Part shown: in pieces, positions 1 to 64,000 of the stretch
Layout: each line of letters opens with the position of its first letter
Numbering within the stretch: position 1 is the first letter of the stretch
DNA from: Balneolaceae bacterium
GTDB taxonomy: Bacteria; Bacteroidota; Rhodothermia; Balneolales; Balneolaceae
Direction of reading: 5' to 3'
DNA: 64,000 bases
Assembly (NCBI GenBank): GCA_020832285.1
Contig: JAFIFB010000024.1
Span: 1-64,000, forward strand
Notes under the pieces: generated by a model
Seen by the model: the letters and a program-made list of their open reading frames with translations, nothing else
What the model was told of the DNA's origin: nothing
Databases searched by the model: none
Translations under genes and position numbers: made by a program

Positions 1-312
1 CCTTCCTGAAAGCATCCCTGTATTCCCGCCCCTTTCATAGATTTGATTTTCAAACCTCCGATACCAAACCATATTTTTTACAAATCCATCCGGAGGTTTT
101 GGGTTTTGGGCTCTCTCTAATCCCCCGGGTTCCGCAAAAGCACTCCACCCGGGGCTATTGATATGCCGCCCGCTTTGGGGCTAATTCTGGGGTAAGCACC
201 AAACCATGTGCAATGAATTAGATCTTGCCAAAAATATCGAATATCGATCAATCGAATATCGTTAATTCGTTCAATCATTATGAATGGGTTTTCGAAAATT
301 TAACAGAAAGTA

Positions 313-428
313 TTACGGTTCGATGCCTTGTTAACTGGATGCGGGTTGCGGGATACTGGATGCGGGATTCGGGGAGCTAAAAGCTGAAGGCTGAAGGCTG
401 AGAGCTGAGAGCTGAGAGCTGAGAGCTG
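313..428 (+). repeat. Degenerate repeat tract, left copy flanking the toxin-antitoxin pair
   Basis: The tract starts with a TTACGGTTCGATGCCTTG-like lead, passes through GGATGCGGG / GGGATACTGGATGC units and ends in tandem GCTGAAG / GCTGAGA units (about 381-428). A second copy with the same order of parts lies at 1266-1389, so the two form an imperfect direct repeat around the toxin-antitoxin genes. It is non-coding. Its origin is unknown; it could be a slippage-derived minisatellite or the footprint of an insertion. Confidence 0.7.
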
Positions 429-555
429 TAAACTGCCAACTTTTTACGATAATCGGTACGGTATATCGGTGTATTTACCCAATGCTGCGAAGACTTAATA
501 TGCGTTTTTAAAATTCTTATGCCTCCTCCCTCGTAATAAAAAAGGACTTGATTAA

Positions 556-573
556 GTTAACATTATTGTTAAC
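556..573. promoter_or_regulatory. Candidate operator GTTAAC-N6-GTTAAC of the toxin-antitoxin operon
   Basis: Two copies of the palindromic hexamer GTTAAC are separated by 6 bp and end 9 bp before the GTG start of the toxin gene. Type II toxin-antitoxin operons are usually repressed by the antitoxin binding to palindromes that overlap the promoter, and the XRE-type antitoxin here makes that likely. The assignment is positional and has not been tested. Confidence 0.5.
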
Positions 574-582
574 ATTTGTTCT

Positions 583-939
583 GTGAAAACAGTTAAGTTC
601 TATAAAACCCAATCTGGCAAACTACCTGTCAAAGAGTTCTTAGATTCTTTGAGTTCCAAGCAAGCTCAAAAAGTTGCTTGGGTGTTGGAATTGGTTGAAA
701 GACTGGATAAGATTCCGGTGCAATACTTTAAAAAATTAAAAAGTACAGATGATATCTGGGAAGTGCGTGCCAGAGTCGGATCCAACAGTTTTCGGTTGTT
801 GGGTTTTATAGATAATGATGAGTTTATCATACTCACTAACGGGTTTGCTAAAAAATCACAGAAAACACCGAAAAAGGAAATTAACTTGGCAGAGCAAAGA
901 AAAGCTGATTATCTGTCCCGAAAAAGAGGTAAAAAATGA
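583..939 (+). CDS. HigB/RelE-superfamily toxin (phage Gp49-like)
   Basis: A 118-residue basic protein with the hallmarks of the Gp49-like/HigB branch of RelE toxins: a YFKKLK segment near residue 48, a WEVRARV strand, and a [10 protein letters not shown] segment followed by an A-x2-R-x2-D helix at the C-terminus. Members of this family are ribosome-associated mRNA endonucleases that stop growth when their antitoxin is lost. The start is a GTG; no upstream ATG is in frame close by. The stop overlaps the start of the next gene by 4 nt, the usual toxin-first order of HigBA. The cellular target is inferred from the family only. Confidence 0.85.
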
Positions 940-1214
940 GTGATCTTCAAGCATATATTAGTGACAGAAAAAAACGTGACCCTGAATTTGCAGAGGGGTA
1001 TGATGAAGGATTCCGAAGCTTTAAAATTGGTGTTTTGCTTAAGCAAGCCCGTGAAGAAGCTGGCCTGACTCAGGATGAACTGGCTAAACAACTTAATACA
1101 AAAAAAACAGCCATCTCACGAATCGAGAATCATGCCGAAGATATTCGGCTTTCGACTTTGGAGAAGTATGCCCGGGCATTTGGGAAAAAGCTCAGAGTTG
1201 AACTCGTGGAATGA
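936..1214 (+). CDS. XRE-family antitoxin (HigA-like)
   Basis: A 92-residue protein with a helix-turn-helix at about residues 32-85; [10 protein letters not shown] and KTAISRIE form the turn and recognition helices. The N-terminal 25 residues are probably the toxin-contacting or flexible part. It overlaps the toxin gene by ATGA, so the two are translationally coupled. By analogy with HigA it should neutralise the toxin and repress the operon through the GTTAAC pair upstream of it. The C-terminal KKLRVELVE end is common in HigA-type antitoxins whose partner belongs to the Gp49 group. Confidence 0.85.
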
Positions 1215-1265
1215 GAAGTCAGTCAACAACTATTTTTATCCCCCAATGTATGAAGAGGAGCAAGA

Positions 1266-1389
1266 TTTACGATTCGAAGCCTTGCATGCGGGTTGCGGGA
1301 TACTGGATGCTGGATGCAGAAATCGGGTAGCTAAAAGCTGATTGCTGAAGGCTGAGAGCTGAGTGCGGGATGCGGGATACTGGATACTC
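1266..1389 (+). repeat. Degenerate repeat tract, right copy flanking the toxin-antitoxin pair
   Basis: This tract repeats the order of parts of the 313-428 tract: TTACGATTCGAAGCCTTG-like lead, GATGCGGGTTGCGGGATACT-like core, a GTAGCTAAAAGCTG segment and GCTGAAG/GCTGAGA units, then more GCGGGATACTGGAT units. It lies just after the antitoxin stop and before the convergent end of ychF. The two tracts bracket about 840 bp that contain only the toxin-antitoxin operon, which suggests that the block was inserted or duplicated as a unit. Confidence 0.65.
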
Positions 1390-1437
1390 TGTTCCACTTA
1401 CTACATCAACCATTCATCACCTTGAACAGCTGTATGC

Positions 1438-2532
1438 TTAGACATTAAACCGAAACAGCATCACATCTCCATCTTTAACCACATAATCCTTTCCTTCCTG
1501 TCGCATTTTGCCGGCATCTTTGGCCGCTTTTTCCGATTTCAGATCTTCATAGTCATTAAACGCAATGGTTTCTGCCCGGATAAAACCGCGCTCAAAATCG
1601 GTATGAATGACCCCGGCGGCCTGAGGCGCTTTGGTGCCTTTCTTTATCGTCCATGCCCGCACTTCTTTAGGCCCGGCCGTGAAGTAAGTAATCAATCCCA
1701 GGTTTTCGTAGGCAGCCTGAATGAGCCGGTCGAGGCCAGAATGTTTCAGGCCAAGTTCCTCCAGGAACATCTCTTTTTCTTCGGCCTCCAGTTCGGCAAT
1801 TTCTGCCTCAATTTTTGCACAGAAGGTCACCACATTATCACCAAACTTATCAGCAATTTTTTTTACCGTTTCCACATATTCATTCCCGCTGTTCAACTCT
1901 TCTTCGGCTACATTACACGCATACAGAACCGGTTTTTCAGAGAGCAAAAAGAGATCGCGGTACGATCTTTTCTCTTCAGCATCCATAGAAATTGTTCGCG
2001 CAGTCTGCCCCGATTCGAGATGAGCAGCCAGTTTTTCTACCACATCATGCTGCTCTTTCATTTTTTTATCACCGCTTTTTGCCTGCTTTTTCAGGTTGTC
2101 AAGGCGTTTTTCTACCGATTCGAGGTCTTTCAGGATTAGTTCATCTTCGATAATGCGGATGTCGCGTTCAGGGTCAACTGAACCCTCTACATGGATAATA
2201 TCATCATCATCAAAGCATCGCACAACATGAACAATCAGATCCACCTCACGAATGTGAGAAAGAAATGCGTTTCCTTTGCCTTTTCCTTCGGAGGCTCCTT
2301 TCACCAGGCCTGCAATATCCACAAATTCAATGGTTGCAGGAAGCGTCTGTTTTGGAGAAACCAGGTTGGCCAGTGTATCAAGCCGTCCATCCGGAACCTG
2401 CACCAATCCTACGTTCGGGTCAATCGTGCAAAAAGGGAAGTTGGCCGATTCGGCGCCGGCATTACTGAGTGCATTAAAAAGTGTCGATTTTCCGACATTG
2501 GGCAATCCGACAATTCCGCATTTTAAATTCAT
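1438..2532 (-). CDS. ychF: Redox-regulated ATPase YchF (OLA1 family)
   Basis: A 364-residue P-loop protein of the Obg-like ATPase group, the normal length for YchF. The G1 loop GLPNVGKST is at residues 9-17, the G3 motif [10 protein letters not shown] follows near 72, and the G4 position reads NVAE instead of NKxD, which is why YchF prefers ATP to GTP. A coiled-coil insertion (about 130-190) and a C-terminal TGS domain (about 280-363) complete it. YchF binds ribosomes and modulates oxidative-stress responses in studied bacteria. It is a single gene here, convergent with the toxin-antitoxin operon. Confidence 0.97.
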
Positions 2533-2620
2533 AATCTATCTGAGGTTTATATTCTTTTGTACCTTCGCTGAGTATATGGCCGGATTTATCGCATAGAAGT
2601 GATTTTTCAAAACGGCCGGT

Positions 2621-3283
2621 TCAGTCAAGAGAAGTTTGCTGTATAAATTTTGTTTCGGGCAGCACTACTGCCGTGAGTTTTCCATATCCCAGTTCATCAT
2701 AAACACATCCGGTATCAATCCCGATCATTTTGGGTTTTCTGATGGGATACGGTCTCGGTGTATGCCCGAATACCACGGTTTTTTCCCAGGGTGTTTCAAA
2801 TGCGTTGAGGTGTTCTCGTCCCCAGAGAAAAAATTGTTCCGCTTTCGGATCGTTCTTGCTCTGTTCAATAGTTTGATGAGGCGGAGCACCGGCATGGACG
2901 AAGAAATAACTGTCTGTATCGTAATAAAGCTTGGTTTCGTGATAAAATTCTATGTGCGAAGCGGGTAAATCAGCAAGGTTTTGGGGATTGTTGTACGATT
3001 TGAGTGTGGAATCACCCCCGTTGTAAATCCAGTTATCCACTTCATTTCTATCGAGAGCATCCAGCAGCATCTGCTCGTGATTTCCTCTCAAAAATACACA
3101 GTTTCGATCGTACCTTACATCCAGTAAAAATTCCACGACAAGACTGGAATCTGGCCCCCGGTCTATGTAGTCGCCAATAAAAACATGGGTAGCCTCTTTG
3201 TATGGTTTGAGTATGTTCCACATTGTTTTCAGGGAACGCACGCAACCATGAATATCTCCAATAGCTACAATTTGATTATTCAT
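2621..3283 (-). CDS. Calcineurin-like serine/threonine phosphoesterase
   Basis: A 220-residue metallophosphoesterase of the bacterial PrpA/lambda phosphatase type. The di-metal site motifs GDIHG (9-13), GDYIDRG (37-43) and GNHE (67-70) are all intact, and a VFGHTPRP motif near 172 supplies a further metal-binding histidine. Enzymes of this group remove phosphate from Ser/Thr, or sometimes Tyr/His, on proteins, or cleave dinucleoside polyphosphates; the substrate cannot be told from sequence. The start overlaps the stop of nusB by 4 nt (ATGA), so it is translated from the nusB message. Confidence 0.9.
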   Translation of the reverse strand: MNNQIVAIGDIHGCVRSLKTMWNILKPYKEATHVFIGDYIDRGPDSSLVVEFLLDVRYDRNCVFLRGNHEQMLLDALDRNEVDNWIYNGGDSTLKSYNNPQNLADLPASHIEFYHETKLYYDTDSYFFVHAGAPPHQTIEQSKNDPKAEQFFLWGREHLNAFETPWEKTVVFGHTPRPYPIRKPKMIGIDTGCVYDELGYGKLTAVVLPETKFIQQTSLD

Positions 3284-3744
3284 TGATGACTGGAGGCTTC
3301 AATCAAACCTCTTCCTTTTTTGTTAATTCTGTTCTCTTTTTTCAGTGTGCTGAGTACAGCATCCAAAATACCATTCACAAAATTTCCGCTTTTTCGTGTA
3401 GAATAACTTTTTGCCAGCTCTATGGCTTCGTTGATCGTAACTTTAGTTGGTATTTCATCGAAAAAAAGAAGTTCCGAGATCGCCATGCGGAGAATCAGTT
3501 TATCAATAATCGCAAGTCGATGAACTTCCCAATTTTTTATGTGATCTTCGATAATATTATCATGATCTGCAGCATAATCTACAGTGATAAGCAACAGCTT
3601 TTCGGCAAATTTAATGGAATCCCTGTCGTCGCGGAACGTATCCTTGATGATATATTTAGTAACATCCTGCGGGGAATTCCGGCCTACTTCTACGGCATAG
3701 ATCGATTTTAACGCAGCTTCTCGCGCAGCTCTTCTGTTTTGCAT
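3280..3744 (-). CDS. nusB: Transcription antitermination factor NusB
   Basis: A 154-residue all-helical protein. The N-terminal RRAAREAALKSIYAVE helix, which carries the arginine-rich RNA-binding surface, and the C-terminal VTINEAIELAKSYSTRKSGN-type segment with FVNGILD are characteristic of NusB. With NusE (S10) it binds boxA RNA and supports rRNA antitermination. The last 20 residues (KKGRGLIEASSHQ end) extend beyond the core fold. It is the first gene of a two-gene minus-strand unit with the phosphoesterase and is divergent from tRNA-Val. Confidence 0.96.
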   Translation of the reverse strand: MQNRRAAREAALKSIYAVEVGRNSPQDVTKYIIKDTFRDDRDSIKFAEKLLLITVDYAADHDNIIEDHIKNWEVHRLAIIDKLILRMAISELLFFDEIPTKVTINEAIELAKSYSTRKSGNFVNGILDAVLSTLKKENRINKKGRGLIEASSHQ

Positions 3745-3819
3745 AAATTTTCTAACATTTCAAAGTTAGGAAAAATACGAACCTTTACGATCAGCCGAAA
3801 GAACCAATTTCTTATTTGT

Positions 3820-3852
3820 ATTGCGATTGAATGACAACCCTTGCTATATTTG
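3820..3852 (+). promoter_or_regulatory. Bacteroidota-type promoter of tRNA-Val
   Basis: A TATATTTG box at 3845-3852 fits the TAnnTTTG -7 consensus of Bacteroidota housekeeping promoters. An ATTG at 3820-3823 sits at the -33 position, 21 bp upstream. The tRNA begins 12 nt after the -7 box, a sensible distance. The same ATTG-N21-TAnnTTTG layout recurs upstream of the mrp operon. Confidence 0.7.
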
Positions 3853-3863
3853 GTTTCTGTGAA

Positions 3864-3937
3864 GGGTTCATAGCTCAGTTGGTTAGAGCGCTACGTTGAC
3901 ATCGTAGAGGTCGGCAGTTCGAATCTGCCTGAACCCA
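3864..3937 (+). tRNA. tRNA-Val (anticodon GAC)
   Basis: The 74-nt sequence folds as a complete cloverleaf. The acceptor stem pairs GGGTTCA (3864-3870) with TGAACCC (3930-3936), with discriminator A3937. The D arm has TAGCTCAGTTGGTTAGAGC, the anticodon stem is CTACG/CGTAG with loop TTGACAT (anticodon GAC), and the T arm contains GTTCGAATC. CCA is not encoded. It stands alone rather than in a cluster. Confidence 0.97.
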
Positions 3938-4097
3938 CTTTAAAGAATGAAAATTAATGACTGACAATAGCTTAGCTTTTAAGTTACAAGACAGAGTACA
4001 AAAATAATCAATTTTTCTTCTCTCTTTTTTTGATCTCTGTTTGACCTGGAAATACTCATTCTGCTTCTGAATAAATTTACCCAAGCCGGATTGGCAA

Positions 4098-4979
4098 TCA
4101 GGCTCTCAATCCTAAAACCTTATGCGCCCGTTCTTCACCGTGCCGCCAATCCTCCTTAATAAATTCATGATGAAATCGTGTTGCAGGTGCAAGGGCTTGT
4201 GTTGGTTTGATAATCAGTGATGGATAATACCGGTAATCAGGATGTCCGAATTGCGCAAGCTGGTTTCGGTAATCGAAGTCGGCAAAATCTTTTTCAGGCA
4301 CGAGACTGATCAGGTCAGTAAGCACCTCGGGCAGATAGTCCAGATCAGACTTTATGTTCTCGAGCTGCCGGCGTTCCCTGGCACCGGCACTGATAATCGT
4401 CAGGTGATCGGCCTGGGCCAGAAGCTGCTTTGTAGGTTGAATAGGTGTATGCGTTTTTACACCACCGTCTACATAATACTGCCCGCCGATCTTCTCAGGA
4501 GGAAAAATACCCGGAATCGCAGTAGAGCTGATAATCATCGAAACAAAAGAGTCCACATCAGCATCGGTAAATATTGTCCCTTTTGGTATCTGCCACCAAA
4601 TCTCTCGGCCTGTGTGTGCATTTACAGAAACACAGGTGTAATGAATATGAACCTTTTGTCCCAAAAGTTCTTTACGAATTAACTTCCGTAGAGGGGTATT
4701 ATCGTAGATTCCTTTAATCGGGCTGGCAATGCCAATCAAATGAAACAGTAGTCGGCGGGCGTAATTTTTTAATCGTTTATTAACAACGTCTTTATCTTCA
4801 ATTGTAAACAGTAACTCCTGAAGACGGTCCGTTCTTCTGCACGCATACATGATACCGGTCAGTGCACCTGCACTTACTCCTACAACTTTATCGTGTTGAA
4901 TCTCTTTCATTACTACTGACAGGGCACCCGCTAAAAATCCAATTGCGCCTCCTGCACCGGAAAGTACAAGGCCATTCAT
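4098..4979 (-). CDS. Patatin-like phospholipase
   Basis: A 293-residue protein with the Ser-Asp dyad of patatins: the oxyanion-hole glycine run SGAGGAIG at the N-terminus, the nucleophile elbow GVSAG (Ser about 36) and a VDGG motif near residue 171 that carries the catalytic Asp. Family members hydrolyse acyl ester bonds of phospholipids or other lipids. There is no signal peptide, so it is probably cytoplasmic or membrane-peripheral. It stands alone between tRNA-Val and a small membrane protein. Roles in lipid turnover or virulence are known for relatives; the substrate here is unknown. Confidence 0.9.
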   Translation of the reverse strand: MNGLVLSGAGGAIGFLAGALSVVMKEIQHDKVVGVSAGALTGIMYACRRTDRLQELLFTIEDKDVVNKRLKNYARRLLFHLIGIASPIKGIYDNTPLRKLIRKELLGQKVHIHYTCVSVNAHTGREIWWQIPKGTIFTDADVDSFVSMIISSTAIPGIFPPEKIGGQYYVDGGVKTHTPIQPTKQLLAQADHLTIISAGARERRQLENIKSDLDYLPEVLTDLISLVPEKDFADFDYRNQLAQFGHPDYRYYPSLIIKPTQALAPATRFHHEFIKEDWRHGEERAHKVLGLRA

Positions 4980-5106
4980 GATTATTTATTTTTGATTTAT
5001 ACAGATGAGACAACCTAACTATTTGAAATGAATATATTTTTCACCTGAAAACCAAACTTGCTGTAACATATTTATTTTCAAGGGTGCTAAAAAATACATC
5101 TTCAAT

Positions 5107-5439
5107 TCAATCAATATATTTTCGCTTAAATGGGCCTCTATAGAGATACAGAATCCAAAAAAACACAATCAAAACAAACATTAAAACCAATACTACAGGG
5201 TTATGAAATTCATAACGAGATCCTGTTGCAGCTTCAAGAATTCCGTAAACAAATCCTGTTAAAAATCCGGCAGAAATCAGTGTCAGCCCACCTCTTAACA
5301 GAAAATCAAAAATATCATCCTTGTGTTTTTTCCGGGGAAGCTTTGAATCAGCTTTTATGCGGTTGTGCGTGTCTGCCTGAACTGAACGGGTACTCTCTTT
5401 GAGTTGGTTTACAAGTTTACGTTCCCCTTTTTCAGCCAT
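5107..5439 (-). CDS. Small two-TM membrane protein of unknown function
   Basis: A 110-residue protein that I do not recognise. It has a charged, probably cytoplasmic N-terminal half (about residues 1-45, rich in Lys/Asp/Glu), then two hydrophobic segments (about 47-70 and 81-100) and a short basic tail (RGPFKRKYID). It lies between the patatin and thrS genes, divergent from thrS. The length, the membrane pattern and the plausible ATG start support a real gene, but no function can be assigned. Confidence 0.6.
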   Translation of the reverse strand: MAEKGERKLVNQLKESTRSVQADTHNRIKADSKLPRKKHKDDIFDFLLRGGLTLISAGFLTGFVYGILEAATGSRYEFHNPVVLVLMFVLIVFFWILYLYRGPFKRKYID

Positions 5440-5668
5440 AATATAATCTGTTTTGCATGATTTGTGAGGTGCGGAAATATATAAGAATCCGGATAGAATA
5501 TCGAATCAACTCTCTTCTCTCCTTCCTGAAATGTGTTATACCTGGCCTTTAACTTAAACGCCAGCATCAATCTATTAATAAAACCTTTTAAAGGAAGCGC
5601 TGGATTTAGTATTTTTAGGGTCTTGATAAATAAAATGTATCAACCAAATTTTTACACCAAAAAACTGA

Positions 5669-7627
5669 ATGCCAGAAGATTTTATTACGCTCACCTTCCC
5701 CGACGGTGCAACAAAAAAATATCACAAAAATATTACCGGATTTGAAGTTGCAGAGAGTATTTCAAAAGGACTTGCGCGCAATGCCATAAGCATCACACTT
5801 GACAGTGACATTTTAGACCTGGACGCCCCAATCACCCGAAGCGGTGAAATTCAGATCAACACGTGGGATTCGGAAGATGGCCAATTCACGTTCTGGCACT
5901 CTTCTGCCCACCTGCTGGCCGAGGCAGTACAAGAGCTTTATCCTGATGCTAAATTCGGGATCGGCCCGCCCATTGAAAATGGATTTTATTACGACATCGA
6001 CTTTGGCGAGGAATCCTTCGGACAGGAGCAGCTTGAAGCAGTTGAGAAAAAAATGATTGAGCTGGCCCGGCAAAAATCGGGTTTCAAAAAAAGAAATGTC
6101 TCTAAAGATGAAGCTCTTGAGTTTTATAAAAAACGAAACAACGAATACAAAGTTGATCTGATTAAAGAGCTGGAAGAGGGTACCATCACTTTTTATGAAC
6201 AGGGAAATTTTACTGATCTCTGCCGCGGCCCGCACCTGCCCGATACTTCCTCAATTAAAGCCGTAAAACTGACAAAGCTCGCTGGTGCCTACTGGAGGGG
6301 CGATGTAACTAAAAAACAGCTCACACGCATCTATGGTATCTCGTTTCCAAAACAGAAATTACTGGATGAATATCTGAAACAGCTGGATGAAGCCCGGAAA
6401 CGCGACCACAAAAAGCTGGGCAAGGAACTCGGAATCTATATGATGGATTCCATGGTTGGACCCGGCCTGCCGCTCTGGCTGCCCAACGGAACAGTTCTGC
6501 GCAGAACGCTTGAGCATTTTCTCCGGGTAGAACAAAAGCACCGCGGTTACCAGGAGGTTATCACACCTCACATCGCCAATATTGAGCTGTATAAAACTTC
6601 GGGCCACTATCCTTATTATAAAGATTCGCAGTTTAACCCGATGGAGGTGGATGATGACCAATACATGCTGAAACCGATGAACTGTCCGCACCACCACAGA
6701 ATTTACTCCAATGAACTGCGCAGCTACCGTGATTTGCCGGTACGGCTTGCCGAATTTGGTTCGGTATACCGCTACGAGCAGTCTGGCGAGTTGAACGGCC
6801 TTTCCCGTGTGCGCGGATTTACACAGGACGATGCCCATATCTATTGCACGCATGATCAGCTTAAGGATGAGATTAAAAGTGTAATTGATTTAACCCAGTT
6901 TGTCTTTAAGACATTCGGTATGCCGGTTGATATTCGCCTCTCCTATCGCGATGACAACGATGAAAAGTACGGCGGTGACTATGAATATTGGGAACGCGCC
7001 CAGAAAGAGATTAAAGAAGCAGCCGATGAGATGAACCTCGATTATAAAATTGTGAATGGTGAAGCCAGCTTTTACGGCCCTAAAATCGATTTTATTATCC
7101 GAGATGCTATTGGCAGAAAGTGGCAGCTTGGTACAGTTCAGGTGGATTATGTGATGCCCGAACGGTTCGATCTAACCTACATCGGCTCCGACAACAATAA
7201 ACATCGCCCTGTCATCATACACCGTGCGCCTTTCGGTTCGATGGAACGGTTTGTAAGCATCCTGATTGAACACTTTGCGGGTGATTTCCCGCTCTGGCTG
7301 GCACCACTGCAGGTGAAGGTACTCCCGATTTCGGAAGATTATATCGCTTACGCCAAACATTGTGCCGAAAAATTAACAGCACTCGGAACCCGGGTTGAAG
7401 TGGACTCACGTTCAGAAATGATCGGAGGAAAAATCCGTGATGCAGAAACAGCGAAAATCCCTTACATGCTGATTGTGGGTGAACGGGAACAGGAGAACGG
7501 AACCGTATCCGTCAGAAGACATAAATCGGGCGATATCGGAACGTTTTCGCTTGAAGAATTTTTATCAAAAGTGGATGAAGAGATCAAAAACAAACATTTA
7601 CCCCCATCACACATGGAGGAAGAGTAA
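5669..7627 (+). CDS. thrS: Threonine--tRNA ligase
   Basis: A 652-residue class II aminoacyl-tRNA synthetase of full length. It has an N-terminal TGS domain (about 1-65), the N2 editing domain with HSSAHLL (about 77-83) and CRGPH motifs that clear mischarged serine, the catalytic core with MNCPHHH (about 338-344; the Cys is a zinc ligand that recognises threonine), and a C-terminal anticodon-binding domain. It charges tRNA-Thr in the cytoplasm. It heads the translation block thrS-infC-rpmI-rplT-pheS-pheT. The region before it (5440-5668) is AT-rich; I saw no T-box. Confidence 0.98.
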   Translation: MPEDFITLTFPDGATKKYHKNITGFEVAESISKGLARNAISITLDSDILDLDAPITRSGEIQINTWDSEDGQFTFWHSSAHLLAEAVQELYPDAKFGIGPPIENGFYYDIDFGEESFGQEQLEAVEKKMIELARQKSGFKKRNVSKDEALEFYKKRNNEYKVDLIKELEEGTITFYEQGNFTDLCRGPHLPDTSSIKAVKLTKLAGAYWRGDVTKKQLTRIYGISFPKQKLLDEYLKQLDEARKRDHKKLGKELGIYMMDSMVGPGLPLWLPNGTVLRRTLEHFLRVEQKHRGYQEVITPHIANIELYKTSGHYPYYKDSQFNPMEVDDDQYMLKPMNCPHHHRIYSNELRSYRDLPVRLAEFGSVYRYEQSGELNGLSRVRGFTQDDAHIYCTHDQLKDEIKSVIDLTQFVFKTFGMPVDIRLSYRDDNDEKYGGDYEYWERAQKEIKEAADEMNLDYKIVNGEASFYGPKIDFIIRDAIGRKWQLGTVQVDYVMPERFDLTYIGSDNNKHRPVIIHRAPFGSMERFVSILIEHFAGDFPLWLAPLQVKVLPISEDYIAYAKHCAEKLTALGTRVEVDSRSEMIGGKIRDAETAKIPYMLIVGEREQENGTVSVRRHKSGDIGTFSLEEFLSKVDEEIKNKHLPPSHMEEE

Positions 7628-7866
7628 AAGGTATTGCAGAACTTCATTTATGCCTGAACTCAAAATTTTCCAAAACGATAAAGGAAATTGAAACAAGTTT
7701 TCGAACCATTCAGTTTTTAAATCTGCCTAAATCAACGGAAACAATCTCGAAATGTTAAATATTTTTGCAAAAATGTTTGCCACATTCGAAAAAAACTGTT
7801 TCAATTTTAATTTTTTCATACCATTTTAAATAGTAACATTTTTTACCATCAACATTAACAAAACAC

Positions 7867-7880
7867 AGAGGTAACTTATC
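7867..7880 (+). promoter_or_regulatory. Strong Shine-Dalgarno site that sets the AUC start of infC
   Basis: AGAGG at 7867-7871 lies 6 nt before an ATC at 7878-7880. An in-frame TAA at 7872-7874 forbids any earlier start, and no ATG, GTG or TTG occurs in frame until 8034, deep inside the conserved domain. The site is notable because Bacteroidota genes mostly lack Shine-Dalgarno sequences. Confidence 0.75.
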
Positions 7881-8420
7881 GCAAGACGACGAACAATTAG
7901 GAGAAAGCGAAACGATGACCGCCCGAACGTCAACGACGAGATCAGGGCGTCCAAAGTCCGTTTAATCCGCCCGGATGATGAACATGAAATTGTTTCCATA
8001 GACCGTGCGATTGAAATTGCCGAATCCTTTCAAATGGACCTTGTTGAGGTAGCACCTAATGCAAATCCTCCAGTTTGTAAGGTTATCGATTTCGGTAAAT
8101 TCATGTATGAAAAGAAAAAGAAGGAAAAAGAGGCTAAAAAGAAACAGCACACCATTCAGGTAAAAGAGCTGCGCTTTCGTCCCACTACCGACGACCACGA
8201 TCTCGAATTTAAAACCCGCCACGCCAGGGAATTTTTAGAAGGAGGAGACAAAGTTAAAGCAACAGTCCAATTCCGTGGCCGCGACATGCTCTACACCGAT
8301 CAGGGTGAAGTATTGCTAAACAATCTTGCCGAATCACTTGACGATGTAAGCAAAGTCGAGTCGAAGCCGACTATGGAGGGCCGCCGAATGATTATGATTC
8401 TGTCACCCTCGAAAGGATAA
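7878..8420 (+). CDS. infC: Translation initiation factor IF-3 with a non-canonical AUC start
   Basis: The frame encodes 180 residues: an arginine-rich N-terminus (ARRRTIRRKR), the conserved NVNDEIRASKVRLI segment, the linker with YEKKKKEKEAKKK, and a C-terminal domain ending in MIMILSPSKG. IF-3 guards start-codon choice on the 30S subunit. A start at the first ATG (8034) would delete the N-terminal domain, so translation must begin upstream, and the only candidate with a ribosome-binding site is ATC at 7878; an ATT at 7896 is the alternative. Unusual infC starts (AUU in E. coli, AUC in Myxococcus) allow IF-3 to repress its own synthesis, and the same is inferred here. Confidence 0.93.
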   Translation: MARRRTIRRKRNDDRPNVNDEIRASKVRLIRPDDEHEIVSIDRAIEIAESFQMDLVEVAPNANPPVCKVIDFGKFMYEKKKKEKEAKKKQHTIQVKELRFRPTTDDHDLEFKTRHAREFLEGGDKVKATVQFRGRDMLYTDQGEVLLNNLAESLDDVSKVESKPTMEGRRMIMILSPSKG

Positions 8421-8493
8421 AGAATAGTTTTCAATACTATAGAATCCTTCTTATATTTCGGGTCTTTAAATTTTCAGAAAAAAAGAGCACGAT

Positions 8494-8694
8494 ATGCCTA
8501 AAATGAAAACGAATAGCGGTGCAAAGAAACGCTTTAAAGTTACCGGAACAGGTAAAATAAAGCGTAAAAAAGCATTTAAGCGCCATATTCTCACCAAAAA
8601 ATCGAGCAAGCGCAAGAGAAATCTTGGGAAAGACACACTGGTTCACGAAACCAATGAAAAGTCAATCAAAGCGCTTCTCCCTTACAATCACTAA
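8494..8694 (+). CDS. rpmI: 50S ribosomal protein L35
   Basis: A 66-residue, strongly basic protein that begins [20 protein letters not shown], the invariant L35 signature, and contains the [14 protein letters not shown] segment. L35 is a late-assembling protein of the large subunit. It lies 73 bp after infC and 32 bp before rplT, the order seen across bacteria, and is presumably co-transcribed with them. An A-rich leader precedes the ATG, with no clear Shine-Dalgarno. Confidence 0.97.
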
Positions 8695-8726
8695 ACAAAT
8701 TTATTAACTCCTAAACGTTAGATAAA

Positions 8727-9074
8727 ATGCCACGTTCACGAAATCTGGTGGCTTCCCGTCGCCGTCGCCGAAAAATTTTAGACCAGGCGAAAGGCTACTG
8801 GGGCAGACGCAAAAACGTTTATACCGTTGCCAAAAATGCGGTTGAAAAGGGTCTTTTGTACCAATACCGCGACCGGAAAGTTCGTAAAAGACTTTTCCGA
8901 AGGCTCTGGATTACACGTATTAATGCTGCGGCACGCCTCAACGGAACCACCTATGCCAGGTTAATCCACGGCCTCAAAGAGAACAATATCGACCTTAACA
9001 GAAAAATGCTTGCAGACATCGCAGTTCGTGATCCTGAAACATTTTCCGCTATCGTTAATGAAGCTGTGAAGTAA
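8727..9074 (+). CDS. rplT: 50S ribosomal protein L20
   Basis: A 115-residue basic protein with the typical start [20 protein letters not shown], the [10 protein letters not shown] segment and the C-terminal globular part ([21 protein letters not shown]). L20 binds 23S rRNA early in 50S assembly and in E. coli and Bacillus also represses the infC-rpmI-rplT operon by binding its leader; I did not identify an L20 leader structure in the 250 bp before infC. A rho-independent terminator follows directly, which ends the infC transcript. Confidence 0.97.
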
Positions 9075-9091
9075 CTCTCTTTTGTTTTACT

Positions 9092-9130
9092 AAAACCGGC
9101 AGATCAAAAATTTGGTTTGCCGGTTTTTTT
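9092..9130 (+). terminator. Rho-independent terminator of infC-rpmI-rplT
   Basis: AAAACCGGCA (9092-9101) pairs perfectly with TGCCGGTTTT (9118-9127) around a 16-nt loop, followed by more T residues to 9130. It starts 18 nt after the rplT stop and separates the ribosomal genes from pheS. Confidence 0.9.
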
Positions 9131-9250
9131 ATGTCCGTTAATCAAAATGTTTTGCCTGAAAATTTTGATTGCTCTGCTAAATAAATCTTACCTTCAGGTA
9201 CCGTATATTTTACTTTTTAAGCAAATATCTGCTCCTGATTTACAGACTCC

Positions 9251-10261
9251 ATGATCGACAAAATCAACACCATCAAACAGGAAATTAAAACCTTCAGCAT
9301 TAACAATGAAGAGGACTTGGAAGCTTTCCGGCTTGAATTCCTCTCCAGAAACGGCAAGGTTCAAAAAATGTTCGGGCTGATGGGCTCTGTGCCCAACGAA
9401 CAGAAAGCCAGCGTTGGCAAAGCGATGAACGAAGTCAAAAACACAGCTCAATCGGTTTTTGATGATGCAAAATCCTCGCTGGAATCCGGCTCTAAAAAAG
9501 AGTTCGGTGCACTCGATGACATCACCTTGCCTGTTGAGCCTGCCTATACCGGCTCCTACCATCCGCTTACACAAGCGCTGGATGAGATTAAACAGATTTT
9601 TCTCCGGCTGGGATTTAATATTGCCGACGGACCGGAACTGGAGGACGATTTCCATAACTTTACCGCACTCAACTTCCCGCCCGACCACCCAGCCCGCGAT
9701 ATGCAGGACACCTTTTTTGTGCGTAAATCTGATAATCCCGACATTGACGACCTGGTGCTTCGAACCCATACATCTCCGGTACAGATCCGCCTGATGAAAG
9801 AACAGCAGCCACCGGTCAGGTCTATTATGCCGGGGCGTGTTTTTCGCAACGAAGCCGTAACAGCAAAATCCTACTTTCAGTTTAATCAGGTAGAAGGGTT
9901 GTATGTGGATAAGAATGTCACTCTCGGTGAACTGATCGAAACACTCGTGATGTTTGCCCGGCTGATGTATGGCAGTGATGTAAAATACCGGGTGCGTCCC
10001 TCCTTCTTTCCGTTTACCGAACCCAGCCTCGAAATGGATATCTGGTGGGAAAGCGATAAAGGCGGGCAGTGGCTCGAAATTCTCGGGGCAGGCATGGTAG
10101 ACCCCAACGTTTTTGAAGCGGTAGGAGTGGATCCAGAAACATACACAGGTTTCGCTTTTGGTATGGGAGTAGACAGAATCGCCATGCTGCGCTATGGAAT
10201 AGACGACATCCGCCTTCTTTACGATAACGACATCCGTTTTTTACAACAATTCAAATCATAA
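9251..10261 (+). CDS. pheS: Phenylalanine--tRNA ligase alpha subunit
   Basis: A 336-residue class II synthetase subunit. An N-terminal coiled-coil (about 1-90) that contacts tRNA-Phe precedes the catalytic domain. Motif 2 is in GRVFRNEAVTAKSYFQFNQV-type sequence and motif 3 in GFAFGMGVDRIAMLRYG near the C-terminus. It forms the alpha2-beta2 enzyme with PheT encoded 70 bp downstream. Between pheS and pheT lies a 7-bp stem (GAGAGTT 10276-10282, AACTCTC 10299-10305) without a T run, perhaps a processing site. Confidence 0.98.
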   Translation: MIDKINTIKQEIKTFSINNEEDLEAFRLEFLSRNGKVQKMFGLMGSVPNEQKASVGKAMNEVKNTAQSVFDDAKSSLESGSKKEFGALDDITLPVEPAYTGSYHPLTQALDEIKQIFLRLGFNIADGPELEDDFHNFTALNFPPDHPARDMQDTFFVRKSDNPDIDDLVLRTHTSPVQIRLMKEQQPPVRSIMPGRVFRNEAVTAKSYFQFNQVEGLYVDKNVTLGELIETLVMFARLMYGSDVKYRVRPSFFPFTEPSLEMDIWWESDKGGQWLEILGAGMVDPNVFEAVGVDPETYTGFAFGMGVDRIAMLRYGIDDIRLLYDNDIRFLQQFKS

Positions 10262-10331
10262 CAAACTGAAGCAAAGAGAGTTGAACGCTTTTTAAAATAA
10301 CTCTCACCTGAATGAATCACTCTTTTCAGAC

Positions 10332-12743
10332 ATGAAAATTTCTTACAATTGGCTCAGACAATACCTCGATATTAACATCTCCCCGGAAGAAACTGCCGAC
10401 AAGCTCACCCTGCTCGGACTTGAAGTGGAAGAAATTGAAGAGACCGGTTCCGATTTTGAAGGATTTGTCGTTGGTGAAGTTCTGGATGTGCGAAATCATC
10501 CCAATGCCGATAAACTTGTACTTTGTGATGTGAACACAGGAGACGAGCTGGTTCAGATCGTTTGTGGCGCTCCCAATGTTGCTGCCGGACAGAAAGTGCC
10601 GGTTGCCAAAATAGGTGCCACCATTCCCGTTCCAATGAAAGATGGCAGCTATCTGACCATCAAAAAAACCAAGCTTCGTGGCGAAACATCCCGGGGCATG
10701 ATCTGCTCTGAAGCTGAACTGGGCCTTAGCGACGACCACACCGGTATTATGGTTCTGAATGGCGATAACAGCGTGGGCACTCCTCTTAAAAAGGTTCTCA
10801 ACACCGAAAAAGATACCGTTTTTGAAATTGGACTCACACCAAACCGGCCCGATGCCGCCTGTCACCTCGGAGTAGCGAGAGACCTCTCGGCAGTGGTTGA
10901 TGCGAAACTGAAAAACCCTTACAAAGAAGATACTGTCGCAGATACCGCACTTACCGAAGAAATTTCCATCAAAATAGAAGACCCGGACAAATGCCATCGC
11001 TATGTCGGGTTGATTGTGGAAAATGTAAAGGTAGACGAATCACCCGCCTGGCTTAAAAACAGGTTGACAGCAATCGGCCTGCGGCCCATAAACAATGTCG
11101 TGGATGTAACCAATTACGTGCTTCACGAAATCGGCCAGCCCTTGCACGCCTTCGATTATGACCTGATTGGAGAGAAAAAAATTATAGTAAAGAGTTTTGA
11201 TGAAGTGACGAAATTTACCACACTCGACAGCATTGAACGAACAGTTCCTGCCGGTTCCCTTTTTATTTGTGACGGAAACGGCCCGGTAGCTATTGCCGGT
11301 GTGATGGGTGGCGAAAACAGTGAAGTCACAGAAAAAACCACCAAAATTCTTATTGAAAGTGCCTACTTCGATCCGTCATCGGTCCGGAAAACTTCCAAAC
11401 AACTCGCCTTACAAACTGACAGCTCCTATCGTTTCGAGCGGGGTATTGATCCCAATCTTCAATTGCGTGCGGCAAAACGTGCGGCCGAACTGATCGCAGA
11501 GATTACCAGGGGAACGATTCTGGACGGAGCTGAAGATGTTCATCCTGTAAAAACTGAGCCGCAAATTGTTTCGCTGCGTCCATCCAGGGTAAATCATCTT
11601 TTAGGCACCAAACTCGGAAAAGACAAAATCCAGTCCATCCTTCAAAAGCTTGAATTTAGCGTAGAAGAAGAGGCCAGCGACCGATTTCTCTGCTCCGTGC
11701 CAACTTTTCGTCCTGATGTTACCCGCGAAGTGGATCTGATTGAAGAGGTAGGCCGTGTTTACGATTACAACAACATCCCAAAGCCCGAATCGGCCCCGTT
11801 CATAGCTCCTGAACCGCTCTCGGAAGCAGAGCAGTTCCAGCAGCGCCTGCGTTCTTTAGCCAAGTCGCTGGGTTATAAAGAAATTTCAACAAACTCACTC
11901 CTATCCAAAAAAGAGGCTGACTTACTTGCCGGTGAAGAACTTCAAATCCACACACTCAACCCGGTTTCTCAGGAAAATACCACGCTCAGAACCCATCTGA
12001 CAGGCGGATTTTTGAAAGCCCTGCGCTACAATCTGAACCGGAACGCAGTAAATCTCAAATTTTTCGAAATCGGGCATGTCTTCCGGAAAAGTGATAATGG
12101 AACATGGATTAAAGGCGTGGAAGAACAGATTCATCTTCTATTTGGCCTCTGCGGAAACCGTAAAGAGGATAATTGGCAGAGCGGAGCTCAGCCCTGGACA
12201 ATATTTGACCTGAAAGCAGACTTAGAAGCGCTGTTCCAGGACCTCGGAATTGCCGGTGAAATTGTTCAAGAGACAAACGGGAACCAAAGCCTCCGCTACA
12301 GGTACAAAGATGAGATTGTGGCCGTGCTGAATGAAACGGATGAAACTCTTCTGAAAGGTTTTGATGTGGAACAGGATGCGTTTGCAGCCGAAGTGAATGT
12401 GACACGGCTTTTTGACCTCGGTCTGGCACAAAAAAATGTCACCTACACTGCTGTTCCCCGGTTTCCCACATTCGAATTTGATGCCGCATTTACCGTTGAT
12501 GCGTCGGTTCGCGCAGGTGATTTGGCAAAAGAGATTAAAGAGACAGCCGGAGGTTTACTAAAATCGGTTACGGTTTTTGATGTTTATGAAGGAGAAAATC
12601 TCGGAAAAGGCAAAAAAAGCATTGCTTTTAGGCTTACTTTTTTGGATAGTAATAAAACATTGAACATCAAAGATGTAGAGCCTGTAGTTCAAAAAATTGT
12701 TCAGACACTTGAAAAAACAGCAGGAGCAAAACTAAGAGCATAA
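10332..12743 (+). CDS. pheT: Phenylalanine--tRNA ligase beta subunit
   Basis: An 803-residue subunit of normal length. It shows the N-terminal MKISYNWLRQYLD start, an EMAP-type tRNA-binding fold (about 40-150, with NHPNADKL), B3/B4 editing domains with the SSYRFERGID motif, the B5 domain, a pseudo-catalytic core and the C-terminal FDX-ACB anticodon-binding domain (about 710-803). It completes the alpha2-beta2 PheRS. Six bases separate its stop from the next small gene, so pheT, the coiled-coil gene and zapA probably form one transcript. Confidence 0.98.
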   Translation: MKISYNWLRQYLDINISPEETADKLTLLGLEVEEIEETGSDFEGFVVGEVLDVRNHPNADKLVLCDVNTGDELVQIVCGAPNVAAGQKVPVAKIGATIPVPMKDGSYLTIKKTKLRGETSRGMICSEAELGLSDDHTGIMVLNGDNSVGTPLKKVLNTEKDTVFEIGLTPNRPDAACHLGVARDLSAVVDAKLKNPYKEDTVADTALTEEISIKIEDPDKCHRYVGLIVENVKVDESPAWLKNRLTAIGLRPINNVVDVTNYVLHEIGQPLHAFDYDLIGEKKIIVKSFDEVTKFTTLDSIERTVPAGSLFICDGNGPVAIAGVMGGENSEVTEKTTKILIESAYFDPSSVRKTSKQLALQTDSSYRFERGIDPNLQLRAAKRAAELIAEITRGTILDGAEDVHPVKTEPQIVSLRPSRVNHLLGTKLGKDKIQSILQKLEFSVEEEASDRFLCSVPTFRPDVTREVDLIEEVGRVYDYNNIPKPESAPFIAPEPLSEAEQFQQRLRSLAKSLGYKEISTNSLLSKKEADLLAGEELQIHTLNPVSQENTTLRTHLTGGFLKALRYNLNRNAVNLKFFEIGHVFRKSDNGTWIKGVEEQIHLLFGLCGNRKEDNWQSGAQPWTIFDLKADLEALFQDLGIAGEIVQETNGNQSLRYRYKDEIVAVLNETDETLLKGFDVEQDAFAAEVNVTRLFDLGLAQKNVTYTAVPRFPTFEFDAAFTVDASVRAGDLAKEIKETAGGLLKSVTVFDVYEGENLGKGKKSIAFRLTFLDSNKTLNIKDVEPVVQKIVQTLEKTAGAKLRA

Positions 12744-12755
12744 ATTCCGGTGCCA

Positions 12756-13004
12756 ATGGCAATTGATGAAATTCAAAAAGAGAATTTTTTCAAATTACTC
12801 GACCAGGTGAGATCCCATGTCGATCAATTGAAAAAGAAAAACAGAGAACTGAACCGGGAGAACACCCGGCTCCGGTCCAAGCTGAATGAAGTGCACAAAG
12901 AGCAAACCGACATTTTTTCAACTATCAGCGAATCGGAGCGAATGGCAATGCGACACCAGGTTTCGGGATTGATCGAAAAAATTGACAAATATCTTGAGGA
13001 TTGA
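12756..13004 (+). CDS. Small coiled-coil protein upstream of zapA
   Basis: An 82-residue protein (84 if the GTG at 12750 is used; I prefer the ATG at 12756). From about residue 10 to 60 it is a charged heptad-like helix with VDQLKKKNRELNRENTRLRS, typical of a parallel coiled coil. Its stop TGA at 13002-13004 lies 2 nt before the ATG of zapA. Small coiled-coil genes next to zapA in other bacteria often act with ZapA/FtsZ, so a cell-division role like that of ZapB is a fair guess, but I see no direct homology. Confidence 0.75.
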   Translation: MAIDEIQKENFFKLLDQVRSHVDQLKKKNRELNRENTRLRSKLNEVHKEQTDIFSTISESERMAMRHQVSGLIEKIDKYLED

Positions 13005-13006
13005 AT

Positions 13007-13297
13007 ATGCAATCGATCAAAGTAAACATTTTGGGCAAACAAATTCCGCTTAAAGTCCATGAATCTGAAGTGGAGAATACCAAAAAAATTGCCGCTTATG
13101 TGGATGAAAAGCTTCGTCAATACAGAAACCAGCTCTCCAATCAGCCCGATTCCACTATCATGATCCTGGCCTGCCTCAGCATTACCGAAGAACTTTTCGA
13201 GCTCAGAACCCAATTAAACCGAACCAACAACAATGAGCATCATCTCATGGATGAAGTGAATCGGGAACTTACCAAACTGATTAAAGAAATCTCTTAG
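13007..13297 (+). CDS. zapA: Cell division protein ZapA
   Basis: A 96-residue protein whose N-terminal half (IKVNILGKQIPLKV, then EVENTKKIAAYVDEKL) matches the ZapA head domain, followed by the ILACLSITEELFELR helix and a C-terminal coiled coil. ZapA tetramers cross-link FtsZ filaments at midcell. The ATG at 13007 is chosen over a TTG at 13001 that would overlap the preceding stop. The 159 bp after it hold no gene; a 7-bp stem (AATTTGG 13317-13323, CCAAATT 13335-13341) is the only structure I saw. Confidence 0.92.
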   Translation: MQSIKVNILGKQIPLKVHESEVENTKKIAAYVDEKLRQYRNQLSNQPDSTIMILACLSITEELFELRTQLNRTNNNEHHLMDEVNRELTKLIKEIS

Positions 13298-13456
13298 AAT
13301 TCATATATAGACTTCTAATTTGGTCTGTTGTCGTCCAAATTGAACGGAATTTCCTGTGATTCTATAACAAGCTTTATCTCCTCAAATCCGATTACATTCT
13401 GAGCTGCCAATTTAATACCTTCTATCTCTTGAGAAATCAGCAATTCAAAAAACAAA

Positions 13457-14269
13457 ATGGCAGAAAGAATCAAAATTTTCTTCATCGCAGACATTGTGGG
13501 GGAACCCGGCCTTACTTTTCTTGAAACTATGTTCCCGGCAATAAGAGACAAGCATAAACCGGACTTCATTATTGCCAATGCCGAAAATTCTCATGAAGGG
13601 CGCGGCCTGAACCGCCATATTGTAAAACGCCTCTATGACCTTGAGATAGATGTGATCACCGGGGGAAATCACTCTTTCGACAAATGGAAAATCTTTTCCT
13701 ACATGAAAACAGATGACCACCTGCTGCGCCCTCTTAATTACCCGAAAGGAAATGCAGGCTATGGATTTGGTGTTTATGAAGTGAAAGAAAAAAATGTAAA
13801 AGTAGGCGTGCTTAATTTGCAGGGCCGAACATTTATGCAGCAGATAGATGACCCATTTTCCACTTCCGACTGGGCTCTCGAAAAAATTAAAGAGGAGACC
13901 GATATTGTTTTCGTGGATTTTCACGCCGAAGCCACCGCCGAAAAACTGGCTTACGCCTGGCATACCGACGGGCAGGTTTCTGCAATTGTGGGTACCCACA
14001 CTCATATTCCAACAAGTGATGCCCGTATTTTCCCAAACGGGACCGGCTACATCACAGATGCGGGTATGACCGGCCCGTTCGACTCGGTGATTGGAATGGA
14101 TAAAAACACCTCGATTCGCCGCTTTACACTCGGAACCCCGCAACGTTACAAAATTGCTGATAAAGACAACCGCATGTGTTCTGTTATACTTGAAGTGGAC
14201 ACCGAAACTGCCAAATGTGTATCGATAGAATCACTGATTTATCCAGAATTTGTGAATAAAAAAGACTGA
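13457..14269 (+). CDS. YmdB-family metallophosphoesterase
   Basis: A 270-residue phosphoesterase of the TIGR00282/YmdB type (Bacillus YmdB, not E. coli YmdB). Metal-site motifs are visible in order: FIADIVGEPG, NAENSHEG, GGNHSFD, VDFHAEATAEK and GTHTHIPTSD. Bacillus YmdB is a 2',3'-cyclic nucleotide phosphodiesterase that affects biofilm and motility decisions. In many genomes it follows rny (ribonuclease Y); here zapA is directly upstream and rny is absent. One base separates its stop from lolD. Confidence 0.93.
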   Translation: MAERIKIFFIADIVGEPGLTFLETMFPAIRDKHKPDFIIANAENSHEGRGLNRHIVKRLYDLEIDVITGGNHSFDKWKIFSYMKTDDHLLRPLNYPKGNAGYGFGVYEVKEKNVKVGVLNLQGRTFMQQIDDPFSTSDWALEKIKEETDIVFVDFHAEATAEKLAYAWHTDGQVSAIVGTHTHIPTSDARIFPNGTGYITDAGMTGPFDSVIGMDKNTSIRRFTLGTPQRYKIADKDNRMCSVILEVDTETAKCVSIESLIYPEFVNKKD

Positions 14270-14270
14270 C

Positions 14271-14963
14271 ATGAGTAACGAAAAAGAAATTGTACTGAGT
14301 TGCCGTGATCTCCATAAAAATTTCAAATCGGAGTCGGGCGACGGAGAACTGAAAATTTTACGCGGTGTGGACCTCGACATACATCTGGCAGAAATTACCG
14401 CAATTGTGGGCTCAAGCGGAAGCGGAAAAAGTACCCTGCTTCACATTCTTGGCGGACTGGACCGGCCCACTTCAGGTGATGTGTTTTGGCACGGTGAGTC
14501 GATCTACAAGCACAAACCAGACAAACTCGCAGAGCTTCGAAACGAGAATGTAGGCTTTGTTTTTCAATTCCATCATCTGCTGCCTGAATTTACCGCTCTT
14601 GAAAATGTAATGATGCCGGCCCTTATCAAAGGGGTGCGCACAGCCGATGCCGAAAAACGGGCCGAAGAGCTGCTTGAACGCTTCGGGATGAGTCAACGCC
14701 TGGAACATCGACCCTCTCAGCTTTCGGGCGGGGAGCAACAGCGCGTTTCGATGGCAAGAGCACTCACCAATCACCCTTCCATCGTACTTGCAGATGAACC
14801 CACCGGCAACCTGGATGAAAAAAATACTGAAACCATTTTAAGCTTGCTCTTTCAGCTGCAGGAAATGGAACGTGTTTCCATCGTTATCATCACCCATGAA
14901 AAAGAGATTGCCAGCCGGTGCAACAGGGTCTACAATTTGCACAACGGTGTTCTGGAACACTGA
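14271..14963 (+). CDS. lolD: LolD-like ABC transporter ATP-binding protein
   Basis: A 230-residue ATPase of the LolD/MacB/FtsE class. The Walker A loop GSSGSGKST (about 48-56), the Q-loop VFQFHHLLPEFTALENV segment characteristic of LolD/MacB-type proteins, the signature LSGGEQQRVS and the Walker B LADEPTGNLD are intact. LolCDE extracts lipoproteins from the inner membrane for transfer to the outer membrane; the membrane partner is not in this window. It shares an operon with ymdB. LolD is the best guess, but an export-type relative cannot be excluded. Confidence 0.88.
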   Translation: MSNEKEIVLSCRDLHKNFKSESGDGELKILRGVDLDIHLAEITAIVGSSGSGKSTLLHILGGLDRPTSGDVFWHGESIYKHKPDKLAELRNENVGFVFQFHHLLPEFTALENVMMPALIKGVRTADAEKRAEELLERFGMSQRLEHRPSQLSGGEQQRVSMARALTNHPSIVLADEPTGNLDEKNTETILSLLFQLQEMERVSIVIITHEKEIASRCNRVYNLHNGVLEH

Positions 14964-14985
14964 CAAAACCTGTCAGCACCCACTG

Positions 14986-15006
14986 CCCCGAAGGGATCCC
15001 TTGGGG
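14986..15006. repeat. Palindrome between convergent lolD and the PTS-like permease
   Basis: CCCC and GGGG flank the perfect 12-bp palindrome AAGGGATCCCTT, with a single unpaired G on each side. It lies 23 bp after the lolD stop and could act as a transcript end for lolD, but no T run follows, so it is not a canonical terminator. Confidence 0.5.
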
Positions 15007-15104
15007 AATCTGAAAGTGTTGGATTTTGTGAAAATTTCGCCCTGTGTCCACCTTTTCCAAAGCTACTTACGCTGAAAGTTATACACACAAATCAACGTGG
15101 ATCC

Positions 15105-16109
15105 TTATTTTTGAATCGTCATATCACCAAACCGGATCAGCCCTTTTTTTCGCAAATATTCAGAGAGCGGATAGCTTATAAGTGCAGGGCCGATAAAATG
15201 CAATAACATGATATACAGAACAATAAGCCAGCTAAACTCCATAGCTGTGAATGTAAAAATCTGCCCGACAAATCCGCTTGTCCCCATTCCTGCCCCTTCT
15301 GGAGTGTTTTGCATCTGAAATAATACCGTAGCAGCCGGAGCCAGAAGGGCGCCTGCTATCGTTGGCGGCAGCAGTATGAAAGGATTTTTGATGGCATTTG
15401 CGATTTGAAGCATCGATGTGCCGAGCCCCAGGGCCAGTAACCCTCCGATTCCATTTTCCCGGTAACTGCTTACTGAAAAACCCACCATTTGTGCAGAACA
15501 GCCAACAGTTGCGGCACCGGCAGCCAGTCCATCAAGCCCGATCATAATTGCAATCGCTGCACTTGAAACAGGCGAGGTTAATGCTAACCCCATAAAAGAG
15601 GCTACAAGCATACCCATCAATAAAGGATGCTGGTCCACCGACCAGTTGATCAGTTCACCGAAAGCCAGCATTCCCTGGTTGATTACCACACCCACATACT
15701 CGGCGGCAAAAAATCCGACAAACAGTGTAACCAGCGGCGTTGCAATGATATCCACCTTTGTGGAGCCGGAAACCATTTTACCAAACTCTGTGGCCAAAAG
15801 TGCCGATATATATGCACCTGCCGGACCCCCTTCAACAGCGCCGAAAGCTCCTGCAACGGCAGAAGTAAACAGAACAAGAGCGGGTGCTTTCAATCCATAG
15901 GCAACCGCTACACCCACTGCCGGCCCCATCAGGTCCATCGCCATTTGGCCGGCTTTGACAAGTAACTCAACATCGAGCTGTTCTCCGGCCGTACGGATAA
16001 TCAATCCGATAATGAGTGAAGAAAACAGGCCCAAAGCCATATAGGAAAGGCCGGTTAACAGATAGGTTTTAAGAGAAAGGTCTATGCCCTTTCTTTTTAA
16101 AAATTTCAT
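15105..16109 (-). CDS. PTS-like transporter subunit IIC (PTS_EIIC_2 type)
   Basis: A 334-residue integral membrane protein with about nine hydrophobic segments and Gly/Ala-rich helices (GPAVGVAVAYGLKAP, AGAFGAVEGGPAGAYISA). It resembles the PTS_EIIC_2 group, a set of stand-alone IIC-like permeases with no IIA or IIB gene beside them, as here. Whether it uses phosphoenolpyruvate-coupled transport is doubtful. It is divergent from xylB across a 164-bp region, so a link to sugar uptake is suggestive but unproven. Confidence 0.8.
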   Translation of the reverse strand: MKFLKRKGIDLSLKTYLLTGLSYMALGLFSSLIIGLIIRTAGEQLDVELLVKAGQMAMDLMGPAVGVAVAYGLKAPALVLFTSAVAGAFGAVEGGPAGAYISALLATEFGKMVSGSTKVDIIATPLVTLFVGFFAAEYVGVVINQGMLAFGELINWSVDQHPLLMGMLVASFMGLALTSPVSSAAIAIMIGLDGLAAGAATVGCSAQMVGFSVSSYRENGIGGLLALGLGTSMLQIANAIKNPFILLPPTIAGALLAPAATVLFQMQNTPEGAGMGTSGFVGQIFTFTAMEFSWLIVLYIMLLHFIGPALISYPLSEYLRKKGLIRFGDMTIQK

Positions 16110-16177
16110 CTGCTCAGTTATTTAAATTCTGTAACAGAACCTGAAATACGCTTGGCGATTAGTGATGTTTTTTCAAT

Positions 16178-16201
16178 CTTAAGGTAGAGTTGGTACTTAA
16201 G
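16178..16201. promoter_or_regulatory. Paired CTTAAG sites in the permease/xylB divergent region
   Basis: Two copies of CTTAAG (16178-16183 and 16196-16201) are spaced 18 bp centre to centre, in the 164 bp shared by the divergent permease and xylB genes. Equal half-sites spaced near two helical turns are a common form of operator, so this is a candidate site for a regulator of both genes. It is inference from position and symmetry only. Confidence 0.35.
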
Positions 16202-16273
16202 AGTTCAAATTATTTTTTTTGCCTATTTAAGTTCCGATATCAACAAAACTCAAGAATTAACCTGACTATTTTT

Positions 16274-17773
16274 ATGAAAAATCAGACGTATCTGCTTGGA
16301 TATGATATTGGGAGTTCGTCCATCAAAGCATCCCTTCTGAATGCTGACAACGGACAGGGGTTCGCTTCTGCACAGTCTCCCCGGAAAGAGCTGGAGATCT
16401 TGTCCCCAAAAACGGATTGGGCGGAACAGGATCCCGAAACCTGGTGGACCCATGTGAAACTATCAACGGAAGAGCTGCTAAGAGACACCGAAATCAACCC
16501 TGGTCAAATCGCTGCCATCGGTATTACCTACCAGATGCACGGACTCGTTTTGGTTGATAAAAACAAAAATATACTGCGTCCGTCAATCATCTGGTGCGAC
16601 AGCCGGGCCGCCGGAATCGGTAAAAAAGCGTTTGAAACGATCGGGCCAGAAACCTGCCTGAAACATTTTCTCAACTCACCGGGGAATTTTACCGCTTCTA
16701 AACTAAAATGGGTGCAGGAAAATGAGCCACAGATTTATGAAAAGATCGATAAAATAATGCTGCCTGGTGACTATATCGCCATGAAACTTACCGATGAGAT
16801 TACCACAACCGTTTCCGGACTTTCAGAAGGGGTATTCTGGGACTACACAACAGGAAGCATAGCCTCCCTCCTTCTCGATCATTACAACATATCCGAAGAT
16901 CTGCTGCCAGAAGCGCTCTCGTCATTTGAAACCGGCGGGCATTTGACAGAAAACGCTGCCAAGGAACTGGGACTCAAAAAAGGCACGCCTGTCACCTATC
17001 GGGCGGGTGATCAGCCCAATAATGCATTTTCGCTGAATGCCCTGAATCCCGGTGAAGCAGCAGCCAATGCGGGAACATCCGGGGTGATTTATGGAGTTTC
17101 AGATCAACCTGTCTATGATGAAAAATCACGTGTGAACACCTTTGTTCATGTCAACCATCAGACCGAAAAACCGCGTTATGGCGTACTGCTTTGCATCAAT
17201 GGTACAGGCATTCTCTACCGTTGGATTAAGGAACAACTGATTCGTAATGAAACAATCTCTTACGAAGAAATGAATAACATGGCGCTGAATACGCCCATCG
17301 GTTCTGACGGAATCACTGTGTTACCTTTTGGAAACGGGGCGGAACGGATTCTTGAGAATAAGAATCCCGGAGCACATTTTTCAGGTGTACATTTCAACCG
17401 GCACAAAACCGGGCATCTGCTGAGAGCTGCACAGGAGGGAATTGTTCACTCGCTCAATTATGGCTTTACAATTATGAATGCAATGGAGATGAAATCGGCC
17501 ACTGTAAAAGCCGGGCGTGCCAATATGTTCCTGAGTCCGCTATTTCGGGAAGCCTTTGTCAACACCACCGGCAGTGTTCTGGAGCTCTACAACACCGACG
17601 GGGCTGAAGGTGCCGCCCGGGGCGCAGGTATGGCTCCCGGAATATTCAGCAGTTTTGAAGAAGCCTTTGAAGGGCTGAGAATTATCGAAACCATCGAACC
17701 GGACCAGGAAAAAATGGAGCTTTACGGCGAGTCCTACCAGCGATGGCTGCATCAACTTAACCAAAAAACCTAA
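16274..17773 (+). CDS. xylB: Xylulokinase
   Basis: A 499-residue FGGY-family kinase. The N-terminal phosphate loop reads [15 protein letters not shown], the substrate contact is [11 protein letters not shown], and the second domain has [12 protein letters not shown] and [11 protein letters not shown] (ATP site), followed by a [14 protein letters not shown] segment. It phosphorylates D-xylulose to xylulose 5-phosphate, which enters the pentose phosphate pathway. I place the start at ATG 16274 because the family signature begins there; an earlier in-frame TTG at 16190 would add 28 unrelated residues. xylA follows after 14 bp. Confidence 0.95.
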
Positions 17774-17787
17774 CAACCAAACCTACC

Positions 17788-19107
17788 ATGAGTACAAACG
17801 AATATTTTCCCGGCATCAATAAAATTGAATATGAAGGCCCGGAGTCTGATAATCCTCTCGCATTTACCCACTACGATGAAGACCGTGTTGTAGCCGGCAA
17901 AACCATGAAGGATCATTTCCGTTTTGCCGTAGCCTACTGGCACTCATTCTGCAACGAAAACAGTGACCCTTTTGGCGTGGGTACCCGTCAGTTTCCATGG
18001 GATAAATCTTCCGATCCGATCGACAACGCAAAATTTCGCCTGGATGCCGCTTTTGAATTTTTCACCAAACTGGGCATTCCCTACTACTGCTTTCACGACC
18101 GCGACCTTGCACCGGAAGGCAGTAATGTAGCCGAATCAGAAAAAAATCTGGCCGAACTTGTTGAACTGGCCAAGCAGAAACAGCAAGAAACCGGAGTGAA
18201 ACTGCTCTGGGGAACGGCAAACCTGTTTACCCACCCCCGTTACATGAACGGAGCGGCCACCAATCCCGATTTCAGGGTGATCACCCACGCCGCTGCCCAG
18301 GTAAAAGCTGCCCTGGACGCTACCGTTGAGCTGAACGGCGAGAATTATGTGTTTTGGGGCGGACGTGAAGGCTACATGCACCTTTTCAACACCGACATGA
18401 AACGTGAGCTGGACAATATGGGCACCTTCCTGCGGGCAGCCCGTGATTATGGACGAAAAATCGGCTTTGAAGGAACATTCCTGATTGAGCCCAAACCGAT
18501 GGAGCCGACCAAGCACCAGTACGATTTCGATGCGGCAACAGTGATTGGGTTTTTGCATGAACAGGACCTTTTGGATGACTTCAAATTGAATGTCGAAGCT
18601 AATCACGCCACACTGGCAAGCCATTCCTTCGCCCACGATGTAATGCTGGCTGCCCAAAGCGGCTTACTGGGAAGCATCGACGCTAACCGCGGGGATAACC
18701 AGAACGGCTGGGATACCGACTACTTCCCCACCAACCTTTATGATGCTGTTGAAGTGATGTTAATTTTACTCGAATATGGCGGACTTGCTCCCGGAGGTCT
18801 GAATTTTGATGCCAAATTGCGAAGAAATTCCACCGATCCGGAAGACCTCTTCCACGCACACATCGGCGGGATGGATACTTTTGCCCGTGGCCTGCTGATT
18901 GCCGAAGATATTCTCAACAATTCCGATTACAAAAAACTTCGTCACGGACGGTACACATCCCTGGATGAAGGAAAAGGAAAAGCGTTTGAAAATGGCAAAC
19001 TTTCACTCGAAGAGCTCCGCGATATCGCTGCCAAATCCGGTGAGCCTGAGCTGCAAAGCGGCAAACAGGAACTGCTCGAAAATATGATCAACCGGTTTAT
19101 CCGGTAA
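17788..19107 (+). CDS. xylA: Xylose isomerase
   Basis: A 439-residue class II xylose isomerase. Active-site sequences are [13 protein letters not shown] (base/acid histidine), [30 protein letters not shown] (metal Glu and Lys), [16 protein letters not shown] and [20 protein letters not shown] (metal Asp). It interconverts D-xylose and D-xylulose with two divalent cations and sits directly after xylB, so the pair makes a complete xylose-entry route. Oddly, no xylose transporter is adjacent except the divergent PTS-like permease. Confidence 0.98.
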
Positions 19108-19132
19108 CTGAATCGATCTGTTTTGTGCGTTT

Positions 19133-19196
19133 TGCTTTTGAAGCAGCCATCATTTATTGTGTAGTAGTGTAATTATTAGATGGTGCTTCGAAAGCA
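19133..19196. promoter_or_regulatory. Paired TGCTT-N3-AAGCA operators before the AraC-type gene
   Basis: Two 13-bp palindromes of the same form, TGCTT-TTG-AAGCA (19133-19145) and TGCTT-CGA-AAGCA (19184-19196), lie 51 bp apart centre to centre, close to five helical turns, between xylA and the regulator gene. Such phasing would let one dimer pair bind both on the same DNA face. They are good candidates for autoregulation by the AraC-type protein or for a xylose-responsive regulator. Confidence 0.5.
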
Positions 19197-19240
19197 ATAT
19201 TTTTTCGGAAAAGGAGCCACATCACGAATAAAGGTTTGAC

Positions 19241-20101
19241 ATGGACAGTTTTTTTGATTTCATACAAGAACATCCGCCTGTAAAGAGAATTCAGGTCAAT
19301 GATCTGCTATTAGCGGAATATCAATGTCCGCTTGCCGAAACGAGATACGACATCTGGTCGCACCATAACTACTTTATCTACGTGATCAGCGGCCAAAAAA
19401 AGTGGTATACACGGGATCAGGAGATCCTGGTGCAGAAAGGGGACTGCCTGTTTGTAAGGAAAGGTGCTCACTCAGTGTATCAATATTTCGACACCGAATT
19501 CTGTGCCCTTGTACTGTTTGTTCCAGATGAGTTTATACGAACCGTGCTCCTCAACAACCGGATTAAAACGGGAGACCCGGATCATTTCACCGGCCGCGAT
19601 TCGCTTTTTTCGGTAAAATCAGGAGAACAGCTCAAAGCTTATTTTCTTTCTTTTTTTTCTTACCTATCTGGATCTGAAAAACCTCCGGACAAACTTCTGG
19701 AACTCAAATTCAAAGAGCTTGTTATCATCACGGCAACCGGCAGCGGAAATTCTTCCCTTGCAGGTTACTTTGCCGGTTTGTGCCAGACGAGCAAACCGTC
19801 ATTGAGAGAAGTGATGGAAGATAACTACACCTATCCGATGAGTTTGAAAGAATTTGCACGACTGAGCGGCCGAAGTCTGTCTGCCTTTAAAAGAGATTTT
19901 AATAAAACTTTTCATACAACACCGGGGCGATGGCTTACCCAAAAACGCCTCGAACTGGCAAGGTACATGCTGGAAAATACCGATAAATCCGTAACAGAAA
20001 TTGCGTTTGAAGCAGGGTTCAAAAACAACTCTCACTTTAACAGAGTATTCAAAGAGAAGTTTGATATGACTCCGCTTGAATGCAGTAAAATGGCTGTTTG
20101 A
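19241..20101 (+). CDS. AraC-family transcriptional regulator
   Basis: A 286-residue protein with an N-terminal cupin-like sensor domain (about residues 20-130, with YVISGQKKWYTRDQEILVQK typical of sugar-sensing members) and a C-terminal pair of helix-turn-helix motifs (about 185-286: LKEFARLSGRSLSAFKRDF and VTEIAFEAGFKNNSHFNRVF). It lies 133 bp after xylA on the same strand, so xylose control is the simplest inference. The ligand is not known from sequence. It is probably an activator, as usual for the family. Confidence 0.9.
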   Translation: MDSFFDFIQEHPPVKRIQVNDLLLAEYQCPLAETRYDIWSHHNYFIYVISGQKKWYTRDQEILVQKGDCLFVRKGAHSVYQYFDTEFCALVLFVPDEFIRTVLLNNRIKTGDPDHFTGRDSLFSVKSGEQLKAYFLSFFSYLSGSEKPPDKLLELKFKELVIITATGSGNSSLAGYFAGLCQTSKPSLREVMEDNYTYPMSLKEFARLSGRSLSAFKRDFNKTFHTTPGRWLTQKRLELARYMLENTDKSVTEIAFEAGFKNNSHFNRVFKEKFDMTPLECSKMAV

Positions 20102-20260
20102 AACTACCGGTAACGGCTAAGTAAAAAATTTGGACTTCTAAGTAAAGATCGGTAGTCCGGCAGGTTTTATGTTACCTGCGAACCAGATGAGAATCGGTCA
20201 TAATCCGGACCGGTTTTCTTTCAATCAAACTTAAAACTGATTCTAAAAACGGAAGCAACT

Positions 20261-20527
20261 ATGTATATAGCCATAGAACACGACATCCACGATCCCGATA
20301 AATTCCAAAAATGTGCTGAAGATGTATTCCCTCTTCCGGAAGATCTTCATGTACATCAATTCTTTCCCTCACCGGATTTGACCAAGGCGGTTTGTTTATA
20401 TGAAGCACCTTCTGTAGAACGGCTTAGTAATTATCTGGACAGCAAACTCAACCCGGCAAGCAAACAGCACTATTTTCCAGTGCTGACAGAACAGGCCATT
20501 GGACTTCCTGAAACCGTTAAAGTGTAA
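20261..20527 (+). CDS. Small uncharacterised protein (possibly DUF4242-like)
   Basis: An 88-residue protein with no signal peptide or membrane segment. It contains three histidines in the first third and a CLYEAPSVERLSNYLDSKL segment; this faintly resembles the small ferredoxin-like DUF4242 proteins (nickel-binding relatives are known), but the match is weak. It lies between the AraC-type gene and a methyltransferase gene. A hairpin with 9-bp arms follows its stop. I give no function. Confidence 0.6.
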   Translation: MYIAIEHDIHDPDKFQKCAEDVFPLPEDLHVHQFFPSPDLTKAVCLYEAPSVERLSNYLDSKLNPASKQHYFPVLTEQAIGLPETVKV

Positions 20528-20533
20528 CAAAAT

Positions 20534-20569
20534 CCGGCCTCCGGTTATTTTGAAAACAAAGGAGGCCGG
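20534..20569 (+). terminator. Stem-loop after the small protein gene
   Basis: CCGGCCTCC (20534-20542) pairs perfectly with GGAGGCCGG (20561-20569) across an 18-nt loop, 6 bp after the stop. No T run follows on the plus strand, so it may be a weak or factor-dependent terminator or an mRNA end. It also lies 17 bp before the methyltransferase ATG. Confidence 0.5.
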
Positions 20570-20586
20570 TAAAAAATCATAAAATT

Positions 20587-21405
20587 ATGAACCATAAAAA
20601 AACCCTCCCTTTTTCTGAAATTACAGAAAAACAAAAACAAACCTGGTCTTCCGGTGATTTCAATCAGATTGCCCGCCAGAACTGGGCGATGGGAGAAGCC
20701 CTTTGCAATGCTGCTGATCCTCTGCCCGGACAGCGGGTTCTGGATGTTGCTTGTGGCAGTGGAACGGCAGCTCTTGTTGCAGAACGGCGTTATTGTGAGG
20801 TCACAGGCGTCGATTATGTACCTGAACTAATAGATCGTGCGAAGCTGCGAGCGAAAGCTAACGGCCAAAAAATTAATTTTCTTACAGGGGATGCCCAGGA
20901 CTTACCGTTCGATGACAACAGCTTCGATATAATCTTGTCAGTTTATGGCGTTCAGTTTGCACCCGACCAGGAGAAAGCCGCAAACGAAATGCTCCGTGTT
21001 TGCAAGCCGGGTGGCTTAATCGCACTGGCCAGTCCTTTACCCGAAGGCTGGAGCGGTGATTTTTTCGCCGTTCATGCAAAGTACAATCCGCCACCACCCG
21101 AAGTAACCTCTCCGCTGCGATGGGGAACAGAGAAAGGGGTTCAACAACTCCTTGGGCGCGGGTGCTCTTCCATCGAAATATCAAAACAGAAAGTACTTCA
21201 GTATTACAAGTCCACCGATCATGCCTTGGAAGTTTTCAGCCGATGGTTCGGCCCAACCATACAGGCTTCCCAAAAACTGAATGACGGAGAAAGGAAGAAT
21301 TTGCTGCAAGATATCAAAACGGTGTTCGATCGCTATAATCAGGCTACCGATGGCAGGGCAATTGTTGAAAATATCTATTTACAGATCCTGGCAACCAAAA
21401 AGTGA
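20587..21405 (+). CDS. Class I SAM-dependent methyltransferase
   Basis: A 272-residue protein with a standard Rossmann-type methyltransferase fold: motif I VLDVACGSGTAAL (about residues 49-61), the acidic end of strand 2 in VTGVDYVPELI, GDAQDLPFDDNSFDII (motif II) and LRVCKPGGLIAL (motif III). The sequence resembles the UbiE/Methyltransf_11 group that acts on small molecules, but the acceptor cannot be told. It is alone on the plus strand and convergent with the DUF2784 gene. Confidence 0.88.
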   Translation: MNHKKTLPFSEITEKQKQTWSSGDFNQIARQNWAMGEALCNAADPLPGQRVLDVACGSGTAALVAERRYCEVTGVDYVPELIDRAKLRAKANGQKINFLTGDAQDLPFDDNSFDIILSVYGVQFAPDQEKAANEMLRVCKPGGLIALASPLPEGWSGDFFAVHAKYNPPPPEVTSPLRWGTEKGVQQLLGRGCSSIEISKQKVLQYYKSTDHALEVFSRWFGPTIQASQKLNDGERKNLLQDIKTVFDRYNQATDGRAIVENIYLQILATKK

Positions 21406-21490
21406 TGATTTACCTGATTCAGTCAGACCTTCGCAGACATCATCTCTGGAGATTGCTTTGAAAAAATTCCGGGATCATTTTGATATGCAA

Positions 21491-21862
21491 TTAACCACGC
21501 TTTTTCAAATATCGCTTCACCACAATGGCATAAAGAATGAGATTGATCAGAATGACACCCACCCCCAGTAAAATCTGAACCTCACGGGTAAGTCCGGGCG
21601 GATAGATAACAGGCAGCAGGTAGTGCTCGATAAATCCGCCCTCATAACCTGCTTCACCAGCTGCTCTCCTGAGATGATTTTCGAGCGGGGTTAGCGGACA
21701 AATCCAGCCCATAGTTACCACCATCGCAGCCCAAAATGCAGATATGAGATGCGGGTAGATCACCCATCTCCACTTTAATACCAAAACTGCACCTATGACT
21801 GCGAAAATAATAAAAAGGAAATGGATAAATACTACTATTTCGGCCAGGATACTGTAGATCAT
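21491..21862 (-). CDS. DUF2784 membrane protein
   Basis: A 123-residue protein with three or four hydrophobic helices. The CPLTPLENHLRR segment near residues 55-66, the EGGFIEHYLLPVIYPPGL segment and the terminal basic tail fit the DUF2784 family, small membrane proteins of unknown role found in many bacteria. It is a single gene, convergent with the methyltransferase gene. The next 430 bp on the minus side hold only a broken DUF2165 frame. Confidence 0.8.
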   Translation of the reverse strand: MIYSILAEIVVFIHFLFIIFAVIGAVLVLKWRWVIYPHLISAFWAAMVVTMGWICPLTPLENHLRRAAGEAGYEGGFIEHYLLPVIYPPGLTREVQILLGVGVILINLILYAIVVKRYLKKRG

Positions 21863-22015
21863 AACTGAATTGATTAAGTATAAAAGTAATAACGCTTTCC
21901 TCAGTCTTACTGATTAAATTGCTGAAAAAAGGGATTTGTTGACCGGTTCTGTTTTAAATAAATTGTTGCAATTTATTTTAATCACGAATCAAACCTCACT
22001 GAATCAACAGTTTAT

Positions 22016-22189
22016 ATGTCTGGAAAATTTACAACAGCCACTGCTATCCGATTTTCAAAAATCCTGCTTGTCGTATTTTTCGGGTTTTACGTTTTGGTTG
22101 CTGCTTTCGGCAATGTTACGGATTCTGCTTTCCGGATCACCGCTTTCATCCTGGGAACGCTGATTTTTGTAACAATGAAGAATGATTGA
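22016..22189 (+). pseudogene. Internally deleted DUF2165-type membrane protein remnant
   Basis: This frame encodes 57 residues. Residues 10-33 (IRFSKILLVVFFGFYVLVA, then AFGNVTD) look like the N-terminal helix of DUF2165 proteins, while the rest (DSAFRITAFILGTLIFVTM) looks like the family's C-terminal helix. DUF2165 proteins are about 160 residues, so the central two helices are missing. The reading frame is kept. It could be a collapsed gene or a genuine small two-helix protein; I favour a remnant. The 150 bp before it hold no gene. Confidence 0.5.
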
Positions 22190-22258
22190 GAAGCAACAGC
22201 CTGAATATTTTCTTGCAGTTTGTAAACGCGATGTACAGACATTTGCAAAAATTGGAGG

Positions 22259-22277
22259 AACGGGTCAGCGACCCGTT
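22259..22277. terminator. Short palindrome downstream of the TonB gene
   Basis: AACGGGTC (22259-22266) and GACCCGTT (22270-22277) form a perfect 8-bp stem with a 3-nt loop, 17 bp after the TonB stop on the minus strand. On that strand it is followed by CCTCCAATTTTT, a weak T run. It may end the TonB transcript or be a palindromic repeat like those at 26564-26683. Confidence 0.45.
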
Positions 22278-22294
22278 GTACTTGGTGGGCTGAA

Positions 22295-22972
22295 TCAGTA
22301 GTTAAAGCGCTGGCGGGTAAAGGCTTTAACGGGTTCCCCGTCCTGACGGGCAGGTCGGAATCGCCACTGCATAGCGGCTTTCAGAACGGCATCCATCAGG
22401 CCATATTGAACGAAAGGAAGTTCCTGGTATGACCCATCATTATTATAAAGACGAATTTCCATTATGCTGGCCTCCTCCACATCTCCATTCTGATCTACCA
22501 AAAAATTTACAATCATCTCCAGTTTGCCTCTGTATTCGTCGGGAACCCTTTCAGGAGCCGAAGCCTCAACAATTCGGACAACAGTGGGTGGAATCTGTGG
22601 ATTTCCAACGATGCGCTCTTCTTCTCCAGTGTGACCGGTTCCGTAACCGGGGTCGGGCAGCGGCAGGTCCGGCAGGTCGAGATCAACATCAAACTCGATC
22701 TCTACTTCAATGATTTCATCGTCCGGCACCGGATTTGGCATTTGGGGCCGTGGTGGCGGCGGAGGTGAAGTTTGCTGTCGGGTTACCTGAATTTCATCGA
22801 GAAGAACCGTTTCCTGTTCCTGCATCTCAAAATCGAGTGAGGGCTCGTAGGATATTTCAGGCCAAAACCGAATCAAAAGAATGGCTCCTACCTGAATAAC
22901 CGCCATGCATAGCAAAACCAGATTCCGGTAGTCTTGATCTGGGAGTCGTTTATTTTTTTGATGATGTGCCAA
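22295..22972 (-). CDS. TonB-family energy transducer
   Basis: A 225-residue protein with one transmembrane helix (about 17-36), a proline-rich SPPPPPRPQMP linker followed by an acidic stretch (about 85-115) and a C-terminal TonB domain (about 135-225, ending QWRFRPARQDGEPVKAFTRQ). It would span the periplasm and energise outer-membrane receptors with the ExbB/ExbD motor. The exbB/exbD genes in the window are 24 kb away. The TonB receptors near 34-40 kb are candidate partners. It stands alone. Confidence 0.9.
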   Translation of the reverse strand: MAHHQKNKRLPDQDYRNLVLLCMAVIQVGAILLIRFWPEISYEPSLDFEMQEQETVLLDEIQVTRQQTSPPPPPRPQMPNPVPDDEIIEVEIEFDVDLDLPDLPLPDPGYGTGHTGEEERIVGNPQIPPTVVRIVEASAPERVPDEYRGKLEMIVNFLVDQNGDVEEASIMEIRLYNNDGSYQELPFVQYGLMDAVLKAAMQWRFRPARQDGEPVKAFTRQRFNY

Positions 22973-23080
22973 AATAACAGCCTCTGTAACTTATGAAAGC
23001 AGGATTTTTTATAAACAATTTCTTTACTAATTAACGGAATGAACACAACAAAATGATAGAAAGAAACCAAAACATCCTTT

Positions 23081-24028
23081 CTATAATTTCTTTAAAACTT
23101 TTCGGATAAATCCATCGCTCTCTTGAAGTTTCCGAATTGCTTCATCCTTTGAAAGACCTGAAAGAGCCATCAGCAGCGCAGTTTTTACGTGATCATCGGC
23201 TTTGTCGAGCATCTCTTCGGCCTCTTCATAATTTATTTTTGCAAGCATCATCACAATTCTCTTGGCTCTCTCCTCCAGTTTTTTATTGGTGAGCTGCAGA
23301 TCTACCATCACATTTTCATATACTTTACCCAGGCGTATCATCGCCCCGGTGGTGAACATGTTCAGAATCATTTTTTGAGCAGTCGCGCTTTTCATACGGG
23401 TGCTGCCCATAATTACTTCAGGACCAACAGGCACATCAACCATATAATCCACATCCAAATCCACCTGTTCTGCTGATACGGTGGTAACCAGAATGGTTTT
23501 ACAGCCAATCTCACTTGCACGCTTCAATGCGCCATGTACATAAGGGGTGCGCCCGCTGGCGGCCAGCCCTGCAATCACATCAACTGAATTTACTTTGAGT
23601 CTGTTGATTTCTTCTGCACCATACTGCTCTACATCTTCTGCACCCTCCTGTGCGCGAAACATCGCTTTCTCTCCCCCGGCGATGAATCCCTGAACCAACT
23701 CAGGATCAGTTCCAAAGGTCGGGGGACATTCAGCGGCATCAAGTACCCCCAGTCTTCCGCTCGTACCGGCACCAAAATAGAGCAGTCTCCCCCCTTGCTT
23801 GAATCCCTCAACGATGGCGTCCACCGCATCAGCAATCACATCGAGTCGTGTTTCAACTGCTTCGGCAACTTTTTTATCCTCATCATTGATAATCCGTACA
23901 ATCTCCCGGGAGTCGGCAAGATCGATTTCCCGGCTGGCCGGATTTCGCTGTTCTGTGAGCAGTTTTTCGAGTTTTCTGAAAAGTTCAGGGTTCGATTTCA
24001 CAATGGTTATTTTCGTTTCCTCCACCAA
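23081..24028 (-). CDS. murQ: N-acetylmuramic acid 6-phosphate etherase
   Basis: A 315-residue SIS-domain protein. The diagnostic region GAGTSGRLGVLDAAECPPTF lies near residue 80-99, followed by the active-site LAASGRTPYVHGAL and GPEVIMGSTRMKSATAQKMIL motifs. MurQ cleaves the lactyl ether of MurNAc 6-phosphate to give GlcNAc 6-phosphate, part of cell-wall recycling. Its ATG overlaps the end of accC by 22 bp, so the two are probably co-transcribed, although the functions are unrelated. Confidence 0.96.
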   Translation of the reverse strand: MVEETKITIVKSNPELFRKLEKLLTEQRNPASREIDLADSREIVRIINDEDKKVAEAVETRLDVIADAVDAIVEGFKQGGRLLYFGAGTSGRLGVLDAAECPPTFGTDPELVQGFIAGGEKAMFRAQEGAEDVEQYGAEEINRLKVNSVDVIAGLAASGRTPYVHGALKRASEIGCKTILVTTVSAEQVDLDVDYMVDVPVGPEVIMGSTRMKSATAQKMILNMFTTGAMIRLGKVYENVMVDLQLTNKKLEERAKRIVMMLAKINYEEAEEMLDKADDHVKTALLMALSGLSKDEAIRKLQESDGFIRKVLKKL

Positions 24029-25503
24029 TTGCTATTTCGGGAACTATCAGCAGAGGGTTCGGAATGACTTTCAGAGTGATTTTCACTCATTTTCAGGAGA
24101 GAAGATACCACTGCCGCTACATTTATATGATTGAAATCCGAACTTTTTTTCATCATGAACTGATCTTTTACAAAATGAGTATCATACATACCGTTACGAA
24201 ATTTTTCATGCTCCAGTGTAAATTTACAAAAAGGTATGGTGGTTCTAACACCTGAAATTTCATACTCCTCCAGTGCGCGGATCATTTTTGAAATAGCCTT
24301 ATTTCGACCGGATGCATGAACACACAGTTTGGAAATCATCGGATCGTAATAAACCGGTACCTCCTGACCTTCCTCAATACCTGCATCCACTCGGACACCG
24401 GGACCTGACGGAATACGGTGGCGGCTCAAATAACCGGTACTCGGTAAAAATTGATTGGATGGATCCTCGGCATAGACCCGGCATTCAATGGCATGCCCGT
24501 TTCGCCGAATATCTTCCTGGCTGAGTGGCAGCTTTTTTCCTTCGGCTACATCAATCTGAAGGCCTACAAGATCCAGTCCGGTGATCATCTCTGTTACAGG
24601 ATGTTCTACCTGAAGACGGGTGTTCATTTCGAGAAAATAGAAGTTCAGATGTTTATCCACCAGAAATTCCACAGTGCCCGCTCCTACATATCCGCAGCTT
24701 TTGGCCGCAGCTATGGCTGCTTCAGCCATCTTCTCCCGCAGATCTTCCGTTAAAATCTCAGAGGGGGCTTCTTCAATAACTTTCTGATGGCGCCGCTGAA
24801 TGGAACATTCCCGTTCAAACATGTGAACTACATTTCCGTGTTGATCAGCAAAGATCTGGAATTCAATGTGTCGGGGCTCTTCAAGATATTTTTCCACAAA
24901 AACACGATCATCTCCAAATGAATTTTTCGCCTCCGACCGGGCTGATTTCACGCTTTTTTCGAAATCTTCTTCGGAATAAACAATTCTCATACCCTTCCCG
25001 CCGCCACCTGCAGCTGCTTTAATCAGAACAGGATATCCGATCTCAGCAGCGATTGTTTTTGTCTCTTCAATATCCTTGTCTTCCAGCGCCGATTCAGTGC
25101 CTGGCGGATACGGAACACCTGCTTTAGCCATCAGTTCGCGTGCACGTGTTTTGTCTCCCATCATCGCAATAGATTCCGGTTCAGGACCGATAAAAATGAT
25201 ACCTTCTTCACCGCACAGGCGAGCAAATTGTGCATTCTCGCTTAAAAAGCCGTACCCGGGATGTATAGCGTCGGCCCCGGTCTTTTTTGCTGCACCGATA
25301 ATGCGATCCATTACAAGGTAACTTTCGGCAGAAGGTGCATTTCCAATATGAACGGACTGATCGGCAGCCAGTACATGCGGAGATGTTCCATCGGCAGAGG
25401 AATAGACCGCCACAGTTCGGATATTCCGTTCGCGGCAGGTGCGAATAATTCGAAGAGCAATCTCTCCGCGATTGGCGATCAAAACTTTATTAATTGAAGG
25501 CAT
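24007..25503 (-). CDS. accC: Acyl-CoA carboxylase biotin carboxylase subunit
   Basis: A 498-residue ATP-grasp enzyme. It has the IANRGEIALRI start, the ATP-binding GGGGKGMRIV loop, and EMNTRLQVEHPVTE with the catalytic residues. It carboxylates biotin on a carrier protein for acetyl-CoA or propionyl-CoA carboxylase. About 40 residues at the C-terminus go beyond the E. coli AccC length and end in a polar Ser/His/Asn-rich tail (SENHSESHSEPSADSSRN). No carrier protein or carboxyltransferase gene is adjacent. The exact substrate complex (acetyl or propionyl) is open. Confidence 0.9.
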   Translation of the reverse strand: MPSINKVLIANRGEIALRIIRTCRERNIRTVAVYSSADGTSPHVLAADQSVHIGNAPSAESYLVMDRIIGAAKKTGADAIHPGYGFLSENAQFARLCGEEGIIFIGPEPESIAMMGDKTRARELMAKAGVPYPPGTESALEDKDIEETKTIAAEIGYPVLIKAAAGGGGKGMRIVYSEEDFEKSVKSARSEAKNSFGDDRVFVEKYLEEPRHIEFQIFADQHGNVVHMFERECSIQRRHQKVIEEAPSEILTEDLREKMAEAAIAAAKSCGYVGAGTVEFLVDKHLNFYFLEMNTRLQVEHPVTEMITGLDLVGLQIDVAEGKKLPLSQEDIRRNGHAIECRVYAEDPSNQFLPSTGYLSRHRIPSGPGVRVDAGIEEGQEVPVYYDPMISKLCVHASGRNKAISKMIRALEEYEISGVRTTIPFCKFTLEHEKFRNGMYDTHFVKDQFMMKKSSDFNHINVAAVVSSLLKMSENHSESHSEPSADSSRNSNWWRKRK

Positions 25504-25512
25504 CCGACTGAA

Positions 25513-26238
25513 TCAGAACAGATTTTCTTTAAGCATTTCCGGGACAAGTGTCCAGAGGTCTGCGGTTTCTTTATCCCAAACATAATGTTCATGCTCAATA
25601 AATTTCAACCATAATATATCACTCATCCTGCGGGTTTCCTCTTTTGTTGGATCGTTTTTGAAATTGAGCAGCCTGATATCTACCGAACTGATCAGTTTCA
25701 GCATTTTTTCATCGTTCAGATTCGGCATAAATTCAACGGGATTATTGAAGTAAATGCTATCGTCTGTCATCCCGTCGAGATGGACGCTGATATCATAATA
25801 GCCGCAAATACCAATCACTTTGTGAAAGTTGGTTGGATATTTGAAGGCCATTAAAAGAGCACAGTACGCTCCAATTCCTACGCCTGTGGTAATTATAAAC
25901 GGATTTGAATTGGTGTCAGAAATGAATGGCAACAGTTCATCCATCAGAAAATCCTGATATTGGGAAAATTTCATGACCCTGGTGAGCGGATCGGCTTTTT
26001 CGTTCATAAAGCTGTCGGGAGCAAAAGAATCGATACAAAAAAACTGATTATAGCCCTCTTCGATCTGTTCATTCAGTACGTTGATCGCATTGTGATTTTC
26101 CCATTCTTTGAAATTTCCGTGTGCAGACGGAAAAATAATCACTGGTGTCCCCTGCTCACCATAAATGAGCATCTCAGTAGTTTTGCCCAAACTGGGACTC
26201 TTCCATGATTTATATGTTCTTTTCATACCTAAAACCAT
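25513..26238 (-). CDS. Esterase-like alpha/beta-hydrolase without its catalytic serine
   Basis: A 241-residue protein with the fold pattern of the esterase D (PF00756) group: GTPVIIFPSAHGNFKEW, then ITTGVGIGAYCALLMAFKYP, a conserved nucleophile-elbow region. At the elbow the usual GxSxG reads GVGIG, so residue 121 is Gly where the nucleophile should be. It may be a pseudo-enzyme or binding protein. It begins 9 bp before accC and may share a transcript with accC and murQ. An alternative ATG lies 4 codons in (26226). Confidence 0.75.
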   Translation of the reverse strand: MVLGMKRTYKSWKSPSLGKTTEMLIYGEQGTPVIIFPSAHGNFKEWENHNAINVLNEQIEEGYNQFFCIDSFAPDSFMNEKADPLTRVMKFSQYQDFLMDELLPFISDTNSNPFIITTGVGIGAYCALLMAFKYPTNFHKVIGICGYYDISVHLDGMTDDSIYFNNPVEFMPNLNDEKMLKLISSVDIRLLNFKNDPTKEETRRMSDILWLKFIEHEHYVWDKETADLWTLVPEMLKENLF

Positions 26239-26761
26239 CTTAAAGTTAGCTGTTCTGTAGTCTTTCAGATTGGGAACTACACATTTAAAAATTTGCCTAA
26301 CACCCTGAATTTCACTCTCTTCTGAAAGATACCGAAATTTACAGCAACGAAAAGCGCTTTTTTATTTGATAAAAATGAAATGTTTTTTTCTTGATATTGC
26401 TCTTATACGTTACGGTTTTCGGCATCTCCAAAGAATCAAAGAATTTTTCGGGGTAGTTGATCATACACAAAATGTAAGAATTCGATTTTATTGTTGAATG
26501 AAGCCCATTTCTCAATGAAACTTGTCATCCAAATGATGGCGCGTAATGAATAGGCTAAAAAAAGTGCCATCCGGCACGCTGTATGTTGTAACCCGGTGAT
26601 TCATCACCGGGTTACAAGTGCGAAAACAAAAAGAAACCATCGGGATCATTCTTGCGAAAGCAACTGCACAGAATCCGATGGTTGCTGCGAAAAAACTTCT
26701 CAACGTCACTTTTTTGCTCACAATTATGCTGACATTGTAGAATTATCTGGAATTGGTAACC
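26239..26761. other. Gene-poor region upstream of the esterase-like gene
   Basis: No credible gene. From 26350 to 26361 there is the 12-bp palindrome AAAAGCGCTTTT, about 115 bp before the esterase-like start; its core matches the AAGCGCTT heart of LacI-family operators, so it may be regulatory. From 26564 to 26683 three hairpins follow one another. Short frames here overlap the hairpins and are not coding in my view. Confidence 0.5.
26564..26683. repeat. Cluster of three palindromes (REP-like)
   Basis: Three inverted repeats lie in 120 bp: GTGCC/GGCAC (26564-26577, 4-nt loop), TGTAACCCGGTGAT with ATCACCGGGTTACA (26587-26616, 14-bp perfect arms, 2-nt spacer) and AACCATCGG/CCGATGGTT (26635-26683, loop of 31 nt). 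The middle one is very strong. The arrangement is like the REP-type or Y1-transposase-linked repeats of bacteria, but only genome-wide copy counting would show it. Confidence 0.6.
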
Positions 26762-28177
26762 TTATCGGTTTGCAATCTCATCGAGGTGCTCCTGTATTTT
26801 ATCAGCAGGCCACCACGAGCCACGAACCATCACTCCGGCCTGATCACTCACGTTACCAATATCTTCAAGGGGATTTGCATTGAGCAGAATCAGATCAGCA
26901 ACTTTGCCTTCTTCTATTGTTCCAAATTCATTTTCCATGTCGAAATAAAGAGCTGCATTTCTTGTGCCTGTTACAAGTACTTCGTAGGGTGTGAGCCCGG
27001 CAGCTACCATCATTTCCATTTCATGATGGATCGAAAAACCGGGCACATTGAAAAACTGGGGTGCATCGGAACCGAGTGCTACCAGCGCACCCTGATTATA
27101 GAGCTCTCGGGTCAGTTTTTGTCTGATTTCCACAAGCTGTCTTGCGGCCTCGGGCTGAAAATCATCCCGCGCCTGAAAATTGTGTTTTGACTCAATCCAT
27201 CCCTCCACAACATCGGCCGGCATGTAGCGCATTTCGGGCCATTGCGCCATATCTTCTGGCGCCTGCGGAGATTCAAGGTGCTCTACCAGGCTAAGAGTGG
27301 GTACATTCCAGGTACCTGCTTCAATTGTCAGCTCTATGGCTTCATCTATTCGGTCTTCATCGGCAAGATGTACCACAGCACTGCCAAAAAATCCTGGTGA
27401 AACTCCCTCAGCATCAGGATGACCTGAAACCAAAAACTCAACATACCGGTCAAGGTGGTCGATTGAAATCTGTCCCTCCTCAAGAGCGACTACAAGACCG
27501 ACTTCTTCGGGGATATGCCCGGCAAAAGGCAACCCGATCTCGCGGGATGCTTCAGCAAGAGCACGGTACGATTCAAGCGAAAGGCTGCCCATTTTCATCA
27601 GATCGAACCCGTCTTCATAATAACCGCGAACAACATCTTCCGCATCGGCCGGCTCAGCAATGGTGTTGTTACTCAGCCAGGGGCTGGCGGCAAAAATAGT
27701 TGGACCAACAATTTCATTGTTATTTACACGATCTCTCAGCTCCAGGTGATACGGATGACCGGCCATATTTCTCACAAGTGTGACACCGTTTGAAATGTAC
27801 AGGAAAAGAACATCCTTGGCGTACTGACGGCGGTTTGGGCCGGGAATATGACCGTGCATTTCGGAAAGTCCGGGAATCAGATACTGGCCGGAGGCATCGA
27901 TCTGATGAGCGCCGTCAGGAATCTCCACTTCTTCGGCAGGGCCAGATGCAACAATGCGCCCTTCCTCCACAACGACGGTATAATTTTCGTGAATCACTTC
28001 TTCGTACATGGGAACAACATTAACATCCAAAAAGGCATAGACTCCCGGTACTTCCGCCTCAACAACAGACGGTTCCGGTTGATCGCATGCTGCTGCAGCC
28101 ATTAATAACAGGCAGACAGCAGCAAGCAATGTTATAAAACGTTGAACTTCCTGGCAGATATTAGTTAAATTTGTCAT
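26762..28177 (-). CDS. Secreted amidohydrolase lipoprotein
   Basis: A 471-residue amidohydrolase-superfamily protein. The N-terminus is a signal peptide ending in LLMAAAAC, a lipoprotein-type cleavage site, and an acidic linker follows. Metal ligands of the binuclear site are visible: HGH in EMHGHIPG (about 107-109), a candidate carbamylated Lys in DLMKMG, His in FAGHIPEE, His in SIDHLDRY and Asp in ALGSDAPQF. The imidazolonepropionase/prolidase-like group cleaves amide bonds. The substrate is unknown. It is followed by two small membrane-associated genes that may be in the same transcript. Confidence 0.88.
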   Translation of the reverse strand: MTNLTNICQEVQRFITLLAAVCLLLMAAAACDQPEPSVVEAEVPGVYAFLDVNVVPMYEEVIHENYTVVVEEGRIVASGPAEEVEIPDGAHQIDASGQYLIPGLSEMHGHIPGPNRRQYAKDVLFLYISNGVTLVRNMAGHPYHLELRDRVNNNEIVGPTIFAASPWLSNNTIAEPADAEDVVRGYYEDGFDLMKMGSLSLESYRALAEASREIGLPFAGHIPEEVGLVVALEEGQISIDHLDRYVEFLVSGHPDAEGVSPGFFGSAVVHLADEDRIDEAIELTIEAGTWNVPTLSLVEHLESPQAPEDMAQWPEMRYMPADVVEGWIESKHNFQARDDFQPEAARQLVEIRQKLTRELYNQGALVALGSDAPQFFNVPGFSIHHEMEMMVAAGLTPYEVLVTGTRNAALYFDMENEFGTIEEGKVADLILLNANPLEDIGNVSDQAGVMVRGSWWPADKIQEHLDEIANR

Positions 28178-28204
28178 TTTTCCTTCTGTTTATTTTTGAT
28201 TTAA

Positions 28205-28702
28205 TTAGATATAGGCGATCAGCCGCCCGCAAGCGATCACTCCAAACCAGAGAAAAACAGAGAGAGCGCCAGCAATTTTCGCGGCCAAAGGCGTAGGCCG
28301 GTTTATATTCCATTCGTGCACGGAGATCATTGTAAACTTGTGAAAAACCGTAGCATTCAAAAGTGCCACACCGATAAGAATAAGTTTAATCTGAAATGCA
28401 GGATTCGAAACCATCCCTGTGGCATCCACCACAAAAAGAATCAATCCGCTAGGCAGAACTGCCAGAAAACTGAGGCGAGCCCAAAACAGAAGGTAACGAG
28501 TACAATCGGTTACCGGCACTTTTTTGGCAAAGCCGAGCAGCCTGAGATCAAAAAGCACCGCAGCACCAACCAGTACAGCAAAACCGGCAATATGAATAAT
28601 CTCTACAATCGGGTAAAGCCAGATTGATTGACGAAAAAAAAGAGCCAGGCCGCTGCTCTCCAGCCACTCGAAAATGGAAAGAGTTTCGGTTGCGAAAAGC
28701 AT
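28205..28702 (-). CDS. DUF6644-type membrane protein
   Basis: A 165-residue membrane protein with four hydrophobic segments. The N-terminal FEWLESSGLALFFRQSIWLY and the VEIIHIAGFAVLVGAAVLFD segment resemble the DUF6644 family, whose conserved His in the second segment suggests cofactor or metal contact. It is paired with a DUF6152-type gene at its 5' side, with the two overlapping by 1 nt (stop/start). The DUF6644/DUF6152 pairing is recurrent in bacteria, but no function is known. Confidence 0.7.
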   Translation of the reverse strand: MLFATETLSIFEWLESSGLALFFRQSIWLYPIVEIIHIAGFAVLVGAAVLFDLRLLGFAKKVPVTDCTRYLLFWARLSFLAVLPSGLILFVVDATGMVSNPAFQIKLILIGVALLNATVFHKFTMISVHEWNINRPTPLAAKIAGALSVFLWFGVIACGRLIAYI

Positions 28703-29073
28703 TAACGCAATTCGATCGTCACATCACCGATAATAATCCTCTCCGCACGCATTTCATTTTCTATGGATCTGTGCGGATATCCCACAACACGAACGGTATC
28801 CCCAACGGCGAGCATCGAGTCATCCGTCATTCCGCGGTTCCTCATCCGGGTCACCGGAGCCAGGACCACTTCCCACTCATTAACCTCCACCTCTTCATCT
28901 CCGATAACCTGAAAATCGATAAAGGTGTGGGGATTGCCGATATCATTGCTTAAAATGATACCTTCGTAGTCCAGTTCGGTATCTTGATCGTAATTAGCCC
29001 ATCCATGATGCAGAACAAATCCACCCAAAACGAAGGCGGTACATATAAAGAAAGTTTTTTTAATGGAATACAT
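28702..29073 (-). CDS. DUF6152-type periplasmic protein
   Basis: A 123-residue protein with a signal peptide (about 1-26), then HHGWANYDQDTELDYEGIIL and a C-terminal TVRVVGYPHRSIENEMRAER segment, as in DUF6152 proteins. These are small beta-rich exported proteins of unknown role that often sit next to DUF6644 membrane proteins, as here. The HHGW start of the mature part is typical and could bind a metal. It heads the unit DUF6152-DUF6644-(amidohydrolase) on the minus strand. Confidence 0.75.
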   Translation of the reverse strand: MYSIKKTFFICTAFVLGGFVLHHGWANYDQDTELDYEGIILSNDIGNPHTFIDFQVIGDEEVEVNEWEVVLAPVTRMRNRGMTDDSMLAVGDTVRVVGYPHRSIENEMRAERIIIGDVTIELR

Positions 29074-29357
29074 GATATCCCTGATTTTTAGTTTTTGTTT
29101 GTATTTCGTTTAAATAACAGATTAAATAATAGCAACAAATCCCTGTTTGTCAAATAGTTTAACCTTTTTTTTCATTATCATATAATATAAATGCACTTTT
29201 GATTATTTTTTGAAGAGTGCCCCGACTTGTGAAAGCAGGTTAAGATCTTAATCAGTCAACACAACTGACCAAAACGATTAAGAAAAATGACACGTTAGAG
29301 CTATCTGCCACTAACACGCATTTCTCACCAAGAAATTTGGTTGTGGGCAAGGTATTA

Positions 29358-29398
29358 ATAATCAAATTGATAGATTTACTCATAATTTTTTCTGTGAG
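29358..29398 (+). repeat. Dispersed 41-bp repeat, copy 1
   Basis: The 41 bp from ATAATCAAATTGATAGATTT to CTGTGAG recur at 53241-53281 with one difference (C or T at position 22). A following aaATCTGGGCTAA-type segment (29399-29411) also has a counterpart after a 28-bp insertion at 53310-53322. A weaker match to the last part is seen near 33091-33114. It is intergenic in both full copies. Confidence 0.85.
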
Positions 29399-29563
29399 AA
29401 ATCTGGGCTAACGAAGTTTACACCCTGAATGAGACATGTTTAATTTCTCGCAGAAGATCGTGGAGTTTACCGAAGATTTATGCTGAATACCTGCGAATCT
29501 CAACGGATTCACCTGTGTATCTCTGCGAAAAAAAAGAGATTGTTTTCGATTTATAAAAAGATC

Positions 29564-29678
29564 TGCCTAACATGATCAATAACTGTGGCTTTCAATGAAT
29601 TCTAATATATTTTGGACAGTTGTTGTTAGTCAAACTCATTTCCGCCAAATAATGCAGAGTGAATAACCGGGTTAGGCA
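29564..29678. other. attC-like site (low-confidence)
   Basis: TGCCTAAC (29564-29571) and GTTAGGCA (29671-29678) are 115 bp apart end to end and fit the integron core forms RYYYAAC and GTTRRRY, within the size range of attC sites. The inner arms pair only partly (CAATAACTGTGGC against the reverse complement of TGCAGAGTGAATA). An 8-bp inverted pair at this distance can arise by chance. No integrase gene is near. Confidence 0.25.
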
Positions 29679-29727
29679 TTTTCCCCTTTTTTTTCGTTTA
29701 TTACAAAGATAGAGAACCGATACAGCC

Positions 29728-30021
29728 ATGAATTATAAAGAACTTATAGAGCGCCTTGCCAGTCAAACGGGGCATTCACAAAATAAAACCAGACAACTTC
29801 TGGGTGAGGTAACTTCTGTGCTTTCTGACCAATTAAGTGAAGGAAAATCAGTTTCGATACCTGACCTTGGCACTTATGGCACCAAAATCAATGACGAAAA
29901 AAAGGTTTATAATCCTCATTATGATGCATATATCCTTGTGCCCCCCAAACGTGTAGTTGATTTCACTCCTTCGTCAGTTATCAAAGAAAAAATGAAATTT
30001 TTGGAGACCAGCGATGAGTGA
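29728..30021 (+). CDS. Degenerate HU-family DNA-binding protein
   Basis: A 97-residue protein with the HU/IHF fold pattern: KELIERLASQTGHSQNKTRQLL helices, SIPDLGTYGTK beta turn and a C-terminal VVDFTPSSVIKEKM. The DNA-intercalating arm, normally RNPxTGE, is replaced by YNPHYDAYILVPP, so the classical minor-groove contact is altered. It overlaps the next HU gene by 8 bp and is translated with it. A heterodimer or scaffold for the HU-LysM protein is a sensible inference. Confidence 0.8.
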   Translation: MNYKELIERLASQTGHSQNKTRQLLGEVTSVLSDQLSEGKSVSIPDLGTYGTKINDEKKVYNPHYDAYILVPPKRVVDFTPSSVIKEKMKFLETSDE

Positions 30022-31129
30022 AAAAATCACTTTCAAAGAGCTGGTAGAATTGATTGCCAAGCAATCGAACCAGAGCCAAAACTCCACTAACAGTTTTATC
30101 CATGAACTGGTGGGTATTATTGAGGAAGGGCTGAAAAAAAACGGTTCTGTAAGCCTCTCCGGGTTTGGTAAGTTTGAACTTCGATGGATGAAGGAGCGGG
30201 CAGGCAGGAACCCTCAGACAGGCGAAGAAATTACAATTCCCGGACAAAACAAGGTGGTTTTCAAACCATTTAAGTCTCTTCGTGAAGATGTAAATCAGCC
30301 TTTTGCAAACCTTGAATCCAAAATTATCGGAGATGACCCGGATGCTTCCAAACCTGCACCGAAAGCCGTGCCTCTTGCAGCAGCATCTTCAGTTGCATCA
30401 ACTAAAGGTGATATAAGCATTGATGATCTTCTGATCGAAAAAGAAAATCCACGGTTTCCATCAGCTCCCGTCAAGAAGAAGCCTCCTCTGACAACACCAT
30501 CAGAAGAAAAGCTCGCCCGGGAAGTTCAGGAAAAAGGAACCTTCAACTGGTCGTATGCAGCCGCGGTAGTTGTGGTTCTTGCAGCCTTTATCATTCTCTT
30601 TTTTATGATGCAGCGATCGGGTGAGCAAACAGATATCGCACCAACTGCCGATGACCCCACGGAACAGGTTTTAACCCCCATCGAGCCAGTAATTGAACCC
30701 GACGAACAGGCAGCTGATGATGATGAAGCTGAACCGGGTGAAGAAATAGAACAAACCTCTTTCGAAACTGCATCACATTCACTGCAAAGCGGTGAAACAC
30801 TCTGGGGCATCGCCGAATCTCAGCTTGGCAATCCCTATCTTTGGCCGGTTATCTACTACCTTAATCTTGACGTGCTGGACAACCCAAACCAGATTCCCGC
30901 TGAGTCTGATATCGAAATCCCATCTATTTCAGACCCCGATAATTTAAATGAATTCGAAAGAGAACAGATAGCACTCGGATATTTTTCCTTATACGAATGG
31001 AACCGGGCCAACAATCCGGACGAAGCCCGATATTTTCTCTGGGCAGTCGGGGTTTTTTCTCCCGACCTGCTGGATCAACCGCCTTCACAAGTTGATCCCG
31101 ACGACCTGACATTTGCCAGAAATCGATAG
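30014..31129 (+). CDS. Membrane-anchored HU-LysM protein
   Basis: A 371-residue mosaic protein. Residues 1-95 are a canonical HU domain, including the DNA-contact arm RNPQTGEEITIPG (65-77). A Pro/Ser/Lys-rich linker (about 95-175) leads to one transmembrane helix (178-200). An acidic periplasmic linker (about 205-250) precedes a LysM-like domain (255-305: HSLQSGETLWGIAESQLGNP, WPVIYYLN, IPAESDIEIPS), which usually binds peptidoglycan. Read together this predicts a protein that touches DNA inside and cell wall outside. HU fused to SPOR domains is known in Bacteroidota; the LysM version is analogous. Dabb, CHAD and Smr genes follow. Confidence 0.85.
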   Translation: MSEKITFKELVELIAKQSNQSQNSTNSFIHELVGIIEEGLKKNGSVSLSGFGKFELRWMKERAGRNPQTGEEITIPGQNKVVFKPFKSLREDVNQPFANLESKIIGDDPDASKPAPKAVPLAAASSVASTKGDISIDDLLIEKENPRFPSAPVKKKPPLTTPSEEKLAREVQEKGTFNWSYAAAVVVVLAAFIILFFMMQRSGEQTDIAPTADDPTEQVLTPIEPVIEPDEQAADDDEAEPGEEIEQTSFETASHSLQSGETLWGIAESQLGNPYLWPVIYYLNLDVLDNPNQIPAESDIEIPSISDPDNLNEFEREQIALGYFSLYEWNRANNPDEARYFLWAVGVFSPDLLDQPPSQVDPDDLTFARNR

Positions 31130-31162
31130 TTCATCACCAAAATCAAAACAAAGGAGTTTAAT

Positions 31163-31474
31163 ATGATACGTCATATAGTCATGTGGAAATTAAAAGACCA
31201 GGCCGCAGGTGCCACTAAAGAAAAAAATGCCGAAAAATTAAAACTGATTCTGGAAGGCCTCAGAGCCAATATCGATGAGATCAAGGCTGTTGAAGTGGGT
31301 ATCCAGATCAACCCGGACGAGAAAGACGCCCTTGATGTTGTATTAATTTGTGATTTTGCAACTGATCTCGACTTTAAAATGTACACTCGTAACAGCCATC
31401 ATCAAAAAGCCATTAACTTTATAGAAACGGTGGCTGAAAAACGCTTCTTCGTAGATTATAAAGTGGACCTTTGA
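31163..31474 (+). CDS. Dabb-family (stress-responsive A/B barrel) protein
   Basis: A 103-residue dimeric-barrel protein: MIRHIVMWKLKDQAAG start, KAVEVGIQINPD, a DVVLICDFATDLDFKMY strand and HHQKAINFIETVAEKRFFVDY, the last with the HP-type histidine pair. The Dabb family has stress-linked and small-molecule enzymes; function here is unknown. It lies 33 bp after the HU-LysM gene and overlaps the next start by 4 nt, so it belongs to this operon. Confidence 0.9.
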   Translation: MIRHIVMWKLKDQAAGATKEKNAEKLKLILEGLRANIDEIKAVEVGIQINPDEKDALDVVLICDFATDLDFKMYTRNSHHQKAINFIETVAEKRFFVDYKVDL

Positions 31475-32403
31475 AAGTTGTTAGAAAAACCAGGCTCATG
31501 CTCACAGAAACCGATTTAAACCTGCTCAGTAGTGAAACCTGCCAGGAAAATTTGGTAAAACTTTTTCATGAATTTGCTAATGAACTCACTCAACAGTCTT
31601 ACCAGGCAATTGATACACCGGAGGCCTCAACACACCTGATCAGAAAAATGCTGAAACGTTTCCGGGCTTTTGCCAAGTTGTTACGTACAAACCGGAATTC
31701 TCCAGCTTATAAGCAGGTAAATGCCTTTTTGAGGGACCAGGGACGCGAATTTTCTGCATTAAGGGACGCACATGTACGGCACCTGTTGCTATATCAGTTA
31801 CTCAGTGATACAAACTATCGACCGTTTGCTGAACTGCTCGAAAACCTTCAAAGCAGGAATAGAGATCAAGTCCGCCAACTCGAGTCAGAATTATTGGATG
31901 AAGAGAATCGCTTTGAACGATTTGCACACCGGATCGGATCAAATCAGCCTCTCAGTCAATACTTTCTCGAAAAGCAAACCGATTCAGAATTACTGGTACA
32001 AAACTATCGGAAATCTTTTGATTTAAGCCGTGCAGCTTTTCAAGCCGCTGTCACGTACAAAGACACTGAATTGTTACACGAATGGAGAAAGCGACTGAAA
32101 GATTTTCAATATCAAACCGAACTTATCGCAGGAAGCACTCCCGCTGATCTATTCCCTCAGTTCCCTGAACTTGAACAGCTATGCGATCTGCTTGGAGAAA
32201 TGAATGATTATTCTATGCTGGCATGCTGGCTGCAATCAATCGAAAAAAAATCCCCGGATTCGTCCAATACTTCTGATTTAGCGGACAATCTTACTAAACA
32301 GATGTACACCCTTTATTCAGAAACAGAGCAAAAAGGAATTCAATTTTACAGTGAAAGTACAAGAATGATTGAAAAATTTATCTCCGCAGCTAAAAAGCAA
32401 TGA
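31471..32403 (+). CDS. CHAD-domain protein
   Basis: A 310-residue helical protein of the CHAD family. It begins at a TTG (31471, overlapping the Dabb stop) or at an ATG 27 nt later (31498). Conserved basic positions are seen in HLIRKMLKRFRAFAKLLR, FSALRDAHVRHLLLY and LLHEWRKRLKDFQYQTELI, the two copies of the H-x3-(R/K)xxR-type helix that bind polyphosphate. CHAD proteins associate with polyphosphate granules or inorganic polyphosphate. It is coupled to the Smr gene downstream. Confidence 0.9.
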   Translation: MKVVRKTRLMLTETDLNLLSSETCQENLVKLFHEFANELTQQSYQAIDTPEASTHLIRKMLKRFRAFAKLLRTNRNSPAYKQVNAFLRDQGREFSALRDAHVRHLLLYQLLSDTNYRPFAELLENLQSRNRDQVRQLESELLDEENRFERFAHRIGSNQPLSQYFLEKQTDSELLVQNYRKSFDLSRAAFQAAVTYKDTELLHEWRKRLKDFQYQTELIAGSTPADLFPQFPELEQLCDLLGEMNDYSMLACWLQSIEKKSPDSSNTSDLADNLTKQMYTLYSETEQKGIQFYSESTRMIEKFISAAKKQ

Positions 32404-32675
32404 ATAATAACGAACCGCATAAACTGGAAATCAATGGAGTTCTTGACCTTCACTATTTTAAGCCAGAAGACCTCTCTACTCTCGTGGATGAATTCATCGA
32501 TGCATGCCTTGAAAAAGAAATTCATGAAATAAGGATCATTCACGGCAAGGGAATCGGCAATATCCGCCGAAGTGTTCATGCTCTGCTGGACCGGAATCCC
32601 CATGTAACAGGATATCAGCTTGCAGGCCCTTCGGGAGGGGGCTGGGGAGCAACAATAGCAAATCTGATTCCCTGA
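32400..32675 (+). CDS. Small Smr-domain protein
   Basis: A 91-residue protein made up of only the Smr fold: DLHYFKPEDLSTLVDEFID, then IRIIHGKGIGNIRRSVHALL with the HGKG motif, and GGGWGATIANL at the end. Smr domains of MutS2 and small Smr proteins have nuclease or RNA-cleavage activity. It overlaps the CHAD gene by 4 nt and closes the operon of HU, HU-LysM, Dabb, CHAD and Smr. It lacks the N-terminal parts of MutS2. Confidence 0.93.
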   Translation: MNNNEPHKLEINGVLDLHYFKPEDLSTLVDEFIDACLEKEIHEIRIIHGKGIGNIRRSVHALLDRNPHVTGYQLAGPSGGGWGATIANLIP

Positions 32676-33543
32676 TGTAAGAACACTGACAAAGGTAAGT
32701 TTACCGGTAACACGTTAAACTTATTGTAACTTTTTGATATATAATAATTTTTGAGTCGAGTAGCTAAGGGGATTTCACCCTTGGCTACTCGACTATGAGA
32801 CATATTTTGAGCTTTCAAATGCCGATAGCTCATCGGGGCAGGACAATTCAACTGCGAATTTCCCCCTCTGCGTTTACCAATGGCATGCCAATAGCAGAAT
32901 CAAAAATGGCTCTGCTCTGCATAAAGCTTCGGAAAGCAAACGTGCAAAGTTATTCGCCTTCCATGCGAAGGTTATCCTGACCCTCGAAGTTATAACACTG
33001 TGGGCAGCATAGTGTGGCCTGCCCTGCAAAGCCATGGAATAGTAGGGCCTTACTGCGGAAAAGTTTTCGCTTCGCGGGATAAATTAGGAACTTTGTGTGA
33101 TATCTGGGCTAACTCAACTTCCGAAAAAATCTTAAAAATCGCCCTCACCGGCTCATTAAGAACGATTTGTATTGCTACACCCAATTATATCCAAAAATTT
33201 TATTAAATCTTATCTTTGAGAAGTTGACCCATGTTTTGATTTAGAAATCAGTTTTATCGGCTTCACTTATACTGTTCTTTTGGCCTCACGCCGCCCAAGG
33301 CTTTGAGGGGTAGGCTTGCCCCAAAAGGACCAAATAGTCAAACCCTTCTACTACACTAAAGCTTCGAAGAACAGATGTTCCCGCCAACCGATTCAAGGCC
33401 GGTTTAAATATTTCTCAAACGATTTCCAATTATTGAAATTCATAAATTATTATTTGCACTATTCTTATTTAGTTGCAACCTGAAATATGGGCGTAACTTT
33501 TCATTTTTTGTAGCCACTACATTACAATTTTTCGGAACTTGAG
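32676..33543. other. 868-bp gene-free island with a long hairpin
   Basis: No credible gene. A 39-bp inverted repeat lies at 32755-32793, and a further segment that recalls the dispersed repeat at 33091-33114. Short frames (for example 32795-32980 and 33000-33206) lack any conserved look and are not called. The sequence between is of mixed composition; it may be a decayed mobile element, as no terminal repeats or transposase remain. Confidence 0.5.
32755..32793. repeat. 39-bp hairpin GTCGAGTAGC...GCTACTCGAC
   Basis: GTCGAGTAGC (32755-32764) pairs with GCTACTCGAC (32784-32793). Inside, AAGGG and CCCTT also pair, with one T-G mismatch, around a loop of GATTTCA. No T run follows. It starts 80 bp after the Smr stop, so it could end that operon, but the very long arms suggest a mobile or structured RNA remnant. 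Confidence 0.65.
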
Positions 33544-36480
33544 CTAATTCAAAAATTGATCAAATGTATATGAAATGTAATAAATTGCGCCCAGGTTTGG
33601 CCCCCCGTAGTTAAGATAGTGACGATTATTCAGAATATTGGAGCCACCCACTTTTATAACTGAATTCAAATTGGGCACCCGCCAGGTAACTTGTGCATCA
33701 AGTGTAGAAACTGCAGGGACCGTGCCATTCGCAAATGTCGATGTCCATTCAAATTCATCCTGCCAGCGCCAGATAAGGTTAAACCCCAATCTGTCAGTGA
33801 GTCGTCGATTCCCGATCGAAAAGTTAACTTTATGTTCGGGGGTGTTGAAATCAAACACAAAACCGGCTTGCTGTTCTGTGATCAGCCTGTTCCAGTTATA
33901 ATTAACTGATAGATGATAATTTCGAGGAAGGCTGTAGTCAAATCCAACAGCAGCACCGTGCGAGTGTACGGTTTCGTTCAGGTTGGTATAGAGCTGAAAA
34001 GTGTTTTCTGCATTCCCGGTCAGCAGGGAAGGTGCAATTTGCTGGTTCATCGGGTCTGCCGGGTTTTCCAGATTAATAGGACCAGCAGCACGCCGAACCC
34101 TGAATTGAGCAATGAAGTTATCATAAATATTATAGTAGTAGGCGGCATCAATCAGTAGGAGGTTTCCAAATAACCCTTTGTACCCGATTTCAAAGGATTG
34201 GATCTGCTCTGGACGAACCGGATCGAATTGAGTATAAGGTTCAAGCTCAAGCAGTGCTGCTGGATTTCCTGTAAGAAGTTGATTTATAAACCGGTCTACC
34301 GACTCGAGTGTGAAAGCATTTTCGGTAATATTGTATTTCTCAGCCAGGTAAGACAGACCACCCAAAAGTCTTGCAGTCAGCACGTCGAGGTCGATATACT
34401 GCCCCTGTGTGGTAGGGTTCCTGAACCCTGTCTGATATGATGTACGGAAATTTTGATTATCTGTAACATGAATAACAGAGGAAATTCTGGGATTGAACTG
34501 CCCGTCGAAATTTTCATTTTTATCGTATCTGACTGAGCCGGTGAACCTGATCCTATCATCAAGAAATGATTTTGCAGCCTGTATAAATCCTCCATATTCG
34601 TTAATATTTACCCCACCGTCGGCATCATCAAAAATAGTGCCGTTTGAACGAAGCTGATACTGACGAAAACTTAAACCTATTTGTAAATCAAGAAAGTGAA
34701 TGTAGTTAGTAAAATCATATAATCCCTCTGTATGCAAAAAAAGTGAGTTATCATTGAATATGGCACCTTCCGGTATATTTGCTGAAAAAGAAGCAGATTT
34801 TGCTTCATCAAATTCCCGGGAATCAGGAGAATATCTGTTTTGATCGGCAATATTACGTGCAAAGGTATGAAGCTGATCCGTATTCTCAATACCTTGAGCC
34901 AATGTCCCTAAATAACCAATCCCATACGTTCCGAACCAAATCTCATTTCCACGGCCCGGGTTCGTAAAACACTGCCCGGCATTCTGAAGCTGTTCGTTAC
35001 AGTCTGAATAAATTCCATTAATATAATATCCAACAAAATCAGCAATATAGGAATCTCCTGAATTCTCAAATGTCCCATATGCTCTCGCCATAAAATTATT
35101 TCCTTCAAATTCTATTTTATGTTGATGGATATAAAAATTTTTTAAACTGTAACGCTGAGCACCGGAATATACAGACGTTCCTGCTCCATAATTCAGTGTA
35201 TAACTTGCCTCAAGGTTATCTGACAAACGGTAATGTAAGGATGTACCAAATTTTAAGTTTTCGGCATTATGGTCTACCAGATGTTCTTCATTGTAACCAG
35301 TACGGGCAACAGGCTGATTTGGAAGATGATTCATAGCAAACTGTTGGGCATCTTGTATGGGCATCCCGAGTTGTGTACTCAGGTTTTGAATAAAAGCATC
35401 ACTAAAAGCCAATAAAGCCAAATTAAATGTTCCGTCGTCACCGTAGAGGTGAACACCGTCATAAGCCGGGTTTACAGATACTCCTGATGGTGCAAGATGA
35501 GAATTCTTGTCAGAAAAATCGATTCCGAGCCAGTCATCAGCACGCGAGTAGCTTAAGGTAGCTTTGTATGCAAACCGCTCTCCAACAACATCTGCATATC
35601 GTAATGATATATCATACATCGGCCTTGGGCTGGAGGGTTCACCCAGGTCTGTGTTTCCACCAATGTGATTTAAACCGCTCTGTACATGTACACTCAAACC
35701 GGGATAACGATAAGGATTTTTACTGTTCACAAGCAGAATTCCGTTAAATGCATTCGAGCCATAGAGCGCTGAAGAAGCCCCGGGTATAAATTCCACGCTT
35801 TCTACATCAAGAACTGAGGGGCCATTTAGATTACCAATCGGAAAGTTGAGCGCCGGTGCCTGAGTATCCATACCATCGGTAAGCTGTACCATACGTGTAT
35901 TTCCGGTTGAGTTGAAACCACGTGCATTAATGATCTGAAAGTTGATACTACTGGCAGTCATATCCACTCCCTTGAGGTTTGCCAGGGCGTGATAATAACT
36001 TGGAGCCGCCGTTTGATTAACAGTAATAATATCCATTTTTTCGATGGAAACCGGTGCTTCGAGAATACTTTGTTCAATCCGGGAAGCAGAAACTACAATG
36101 TCAGTACCAAGTATGGTTTCTTCAGTCAGCCCTATTCTCAAATCCGTTACAGTTTGCTCTGTAATCTCAATCTCTTGTGATGAATACCCAATAATAGAAG
36201 CAACGATAGTGACAGGTGGCTCCGCATTAACCCGTAATGTAAACTCTCCACTCGTATTTGTAGCCACACCCACAATGGTTCCTCTTACCACAATATTTAC
36301 ACCTGCCAAACTCTGTCCTGTCCGTGAATCTACCACCATTCCTGAAATGGTAATTCGATCTTCGTACCCTGAAGGGCTATTTGATTCAGCTATAATTTCC
36401 TGCAACCCAATACTGCTACAAATAAAGAAAGTTAGAACAACAAGCTGAATCCATTTAAACTTGATTTTTATTATTCCCAT
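33544..36480 (-). CDS. TonB-dependent outer-membrane receptor (CarbopepD-like N-domain)
   Basis: A 978-residue outer-membrane protein. A signal peptide (about 1-31) is followed by a carboxypeptidase-like regulatory domain (about 42-125, ITISGMVVDSRTGQSLAGVN and VASIIGYSSQEIEI), a plug domain (about 128-250) and a 22-strand beta barrel that ends in a Phe-rich strand (SYTFDQFLN). It imports a ligand at the expense of TonB-ExbBD energy. No SusD-type partner lies next to it. A LacI-type operator 90 bp upstream suggests a sugar-linked ligand, but nothing is proven. Confidence 0.93.
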   Translation of the reverse strand: MGIIKIKFKWIQLVVLTFFICSSIGLQEIIAESNSPSGYEDRITISGMVVDSRTGQSLAGVNIVVRGTIVGVATNTSGEFTLRVNAEPPVTIVASIIGYSSQEIEITEQTVTDLRIGLTEETILGTDIVVSASRIEQSILEAPVSIEKMDIITVNQTAAPSYYHALANLKGVDMTASSINFQIINARGFNSTGNTRMVQLTDGMDTQAPALNFPIGNLNGPSVLDVESVEFIPGASSALYGSNAFNGILLVNSKNPYRYPGLSVHVQSGLNHIGGNTDLGEPSSPRPMYDISLRYADVVGERFAYKATLSYSRADDWLGIDFSDKNSHLAPSGVSVNPAYDGVHLYGDDGTFNLALLAFSDAFIQNLSTQLGMPIQDAQQFAMNHLPNQPVARTGYNEEHLVDHNAENLKFGTSLHYRLSDNLEASYTLNYGAGTSVYSGAQRYSLKNFYIHQHKIEFEGNNFMARAYGTFENSGDSYIADFVGYYINGIYSDCNEQLQNAGQCFTNPGRGNEIWFGTYGIGYLGTLAQGIENTDQLHTFARNIADQNRYSPDSREFDEAKSASFSANIPEGAIFNDNSLFLHTEGLYDFTNYIHFLDLQIGLSFRQYQLRSNGTIFDDADGGVNINEYGGFIQAAKSFLDDRIRFTGSVRYDKNENFDGQFNPRISSVIHVTDNQNFRTSYQTGFRNPTTQGQYIDLDVLTARLLGGLSYLAEKYNITENAFTLESVDRFINQLLTGNPAALLELEPYTQFDPVRPEQIQSFEIGYKGLFGNLLLIDAAYYYNIYDNFIAQFRVRRAAGPINLENPADPMNQQIAPSLLTGNAENTFQLYTNLNETVHSHGAAVGFDYSLPRNYHLSVNYNWNRLITEQQAGFVFDFNTPEHKVNFSIGNRRLTDRLGFNLIWRWQDEFEWTSTFANGTVPAVSTLDAQVTWRVPNLNSVIKVGGSNILNNRHYLNYGGPNLGAIYYISYTFDQFLN

Positions 36481-36569
36481 CTGATCTAAGCTTTTATTCC
36501 GATTAACGGCCGCTGAAAGAAATGGAATTATTTAAGTCGTTATATAAATAAAAACCATATTTTTTTAAA

Positions 36570-36586
36570 TTGCAAGCGCTTTCAAA
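36570..36586. promoter_or_regulatory. LacI-family operator upstream of the receptor gene
   Basis: Read on the minus strand the site is TTTGAAAGCGCTTGCAA, which fits the consensus TGWAAGCGYTWNCA known for LacI-family (CcpA/MalR-like) regulators. It lies about 90 bp upstream of the receptor start. The central AAGCGCTT palindrome is perfect. No LacI-type gene is in the window. Confidence 0.6.
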
Positions 36587-36764
36587 CTAAATTTATATGC
36601 TTAATGGGGTTGTTTTAATAAATCTAAAATATTCATGGCTTGTAGAGAAAGATTATAAAACAGTTTTTATTTGCGTAGCAATAAACAATATTGGGTTTCG
36701 TCTTATTATACATCCAACCGAGAGCCATTCCGGGTTACACGAATCATTTATCTGAATTGAGAAT

Positions 36765-37460
36765 ATGAAAACCAAAATTTATTATATCCTTTTCGCACTG
36801 TTTCATTTTGCGGTCCTGTTTCAAACAACAAACGTTTATTCGCAACCGGGAACCATTACAGTTGAAACAGCCGGAGAAACTGAAGTGGCTGCTGATCTGA
36901 TCTACTTTCAGGTAAATATTACCCAGTTTGATAAAGACGCCCGCGAGGCTTTCCAGCGACACAAAGAACAGGAAAACTACCTAACCTCCTTGCTGAAAGA
37001 AAAAGAGATCGATGAGAGACATATTTTTGCCAATCCCATCAGCATTTCAGAAACACGCTGGCAACAGGAAGGTTCCGGGTTTGAAACACGACAGCAGGTC
37101 ACCATCCGCCTGGATGATGTAACCCGGTTCGAAAGTATGCAGATTGCCCTGATAGAGAATGGTTTTGTGAACTTTTCCGGAAACTTCAGCTCTACAAAAA
37201 TTGCTGAAGCCCGGGATGAGGCCCTTTCAAAGGCTGTAAAAGAAGCGAAAAGGCAGGCCGAAATTCTTGCCAATGCAGCCGGCAAGCAAATTGTTACCAT
37301 CCAGTCGATTGAGTACGGTTCTCCATATGAGCATTACCCCACACTGAGAAGTGCTTCTATGGCCTTTGAATCTGACAGCGGCTCACTCCTTCAATTTGAA
37401 CGAACCTTGCCGGTTAAAGAAAATGTAAAGGTAGTTTTTTTGCTGGAGAATATAGATTGA
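36765..37460 (+). CDS. SIMPL-domain (DUF541) periplasmic protein
   Basis: A 231-residue protein with a signal peptide (about 1-26) and a SIMPL (DUF541) domain over most of its length; ITVETAGETEVAADLIYFQV, a long helix with YLTSLLKEKEIDERHI, RQQVTIRLDDVTRFESM, then KAVKEAKRQAEILANAAGK. Family members are oligomeric periplasmic proteins of unclear role, some linked to stress. It is divergent from the receptor gene and convergent with the next receptor gene, with only 23 bp between the stops. Confidence 0.9.
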   Translation: MKTKIYYILFALFHFAVLFQTTNVYSQPGTITVETAGETEVAADLIYFQVNITQFDKDAREAFQRHKEQENYLTSLLKEKEIDERHIFANPISISETRWQQEGSGFETRQQVTIRLDDVTRFESMQIALIENGFVNFSGNFSSTKIAEARDEALSKAVKEAKRQAEILANAAGKQIVTIQSIEYGSPYEHYPTLRSASMAFESDSGSLLQFERTLPVKENVKVVFLLENID

Positions 37461-37483
37461 CTCCAAATTTCTATACTTGCAAT

Positions 37484-40303
37484 TTAAAAATTGTAACTGA
37501 ATGTGAGTTGAATTACCTGGCCGCTTTTGTAACTGATAATCGGGTGATCTCTTCCGGTATTTATTTTACCGTTTCGGTCTGAATCCTGATAAAACGAATA
37601 ACTCGAATTCAATAGGTTCTGAATCCCCAGCTGAACCGATGCTGAAGTTGTCATATATTTGGTAAGGCTTACATCCATGCTGTGCCTTGGCATTTCATAA
37701 ATGGTGGGAAACAGTACATCACCCACCGAAAAAATTCTTGGACCGATCACATTATAAACAACACTTCCAGACAGATTTCTGGGATGGTCGTAATAGAGTG
37801 CAGCATTCAGAATGTATGGCGACTGTCCCTGAAGCGGCCTTACTTTTTCCTGGGCTACGGCAATCTCTCCCAAATCTACTTCAGTAAAAATAAGTGAACC
37901 ATTCAGGTTTGCTGAAAAGCGGTCAATAAATACACTGCTGGTTACACCCTGGAATGACTTTCTAATCTCCAGTTCAACTCCATAACTAACAGCACTTTCA
38001 GCGTTGATGTAACCAAACTGCGGATTCTCAGTTACAACTGTTGTCTTGGTTTCAATCGGCTTGTCGAAATATTTAATAAAACCTCCAATACTTATCGTTT
38101 CACCCACTCTTGGATAAAACTCAAACCTCAGGTCGGCATTATCAATTGTAGCCGGTACTAAACCAGGATTTCCTACTCTGCCGGCATCTATTTTGTAATC
38201 ATAAAAAACAAATGGCGCAAGTTCACGAAATTCCGGACGGTTGATCGTTCGTCCATAACCGGCCCTGAACTGAAGCTTTTCATGGAGAGAAAATGATGCA
38301 TTTAAGAATGGCAGTACTGATAACACTGGATTTTTCACTACAATTTCCTCGAAATCATCTCTGCTCTTCAGATTTTGAACATTATTCTCAACTCTTAATC
38401 CGCCATCCATTGAGTGATTGCCAAAATGGATCTCCGTACTCAGGTAACCGGCTGCAGTCAGGCTTGTAGCTGTGTAAGAATCGATAGGCCGGGTTCCCTC
38501 TTCGATCACAAACCCGTTTGGTACCCGCACATATTCTTCCGAAAAGATCTCTTCCAGGGGCAAGCGGATTAAATCTTCCCTTACATTTGGATCGAAAAAC
38601 CCGGGATAAAGATATGAAATATAACGCGATGAAAAGGTCCGGTCTCTGTAATCTACCAGGTACCCAGCCTTTATTCGGGATATAGTTCCTCCAATATTTG
38701 CAGTATAATCTGCTTTTTGATTGATAGAAAACTCTGTCATTTCCCCGAAATATCGCCCTGTATCGAACAGGTTTGAAGATGGAGGCATTTGCATGCTGAA
38801 ATTTGTATTGGGTTGGCTTAAAGGCCTGAATGTCCTGAACCGGCGAAGGTCAGGTTCGTTTTCATGCAAAAGACTGCCTCCCGCGACCCAAAGGATGGAG
38901 CTCACTTCCCCGAACTGATGATAGCCTTCAAGCTGTCCGGAATAAATAGACCGGCTTCGATAACCCAGCAGGTAGTTCCGGAGTTCATCATCCGGCCTTT
39001 GAATAAAATCCGTTCCATTTCTGATGATGGTTTCATTATCTCCGATTTGATTGAACAAGTTTTTAAAGCTGATGTAATTATTTTCACTGAACCGAAGTTT
39101 CCAGTTCGACATCAGGCTGATTTTATTCTCTTTGCTATAAAAATCATCGGAATACTGAAATCTCTTCAAGATAGGCTGGGATTGATCAACCCACTCAAAA
39201 TAGCGAAGAAAATCGCGCTGCGAATATTGAAATCCGGTGGAGTAATCGATGGTTGTTACCGTTGAAAGCTGCCTCCCCCTCACAGTGGAATTTCTGCCTA
39301 TCTGTATACCCAGTGAGTAATCGGGCAGTGCAGTTGATTCAATTGGGTTAAAATTGTTGGGCAGCGAATGCGCACTCGAAATTCTTAAATCTGAGTTCCT
39401 TGCTGAATTCTGAAGTTCATTCGAAGAAGGAAAATTTTTGGGAAGTTTACGGTAACCGTTATCGAAACCGATAAAATCGGTACCTGATCCATTGGATTGC
39501 ATAAATGAACTTCCCGTTGTGCCTGTTCTGAACCCGGTGCCCATACTGAGTTTCAGGAAATTTGCATCCACATTATCAATAGTAAAAAGCTGAATCACTC
39601 CGCCTGCAAAATCGCCCGGCAGATCAGGTGAGCCGGATTTATAGATCATCATCCTGTCGAGCGATCCGCTTGAGATCATATCAAAAGAGAACGTTCGCTT
39701 GTCGATTTCGGTGCTGGGTGCAGCACTGTTGTTAATCATTACATTATTGTAGCGCTCGCTTAATCCCCGGATAAAAACAAAGCGGTTTTCAGCAATGGTT
39801 ACACCTGGAATGCGCTGCATAACCTGGGCAGCATTTCCATCCTGCGACAGTGAAATTTGCTGCCTGGATACACCACTGGTTACCTGGGTGGCATAACGAA
39901 CATCAAGCACAACTGAAGAGATGGTGCTTTCATCCCTGTATGCTGTTACGGTAATTTCACCCAGTTCCGCCTCTCCCATGGAGAGAACAAAATCGAGAGT
40001 GGTTCTTTCTCCGGATATGATCTCTACTTCTGTAACTGTTAACGTGCTATACCCAACAAAAGAAACTACAATATCGTAAAAACCTTCGGGTATATTTCTA
40101 ATGATGTACCGACCATCAAAATCGGATGCTACACCAGTACCTGCATCTTTAATCTGTATTGTTGCCCCAATGATGGTTTCTTGTGATTGTTGATCAAATA
40201 CAGTTCCCTGCAAAGAGCCTGTTTGTGCAAATACACTGTTACTAACGCCAATAATTAACAGGAAACTTGTGAGAAGAAAAAATTTGGTATCTATTGTTTT
40301 CAT
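37484..40303 (-). CDS. TonB-dependent outer-membrane receptor
   Basis: A 939-residue receptor. It has a signal peptide (about 1-26), a CarbopepD-like domain (about 30-110), a plug region with NAAQVMQRIPGVTIAENRFV and IRGLSERYNNVMIN, and a beta barrel ending in QVIQLTFSYNF. The ERYNNVMINNSAAPSTEIDK segment is conserved in many such receptors. It is the last gene of a minus-strand unit with two lipoproteins and no SusD, so the lipoproteins may be its surface partners. The substrate is unknown. Confidence 0.92.
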   Translation of the reverse strand: MKTIDTKFFLLTSFLLIIGVSNSVFAQTGSLQGTVFDQQSQETIIGATIQIKDAGTGVASDFDGRYIIRNIPEGFYDIVVSFVGYSTLTVTEVEIISGERTTLDFVLSMGEAELGEITVTAYRDESTISSVVLDVRYATQVTSGVSRQQISLSQDGNAAQVMQRIPGVTIAENRFVFIRGLSERYNNVMINNSAAPSTEIDKRTFSFDMISSGSLDRMMIYKSGSPDLPGDFAGGVIQLFTIDNVDANFLKLSMGTGFRTGTTGSSFMQSNGSGTDFIGFDNGYRKLPKNFPSSNELQNSARNSDLRISSAHSLPNNFNPIESTALPDYSLGIQIGRNSTVRGRQLSTVTTIDYSTGFQYSQRDFLRYFEWVDQSQPILKRFQYSDDFYSKENKISLMSNWKLRFSENNYISFKNLFNQIGDNETIIRNGTDFIQRPDDELRNYLLGYRSRSIYSGQLEGYHQFGEVSSILWVAGGSLLHENEPDLRRFRTFRPLSQPNTNFSMQMPPSSNLFDTGRYFGEMTEFSINQKADYTANIGGTISRIKAGYLVDYRDRTFSSRYISYLYPGFFDPNVREDLIRLPLEEIFSEEYVRVPNGFVIEEGTRPIDSYTATSLTAAGYLSTEIHFGNHSMDGGLRVENNVQNLKSRDDFEEIVVKNPVLSVLPFLNASFSLHEKLQFRAGYGRTINRPEFRELAPFVFYDYKIDAGRVGNPGLVPATIDNADLRFEFYPRVGETISIGGFIKYFDKPIETKTTVVTENPQFGYINAESAVSYGVELEIRKSFQGVTSSVFIDRFSANLNGSLIFTEVDLGEIAVAQEKVRPLQGQSPYILNAALYYDHPRNLSGSVVYNVIGPRIFSVGDVLFPTIYEMPRHSMDVSLTKYMTTSASVQLGIQNLLNSSYSFYQDSDRNGKINTGRDHPIISYKSGQVIQLTFSYNF

Positions 40304-40354
40304 TTTAAAAATGGTTCATGTCAGAATTTTATATAAAATGTATTTCCTGCCTGA

Positions 40355-40951
40355 TTAAAGACGTGCATTTCTGAATACTTCTGCAGGATTAAAAAGTGTG
40401 GTTACCCATTTTCTTTCCACAGTATCAAACGATGTATGCTCATTTGGGAATTCTATATATTCAACTCCTCCTGAGTTTTTTGTATAGTAAGGTGAGAGAT
40501 CTTCACCCTGTATCAATTTAGAGAATAGCAGTTCTGATTTAACAGAAAGTTCATCGGGGACCATTTTCCAGGTACGAAATTTTTCCTCGTAAAAAGTTAT
40601 ATGCCCATCATCAAGGTGTACTACTCCGGCTGTAGCTGTACGCTTACCATACAGGCTGGGTGCTTCAATAGTTGTTAGAAAATAAATTTCTTTCCCGTTG
40701 CCGGGTTTAAAGTAAAATTCAAGGGTATAATTTCCCGCAAGTTTTCGATAATACTCATCGAACTCTTCTGAAAATCGGGTTTGGTACGTGGCTTCTGGGG
40801 CTAATTTGCCCATATAATGAATGATGGATGAAAGAAATTCATATTTTTCTTCACTCTTGAGGTGCAGGTCTGCTTCAAATTTCGGGATAGAGGTATGCTG
40901 TGTGCAGGACATGAACAGAATGACAGTTAATAGAATGGGCGTATATCGCAT
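40355..40951 (-). CDS. Small lipoprotein of the receptor unit
   Basis: A 198-residue protein with a short signal peptide and the lipobox LFMSC at about residues 11-15 (Cys 15). The mature part has no family I recognise; it contains a strand-rich stretch (YTLEFYFKPGNGKEIYFLTT) and a conserved-looking FEEKFRTWKMV-like region. It lies 51 bp before the receptor gene on the same strand and 105 bp after the larger lipoprotein gene. A role at the outer membrane together with the receptor is an inference from position only. Confidence 0.8.
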   Translation of the reverse strand: MRYTPILLTVILFMSCTQHTSIPKFEADLHLKSEEKYEFLSSIIHYMGKLAPEATYQTRFSEEFDEYYRKLAGNYTLEFYFKPGNGKEIYFLTTIEAPSLYGKRTATAGVVHLDDGHITFYEEKFRTWKMVPDELSVKSELLFSKLIQGEDLSPYYTKNSGGVEYIEFPNEHTSFDTVERKWVTTLFNPAEVFRNARL

Positions 40952-41005
40952 AGGTACTTCCTCAAGAGATTTTTAATTAATCGCTGATCATTTTCATTAA
41001 TAAAT

Positions 41006-41032
41006 GGCATATCCCTCACTGTGGGATATGCC
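41006..41032 (-). promoter_or_regulatory. Intergenic hairpin between the two lipoprotein genes
   Basis: GGCATATCCC (41006-41015) and GGGATATGCC (41023-41032) form a perfect 10-bp stem with a 7-nt loop, 24 bp after the stop of the large lipoprotein gene. Only ATTTATTAATG follows on the minus strand, so full termination is unlikely. It may protect the upstream mRNA end or let part of the transcripts stop, thereby raising lipoprotein over receptor. Confidence 0.6.
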
Positions 41033-41056
41033 TGGAACAGAAGGTGAGAAAAGGAA

Positions 41057-42478
41057 TTAGTACACTTTATCCACAGGGTCAAACTCAGCCCAGCCACTGG
41101 CCCAGTTATCACTGCCAAAAGCACCTATGAAATCAACTTCGTCAAAAAATCCGGCGCGATATTGTTCATTAAAAATGGGGTGTGAAAAATCAGCTCCTGC
41201 GGCAAGTACACCCGATGTAACTGTAAAATCTGTAGTAGAGGGGTAATTATCTGCCAGCCTTGAACCAAAGAAAACATCAGGGTTTAATCCAAGATCCTGG
41301 TGAATTGCATCGCTGAAAGGGCCTTCGACGAAGGTGTTTTTAGCAAGGAAATAATCAGCAACCTTATCAGCTTCAACCCCGCTGCCTGCTCTGAAAGCTG
41401 AGCCATTCAATCCAACAAGGATATTGTTTTCAAGAAATCCTCTGCCCTCGTTGTAGTTGTTATAGACTGATGGCTGGTTCATTCGTATTCCGTTAGTAAA
41501 ACCTGTGAACACAGAATTAAAAATTGAAATGTTCACACGCCTCCTCAGGTCAATAGCATTGCTGAAGTTGTTGTTGCCAACACTTGTTCCCTCTTTAACC
41601 GGACCAACAATAGTAACATTTGAAAATGCAGCTGATGTGTAGGGTGTAACATCATTATCATTCGGCCCGTTATCACACTCAATTCCATTCGAGCCGGATT
41701 GATCTGCAAAGCCGGGATATCGAACTGCCAATGCATATTGAACATTGCCCGACCAGCCGTAGTCACAGTCAAAATCATCATCCCACATAGCGTGAGAGAT
41801 AAAATATTTTCCGTTAACGGTTCCGCCAAACCATTCAAATCCATCGTCTCCGCCAAATGAAACCATATTGTATTCCATCAAAGTACCGCGGCCTACACCA
41901 CCCATAGTGATAGAGTTCGTTTCATTATTGGGTGAAAGTTCAATTCCACCAAATTCCACTCGTACATAGCGAAGGATACCGGATGATTCATCATCAAACT
42001 CGGTACTCCCTGTTGTTCCAAAAAATACTTCCGGTGTAATGCCTTCGATTGCAGGGTTAGGTTGATTTACATTTGCTCTTCCCAAAATCACAAGACCACC
42101 CCAGTCGCCTCTGTCCCGTACGCCGGGGGCCTGAGCCGAAGTGAATACTATTGGTTCATCTTTTTTGCCATCTGCAATTATCTTGCCGCCTTTATCAATA
42201 ATAAGTGTGGCACGAGTAGCTTTGTCGCCAAAAATAACAGTCCCGGGATCAATGGTGAGTGTTTGCCCGTCGCGCACAAATACCTGCCCCAGCAACATAT
42301 ATTTCTTATCAGGTGTGAGGGTTTGTGTAGTCAGGTCACCAGTTAATTCAATAAACTCGGGATCAGGATCGGGTGTTGGATTTAGCGGATTATCATTATC
42401 GCTGCATGCTGCTGCAAGAGCGATTACCACGAATACCATGAGGATATTTCGCAGAATTAGATAGGTGTAATTTTTCAT
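41057..42478 (-). CDS. Large lipoprotein with beta-helix-like repeats
   Basis: A 473-residue lipoprotein: signal peptide with LAAAC (Cys about 25), an Asn/Pro/Asp linker, then ELTGDLTTQTLTPDKKYMLL, GQTLTIDPGTVIFGDKATRA and further strand-turn-strand units with Asn and Gly, including DRGDWGGLVILGRAN and many SxFxN-type repeats. The pattern suggests a right-handed parallel beta-helix. It is the first gene of the receptor unit, in the position usually held by SusD, but unlike SusD it has no TPR helices. It may catch a polymer or an ion-bound ligand; the substrate is unknown. Confidence 0.85.
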   Translation of the reverse strand: MKNYTYLILRNILMVFVVIALAAACSDNDNPLNPTPDPDPEFIELTGDLTTQTLTPDKKYMLLGQVFVRDGQTLTIDPGTVIFGDKATRATLIIDKGGKIIADGKKDEPIVFTSAQAPGVRDRGDWGGLVILGRANVNQPNPAIEGITPEVFFGTTGSTEFDDESSGILRYVRVEFGGIELSPNNETNSITMGGVGRGTLMEYNMVSFGGDDGFEWFGGTVNGKYFISHAMWDDDFDCDYGWSGNVQYALAVRYPGFADQSGSNGIECDNGPNDNDVTPYTSAAFSNVTIVGPVKEGTSVGNNNFSNAIDLRRRVNISIFNSVFTGFTNGIRMNQPSVYNNYNEGRGFLENNILVGLNGSAFRAGSGVEADKVADYFLAKNTFVEGPFSDAIHQDLGLNPDVFFGSRLADNYPSTTDFTVTSGVLAAGADFSHPIFNEQYRAGFFDEVDFIGAFGSDNWASGWAEFDPVDKVY

Positions 42479-43059
42479 GTGCTGATAAATAAGTTTGATT
42501 AGTTGATGAGATAAATCTCACGTCAATCAAAGCTATCTACCGTGTGTTATCTAATTGTAATCAAAAGGAGGGCTAATGTTAAGAAATTGTTTTATAATCA
42601 TTCTAAATCAATGTACCCCAGCTATTTTCACAAATACATATATTAGCGTATTATAAAACTATTCTCAATAAAACGGGATACTTACAGTCTTGTGACTAAC
42701 AGAAAAGATAAACACTTCTACTTTGAACTACATGCTGAATCAGGTTGTAACCTTAAGCAGACTACGCTTTTCTCCCGTAAACGAATTTGGGTTAATGGAC
42801 AGGACCCTGCTAAACCACACACAGCTGCCTTGTCATCTTTTAATGTATAGCTTTTACGAAGATTAGTCATTTTATAGATAATACAGACTACTGGTGATAT
42901 TCTTAAAATGTAAAAAATTAGCATTGTGAGGGAAGTGCTATCACATATCACTCAGCGATCTGTTTTTCATAATACATTCTATAAAATATTAGCCTTTGTT
43001 TGTTTGTTCTGACTGATGGACAATACATTAAAGCTAATAATTATTATGAAAACCGCGGG
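42479..43059. other. 581-bp intergenic region upstream of the receptor unit
   Basis: No credible gene; a frame at 42718-42951 on the minus strand has an odd composition and is not called. On the minus strand the sequence TAGCTTTG (42528-42535) fits the TAnnTTTG -7 box. A TTTG lies upstream but 26 bp away rather than about 20. The rest is AT-rich and shows nothing I can name. Confidence 0.45.
42528..42535 (-). promoter_or_regulatory. Candidate -7 box (TAGCTTTG) of the receptor unit
   Basis: An exact TAnnTTTG element on the minus strand 50 bp before the lipoprotein ATG. A matching -33 box is missing at 19-21 bp; the nearest TTTG (42562-42565 on the plus strand as CAAA) is 26 bp away. It is therefore a weak promoter or one that needs an activator. 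Confidence 0.4.
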
Positions 43060-45147
43060 TTAGATCTCTTCTTTTGATTCTGTCTCTTCTTCGGTTTTTA
43101 GCTCAAGCTGATGTTGATCAGCTTTGGCTTTCTTTTTATTTGCCTTTTTGCCATCCTTTTCCTTTTCAGAATGAGCACCATTTGTTTTTGCACTATCAGA
43201 TGCAGAATCTTCAAAAATTCCTTCCGGATAATTTCCGCTTGGTCTGTCACCGAGCATCTCCCTAAGATCGATATGGTTCAGTACTTCTTTTTCAAGAAGT
43301 GTTTCTGCCATAACTTCAAGATCCTTTTTGTGTTTTTTCAACAGATCAAAAGTTCTCTTATAGTTTCGCTGGATGATGTTTCTTACAGCCTGATCGATCT
43401 TTTGTGCTGTGTTTTCAGAGTATTTTTTATTGAAGCCATAGCTGTTTTCCGGGCTGTTGGAATCTTTCAGGGAAAGGTAGCCAAGCTCCTCACTCATTCC
43501 ATATTCAGCAACCATGGCAAATGCCATATTAGTAATACGTTCAAGGTCGTTTTGTGCACCTGTGGACACTTTTCCGAAAATAATCTCTTCGGCAACTCGC
43601 CCTCCAAGCAATGCACATATTTTATCATCGAGCTCTTCAGTTGTCATCAGGAATCGGTCTTCAAGCGGAGTCTGCAGGGTGTAGCCAAGGGCAGCAAAGC
43701 CTCTGGGCACGATACTCACCTTCAAAACAGGATCGGTGTATTTAAGCATCCATCCTACAATAGCATGACCAGCCTCGTGGTAGGCTACAATTTTTCGCTC
43801 GTTGGGACTGATGAGTTTATTTTTCTTCTCAAGACCGGCTACCACACGTTCAATGGCATCCTGAAAATCTTCCATCTCAACCTTGTCTTTATCCCGACGT
43901 GCTGCATAGAGTGCTGCTTCGTTACAGAGGTTGGCCAGTTCTGCACCTGCGAAACCAGGTGTTTGTGAAGCTAAAACTTTCAGGTCGATGTTTTCAGAAA
44001 GCACCAGTTTACGGGAATGCACTTCAAGTACCTGCATCCGGCCTTTCAGATCTGGTTTATCAATGAGTATCTGACGGTCGAATCGTCCCGGACGTAACAA
44101 GGCAGAGTCCAGAATATCGGGGCGGTTGGTTGCCGCCATAATGATGACACCCTTATCGGAATTGAATCCATCCATTTCACTAAGAAGCTGGTTGAGTGTA
44201 TTCTCCCGTTCATCGTTTGAACTCATCTGCATTCCACGCCCCCGGGTACGCCCGATGGAGTCAATTTCGTCAATAAATATAATACATGGAGCTTTCTCCT
44301 TAGCTTGTTTAAAGAGGTCACGCACACGTGCTGCTCCCACACCTACAAACATCTCCACAAAGTCGGAACCGCTAAGTGAGAAAAATGGTACATCAGCTTC
44401 TCCGGCCGTTGCTTTGGCAAGCAGGGTTTTACCGGTACCCGGAGGCCCTACAAGCAACACTCCTTTAGGCAGGGTTCCTCCCAATTTGGTGAATTTTTGC
44501 GGACTTCTCAGGAATTCAACCACTTCTTCCACTTCTGCTTTCGCCTCTTGAAGGCCTGCTACGTCTTTAAAAGAGACTTTGCTCTCTGACTGTTTATCGT
44601 ATAGAGAAGCTTTGTTTTTTCCGATATTAAGTACCTGCTGACCAGGATTCATCCTGCGAAATATAAAGATCCAGAAGGCAATGATAAGAGCTATAGGAAT
44701 TAACCAGATAAATATCCCGCTAAACCAGTCTTCCTCTACTCTGACATCATAAACTACTTCATATTCATCAAAAAGTGCACGTACCTCGTCTCCTTCAAGC
44801 ATGGTAGTGGTAAACCTTCCGGATGGCCCATCGGAACGCTCCCATCGATTTTCACTGGGTTGCGGACGCTCAACAGCTCCCTCTTCAAAAGCTTTTTCGG
44901 AATATTTACCCTCCACCTCTACATTATTGGTGATGGTAATCTCTTCTATATATCCTTGCTGTACGTAGGTCAGAAACTCACTGTACTTGATTCTTTCAGA
45001 TGATTCTCCGGGTACAAACCACAGGTTAAATCCGATCAGAATCAGGAAAAGTACAACGTAAATCCAAATTGGAAATCTGGGAGCTTTTTTCCCGTCTTTA
45101 CCTTCTTTGTTCGATACTGGTTTTTTAGATGGTGTATTTTTCGGCAT
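43060..45147 (-). CDS. ftsH: ATP-dependent zinc metalloprotease FtsH
   Basis: A 695-residue membrane protease. Transmembrane helices at about 25-45 and 143-163 flank a periplasmic region. The AAA+ domain has Walker A GPPGTGKT (234-241), Walker B IIFIDEID (289-296) and the second-region-of-homology arginines in RPGRFDRQ. The zinc site HEAGH is at 457-461. A Lys/Ser/Glu-rich tail of about 60 residues follows the protease domain. FtsH hexamers degrade misfolded membrane and some cytoplasmic proteins. It lies downstream of thiL with a hairpin between. Confidence 0.98.
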
Positions 45148-45173
45148 TTCTTACATAATAAATAACAAAAGAG

Positions 45174-45197
45174 CCTTAAATATAACTCTTTTTAAGG
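45174..45197 (-). terminator. Possible terminator of thiL upstream of ftsH
   Basis: CCTTAAA (45174-45180) and TTTAAGG (45191-45197) form a 7-bp stem with a 10-nt loop. On the minus strand it is followed by CTCTTTTGTTATTTATT, a T-rich run. The stem is AT-rich and weak. It ends 27 bp before the ftsH ATG, so it could instead be a leader structure. Confidence 0.4.
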
Positions 45198-45282
45198 AAC
45201 TCTGCGTGATGAAGGGCAGATATTACGATTTTTACATCAATTCAGAAGATAAACGAACGGAGCCTTTATTTATGCAGATTAT

Positions 45283-46308
45283 TTAAAGCTCCAGCTGAAT
45301 GGTTTTATCCTCGCCGGTATTAATTCTCATCTCATGATGTTTGGCTGTCATAGTGCCTATAACTGAAAAATCTTCAAATGATTTCCTAAGTTTTTCAGCA
45401 TTCTTTTCCGAAATTGTAAATAACATTTCATAATCTTCTCCACCGTAAAATGCATATTTATCAACATCTTCTTTCATTTCATCTGCTACCTTTCGCGTTT
45501 CGAGGGAGATTGGCACAGCCGGTGAATAGATCTCCAGTCCAAGGCCGGAAGCTTTGGCTATCTCTTTGGCATCTGCCACAAGTCCTTGTGTGAGATCGAT
45601 CATACTTTCAGGCTTTATGCCAGCCTCTTCAAATACTTTTAACAGCTCATTTCTCGCAGCAGGTATCAACTGTCTTTTCACTACATATTCATAATCACCC
45701 AAGTCGGGTTGAAAAGTTTCCTGCCCACTCTCTTTCCAGAACTTTTTTTCTCTCATTAAAATTCTTAATCCTGCTATGGCTGATCCGAGATCACCGGTTA
45801 CGCAAATCAGGTCTTTATCTTTTGCTCCTTTTCTGTAAACAAGATTTTCTTTGATAGCAGAACCAGTTACAGCAACGGATACTGCCAAAAGCTGATGAGA
45901 GGCCGTTGTATCTCCCCCGCTTACCTCAATTTCGTAATCCTTACAGGCGGCATCCACTCCTTTATAAAACTGTTCCACCATCTGAACCGAATATTTATTT
46001 GGAATAGCGATATTAACCAAAAGCTGCAATGGGTGTGCATTCATTGCATATATATCACTAACTGCAGCTGTAACGAGTTTATAGCCGAGGTGCTGGAACG
46101 GATGATAGCTGAGGTCAAAATGCACCCCTTCCAGAAAAATCTCCGAACTGATTAATGAAATCTCACCATTTCTGCTTTCAAATACCGCAGCATCATCTCC
46201 GATGCCCTGCAATATTTCGTCTCTTTTTTTTCCGGAATAACCACTCAATTTTTCGATGAGTGAACCAAAACCGATTTCCTGTACCTGTTGAAACTCTTTC
46301 TCTTTCAT
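45283..46308 (-). CDS. thiL: Thiamine-phosphate kinase
   Basis: A 341-residue enzyme of the ThiL/PurM fold. The N-terminal GIGDDAAVF motif (about 36-44), the VSGGDTTAS metal-binding segment, VTGDLGSAIAGL and FYGGEDYEMLF near the C-terminus are diagnostic. ThiL phosphorylates thiamine phosphate to thiamine diphosphate. I place the start at 46308 (MKEKEFQQ), not at an earlier ATG at 46344, because the extra 12 residues would come from the T-rich part of the upstream terminator. The gene is alone between exbD and ftsH. Confidence 0.93.
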   Translation of the reverse strand: MKEKEFQQVQEIGFGSLIEKLSGYSGKKRDEILQGIGDDAAVFESRNGEISLISSEIFLEGVHFDLSYHPFQHLGYKLVTAAVSDIYAMNAHPLQLLVNIAIPNKYSVQMVEQFYKGVDAACKDYEIEVSGGDTTASHQLLAVSVAVTGSAIKENLVYRKGAKDKDLICVTGDLGSAIAGLRILMREKKFWKESGQETFQPDLGDYEYVVKRQLIPAARNELLKVFEEAGIKPESMIDLTQGLVADAKEIAKASGLGLEIYSPAVPISLETRKVADEMKEDVDKYAFYGGEDYEMLFTISEKNAEKLRKSFEDFSVIGTMTAKHHEMRINTGEDKTIQLEL

Positions 46309-46315
46309 AGATTGG

Positions 46316-46368
46316 GTAAAAAATAAAAAAAACAAAAAAGGCATCCCTGCATTAATGCCGGGATGCCT
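46316..46368 (-). terminator. Rho-independent terminator of the exbB-exbD unit
   Basis: On the minus strand AGGCATCCC pairs with GGGATGCCT (46360-46368 and 46339-46347 on the plus strand), with an inner GCATTAATGC palindrome. A long T run follows (A run at 46316-46338 on the plus strand). It is 27 bp after the exbD stop and just before the thiL start. Confidence 0.9.
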
Positions 46369-46394
46369 GTTTAAAGTATTCTTGGTTTTGTTTT

Positions 46395-46841
46395 CTACAA
46401 CTGCCGCCGGGTACTATAGTTAATTCTAAGTGTACCTGCATGGCGCAATTCCTGTTGCACATCAGTGATAATCCCGAATTCAGAATCTCTGTCAACCCGA
46501 AGTGATACGATCAATCGCGGCTGTTCCATCAATTTATCATACATAATATTTCTGATGGCTCCCATATCGTCAATCAGGGCATCATCGATCTGGACTCTGG
46601 TTTCACCAAGCCTTCCGCCACCAAGGCGTTCAGGGCCGATGTAAACATAACTCACAAGACGTTTTTGCTCAATCTTCTCAATATTTTCTGCTTCGGTATA
46701 ATCAATTTGTACCTGGAGTTCAACCTCACGTAGTACAGTCGTCACCATGAAGAAAATAAGAAGCATGAAAACCACATCAGGCATTGCTGATGTGGGTACG
46801 CCTTGTTTCGTTTTGGCTTGTTTCTTTTGAAATTTTGACAT
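46395..46841 (-). CDS. exbD: ExbD/TolR-family biopolymer transport protein
   Basis: A 148-residue protein with a short cytoplasmic N-terminus, one transmembrane helix (about 20-42, MPDVVFMLLIFFMVTT with the conserved Asp 22) and a periplasmic domain. The Asp in the helix is the proton-carrying residue of the ExbB/ExbD motor. This is the second of two exbD-type genes in one unit. Two non-identical ExbD copies often form a heteromeric motor in Bacteroidota. It ends at a strong terminator. Confidence 0.93.
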   Translation of the reverse strand: MSKFQKKQAKTKQGVPTSAMPDVVFMLLIFFMVTTVLREVELQVQIDYTEAENIEKIEQKRLVSYVYIGPERLGGGRLGETRVQIDDALIDDMGAIRNIMYDKLMEQPRLIVSLRVDRDSEFGIITDVQQELRHAGTLRINYSTRRQL

Positions 46842-46846
46842 AGAGA

Positions 46847-47389
46847 TTAGCCCTCGTCAGGTTCTGCGATTGAGATTTGCTTGGGAAACATTTCCTGTAT
46901 CTGTACTCTACGTTCACTTCCCGATTCAAGAGAACTAAAGGGGACTCCGAACTGTTCCATCGAGGCCTGATGCCTTAATTCTTCATAAGCACCCATAACC
47001 TCATCGAGCATATCTATATAAACGTTATACGGAGTTCTTCGATCTGTTTTAATAGAGACAATGGCATCATCCGGGGATTCTGACAATTCCGGATCCACAC
47101 CATTATTATTTACAAATTCTCTGACACTTTCGCGAACAGAAGCAATTGCTGAGGGTTGATCATTTATCAGAACCATACCCTGTGCATTTACAAGAATGTT
47201 CATCAGATTTCTTTCCCTGACTGGTGGTGGCTCTATATCATCCGGTATCGGAGGAAGAACCAATCCAATTCCTGTATCAACATCAATTGTTGTTACTACA
47301 AGAAAGAAGATCAGTAGCAGAAAAGCGATATCAGCCAGTGATGAACCATCAATATCTGCGTTTTCTCTGCCTCTTTTTTTATTTAGCAT
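46847..47389 (-). CDS. exbD: ExbD/TolR-family biopolymer transport protein (first copy)
   Basis: A 180-residue relative of the previous gene, with the transmembrane helix at about 14-36 (SLADIAFLLLIFFLVVTT, Asp 18) and a periplasmic domain with an inserted acidic loop (NNGVDPELSESPDDA). It lies 5 bp upstream of the second exbD. The two proteins diverge in the periplasmic part, consistent with different partners. The product works with ExbB in energising TonB or a related motor. Confidence 0.92.
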   Translation of the reverse strand: MLNKKRGRENADIDGSSLADIAFLLLIFFLVVTTIDVDTGIGLVLPPIPDDIEPPPVRERNLMNILVNAQGMVLINDQPSAIASVRESVREFVNNNGVDPELSESPDDAIVSIKTDRRTPYNVYIDMLDEVMGAYEELRHQASMEQFGVPFSSLESGSERRVQIQEMFPKQISIAEPDEG

Positions 47390-47400
47390 AATCTTTCAGT

Positions 47401-47670
47401 TTAAAATTTGAAAGTTCCACGTGTGCCGGTAATCATAATACCGAGTATCATTATGCCCATCATAAAAACCAATGTGGCCATACCCGCCTGGTCGAATGTG
47501 CCCATCGTAACATATGAGATCACAAAGACTGCAACCGGTACAAACATAACGGTAACTCTTTTGAATTCTGATTTGCCATTAATCACATTGCGTATTCCTG
47601 ATAGTGCTATACCAACTAAGCCTATTCCGATGAGCCCTAATACCAGGCCCACTGCTATCGTATCAACCAT
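47401..47670 (-). CDS. Small membrane protein in the exb unit
   Basis: An 89-residue hydrophobic protein with three membrane segments (about 5-27, 42-62 and 64-82). I do not recognise the family. It lies 11 bp before the first exbD gene and 45 bp after the exbB gene on the same strand, so it is part of the unit. Such inserts between exbB and exbD are seen in Bacteroidota-type TonB loci; a role in motor assembly is only a guess. Confidence 0.75.
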   Translation of the reverse strand: MVDTIAVGLVLGLIGIGLVGIALSGIRNVINGKSEFKRVTVMFVPVAVFVISYVTMGTFDQAGMATLVFMMGIMILGIMITGTRGTFKF

Positions 47671-47715
47671 AAAATTTACCTGTTTAGTTTAAATGGGTTC
47701 AGTGAGCTGGCAATT

Positions 47716-48438
47716 TTAGGCATCGCCTTCTTGTTCAGTACCTTCATCTTCAGGAACAATTTGCTTTCCTTCTTTAAGAAGTACAATAGAGTCTATAAGA
47801 GTAATGGAGCTTTCTTCCATATCGGAAATCAGCCTGTCGATCTTGGATACACAGTAGTTATATCCAATCTGGAGAATAATACCTGCAAGCAGACCGGCAG
47901 CAGTTGTTAAAAGTGCAATTTTAATACCACGCGCTACAAGGCTTGGTGAAATATCGGCAGCAGCTTCAATGGCATCGAACGCTTCGATCATACCAACAAC
48001 TGTTCCGAGGAATCCAAGCAGAGGTGCAATAGCAATAAATAGTGAAAGCCAAACAAGTCCTCTCTCAAGGAAGCTCATTTCAATTGACCCGTAGGTTGTG
48101 ATCGCTTTTTCAGCAGCGTCAATACCTTCGTCGGCACGCATAAGGCCTGCCTGGAAAACCGAAGCTACAGGACCTCTTGTTTTTGCACAAAGTTCCTGTG
48201 CGGCGGGGATACCGCCTTCCTGTAGTGCCTGCTGTACTTCAAGTACAAATTTTCTGGTGTTGATGTCAGCCAGGTTAAGTGTGATAATGCGCTCCAGGAA
48301 AATAGCCAATCCAAGGATCAGGGCTATAAGTACCGGCCACATAAATTCACCACCTTCGTTGAACTTTTCTACTAATACATTAAAAAAGCCAGCATCAGCC
48401 CCAGCTTGAAGGAAAAAGAGAGCTAAAGATGAAGTCAT
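47716..48438 (-). CDS. exbB: ExbB/TolQ/MotA-family proton channel protein
   Basis: A 240-residue protein with three transmembrane segments (about 31-50, 132-152, 172-193). The conserved GLVWLSLFIAIAPLLGFLGT-type region and the ALLTTAAGLLAGI helix with a pore threonine identify the ExbB family. It forms the proton channel with ExbD. It begins the exb unit with the 89-residue membrane protein and two exbD genes. Its N-terminus has a periplasmic stretch. A C-terminal acidic tail (EGKQIVPEDEGTEQEGDA) is present. Confidence 0.94.
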   Translation of the reverse strand: MTSSLALFFLQAGADAGFFNVLVEKFNEGGEFMWPVLIALILGLAIFLERIITLNLADINTRKFVLEVQQALQEGGIPAAQELCAKTRGPVASVFQAGLMRADEGIDAAEKAITTYGSIEMSFLERGLVWLSLFIAIAPLLGFLGTVVGMIEAFDAIEAAADISPSLVARGIKIALLTTAAGLLAGIILQIGYNYCVSKIDRLISDMEESSITLIDSIVLLKEGKQIVPEDEGTEQEGDA

Positions 48439-48949
48439 ACGTTTACTCCGCGTTATGTTTTGGTTATGAGCTTAAATTTTCAAGCAAAATGATAGATCAT
48501 TTGTACCATAAAGTCAAAATATCAACTTATTATTTAATATTGTGAAAATAAATAGGTTGATCTGTCATTCAGCAAGTTATAAAGTTTCTCGTGGAATATA
48601 TCAGATGAGAACACTAAGTGCCAAACTGATTATTGATTTTTCTTGAAAATCACCCCAAATCAGGTAATTTTTTGAAAAAATGAAAATTAATGACGGTATT
48701 TATGAATAATATTTAAAGATGTTAGCATTCTGCAGATATATTTTTTCACCGTAGGTCGATATAGAAATAGTAAATACAGGTGCTTTATAAAATTTCTGAA
48801 TCTGCTTTTCATTTTTGAGCAAATAAAATACAGATGACGGGTGCATTTGCGTCTGCTGCGCGGGTTGGTTGCTTCTCTAAAAGAGATTTATTAATGCAAA
48901 AAAAAACGCATCTCTTATTTGAGATGCGTTTTTTTATAAACTCAAGAAA
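48439..48949. other. 511-bp region between the exb unit and the OmpA-like gene
   Basis: No credible gene. The last part holds the bidirectional terminator 48899-48936. The 48560-48890 part is AT-rich; I found no exact TAnnTTTG box before exbB (nearest TATCATTTTG at about 48486-48495 on the minus strand has two extra bases). Confidence 0.45.
48899..48936. terminator. Bidirectional terminator downstream of the OmpA-like gene
   Basis: ACGCATCTC (48906-48914) pairs with GAGATGCGT (48921-48929) around a 6-nt loop, with A and T runs on both flanks, so it can act on either strand. It lies 14 bp after the OmpA-like stop on the minus strand. Confidence 0.9.
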
Positions 48950-49492
48950 TTATCTTGATGCTGAAGCACCCAGCGGATGAGATTCTGCCCTTCGATTTTT
49001 CTCACAGCCCGGTGAATGAGTGTCCATCTCGGCTTCTGCGCATGGAACCGGTGCTTTTCCAAGACCACGTGATTCAATCCTGCCTTCCTCAATTCCGTTC
49101 TGCTTGTAAAAATCAACTACAGCAGCCGCGCGCCTTAAACTAAGACGGAGGTTGTACTGATCGCCACCAACATGGTCAGTGTATGCATCAACACGGACAC
49201 GTGTGTTAGGATTGTCTCTGAGGACTTCTATGTTCTCAGCGAGTAATCGTGCATCACGGTCTCTGATGGTATACCTGTCGAAGTCGAAGTTTATCGTATT
49301 CAGTTCTTCAACTGCTTCTGCTACTTCTTCCTCTTCTTCTACTTCCCAATCATCTTCATCCTCAACTGTAGACTCTGCGGTTTGTTCCGGCTCGGGTTCT
49401 ACAATTTCTTCGGCCGTACGGCACGAACTGAAAATAAGACCAACTGATAGAAAAAAGAGTATAATTGTAAATTTATTCAGTGTAATAGTCAT
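48950..49492 (-). CDS. OmpA/Pal-like lipoprotein
   Basis: A 180-residue lipoprotein with a signal peptide and lipobox IFSSC (Cys 24), a long acidic linker (about 30-65, Glu/Asp-rich) and an OmpA-type domain (about 66-160). The peptidoglycan-contacting residues are in AYTDHVGGDQYNLRLSLRRA, where Asp and Arg bind meso-diaminopimelate. The C-terminus has AEMDTHSPGCEKNRRAE, the common end of this family. It likely anchors the outer membrane to peptidoglycan as Pal does. It is upstream of the exb unit but separated by a terminator. Confidence 0.92.
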   Translation of the reverse strand: MTITLNKFTIILFFLSVGLIFSSCRTAEEIVEPEPEQTAESTVEDEDDWEVEEEEEVAEAVEELNTINFDFDRYTIRDRDARLLAENIEVLRDNPNTRVRVDAYTDHVGGDQYNLRLSLRRAAAVVDFYKQNGIEEGRIESRGLGKAPVPCAEAEMDTHSPGCEKNRRAESHPLGASASR

Positions 49493-49861
49493 AGAGCGTA
49501 TTAAATTTTTATGATTTGAACATGAAAAAGTGAAAATCTAAAAAGAAGCATTTATTTGCAATATATTTTCGCCTCTAAGCGAATATTTTTTTATTGCGTT
49601 GTAAAAATATTTTTTTTTGATTTTTGTAATCTCTTGGTTTCCCCGCCTGTTTTATCATTGTTTACAACTTCAACGGAAAGGTTTTATGTGGAGATTTGAA
49701 TTAAAAAATATAGTCATTAATTTAGCAATTACAAATACCTGTCTTACGATAATTTTAATCTCCTGAACAAATCTTCATGATAAGATTTTTTTACCCTGAC
49801 AAGCAATATTAATTGCCAATGTTAAATTAAAAAGAAAGTCATGAAAAGTAATGCAAACGTA
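49493..49861. other. 369-bp AT-rich intergenic region
   Basis: No credible gene. The part around 49560-49640 is very AT-rich with several runs of T. No promoter with the full TAnnTTTG and -33 pair was found on the minus strand in front of the OmpA-like gene. Nothing further can be named. Confidence 0.4.
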
Positions 49862-51799
49862 TCAACTTTGCCTGCGAGACTGGGCTCTTTGATAACGTTC
49901 AAGGCCGCGATCGAGAAATTTTTCGAAATCCGGTGCGCGTGTAAATCCTATCAACTGGTCTAAAACATCACCAGAATGAGGATCTACAATTGCGTATGTG
50001 GGAAGAGCAAGAGTTCCTGTTAACTCAAACTGAAACTTCTGATTTTCAGATGCATTTTGCCCGCCATCGGTATAGAGTTTCACCTTCTCCATTTGCTCGA
50101 ATCTTTCCACAATATTTTCTCTCGGAAAAACCGTACTCTCCATCGCCCGGCAATTCGTGCAGGTGTAGCCCGTAAAATCTATAAATACAGGCCTGTTACT
50201 GGCAACCGCAGCCTCAACCGATTGTTCGAAGTTATCAGACCAGGCATCAGCTGTTACGCCTGCTCCTCCGGCCGCTCCAATAGCACTTACCACACTAACA
50301 TCCGTTGCCTGACGCGCAGGAAGCCAGGCATCCCAGATTCCCATGGATGCCCCAAGCAAACCGGGAATCAGGTAAAAACTGAATAGAAAAAATGGTATCG
50401 CAATCAGCAAACGGCCGGTGGTAATGTATTTTGGCCGCTCTTCTCCGTGAAGTGCGTATGAACCGATTACATATAATCCGGCAAGGAAAAAAAGTGTTAT
50501 CCAGATAGCGATTCCTAAAGGACGTGTAATAATTCCCCACTCCCAAATAATATCAGCATTCGAAAGAAATTTAACCGCTGCAGCAAGTATGATAAAGCCG
50601 AGCAGCACTTTTACAACATTCATCCATGAGCCGCTCTTCGGGAGTGATTCGAGATAACCGGGAAACATGGCAAACAGCACAAAAGGGCTTGCAAATGCTG
50701 CTGAGAAGCCCAGCATACCAATAATCGGGTAGAACCATTCACCACCTGTTGTGGCGGCGAGTATGGCGCCTACAAAAGGGGCTGTGCAGGAAAACGAAAC
50801 CGCACTAATCGTAAAGCCCATGAAAAGTGTTCCGATTACCCCGCCCCCCTCATTGCTTTTCTGATTGAGCCAGTTGGTGAGCTGATAGGGAAGCCTCAGT
50901 TCGAACATTCCGAGCATGCTTACTCCGAATACAACAAACATCAGGCCGATAATGAGATTCACCCAGGGATTAGAGGCAAACTGGCTTACACCAGCTACTC
51001 CCAGAATGAGAGCAAGAAGTGCGCCTATAGCTGTAAATATTAATACGATTGAGAGGCCAAAAATAATAGCCTGGCCCCAGTTGGTTCGGGATTTTCCTTC
51101 TCCCTGGTTCGAAAAATAGGATACTACAAGAGGGATCAGCGGAAATACACAAGGTGTGAGTAAAGCGGCGAATCCTGCAGTAATCGCCAGCCAGATGAAT
51201 GCCCATACATTATCGGATGTGGCACCTGCATCACTGGTTAGCTCATACGTTTCATCCTGGCCTGATACAGCCACTTCCTCCCCTTCGTCAGGAAAGTTTT
51301 CAAACGGATTATCTGCAATGCCTTCTAATACAACTTGAGCTTCAATCTCTTTTGTTTTAGGAGGCAGGCAGGAGCGATCGTCACAAACCTGATAAAGCAC
51401 CTCAAGCAGAATTGTTTGCGTACCCTGAAGTTCACTCCGAAAAGCAACAGGAATTGTAAACTCAGCACTGCCGGAATGCATACCAAGTTCTGTGTCGAAA
51501 TTGGGATCGAATTTGATATCAGCTTCTGACTCGGAAACATCCCCGGCTATGGCCATATCTGCTGAAGGGGATGAAAAGCGTGTTGGATATGGGCCTGCAT
51601 CAGGATCATTGTGGATAGAATAAAGGTACCATTCTCCATCGATTGTGGTTTCAATTACAACATTGAATACCTCTCCTGCAAGCACAATTTCCGGCACCTG
51701 TTTAATTGTATAGTCAACAGGATCTAACAACTGCCCATAAACAAAAAATGGGGATAACGCCCATAGCGCAATCCCCAACACAATACCTGATTTTTTCAT
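49862..51799 (-). CDS. dsbD: DsbD-type thiol:disulfide interchange protein
   Basis: A 645-residue protein in three parts: a signal peptide and periplasmic DsbD-alpha-like domain (about 24-165, with Cys pair CDDRSC), a CcdA-type membrane core with eight helices (about 200-490, with the LLTPCVFPLIPLVV and VSFSCTAPFVGAIL Cys motifs) and a C-terminal thioredoxin domain (about 515-640) with the active site FTGYTCTNCRA. It passes electrons from cytoplasmic thioredoxin to periplasmic thiol proteins. It lies just after rplI on the minus strand, 65 bp away. Confidence 0.95.
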   Translation of the reverse strand: MKKSGIVLGIALWALSPFFVYGQLLDPVDYTIKQVPEIVLAGEVFNVVIETTIDGEWYLYSIHNDPDAGPYPTRFSSPSADMAIAGDVSESEADIKFDPNFDTELGMHSGSAEFTIPVAFRSELQGTQTILLEVLYQVCDDRSCLPPKTKEIEAQVVLEGIADNPFENFPDEGEEVAVSGQDETYELTSDAGATSDNVWAFIWLAITAGFAALLTPCVFPLIPLVVSYFSNQGEGKSRTNWGQAIIFGLSIVLIFTAIGALLALILGVAGVSQFASNPWVNLIIGLMFVVFGVSMLGMFELRLPYQLTNWLNQKSNEGGGVIGTLFMGFTISAVSFSCTAPFVGAILAATTGGEWFYPIIGMLGFSAAFASPFVLFAMFPGYLESLPKSGSWMNVVKVLLGFIILAAAVKFLSNADIIWEWGIITRPLGIAIWITLFFLAGLYVIGSYALHGEERPKYITTGRLLIAIPFFLFSFYLIPGLLGASMGIWDAWLPARQATDVSVVSAIGAAGGAGVTADAWSDNFEQSVEAAVASNRPVFIDFTGYTCTNCRAMESTVFPRENIVERFEQMEKVKLYTDGGQNASENQKFQFELTGTLALPTYAIVDPHSGDVLDQLIGFTRAPDFEKFLDRGLERYQRAQSRRQS

Positions 51800-51864
51800 T
51801 TTAAAAAATGGAATGAGCGTTATCTACTCTTTATTTTTACGTGACTGACAGTTCTGAGTGACAC

Positions 51865-52311
51865 TCAATCTTCTTTCACGACCCAGACTTTCACCTGGGG
51901 CTTCAGATCTCCCATCAAGTCGATGGTAGCAGTGTATTCACCAAGAGTTTTGATATCCTGATCAATGGAAATCTTTCGACGGTCAATCAGAATATCTCTG
52001 TTTTCAAGAGCTTCCGCTATTTGAATATTTGTAACGGTTCCATGAATCTTGTCATCTTCACCAACAGTAACCGGAATGGTAACGGAGGTTGCCTCAAGTT
52101 GTTGCGCCAGCTCTTTGGCAGCTTCAACAGTTAGTTCAGCTCTGAGTTCGGCATCGCGTTTCATTTTTTCATGATGGCGAATGGCTCCTTCTGTTGCCAT
52201 TATTGCCTTGGCCTGGGGTATCAGGTAGTTACGGCCAAAGCCGGGCTTCACATCAACAAGATCGCCGGCTTCACCAAGCTTTTCTACGTTTTCTTTAAGT
52301 ATTACTTTCAT
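51865..52311 (-). CDS. rplI: 50S ribosomal protein L9
   Basis: A 148-residue protein with the N-terminal L9 signature MKVILKENVEKLGEAGDLVDVKPGFGRNYLIP (here shown only in part), an extended central helix (HHEKMKRDAELRAELTVEAA) and a C-terminal domain that ends in VWVVKED. L9 binds 23S rRNA and limits frameshifting. It is the last gene of the rpsF-rpsR-rplI unit, with 10 bp to rpsR. Length and motifs are normal. Confidence 0.97.
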   Translation of the reverse strand: MKVILKENVEKLGEAGDLVDVKPGFGRNYLIPQAKAIMATEGAIRHHEKMKRDAELRAELTVEAAKELAQQLEATSVTIPVTVGEDDKIHGTVTNIQIAEALENRDILIDRRKISIDQDIKTLGEYTATIDLMGDLKPQVKVWVVKED

Positions 52312-52321
52312 AAAATATACC

Positions 52322-52573
52322 TTATCTCAGATTTTCTGTTACGTATGGTATCAGGGCGAGAAAGCGTGCTCTTTTAACTGCGGTTGAGAGCTGACGCTGG
52401 TGCCTGGCGCTGTTTCCAGTTACACGTCTGGGTAAAATTTTACCCTGGTCGTTAATAAATCGATCAAGAATATCGGTCTGTTTGTAATCAACATACTCAA
52501 TGCCGGACTTTGTAAATTTACAGTCCTTGCTTTTCAGATGTCCTTTTTTAGGATGTGATGGATTGTTAATCAT
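52322..52573 (-). CDS. rpsR: 30S ribosomal protein S18
   Basis: An 83-residue basic protein with [20 protein letters not shown] and the [20 protein letters not shown] core that binds S6 and 16S rRNA. The N-terminus carries KSKDCKF but no zinc-binding Cys set. It lies between rpsF and rplI in the usual order. S18 and S6 form a heterodimer on the 30S platform. The start is an ATG with normal spacing to rpsF. Confidence 0.97.
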
Positions 52574-52588
52574 ATATTTATAAGCCTC

Positions 52589-52969
52589 TTAATCTTCGTC
52601 TGTGGTTTCTGCTGTTTCTTCCTCAAAAATGGTGGGAATTTCACCTTTTTGCCTCAGCTCGAAATGTCGAAGCATTTTAGCATCATATTTGAGTGTGAGG
52701 TATCTCATAATATCATCATGAATCCTCATATTTCTCTCTATCACCCCGATTGAAGAACCGGGTGCATGAAAGTAAAGGTTCACATAGTAACCGGTACTCT
52801 TGTTCTCAATTTCATAGGCAAGTTTTTTCACTCCCCATTCATCCACTTCAACGATCTCACCGCCGTTGTCTTCGATAAGTTTATTTACATGAGCTACAAT
52901 TTCTGAAAACTTCTCTTCATCGAGAACCGGATTCAGAATGTAGGTCATTTCATAGAAATCTTTCTTCAT
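52589..52969 (-). CDS. rpsF: 30S ribosomal protein S6
   Basis: A 126-residue protein with YEMTYILNPVLDEEKFSEIV, VDEWGVKKLAYEIENKSTGY and a C-terminal acidic tail (EEETAETTDED), as in S6. It forms a complex with S18 and binds the 16S platform. It heads the rpsF-rpsR-rplI unit. The upstream region contains a TTTCC/GGAAA hairpin on the minus strand, but I saw no clear S6:S18 leader motif. Confidence 0.97.
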   Translation of the reverse strand: MKKDFYEMTYILNPVLDEEKFSEIVAHVNKLIEDNGGEIVEVDEWGVKKLAYEIENKSTGYYVNLYFHAPGSSIGVIERNMRIHDDIMRYLTLKYDAKMLRHFELRQKGEIPTIFEEETAETTDED

Positions 52970-53318
52970 TCTGTTTTTTTCTTTGGTTGATTTCCATTAT
53001 TGGAAACAGTCATCGTGCGTTGTGCCGATAACAGAGCTTTGTAAGATACGGATTGTTCTTTTTTAAGACAATTTTAGATTCAACTTATGTTATCTGTGTT
53101 AACGACACATCAATTCACAGTTTTTGATAAATCTCTTCTCGTAATTTTTTTATTTCCAGGCCGGATTCAATACGTCAAATTGTTTCTTATTCGTTACAAA
53201 ATTGTATAACAACGATCCTCACTTCCTGCAGAGATTCTTGATAATCAAATTGATAGATTTATTCATAATTTTTTCTGTGAGTACCGAGCGAAGCGATTCC
53301 CGTGAAACGAAATGCGGG
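52970..53318. other. 349-bp region between rpsF and nuoN with dispersed repeat
   Basis: No credible gene. It holds the second copy of the 41-bp repeat (53241-53281), and close to it GTACCGAGCGAAGCGATTCC, which is only in this copy. No clear promoter for rpsF was seen. The rest is AT-rich. Confidence 0.45.
53241..53281 (+). repeat. Dispersed 41-bp repeat, copy 2
   Basis: It matches 29358-29398 at 40 of 41 positions. It is followed by a 28-bp segment unique to this copy and then aaATGCGGGCTAA, which parallels aaATCTGGGCTAA in copy 1. It lies directly downstream of nuoN on the minus strand. Confidence 0.85.
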
Positions 53319-54758
53319 CTAAACCGCGTAATAGGAGGTAATTAGTTCTATCAATCCTGTTGTTGGCAGAACAGGTTCAATCCCGTAATAAATGGTGAGC
53401 ACCGCAAGCAATATAAGTGTGGATTTAAACAGGAGCCCGGGTGTCTTGAGAGTATATTCTTTATGAGCTTCCCTGAAGTAGAGATAGACCATAACCCTGA
53501 GATAATAATAGACACTTGCTGCACTTGCCAGTACACCAATAATGGCAAGTGGAATTAATCCGGCTTGTACAGCGGCTGCGAAAACATAATACTTACCCAC
53601 AAATCCTACCAGCGGCGGGATTCCGGCAAGTGAGAAAAGAAAAACTGATAACATCACACCCATAATTGGCATCTTAAAGCCAAGACCGGCATAGCTGTCA
53701 ATCTCGGTAAAATCGAGGCCGTGGTTACGTTCGTAATAGGCAATCACACCAAATGCACCCACATTCATGAGGGTGTAGGCAAAAAGGTAGTAGAGAACAC
53801 CAGAGTAACCCGCAGCAGTACCGGCAGCAAGCCCTACCATCAGATAGCCTGCATGAGCAATACTTGAATAGGCCAGCATTCGCTTCACATTATCCTGGGC
53901 AAGCGCAATCAGGTTTCCGATAATCATTGTCAGAACTGCTACTACCTGGATCACGTTTGTCCAGTCTCCTGCTTCGGTATCGGGAAGCATACGAGTTAAA
54001 ATCAGAATAAACGCTACAAATGTGGCAGATTTTGCTGCAGTGGCCATAAATGCGGTGAGCGTGGTTGGTGTACCCTGGTATACATCGGGCGTCCACATAT
54101 GGAAAGGAACGGCCGCGATCTTGAAGAAAATACCCACAAGAAGAAGAGCAGAACCAGCAAAAAAGAGAAGCGTAGGTTCTGCTGCAGCAGCCACTTCTGT
54201 CAGATTAGTCTGTCCGGTTGCGCCATAGATAAGTGCAATTCCATAGAGTAAAAATCCGGTAGAGAAAGCGCCCAGTAAAAAATATTTGAGTGCAGCTTCG
54301 GCTCCGATTTTTTCCGTTTTAATCAATCCGGCAAGTACATAAAGACAGATCGACATGGTTTCGAGACTCACAAAAAATGAGATCAGATCGTTTGAAACGG
54401 CAAGCCCAAGCATTCCGGTAGTGGCAAACAGCAGCATCCCGTAAACCTCACCGTTGTGAAGTCCGGCATCCTGTAAATAATCTTTCGAAATAAATACGCA
54501 GAACAGAGCACCCAGCAGAACAATCATCATGCCGAAAGCGCCGGTTCCTCCATGAACAATCATCCCGGAAAAAGCGGTGCCGGTATCACCGAACATCGCC
54601 TGAATGGAAAAAATAAATGCAATTCCAAGACCTGCAACGGTTGCTCCGTAACTGAGGTGAACTCCCTTCTTGAATGCTTCAAGCATAATCACCAAAAGCC
54701 CGGCAGCGGCTACAATAATACCGGGTAGAAAGGAGTGTAAATCGTGTATATAATCCAT
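53319..54758 (-). CDS. nuoN: NADH-quinone oxidoreductase subunit N
   Basis: A 479-residue antiporter-like subunit with 13 or 14 transmembrane helices. The conserved Glu in FVSLETMSICLYVLAG (helix 5) and Lys in the ALKYFLLGAFSTGFLLYG helix, plus VPFHMWTPDVYQGTPTTLTA and the NVKRMLAYSSIAHAGYLMVG segment, fit NuoN. It is one of three proton-pumping subunits of complex I. It is the last gene of the nuoL-nuoM-dehydratase-nuoN unit. Confidence 0.95.
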   Translation of the reverse strand: MDYIHDLHSFLPGIIVAAAGLLVIMLEAFKKGVHLSYGATVAGLGIAFIFSIQAMFGDTGTAFSGMIVHGGTGAFGMMIVLLGALFCVFISKDYLQDAGLHNGEVYGMLLFATTGMLGLAVSNDLISFFVSLETMSICLYVLAGLIKTEKIGAEAALKYFLLGAFSTGFLLYGIALIYGATGQTNLTEVAAAAEPTLLFFAGSALLLVGIFFKIAAVPFHMWTPDVYQGTPTTLTAFMATAAKSATFVAFILILTRMLPDTEAGDWTNVIQVVAVLTMIIGNLIALAQDNVKRMLAYSSIAHAGYLMVGLAAGTAAGYSGVLYYLFAYTLMNVGAFGVIAYYERNHGLDFTEIDSYAGLGFKMPIMGVMLSVFLFSLAGIPPLVGFVGKYYVFAAAVQAGLIPLAIIGVLASAASVYYYLRVMVYLYFREAHKEYTLKTPGLLFKSTLILLAVLTIYYGIEPVLPTTGLIELITSYYAV

Positions 54759-54810
54759 TAAATTTTAAGTTTTAATCCTGTCTGCTTTTCGAACTTTTTT
54801 CGGATAATTT

Positions 54811-55095
54811 TCAGGAGGCGGCTTTTTCGATAGCCTTCGCCAGCTCAATATCTTTACTGGTTACTTTACCGCCAGCATCATGAGTACTGAGGCTGACCGA
54901 CACCTTATTATAAACATTAAACCACTCGGGGTGATGGGCTTGTGCTTCAGCTTCAAAACCCACCTTCACCATAAAAGAAAGTGCTTCTTTAAAGTTGGAA
55001 AAGGTAAATTCTTTGTGAATTTTATCATCATCAAAAGTCCAGCCTTGCAGGTTATTCAGCTCCTTTTTGATCTGTTCTGGTGTAAGTGGTTCCAT
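54811..55095 (-). CDS. 4a-hydroxytetrahydrobiopterin dehydratase
   Basis: A 94-residue protein of the pterin-4a-carbinolamine dehydratase family. The hallmark [20 protein letters not shown] is intact (about 49-68), with the catalytic HH and the HPEW loop, as well as the N-terminal [13 protein letters not shown]. It regenerates the pterin cofactor of aromatic amino acid hydroxylases or makes molybdopterin precursors. It sits between nuoM and nuoN, 8 bp and 52 bp from them, and is not known as a complex I subunit. Confidence 0.95.
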
Positions 55096-55103
55096 AATAG
55101 TTA

Positions 55104-56732
55104 TCAGTCTTTGAGTGTTACAAAATTTCCATCACTCTGTTTTTCCGCTACGCTGTAAAATTTCGCAGTCCAATCGGGGATATTCTCTGTCCGGGTTTCA
55201 TTGAGAACCGCTACACTTTTTTCCTCTGTAATGCTGATGTATGATTCAACCCACTCTTCAGAGTATTGAGTAAAATCAACCGGACGGATGCCAATCCAAA
55301 CCATAAAAATCACCAGAGGCACAAGCAAGCCGATTTCGCGGCCATTCAGATCGATCAGCTTCTCATTCTCTTTGTTTGTGATGGGACCGAACATTACCCG
55401 CTGATACATCCAGAGCATATAAGCTGCCGCCAGTATGACACCGAGGGCGGCAATAACCGCATATGCTTTATTGGCGTAGAGGGTTGAAAAGAAGGCACCA
55501 TTCAAAATCAGAAACTCTCCGATAAATCCGTTCAGGCCGGGAAGCCCTATAGAAGCAAGTGTTGCAATCATAAACATTACAGCAAATACAGGCATCTTTT
55601 TAGCGACTCCGCCAAAATCTGAGATCATTCGGGTGTGTCGGCGATCGTAAATCATTCCAACAATAAGGAAGAGTGCTCCGGTGGAGAGGCCGTGGTTAAT
55701 CATCTGAATGATGGCACCCTGAACAGCAATCGTATTGAGAGCAAAAATTCCCAGTACCACAAAGCCGAGGTGGCTTACTGATGAGTAAGCTACCAGCTTT
55801 TTCACATCTTTCTGTACCATCGCCACAAGTGCTCCGTAGATGATCCCGATTACGGCAAGAATGGCCATATAGGGAGCAAATTCCATAAATGCATTAGGGA
55901 ATACAGGCATGCATACGCGGATCAATCCATAGGTCCCCAGTTTCAGCATGATGGCTGCAAGTACTACGGAACCGGCAGTTGGCGCCTCTGTGTGTGCGTA
56001 GGGCAGCCAGGTATGAAAAGGAAAAAGCGGCACTTTAATACAGAACGCCAGGGCAAATGCAAGGAAAAGCCAGGTCTGCTCTACAAGCCCGATCGTATAT
56101 TCAGGGCTGGAGATAAAGCGCCAGTCGGCAGTAAACTCATATACTCCTGTAGCTGCACCTGCATTGTAACCGAGGTAAATCAGTGCCACAAGCATTATGA
56201 GAGAACCAACGAGCGTATAGATAAAAAACTTTATAGTTGCCCGGATTCTGTCACTACCGCCCCAGATACCGATCAGGAAATACATCGGGATAAGTGAGAG
56301 TTCAAAAAACACATAAAAAACTACCAGATCGAGCGAGGAAAAAACTCCAAGTGATGCTGTTTGAAGAAGCAGAAGCATGGAGTAATAGCCGATCAGGCTT
56401 TTCTTCACTGAACTCCAGGATGAAAGAATTACAATCGGCCCGAAAAGTGTGGTGAGCATAAAAAGAAGCATGCTGAGTCCGTCCAGGCCTACAAGATATT
56501 TGATATCCATGCCGGCAAATATCGGTGAGCCTTCCGTCACATACTGCGGTACAGCCGAATTGGCCACATCGAAACTAAACAACAGAGGAAGTGAGAGGAA
56601 GAACGTCAGCGTGGTGACCCCCAGGCTGGTCCACTTCACGGCTTCATCCCCTTTGATGAACAGGAATGCCACAATCCCGAGCAGCGGTAAATAGATGGTG
56701 ATATTTAGTAATAACTCCATGTGTGTCAGCAA
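55104..56732 (-). CDS. nuoM: NADH-quinone oxidoreductase subunit M
   Basis: A 542-residue antiporter-like membrane protein with about 14 helices. The [20 protein letters not shown] helix with the conserved Glu, the [20 protein letters not shown] segment, and the [20 protein letters not shown] helix place it in NuoM. A C-terminal 60-residue extension is charged and soluble. It overlaps no gene but lies 6 bp from nuoL. The conserved lysines for proton transfer are present. Confidence 0.96.
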
Positions 56733-56738
56733 ATATCT

Positions 56739-58757
56739 TTAGAACAGTAATAATGTGAGTACCAGAATTACGCCAATAATCAGAAAGAGGGCGTAGTTAC
56801 TGGCAATTCCGGTTTGAATGTATCGGAGCAAGCTCCCTGTCAGGCGCACAATTCCCCCAACGGCGTTCACAAATCCGTCTACAACTTTTATATCGAAAAC
56901 AGCGAGGACTTTGTCGGAAAACCGTACAGTTGGATGCACCACAACGCCTTCGTACAACTCATCAAGGCTGTATTTATCTTTCCACACCTGATACAGTCCG
57001 CCAAAACGTTCAGAAATTTTAGCATCTGACTCCGCCTGGTTGTCGTTGCCATACATTCGGTATGAAACGTACACACCCGCAGCGGCAACAGCAGTGGCAA
57101 AAAACATAAGCGCCCATTCTGCAGGAATGGAAAGTATAAGCGGAATATCTGCGGCGATAGGACTCATATAAGCACCCAGCCAGTTAATAGCCCCTTCGCC
57201 ACCGAAGGTTTTGGAAATAAAATTCGGAATCCCGATAAAACCGCCGACAACAGAGAGCCCTGCAAGTGTCCAAAGCGGAATTGTCATGGTCGCAGGGCTT
57301 TCATGCAGGTATTCTTCGGCTTTTTCCGCACCCTTCACTTTCTTGGGAAGTTTAAAACTGCCGTGGAAAGTGGTGAGCGTCAGCCGGAACATATAAAAGG
57401 CGGTCAGGAATGCCGTGATCGTAGCCACACCCCAAAGCAAGAAATACATGGCTCCGGCAAATTCACCAAAACCCATGTTTGCAGTGTGCATAAGAATTTC
57501 ATCTTTGGAGAAGAATCCTGCCAGCGGAGGAATACCGGCAATCGCTACTGTTGCAATTAAAAAGGTTTTGTAGGTAGATGGCATATATTTCCTCAGGCCA
57601 CCCATGTTGCGGATATCCTGCGGATCGAAGTGCACATCTTTTCCTTTATCGTGCAGTTTATGCTCCACATGTTCCATCGTGTGGATAACTGAACCGGAAC
57701 CAAGAAAGAGACACGCTTTGAAAAATGCATGTGTAATTACATGAAAGAGTGCAGCCGTATAAGCTCCCGCACCTAAAGCAAGAAACATAAAACCGAGCTG
57801 CGAAACAGTGGAGTAAGCAAGCACCCCTTTAATATCATATTGTGTGATAGCAATGGTTGCAGCGACGATTGCGGTGAGTGCCCCGATTACGGCAATGATC
57901 ATCATAATTTCCGGACTGAGAATGTACATCGGAGACATGCGCGTAATCAGGTAAATACCGGAAGTTACCATCGTAGCTGCGTGGATAAGAGCAGAAACCG
58001 ATGTGGGGCCAGCCATCGCATCGGGCAGCCATACAAAGAGCGGAATCTGCGCACTCTTACCGGTTGCACCGATAAACATCAGAAAAGCGACCCAAAATAT
58101 GGCATCCCCGGAAAAAGCATCAAGATTGGCAAGAACCACATCAAAATTGAGACTGCCTACCGCTTCAAACACCATAAAAATTGCTATGAGAAATGCGAAA
58201 TCCCCTACCCTGTTGTAAAGAAATGCCTTCTTTGCGGCATCGGATTTCATCATGTCTGTATACCAAAACCCGATCAGCAGATAAGAGCAGAGCCCCACGC
58301 CCTCCCAACCGAGGAACAACAGGAGCAGGTTATCGGCCAATATCAGGTTCAGCATCGCAAAAATAAAGAGATTCAGATATGCGAAAAATTTCCAGTAACC
58401 GGGATCGTGATGCATATATCCGATAGAGTAGAGATGTATCAATGACCCCACTCCGGTTACAACCAAAGCCATAATCAGTGAGAGCTGATCGAGCTGATAA
58501 GCTATATCCACAGTTAAACCGCCAGTATCAATCCATGTGAAGAGTTTTGCATGGATCGCACCAGCATCGGAAGAAAAATTCAGAAAAAAGTAAACGGTAA
58601 TTAAAAAAGGAATAAAAACCGCGAAATTGGCAATGATGCCAATCAAACTTTTCTTTTCGCGGTAGTCCCTCGAAGAAAGTCCCAGAAGTCCGTTAATAAA
58701 AAAACCGAGAAGCGGTAAACCAATAATCAGACTTACGAGCGCTGTGGGTGATTCCAT
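56739..58757 (-). CDS. nuoL: NADH-quinone oxidoreductase subunit L
   Basis: A 672-residue antiporter-like subunit with 16 predicted helices. It has the helix 5 Glu in LLLLFLGWEGVGLCSYLLIG, the SAQIPLFVWLPDAMAGPTSV segment, the QYDIKGVLAYSTVSQLGFMF helix and a C-terminal amphipathic arm (about 560-672) that in complex I runs along NuoM and NuoN. It heads the nuoL-nuoM-dehydratase-nuoN unit. No other nuo gene is on either side, so nuoA-K must be elsewhere. Confidence 0.96.
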   Translation of the reverse strand: MESPTALVSLIIGLPLLGFFINGLLGLSSRDYREKKSLIGIIANFAVFIPFLITVYFFLNFSSDAGAIHAKLFTWIDTGGLTVDIAYQLDQLSLIMALVVTGVGSLIHLYSIGYMHHDPGYWKFFAYLNLFIFAMLNLILADNLLLLFLGWEGVGLCSYLLIGFWYTDMMKSDAAKKAFLYNRVGDFAFLIAIFMVFEAVGSLNFDVVLANLDAFSGDAIFWVAFLMFIGATGKSAQIPLFVWLPDAMAGPTSVSALIHAATMVTSGIYLITRMSPMYILSPEIMMIIAVIGALTAIVAATIAITQYDIKGVLAYSTVSQLGFMFLALGAGAYTAALFHVITHAFFKACLFLGSGSVIHTMEHVEHKLHDKGKDVHFDPQDIRNMGGLRKYMPSTYKTFLIATVAIAGIPPLAGFFSKDEILMHTANMGFGEFAGAMYFLLWGVATITAFLTAFYMFRLTLTTFHGSFKLPKKVKGAEKAEEYLHESPATMTIPLWTLAGLSVVGGFIGIPNFISKTFGGEGAINWLGAYMSPIAADIPLILSIPAEWALMFFATAVAAAGVYVSYRMYGNDNQAESDAKISERFGGLYQVWKDKYSLDELYEGVVVHPTVRFSDKVLAVFDIKVVDGFVNAVGGIVRLTGSLLRYIQTGIASNYALFLIIGVILVLTLLLF

Positions 58758-59069
58758 TCAAACAGGTTAATTAGTTTGCGCTTTATATTTCGCTGGCTCA
58801 TGCAGCCATATTTTCAGGTGCCAAAGATACAAAAATCTTCTCCAAGTTAAACTCAAAAGCAAGGAAATCTGCACTTCTTAAAAATTTTTTCTTCTGAAAT
58901 TTGAGCGTACCATGTCATTTTTATACTTATTAATATACATGATATTTTAACAAGTCCTTTTTGCGTGAAACAATATAAAAGCGATAACTTCTATTGCAGT
59001 GAATAGCTCTTTTTTAATAAGTTTGGGGCTCACAAATTAACGTGGGCAATCTGCTTTCTAAGCTAACTA
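58758..59069. promoter_or_regulatory. Divergent promoter region of nuoL and mrpE
   Basis: These 312 bp lie between the divergent nuoL and mrpE starts. On the plus strand ATTG (58993-58996) and TAAGTTTG (59018-59025) are 21 bp apart, the same layout as the tRNA-Val promoter, and precede the mrpE start by 44 nt. On the minus strand I found no equally good promoter for nuoL. No gene or hairpin is seen. Confidence 0.7.
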
Positions 59070-59630
59070 ATGAACAAGCTATCTTTCTTTAGCCTTACAA
59101 TGTCTTTTATCTCGTTAATGATCTTTTGGGTCATTATGAGCGGATTTTTTACAGTTACACACATTAGCATGGGTGTAGTTACTGTTGCCGGAGTTATGTA
59201 TGTAAACTACAAACTGAAGACGCACAGGTTTTTCGATGATGACATGGACGACCTGAGTGAACTCCGGTTTTTCAGGGCTGCCTATTACGTGGGGTGGATG
59301 ATCGTTCAAATTATTCTTGCCGGTTTGCATGTTGTTTTAATCATCATCCGGCCCAAAATGCCGATTCACACTACAATGATTACATTTCGGGTAGATCTGC
59401 CCAGTGCACACGCACGTATGATTCTTGGAAATTCCATCTCATTAACACCCGGCACACTTACCATCGACATAACCGGCGATCAATTTATCGTTCATGCGAT
59501 TGATGACAAATCGTTTGATAGTATCTCATCCGATAAGATGCCCCGGCAGGTTCTAAAACTGTTTGAAAAAGAAGAGCACCAGGTTGTTAAAGACCTGCAA
59601 ATTATCACGAAAACGGAGAAGGGCAGTTGA
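59070..59630 (+). CDS. mrpE: Na+/H+ antiporter subunit MrpE
   Basis: A 186-residue protein with two or three transmembrane helices near the N-terminus and a soluble C-terminal domain. The ISLTPGTLTIDITGDQFIVH segment is a signature of MrpE/MnhE. MrpE is a structural subunit of the Mrp complex, which exchanges Na+ for H+. It heads the operon here. Its stop overlaps the mrpF start by 1 nt. Confidence 0.92.
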   Translation: MNKLSFFSLTMSFISLMIFWVIMSGFFTVTHISMGVVTVAGVMYVNYKLKTHRFFDDDMDDLSELRFFRAAYYVGWMIVQIILAGLHVVLIIIRPKMPIHTTMITFRVDLPSAHARMILGNSISLTPGTLTIDITGDQFIVHAIDDKSFDSISSDKMPRQVLKLFEKEEHQVVKDLQIITKTEKGS

Positions 59631-59902
59631 TGGAATCATTTTTTCTTTACAGTGCTGTTGTGCTCACTATTATTATCGCAGTGCCTTTGTACAGGGTATT
59701 GAACGGGCCTACGTTGTACGACCGGATTTTGGCCACCAATGCCATTGCCACTAAAACGATTGTATTGATCACATTGATTGGATTTCTTTTTGGCAAAATC
59801 GAGATGTTCATAGACATTACCCTTGCCTATGCTATCCTTGGCTTCATCGGCTCGTTGATTATTGCCAAATATCTATCATCTTCAAAAATGAAAGAGGAAT
59901 GA
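59630..59902 (+). CDS. mrpF: Na+/H+ antiporter subunit MrpF
   Basis: A 90-residue protein with three transmembrane helices. The PLYRVLNGPTLYDRILATNA segment is characteristic of MrpF/MnhF. I choose the ATG at 59630, directly overlapping the mrpE stop, over a TTG at 59627. The protein is a small subunit that helps assemble the complex. It overlaps mrpG by 4 nt. Confidence 0.92.
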   Translation: MESFFLYSAVVLTIIIAVPLYRVLNGPTLYDRILATNAIATKTIVLITLIGFLFGKIEMFIDITLAYAILGFIGSLIIAKYLSSSKMKEE

Positions 59903-60231
59903 CAGAGATTCAGATTACAATAAGCATTCTATTCGTGATCATCGGCATTATTTTTATGCTGGTAGGCAGTATCGGAATCATCCGTCTGCCCGATTTTTAT
60001 TCACGAACCCACTCCACAAGTAAAAGTGACACTCTTGGTATCATTTTTGTTATCCTTGGCCTGGTCATTTATGAAGGCTTTACCCAAAGTTCTTTTAAAC
60101 TCATTCTGGTTGTTTTATTTATTGCACTGTCGAATCCCATTGGAACCCATGCACTTGCAAGGGCAGCATATAAAGGCGGATTAAATCCCTTTTACAGCGA
60201 TGATGAATTGAAAGAGGAGGACAAAGAATGA
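59899..60231 (+). CDS. mrpG: Na+/H+ antiporter subunit MrpG
   Basis: A 110-residue protein with three transmembrane helices and the MrpG/MnhG motifs MLVGSIGIIRLPDFYSRTHS and KSDTLGIIFVILGL. The C-terminal 25 residues (GGLNPFYSDDELKEEDKE) form an acidic tail. MrpG is a small membrane subunit. The start overlaps mrpF by ATGA, as does the next start. Confidence 0.93.
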   Translation: MTEIQITISILFVIIGIIFMLVGSIGIIRLPDFYSRTHSTSKSDTLGIIFVILGLVIYEGFTQSSFKLILVVLFIALSNPIGTHALARAAYKGGLNPFYSDDELKEEDKE

Positions 60232-60473
60232 TTTGGGAGTTAGAACTGATTATCTACCTTTTCCTGGCCCTTTCAGCTATCGTGGCACTTGAGGTCAAAG
60301 ATTTGCTCGTTGCTGTTGTGATGATGACCATCTTCAGCTTTCTAATGGCCCTACTTTTTGTTGCGATGGGAGCGATCGACGTAGGCTTTACCGAGGCAGT
60401 TATCGGTGCGGGTGTCACAGGAATTTTATTTGTCGTGGTTGTATTTCAAACCTCAAGAAAATCAAACGATTGA
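60228..60473 (+). CDS. MbhD/DUF4040-type subunit (MrpA C-terminal part)
   Basis: An 81-residue protein with three hydrophobic helices. It matches the DUF4040/MbhD group (LSAIVALEVKDLLVAVVMMT, AIDVGFTEAVIGAGVTGILF), which is fused to the C-terminus of MrpA in classical Mrp operons and is separate in archaeal Mbh-like clusters. It should complete the MrpA region of the complex. It overlaps mrpG and the next gene by 4 nt. Confidence 0.88.
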   Translation: MIWELELIIYLFLALSAIVALEVKDLLVAVVMMTIFSFLMALLFVAMGAIDVGFTEAVIGAGVTGILFVVVVFQTSRKSND

Positions 60474-60775
60474 AAGCACTCAAAATTCTCATATTGGTTT
60501 TATTTGCTGGCATTTTGATCTATGCTTCATCCGATCTGCCCTTCAGGGGTGATCCGGATAACCTGATGCATGCCGAAGAAAGCATAACGGGCACCACTGT
60601 GAAAGGAAATTATTTTATTCAAAATGCATACAGGGACACCCGTACCCCGAATATGGTTACGGTGGTATTGGGCGATTACAGAAGTATTGATACCTTCGGT
60701 GAGCAGGTTGTTATTTACACCGCCGGCCTCATTACACTCCTTGTACTTCGAAGAAGCAGGAGGAGAGGCAAATGA
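60470..60775 (+). CDS. MbhE-like subunit of the Mrp complex
   Basis: A 101-residue protein. It starts at a TTG (60470) that overlaps the previous stop; no ATG lies near. A hydrophobic helix at the N-terminus and one near the C-terminus flank a loop with NYFIQNAYRDTRTPNMVTVV and LGDYRSIDTFGEQVV, as in MbhE-type proteins, whose counterpart is the end of MrpA. It shares the 4-nt overlap pattern with its neighbours, so it is translated in step with them. Confidence 0.85.
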   Translation: MKALKILILVLFAGILIYASSDLPFRGDPDNLMHAEESITGTTVKGNYFIQNAYRDTRTPNMVTVVLGDYRSIDTFGEQVVIYTAGLITLLVLRRSRRRGK

Positions 60776-61212
60776 GAGATCAATTCCAAAGCCCTATTGT
60801 ATTACTGGGTGCACGGCTGCTCAGTCCCTATATCATGGTTTTTGGCTGGTATGTAATTATTCACGGCCATTACAGCCCCGGCGGAGGTTTCCAGGGCGGT
60901 GCTCTCCTTGCAGCATCCCTCCTTCTGATTCGCGTTGCCGGCGGCAGCAAACTTGCAGAACTCCAGATCCAGGAATTTGCCACAACACCACTCGCCGTCA
61001 TTGGCGTTGTAATCTACTTTGCAACCGGACTTGTAGCGATGGCCGCCGGGGGGTACTTTCTTGATTATGAAGCTCTTCCCATACCTGGTGTGGAACCTGA
61101 CTGGCTCAGATATATCGGTATTTTAATTATTGAAGTTGGAATCGGTCTCGCTGTAATGGCCATTCTTGTAATGATTTATGATAATATGGTTCGGGGGGAA
61201 GATTATGCTTGA
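60772..61212 (+). CDS. mrpB: Na+/H+ antiporter subunit MrpB
   Basis: A 146-residue protein with four transmembrane helices. The GHYSPGGGFQGGALLAASLL segment is the MrpB/MnhB signature, and SPYIMVFGWYVIIHG precedes it. MrpB is an essential subunit for antiport. It overlaps the MbhE-like gene by 4 nt and mrpC by 8 nt. Confidence 0.94.
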   Translation: MRDQFQSPIVLLGARLLSPYIMVFGWYVIIHGHYSPGGGFQGGALLAASLLLIRVAGGSKLAELQIQEFATTPLAVIGVVIYFATGLVAMAAGGYFLDYEALPIPGVEPDWLRYIGILIIEVGIGLAVMAILVMIYDNMVRGEDYA

Positions 61213-61573
61213 TTTCTTTTTTGGGCACTATGCTTACTGGTTTGTAATTATCCTTCTCTGTATCGGTGCATATGGTATTTTATTCAAAAAAAACCTGATC
61301 AAAAAAACCATTGGCCTGGCTATCCTTCAAATTTCAGTCGTGCTTTATTTCGTTTCCATTGCATCAAAATGGGACGCAACAGTTACCGTTATGGACCCCG
61401 ATATTCCGCTTGATCAGGTGGCTAATTACCTGAACCCGCTTCCTCATACATTAATGCTTACCGCTATTGTTGTAGGCGTTGCGACTCTTGGGGTTGCGTT
61501 CACACTACTGATCGCTATCTATAACCGATACGAAACACTGGACGAAGAAGAACTGATAGATAAAATTCAATGA
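61205..61573 (+). CDS. mrpC: Na+/H+ antiporter subunit MrpC
   Basis: A 122-residue protein of the NuoK-like family with three transmembrane helices (about 8-23, 29-46, 78-101). It reads GAYGILFKKNLIKKTIGLAI and DPLPHTLMLTAIVVGVATLG-type sequence (NPLPHTLMLTAIVVG here), as in MrpC. I place the start at ATG 61205, since an ATG at 61178 would overlap mrpB far more and add nine unrelated residues. It overlaps mrpD by 4 nt. Confidence 0.93.
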   Translation: MLDFFFGHYAYWFVIILLCIGAYGILFKKNLIKKTIGLAILQISVVLYFVSIASKWDATVTVMDPDIPLDQVANYLNPLPHTLMLTAIVVGVATLGVAFTLLIAIYNRYETLDEEELIDKIQ

Positions 61574-63051
61574 TTGAGTCGCATCTTCCGGCATATATCG
61601 CATTAACATTTGTACTTTTTTCTGTACTTATTCCGGCATTCGGACTTTGGAGGAGTGAACTCTCCCATCCCATTGCTGTTCTTGGCGGTGGTATTGCCGC
61701 TGGTTTTTCACTTTTTGGATTCATCGACGTTATAAACGACGGCAGCATCCGCTATTTCTTTGGCGGATGGGAACCTCCGGTGGGTATTGAGTTTGTATAT
61801 GACGGTCTTTCCGCATTTTTTGTACTGGTAATTAATGTTGTTGCCTTTTTTGTGTTGATTCACTCTCATCATATCTCTAAACGGGAGTTCCCCGGTAAAG
61901 AGATGCCCTACTACTCCCTGGCCATGCTGATGATGCTCGGTTTCAACGGCATGATTATGACGGGTGACCTCTTCAACCTTTATGTTTTTCTTGAAATTGC
62001 TTCACTTGCTGGTTATGCCCTCATTGCGATTGGCGACCGTCCGGCACCCTATGCGGCCTTTCGGTATCTGATCATTGGTACCGCAGGCGGAACACTCTAC
62101 CTGCTCGGTGTCGGCTTTATGTATACCGTAACAGGTACGCTGAATATTATTGATATGGCAGCGATGTTGCCTATGCTATATGAAAGCAACGCTGTTTTTG
62201 CAGCACTGATTCTGATGATTGTAGGAATTGGGGTTAAAGCAGCCCTGTTTCCAATGCACGGCTGGTTACCTGATTCGTACACCTACGCATCGTCCAGCTC
62301 AACCGCACTTATTGCACCGATCGGTACAAAAGTTGCTGCTTATATTCTTTTCAGAATTATACTTTGGCTCTTCGGTATCGAAATTACTGATGCCGTTGCA
62401 CCGATCTCCTATTTTGTGGGTGTACTGGCCTGTATCGGTATTTTATACGGTTCAATCATGGCCATTGCCCAGTCGGAAATGAAGCGGATGCTTGCTTACA
62501 GCAGTATTTCACAAATCGGCTACATCATTATGGGCCTGAGTCTTGCCAATCCCTGGGGTTTTGCAGGCGCCCTTCTCCATGTACTGAATCACGCGATTAT
62601 GAAAGCGTGCCTGTTCATGATCAGCGGACAACTGCGATTAAAGGAAGGCCATTCCGACATCAGCCGGTTTGATGACGGTTACCGCAAAAAGTACCCCTGG
62701 ACGATGGCCTATTTTACTATTGCAGCCATTTCGATGATTGGCCTGCCGCCGCTGGCCGGATTTTTCAGCAAGTGGTACCTTGCGCTCGGAACCATTGACA
62801 ACAGCAACTGGCTCTTTCTTGCAGTTATTCTGATCAGCTCGCTGCTCAATGCCGTCTATTTTTTCCGTGTGCTTGAAAAAGTTTATATGATGGATCCTTC
62901 AAAAGGACAAAAGGAGCCGACTGATGCCAAACGCGATGAAGCCTCCGCCAGCATGCTCTGGCCTACCGGCATCCTCGCTGTGAGCCTGATTGTAATAGGT
63001 TTTGCCAATGCCGTCATCGTAGGTGTATTGCTGGATATTTTCCCGATGTAG
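61570..63051 (+). CDS. mrpD: Na+/H+ antiporter subunit MrpD
   Basis: A 493-residue proton-conducting subunit of the NuoL/M/N family with about 14 helices. The conserved Glu lies in LYVFLEIASLAGYALIAIGD, the Lys in IGVKAALFPMHGWLPDSY, and the second Lys in APIGTKVAAYILFRI. It works as one of two antiporter-like subunits. A gap of 137 bp separates it from the next gene, unlike the overlaps before. Confidence 0.94.
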   Translation: MIESHLPAYIALTFVLFSVLIPAFGLWRSELSHPIAVLGGGIAAGFSLFGFIDVINDGSIRYFFGGWEPPVGIEFVYDGLSAFFVLVINVVAFFVLIHSHHISKREFPGKEMPYYSLAMLMMLGFNGMIMTGDLFNLYVFLEIASLAGYALIAIGDRPAPYAAFRYLIIGTAGGTLYLLGVGFMYTVTGTLNIIDMAAMLPMLYESNAVFAALILMIVGIGVKAALFPMHGWLPDSYTYASSSSTALIAPIGTKVAAYILFRIILWLFGIEITDAVAPISYFVGVLACIGILYGSIMAIAQSEMKRMLAYSSISQIGYIIMGLSLANPWGFAGALLHVLNHAIMKACLFMISGQLRLKEGHSDISRFDDGYRKKYPWTMAYFTIAAISMIGLPPLAGFFSKWYLALGTIDNSNWLFLAVILISSLLNAVYFFRVLEKVYMMDPSKGQKEPTDAKRDEASASMLWPTGILAVSLIVIGFANAVIVGVLLDIFPM

Positions 63052-63056
63052 TGAGT

Positions 63057-63122
63057 TTGACAGTTTACAACTGACATTTCAACTTCGGATCAGACTTGTA
63101 ACTGTCAACCGCCTGATGTCAG
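63057..63122 (+). promoter_or_regulatory. Overlapping alternative hairpins between mrpD and the next subunit
   Basis: Hairpin A pairs TTGACAGTTTACAA (63057-63070) with TTGTAACTGTCAA (63096-63108), with one bulged T. Hairpin B pairs CTGACAT (63071-63077) with ATGTCAG (63116-63122), followed by CTTTTT. The second arm of A lies within the loop of B and the two cannot fully form together. B followed by a T run resembles a weak terminator, so this could be an attenuator. It may also be an intergenic repeat. Confidence 0.5.
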
Positions 63123-63188
63123 CTTTTTGAGTAGACAATTTGAAAAAAGATTTCTGAAATAAAAGACATTAAACCTTAAACAAATCCG

Positions 63189-64000
63189 ATGGATCTTTCC
63201 CTCGTACCTTTATTGGCAGTTCTTGTTTCGCTTATAGCGGTGGTACCGATCCTGCTGAGTTCAACCAAACCAAATCTGCGGGAGTTCTGGACAATACTTG
63301 CCGCAGCGATCAAATTCGGGCTGGTTTTACTGCTTCTTCCCGGTGCTCTCGAAGGAGAGTCGGTAGAACTGCACCTTGTAGACCTGGCTCCCGGCTTGCC
63401 GCTGGCACTCAAAGCTGACCCGTTGGGTGTTTTCTTTGCTGTCATTGCCTCCGGTCTTTGGATTTTCACATCATTTTATTCCATCGGATATGTTCGCGGT
63501 GCAGGAGAGCATAAACAAACACGCTATTTTGCCAGCTTTGCTGTCTGTCTTTCTGCCACTATCGGTATCGCATTCTCTGCTAACCTGCTCACTTTTATTC
63601 TCTTCTACGAAATGCTTACTGTGGCCACCTACCCTCTCGTTATTCACAACGAGAAAAAAGAGGCTGTGGATGCCGGGCGGAAGTATCTTGCTTTCACACT
63701 CACAGCCGGCCTTCTCCTGGTTGCTGCCTCAGCGATGGTTTATCACTACACCGGCACGATTGATTTCACACCGGGTGGTGTATTTGATGGAGTTGAACTT
63801 CCACACACAGCCATGCTCGTACTGTTTATTATGTTCCTCGGGGCCGTTGGTGTCAAAGCAGGTATTATGCCCATTCACGGCTGGCTTCCTGCTGCAATGG
63901 CCGCACCAACTCCGGTAAGTGCCTTGCTTCACGCTGTAGCAGTTGTAAAATCGGGTGTATTCGCAGTACTCCGTGTTGTCGGGTATGTGTTCGGCACAGA
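63189..64000 (+). CDS. Proton-conducting antiporter subunit (MrpA/MrpD-like), cut by the right edge
   Basis: The frame starts at ATG 63189 and stays open to the end of the window (270 codons). It encodes a NuoL/M-like protein: hydrophobic N-terminus, SLFSIGYVRG-like segment (FYSIGYVRGAGEHKQTRYF), LTFILFYEMLTVATYPLVIH with the conserved Glu, and VKAGIMPIHGWLPAAMAAPT with the conserved Lys, then a further Lys in VAVVKSGVFAVLR. It is a second large ion-channel subunit of the mrp cluster, in the MrpA N-terminal or second MrpD role. The C-terminus is not in the window. Confidence 0.88.
   Translation, partial: MDLSLVPLLAVLVSLIAVVPILLSSTKPNLREFWTILAAAIKFGLVLLLLPGALEGESVELHLVDLAPGLPLALKADPLGVFFAVIASGLWIFTSFYSIGYVRGAGEHKQTRYFASFAVCLSATIGIAFSANLLTFILFYEMLTVATYPLVIHNEKKEAVDAGRKYLAFTLTAGLLLVAASAMVYHYTGTIDFTPGGVFDGVELPHTAMLVLFIMFLGAVGVKAGIMPIHGWLPAAMAAPTPVSALLHAVAVVKSGVFAVLRVVGYVFGT

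What the first reader, a model, noticed from the sequence alone, without database searches (positions are those of the whole stretch)
30014..31129. Membrane-anchored HU-LysM protein: a possible nucleoid to cell-wall tether
Seen: one frame encodes a canonical HU domain with the RNPQTG arm, a single transmembrane helix at 178-200, an acidic linker and a LysM-like domain. Known: HU binds and bends DNA, LysM binds peptidoglycan, and HU-SPOR fusions exist in Bacteroidota. Inferred: a protein with DNA contact in the cytoplasm and cell-wall contact in the periplasm. The orientation follows from a cytoplasmic HU domain.
Basis: partly seen in the sequence, partly recalled or inferred. Interest (0 to 1): 0.75.

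Follow-up and report, generated by a model that had tools for sequence, protein, structure and literature searches.

The report
Membrane-anchored HU–LysM protein with HU partner
This bacterium makes a membrane protein with a DNA-packing (HU) domain inside the cell and a predicted cell-wall-binding (LysM) domain outside, always encoded together with a second small HU protein; the pair recurs across two large groups of Bacteroidota and looks like a tether between chromosome and cell wall, although no function has been tested.

Summary
Window 30014-31129 (+) encodes 371 aa: HU domain (PF00216, E 7.6e-26), disordered linker, one transmembrane helix (~179-201), acidic linker, LysM fold (252-304) and a conserved helical C-terminus (306-371). 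LysM is below Pfam's cut-off on this sequence alone (12.4 vs 20.9 bits) but is supported by a family profile, an AlphaFold model (55 residues on Kbp's LysM at 1.2 A) and a relative that passes the cut-off.

HU1 precedes HU-TM-LysM in every relative read with upstream sequence, in Balneolaceae and in Bacteroidales (18 of 18 loci). In Bacteroidales the anchored HU has lost the DNA-intercalating proline while HU1 keeps it, which suggests a heterodimer. A sister pair, small HU + HU-TM-SPOR, exists in the same genome, but its HU domains lack DNA-binding arms.

Best reading: an HU1/HU2 heterodimer holds DNA, HU2 crosses the inner membrane and LysM grips peptidoglycan, a two-gene nucleoid-to-wall tether analogous in logic to HubP/FimV. 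Architecture is well supported; DNA binding, wall binding and function are inferred. New variant of a known kind (HU-TM-SPOR). Interest 0.6.

The parts
29728..30021 (+). HU1: small stand-alone HU protein, 97 aa, diverged arm (YNPHY), partner gene
   Evidence: PF00216 E 2.3e-18, 66.6 bits; directly upstream of HU-TM-LysM in all relatives read with upstream sequence; orthologue at E < 1e-25 in 45 of 58 family genomes
30014..31129 (+). HU2-TM-LysM: membrane-anchored HU protein, 371 aa
30014..30021 (+). 8-nt overlap ATGAGTGA (HU2 start / HU1 stop), suggesting translational coupling
   Evidence: same overlap in most Balneolaceae relatives
30014..30304 (+). HU domain (aa 1-97) with RNPQTG arm
   Evidence: PF00216 aa 7-94; AlphaFold model aligns to HU of 1p71, Z 9.1
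30305..30547 (+). disordered linker (aa 98-178), variable in length in relatives
   Evidence: pLDDT mostly < 50 for 105-160; low conservation; linker 60-260 aa in relatives
30548..30616 (+). single transmembrane helix (aa 179-201)
   Evidence: one such segment in 46 of 47 relatives scored, more K/R on the N side in 42 of 47
30617..30757 (+). acidic linker (aa 202-248)
30767..30925 (+). LysM domain (aa 252-304)
30929..31126 (+). conserved helical C-terminal extension (aa 306-371), found in the genus and near relatives
   Evidence: pLDDT 92-98; as conserved as the LysM in Balneolaceae (0.68 vs 0.61), sparse in distant relatives

Best explanation
HU1 and the HU domain of HU2 form a cytoplasmic HU heterodimer (like HU-alpha/beta or IHF-alpha/beta) that binds DNA. 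HU2 continues through a long flexible linker and one inner-membrane helix into the periplasm, where its LysM domain binds glycan strands of peptidoglycan. The complex ties the nucleoid (or a bound locus) to the cell wall, so that the chromosome is positioned or held during growth and division. Shown by computation: the domains, one membrane helix, the conserved overlapping gene pair and its distribution. Inferred: topology (N inside), heterodimer, DNA binding, peptidoglycan binding and the tether function.
For: HU domain with complete arm; LysM fold. One membrane helix in 46 of 47 relatives with more K/R on the HU side in 42 of 47; cysteines of the Bacteroidales proteins almost all on the HU side. 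HU1 adjacent in every locus read, mostly overlapping. HU1 keeps the arm proline in all 30 aligned, while HU2 keeps it in all 14 Balneolaceae but in none of 16 Bacteroidales (V/I/E): this fits a proline-bearing arm being supplied by HU1. Natural fusions: the sister SPOR system has both HU domains in one chain in genus g11 and in Bacteroidales, whose model aligns along its length to single-chain IHF (89 residues, 2.8 A, Z 5.5). Precedent for the logic: the HubP periplasmic LysM is necessary and sufficient for its polar targeting and its cytosolic part anchors the origin via ParA1 (PMC8789113); the FimV LysM binds sacculi in vitro (PMC12918733).
Against: Nothing has been assayed. The HU domain of HU2 is only weakly basic (net +2 here, about 0 in many relatives) and loses the intercalating proline in Bacteroidales. 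HU1 in Balneolaceae is near neutral or acidic in many members. LysM domains do not all bind peptidoglycan: Kbp, the closest structural match, is a potassium-binding protein. The pair is missing in some near-complete Balneolaceae genomes (e.g. G096, G098, G084), so it is dispensable. The heterodimer could not be modelled.
Confidence: 0.5

Rival explanations
1. The HU pair has become a protein-protein module (as proposed for CCDC81-type HU domains); the complex is an envelope scaffold or division protein and does not tether DNA.
For: Arms decay in the sister SPOR proteins: PF00216 covers only 3-50 in HU-SPOR, and the arm is shortened in HU-CCDC81_bac proteins. Proline lost in Bacteroidales HU2 and low net charge of HU2.
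Against: LysM-type HU2 matches the full HU profile including the arm (3-90); R62, T69, G70 and other arm positions are nearly invariant in both groups, and HU1 keeps its proline in all 30 aligned.
Confidence: 0.25
2. A membrane-bound regulator: LysM senses the state of peptidoglycan and changes how the HU dimer bends promoter DNA near the membrane (one-component signalling, with HU as output).
For: One membrane helix joins an extracytoplasmic sensor-like domain to a DNA-binding domain, the architecture of membrane one-component regulators (general knowledge). HU/IHF regulate transcription in other bacteria (general knowledge).
Against: The linker between HU and membrane is long, disordered and very variable (60-260 aa), which suits a tether better than signal transmission. 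Neighbouring genes (Dabb, CHAD, Smr, TonB receptor) show no envelope-stress theme.
Confidence: 0.15
3. The LysM domain is not a wall binder: it binds an ion or other ligand, as in Kbp (YgaU), or a protein through the conserved C-terminal helices, and the membrane helix merely brings HU to the envelope.
For: Closest structural matches of the LysM include Kbp; the 306-371 helices are as conserved as the LysM in the genus.
Against: Kbp carries a BON domain and is cytoplasmic (general knowledge); here the LysM lies beyond a membrane helix, and Bacteroidales relatives mostly end soon after the LysM without the helical extension.
Confidence: 0.1

Closest known systems
HU-CCDC81_bac_1/bac_2-TM-SPOR proteins of Bacteroidota (PF18174, PF18175, PF05036)
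   Same: Two HU domains, one membrane helix, a periplasmic peptidoglycan-binding-type domain. In Balneolales also organised as small HU + HU-TM-SPOR
   Different: SPOR in place of LysM; usually one chain in Bacteroidales; DNA-binding arm degenerate; PF18175 scores below its cut-off on the LysM protein (19.2 vs 35)
HubP/FimV/TspA polar landmark proteins
   Same: Periplasmic LysM, one membrane helix, acidic region; HubP anchors a chromosome origin (PMC8789113, PMC12918733)
   Different: Reverse order (LysM N-terminal after a signal peptide), FimV/TPR domain, contact with DNA through ParA rather than a DNA-binding domain; different phylum
HU/IHF nucleoid proteins
   Same: HU fold and arm; two-subunit design like HU-alpha/beta and IHF
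   Different: Membrane-anchored, long linker, LysM; below all HU/IHF equivalog cut-offs
Rv3852, membrane-anchored nucleoid-associated protein of Mycobacterium tuberculosis
   Same: DNA-associated protein with a C-terminal membrane helix, linked to wall synthesis through Wag31 (PMC8233713)
   Different: No wall-binding domain described there and not an HU protein (second point from general knowledge)
Kbp (YgaU), BON-LysM
   Same: LysM fold, rmsd 1.2 A over 55 residues
   Different: Soluble potassium-binding protein with BON, no membrane helix (general knowledge)

Membership tests
HU/IHF superfamily (PF00216) | PF00216 over its cut-off across the whole domain | tested here: met
   90.6 bits vs 22.4, positions 3-90 of 90; fold match Z 9.1
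HU/IHF superfamily (PF00216) | binds DNA as a dimer | not testable with these tools
Canonical HU or IHF subunit (NCBIfam equivalogs) | score above equivalog cut-off | tested here: not met
   68.4 vs 111 for IHF-alpha, 49.4 vs 162 for HU-alpha
LysM (PF01476) | Pfam cut-off on the window protein | tested here: not met
   12.4 vs 20.9 bits
LysM (PF01476) | b-a-a-b LysM fold; profile support within the family | tested here: met
   model and VIA match to Kbp; family profile hits solved LysM chains; homologue L119 22.6 bits over cut-off
LysM (PF01476) | binds N-acetylglucosamine glycans | not testable with these tools
   no assay
HU-CCDC81_bac-TM-SPOR | SPOR domain | tested here: not met
   no SPOR hit on the protein
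HU-CCDC81_bac-TM-SPOR | PF18175 over cut-off | tested here: not met
   19.2 vs 35 bits
HubP/FimV | N-terminal signal peptide and LysM, C-terminal FimV/TPR domain | tested here: not met
   LysM lies C-terminal, HU N-terminal; no FimV or TPR Pfam hit
Kbp/YgaU BON-LysM (NF008399) | BON domain and score over cut-off | tested here: not met
   only the LysM part matches (profile 87-147 of 149), 26.5 vs 134 bits

The most novel reading that the evidence does not exclude
A dedicated HU heterodimer, one half soluble and one half spanning the inner membrane and binding the wall, physically ties the bulk nucleoid to peptidoglycan in Balneolaceae and many Bacteroidales: a chromosome-positioning system that works without ParA-type intermediates.
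Probability: 0.35. Interest if true: 0.85.

Novelty: new variant of a known kind. Interest (0 to 1): 0.6.

Why it matters
How Bacteroidota place and hold their chromosomes is little known. A two-gene pair that joins an HU dimer to a wall-binding domain would be a direct nucleoid-to-wall link, testable by deletion and localisation. Its recurrence in Bacteroidales puts it in range of genetically tractable gut bacteria. The parallel SPOR and LysM versions allow a comparison of a probable DNA-binding and a probable non-DNA-binding form of the same design.

Tried and rejected
Instead I modelled the naturally single-chain HU-HU of the SPOR proteins. 2) Restriction to Balneolota: rejected, because the same pair exists in Bacteroidales. 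3) HU-TM-LysM in sister families of the order (f2-f5): not found in the sampled genomes; their LysM hits whose frames could be read are unrelated proteins. 4) HU1-like hits in f3 (G112, G114) are ordinary HU with no partner. 5) Literature: the library returned no paper on HU-LysM proteins; the HU-superfamily survey I remember (Burroughs et al. 2017, Cell Cycle; from memory) was not found under the DOI I tried, so whether it mentions the LysM version is unknown. 6) A gene neighbourhood that explains function: downstream Dabb, CHAD, Smr are conserved in the genus but give no functional lead. 7) Promoter and terminator scans near the pair are at chance level.

Full report
What is there. The open frame at 30014-31129 (+) codes for 371 residues. 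Residues 7-94 match PF00216 at E 7.6e-26 over the full profile. An AlphaFold model built on 25 relatives shows the HU fold (1-97), low-confidence linkers, a helix at 179-201 that coincides with the only strong hydrophobic segment, and a confident block from 250 to 371: b-a-a-b (252-256, 263-271, 274-283, 299-303) followed by helices (313-370). The HU part aligns to HU of 1p71 (Z 9.1), and the 252-306 block aligns to the LysM domain of Kbp (55 residues, 1.2 A, Z 6.6).

LysM status. The wider evidence reverses it: NF008399 at E 6.9e-6 on 244-304, a family profile that finds solved LysM chains down to 6e-10, the predicted fold, and homologue L119 with the same architecture that passes the Pfam cut-off at 22.6 bits.

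The partner. Directly upstream lies a second HU gene, 29728-30021, 97 aa, PF00216 66.6 bits. Its stop overlaps the start of HU2 by 8 nt (ATGAGTGA). In every Balneolaceae locus read with upstream sequence, HU1 precedes HU2, mostly with the same overlap. HU1 orthologues at E < 1e-25 occur in 45 of 58 family genomes. The full architecture occurs in 24 of 28 congeneric genomes, the others being at most 84% complete, but it is missing in some near-complete genomes of other genera, so it is not essential to the family.

Distribution. A phylum survey with the Balneolaceae profile drew in two genomes of a distant family with HU1 + HU-TM-LysM. Sampled sister families of the window's own order lack it. 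The pattern could be ancient with many losses, or transferred; I did not test this.

Signs of a heterodimer. In the aligned set the HU1 arm proline is invariant (30 of 30). In HU2 it is present in 14 of 14 Balneolaceae and in 0 of 16 Bacteroidales, where V, I or E replaces it. In Bacteroidales HU1 is basic (+2 to +10) while HU2 is near neutral. This division of labour, with strict adjacency, fits obligate partners. Independent support comes from the sister system: the own genome encodes a small HU overlapping an HU-TM-SPOR protein (G000:C18), this pair is found in nearly all Balneolales loci read, and in genus g11 and in Bacteroidales both HU domains sit in one chain. A model of such a chain aligns along its length to engineered single-chain IHF (Z 5.5, modest) and also to proteins of the microtubule doublet (Z 8-9).

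What differs from the SPOR system. The SPOR-type HU domains have lost or shortened the DNA-binding arm (PF00216 covers only positions 3-50 in the own genome's protein; short arms). The LysM type keeps it. If either design touches DNA, the LysM type is the better candidate.

Topology. One hydrophobic helix passes the threshold in 46 of 47 relatives; K+R is higher on the HU side in 42 of 47; cysteines of the Bacteroidales proteins are almost all on the HU side. HU-in, LysM-out is the natural reading but remains a prediction. The linker between HU and membrane is disordered and ranges from 60 to 260 residues, which suits a flexible tether.

Mechanism and analogues. The best reading is a nucleoid-to-wall tether. 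The closest experimental precedent for the logic is HubP: its periplasmic LysM is necessary and sufficient for polar targeting and its cytosolic part anchors the chromosome 1 origin through ParA1 (PMC8789113); the LysM of P. putida FimV pulls down with sacculi, yet that FimV does not affect segregation (PMC12918733), a warning against assuming function from architecture. Rv3852 is a membrane-anchored nucleoid protein linked to wall synthesis (PMC8233713). Neither is a relative.

Limits. No activity was tested. The HU1-HU2 complex could not be modelled. Outside the phylum the architecture was not surveyed. The most relevant prior survey of HU domains could not be read, so the novelty claim covers only what this library shows.

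Noticed in passing
G000:C18:15501-16541 (-) and the small HU directly upstream (locus L018): The same genome carries a second membrane HU pair: small HU overlapping HU-TM-SPOR; conserved in nearly all Balneolales loci read, fused into one chain in genus g11 (L122, L149).
   Followed up: partly
L163-L176: Bacteroidales single-chain HU-CCDC81_bac_1/2-TM-SPOR proteins with short arms; their model resembles proteins of the microtubule doublet. G330 has both this and the HU1 + HU-TM-LysM pair.
   Followed up: partly
window 30929-31126: Helical C-terminal extension after the LysM, as conserved as the LysM within the genus and near relatives, absent or different in distant relatives; no function assigned.
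   Followed up: no
window 31163-32675: Downstream genes Dabb, CHAD and Smr keep this order behind the HU pair in the genus (CHAD missing in some); relation to the pair unknown.
   Followed up: partly
window 29074-29727: About 650 bases without a clear gene upstream of HU1, with no Rfam match; possibly regulatory.
   Followed up: partly
G000:C38:7678-7953 and G000:C24:65689-65958: Two further stand-alone HU genes in the genome, so the anchored pair is additional to ordinary HU.
   Followed up: no
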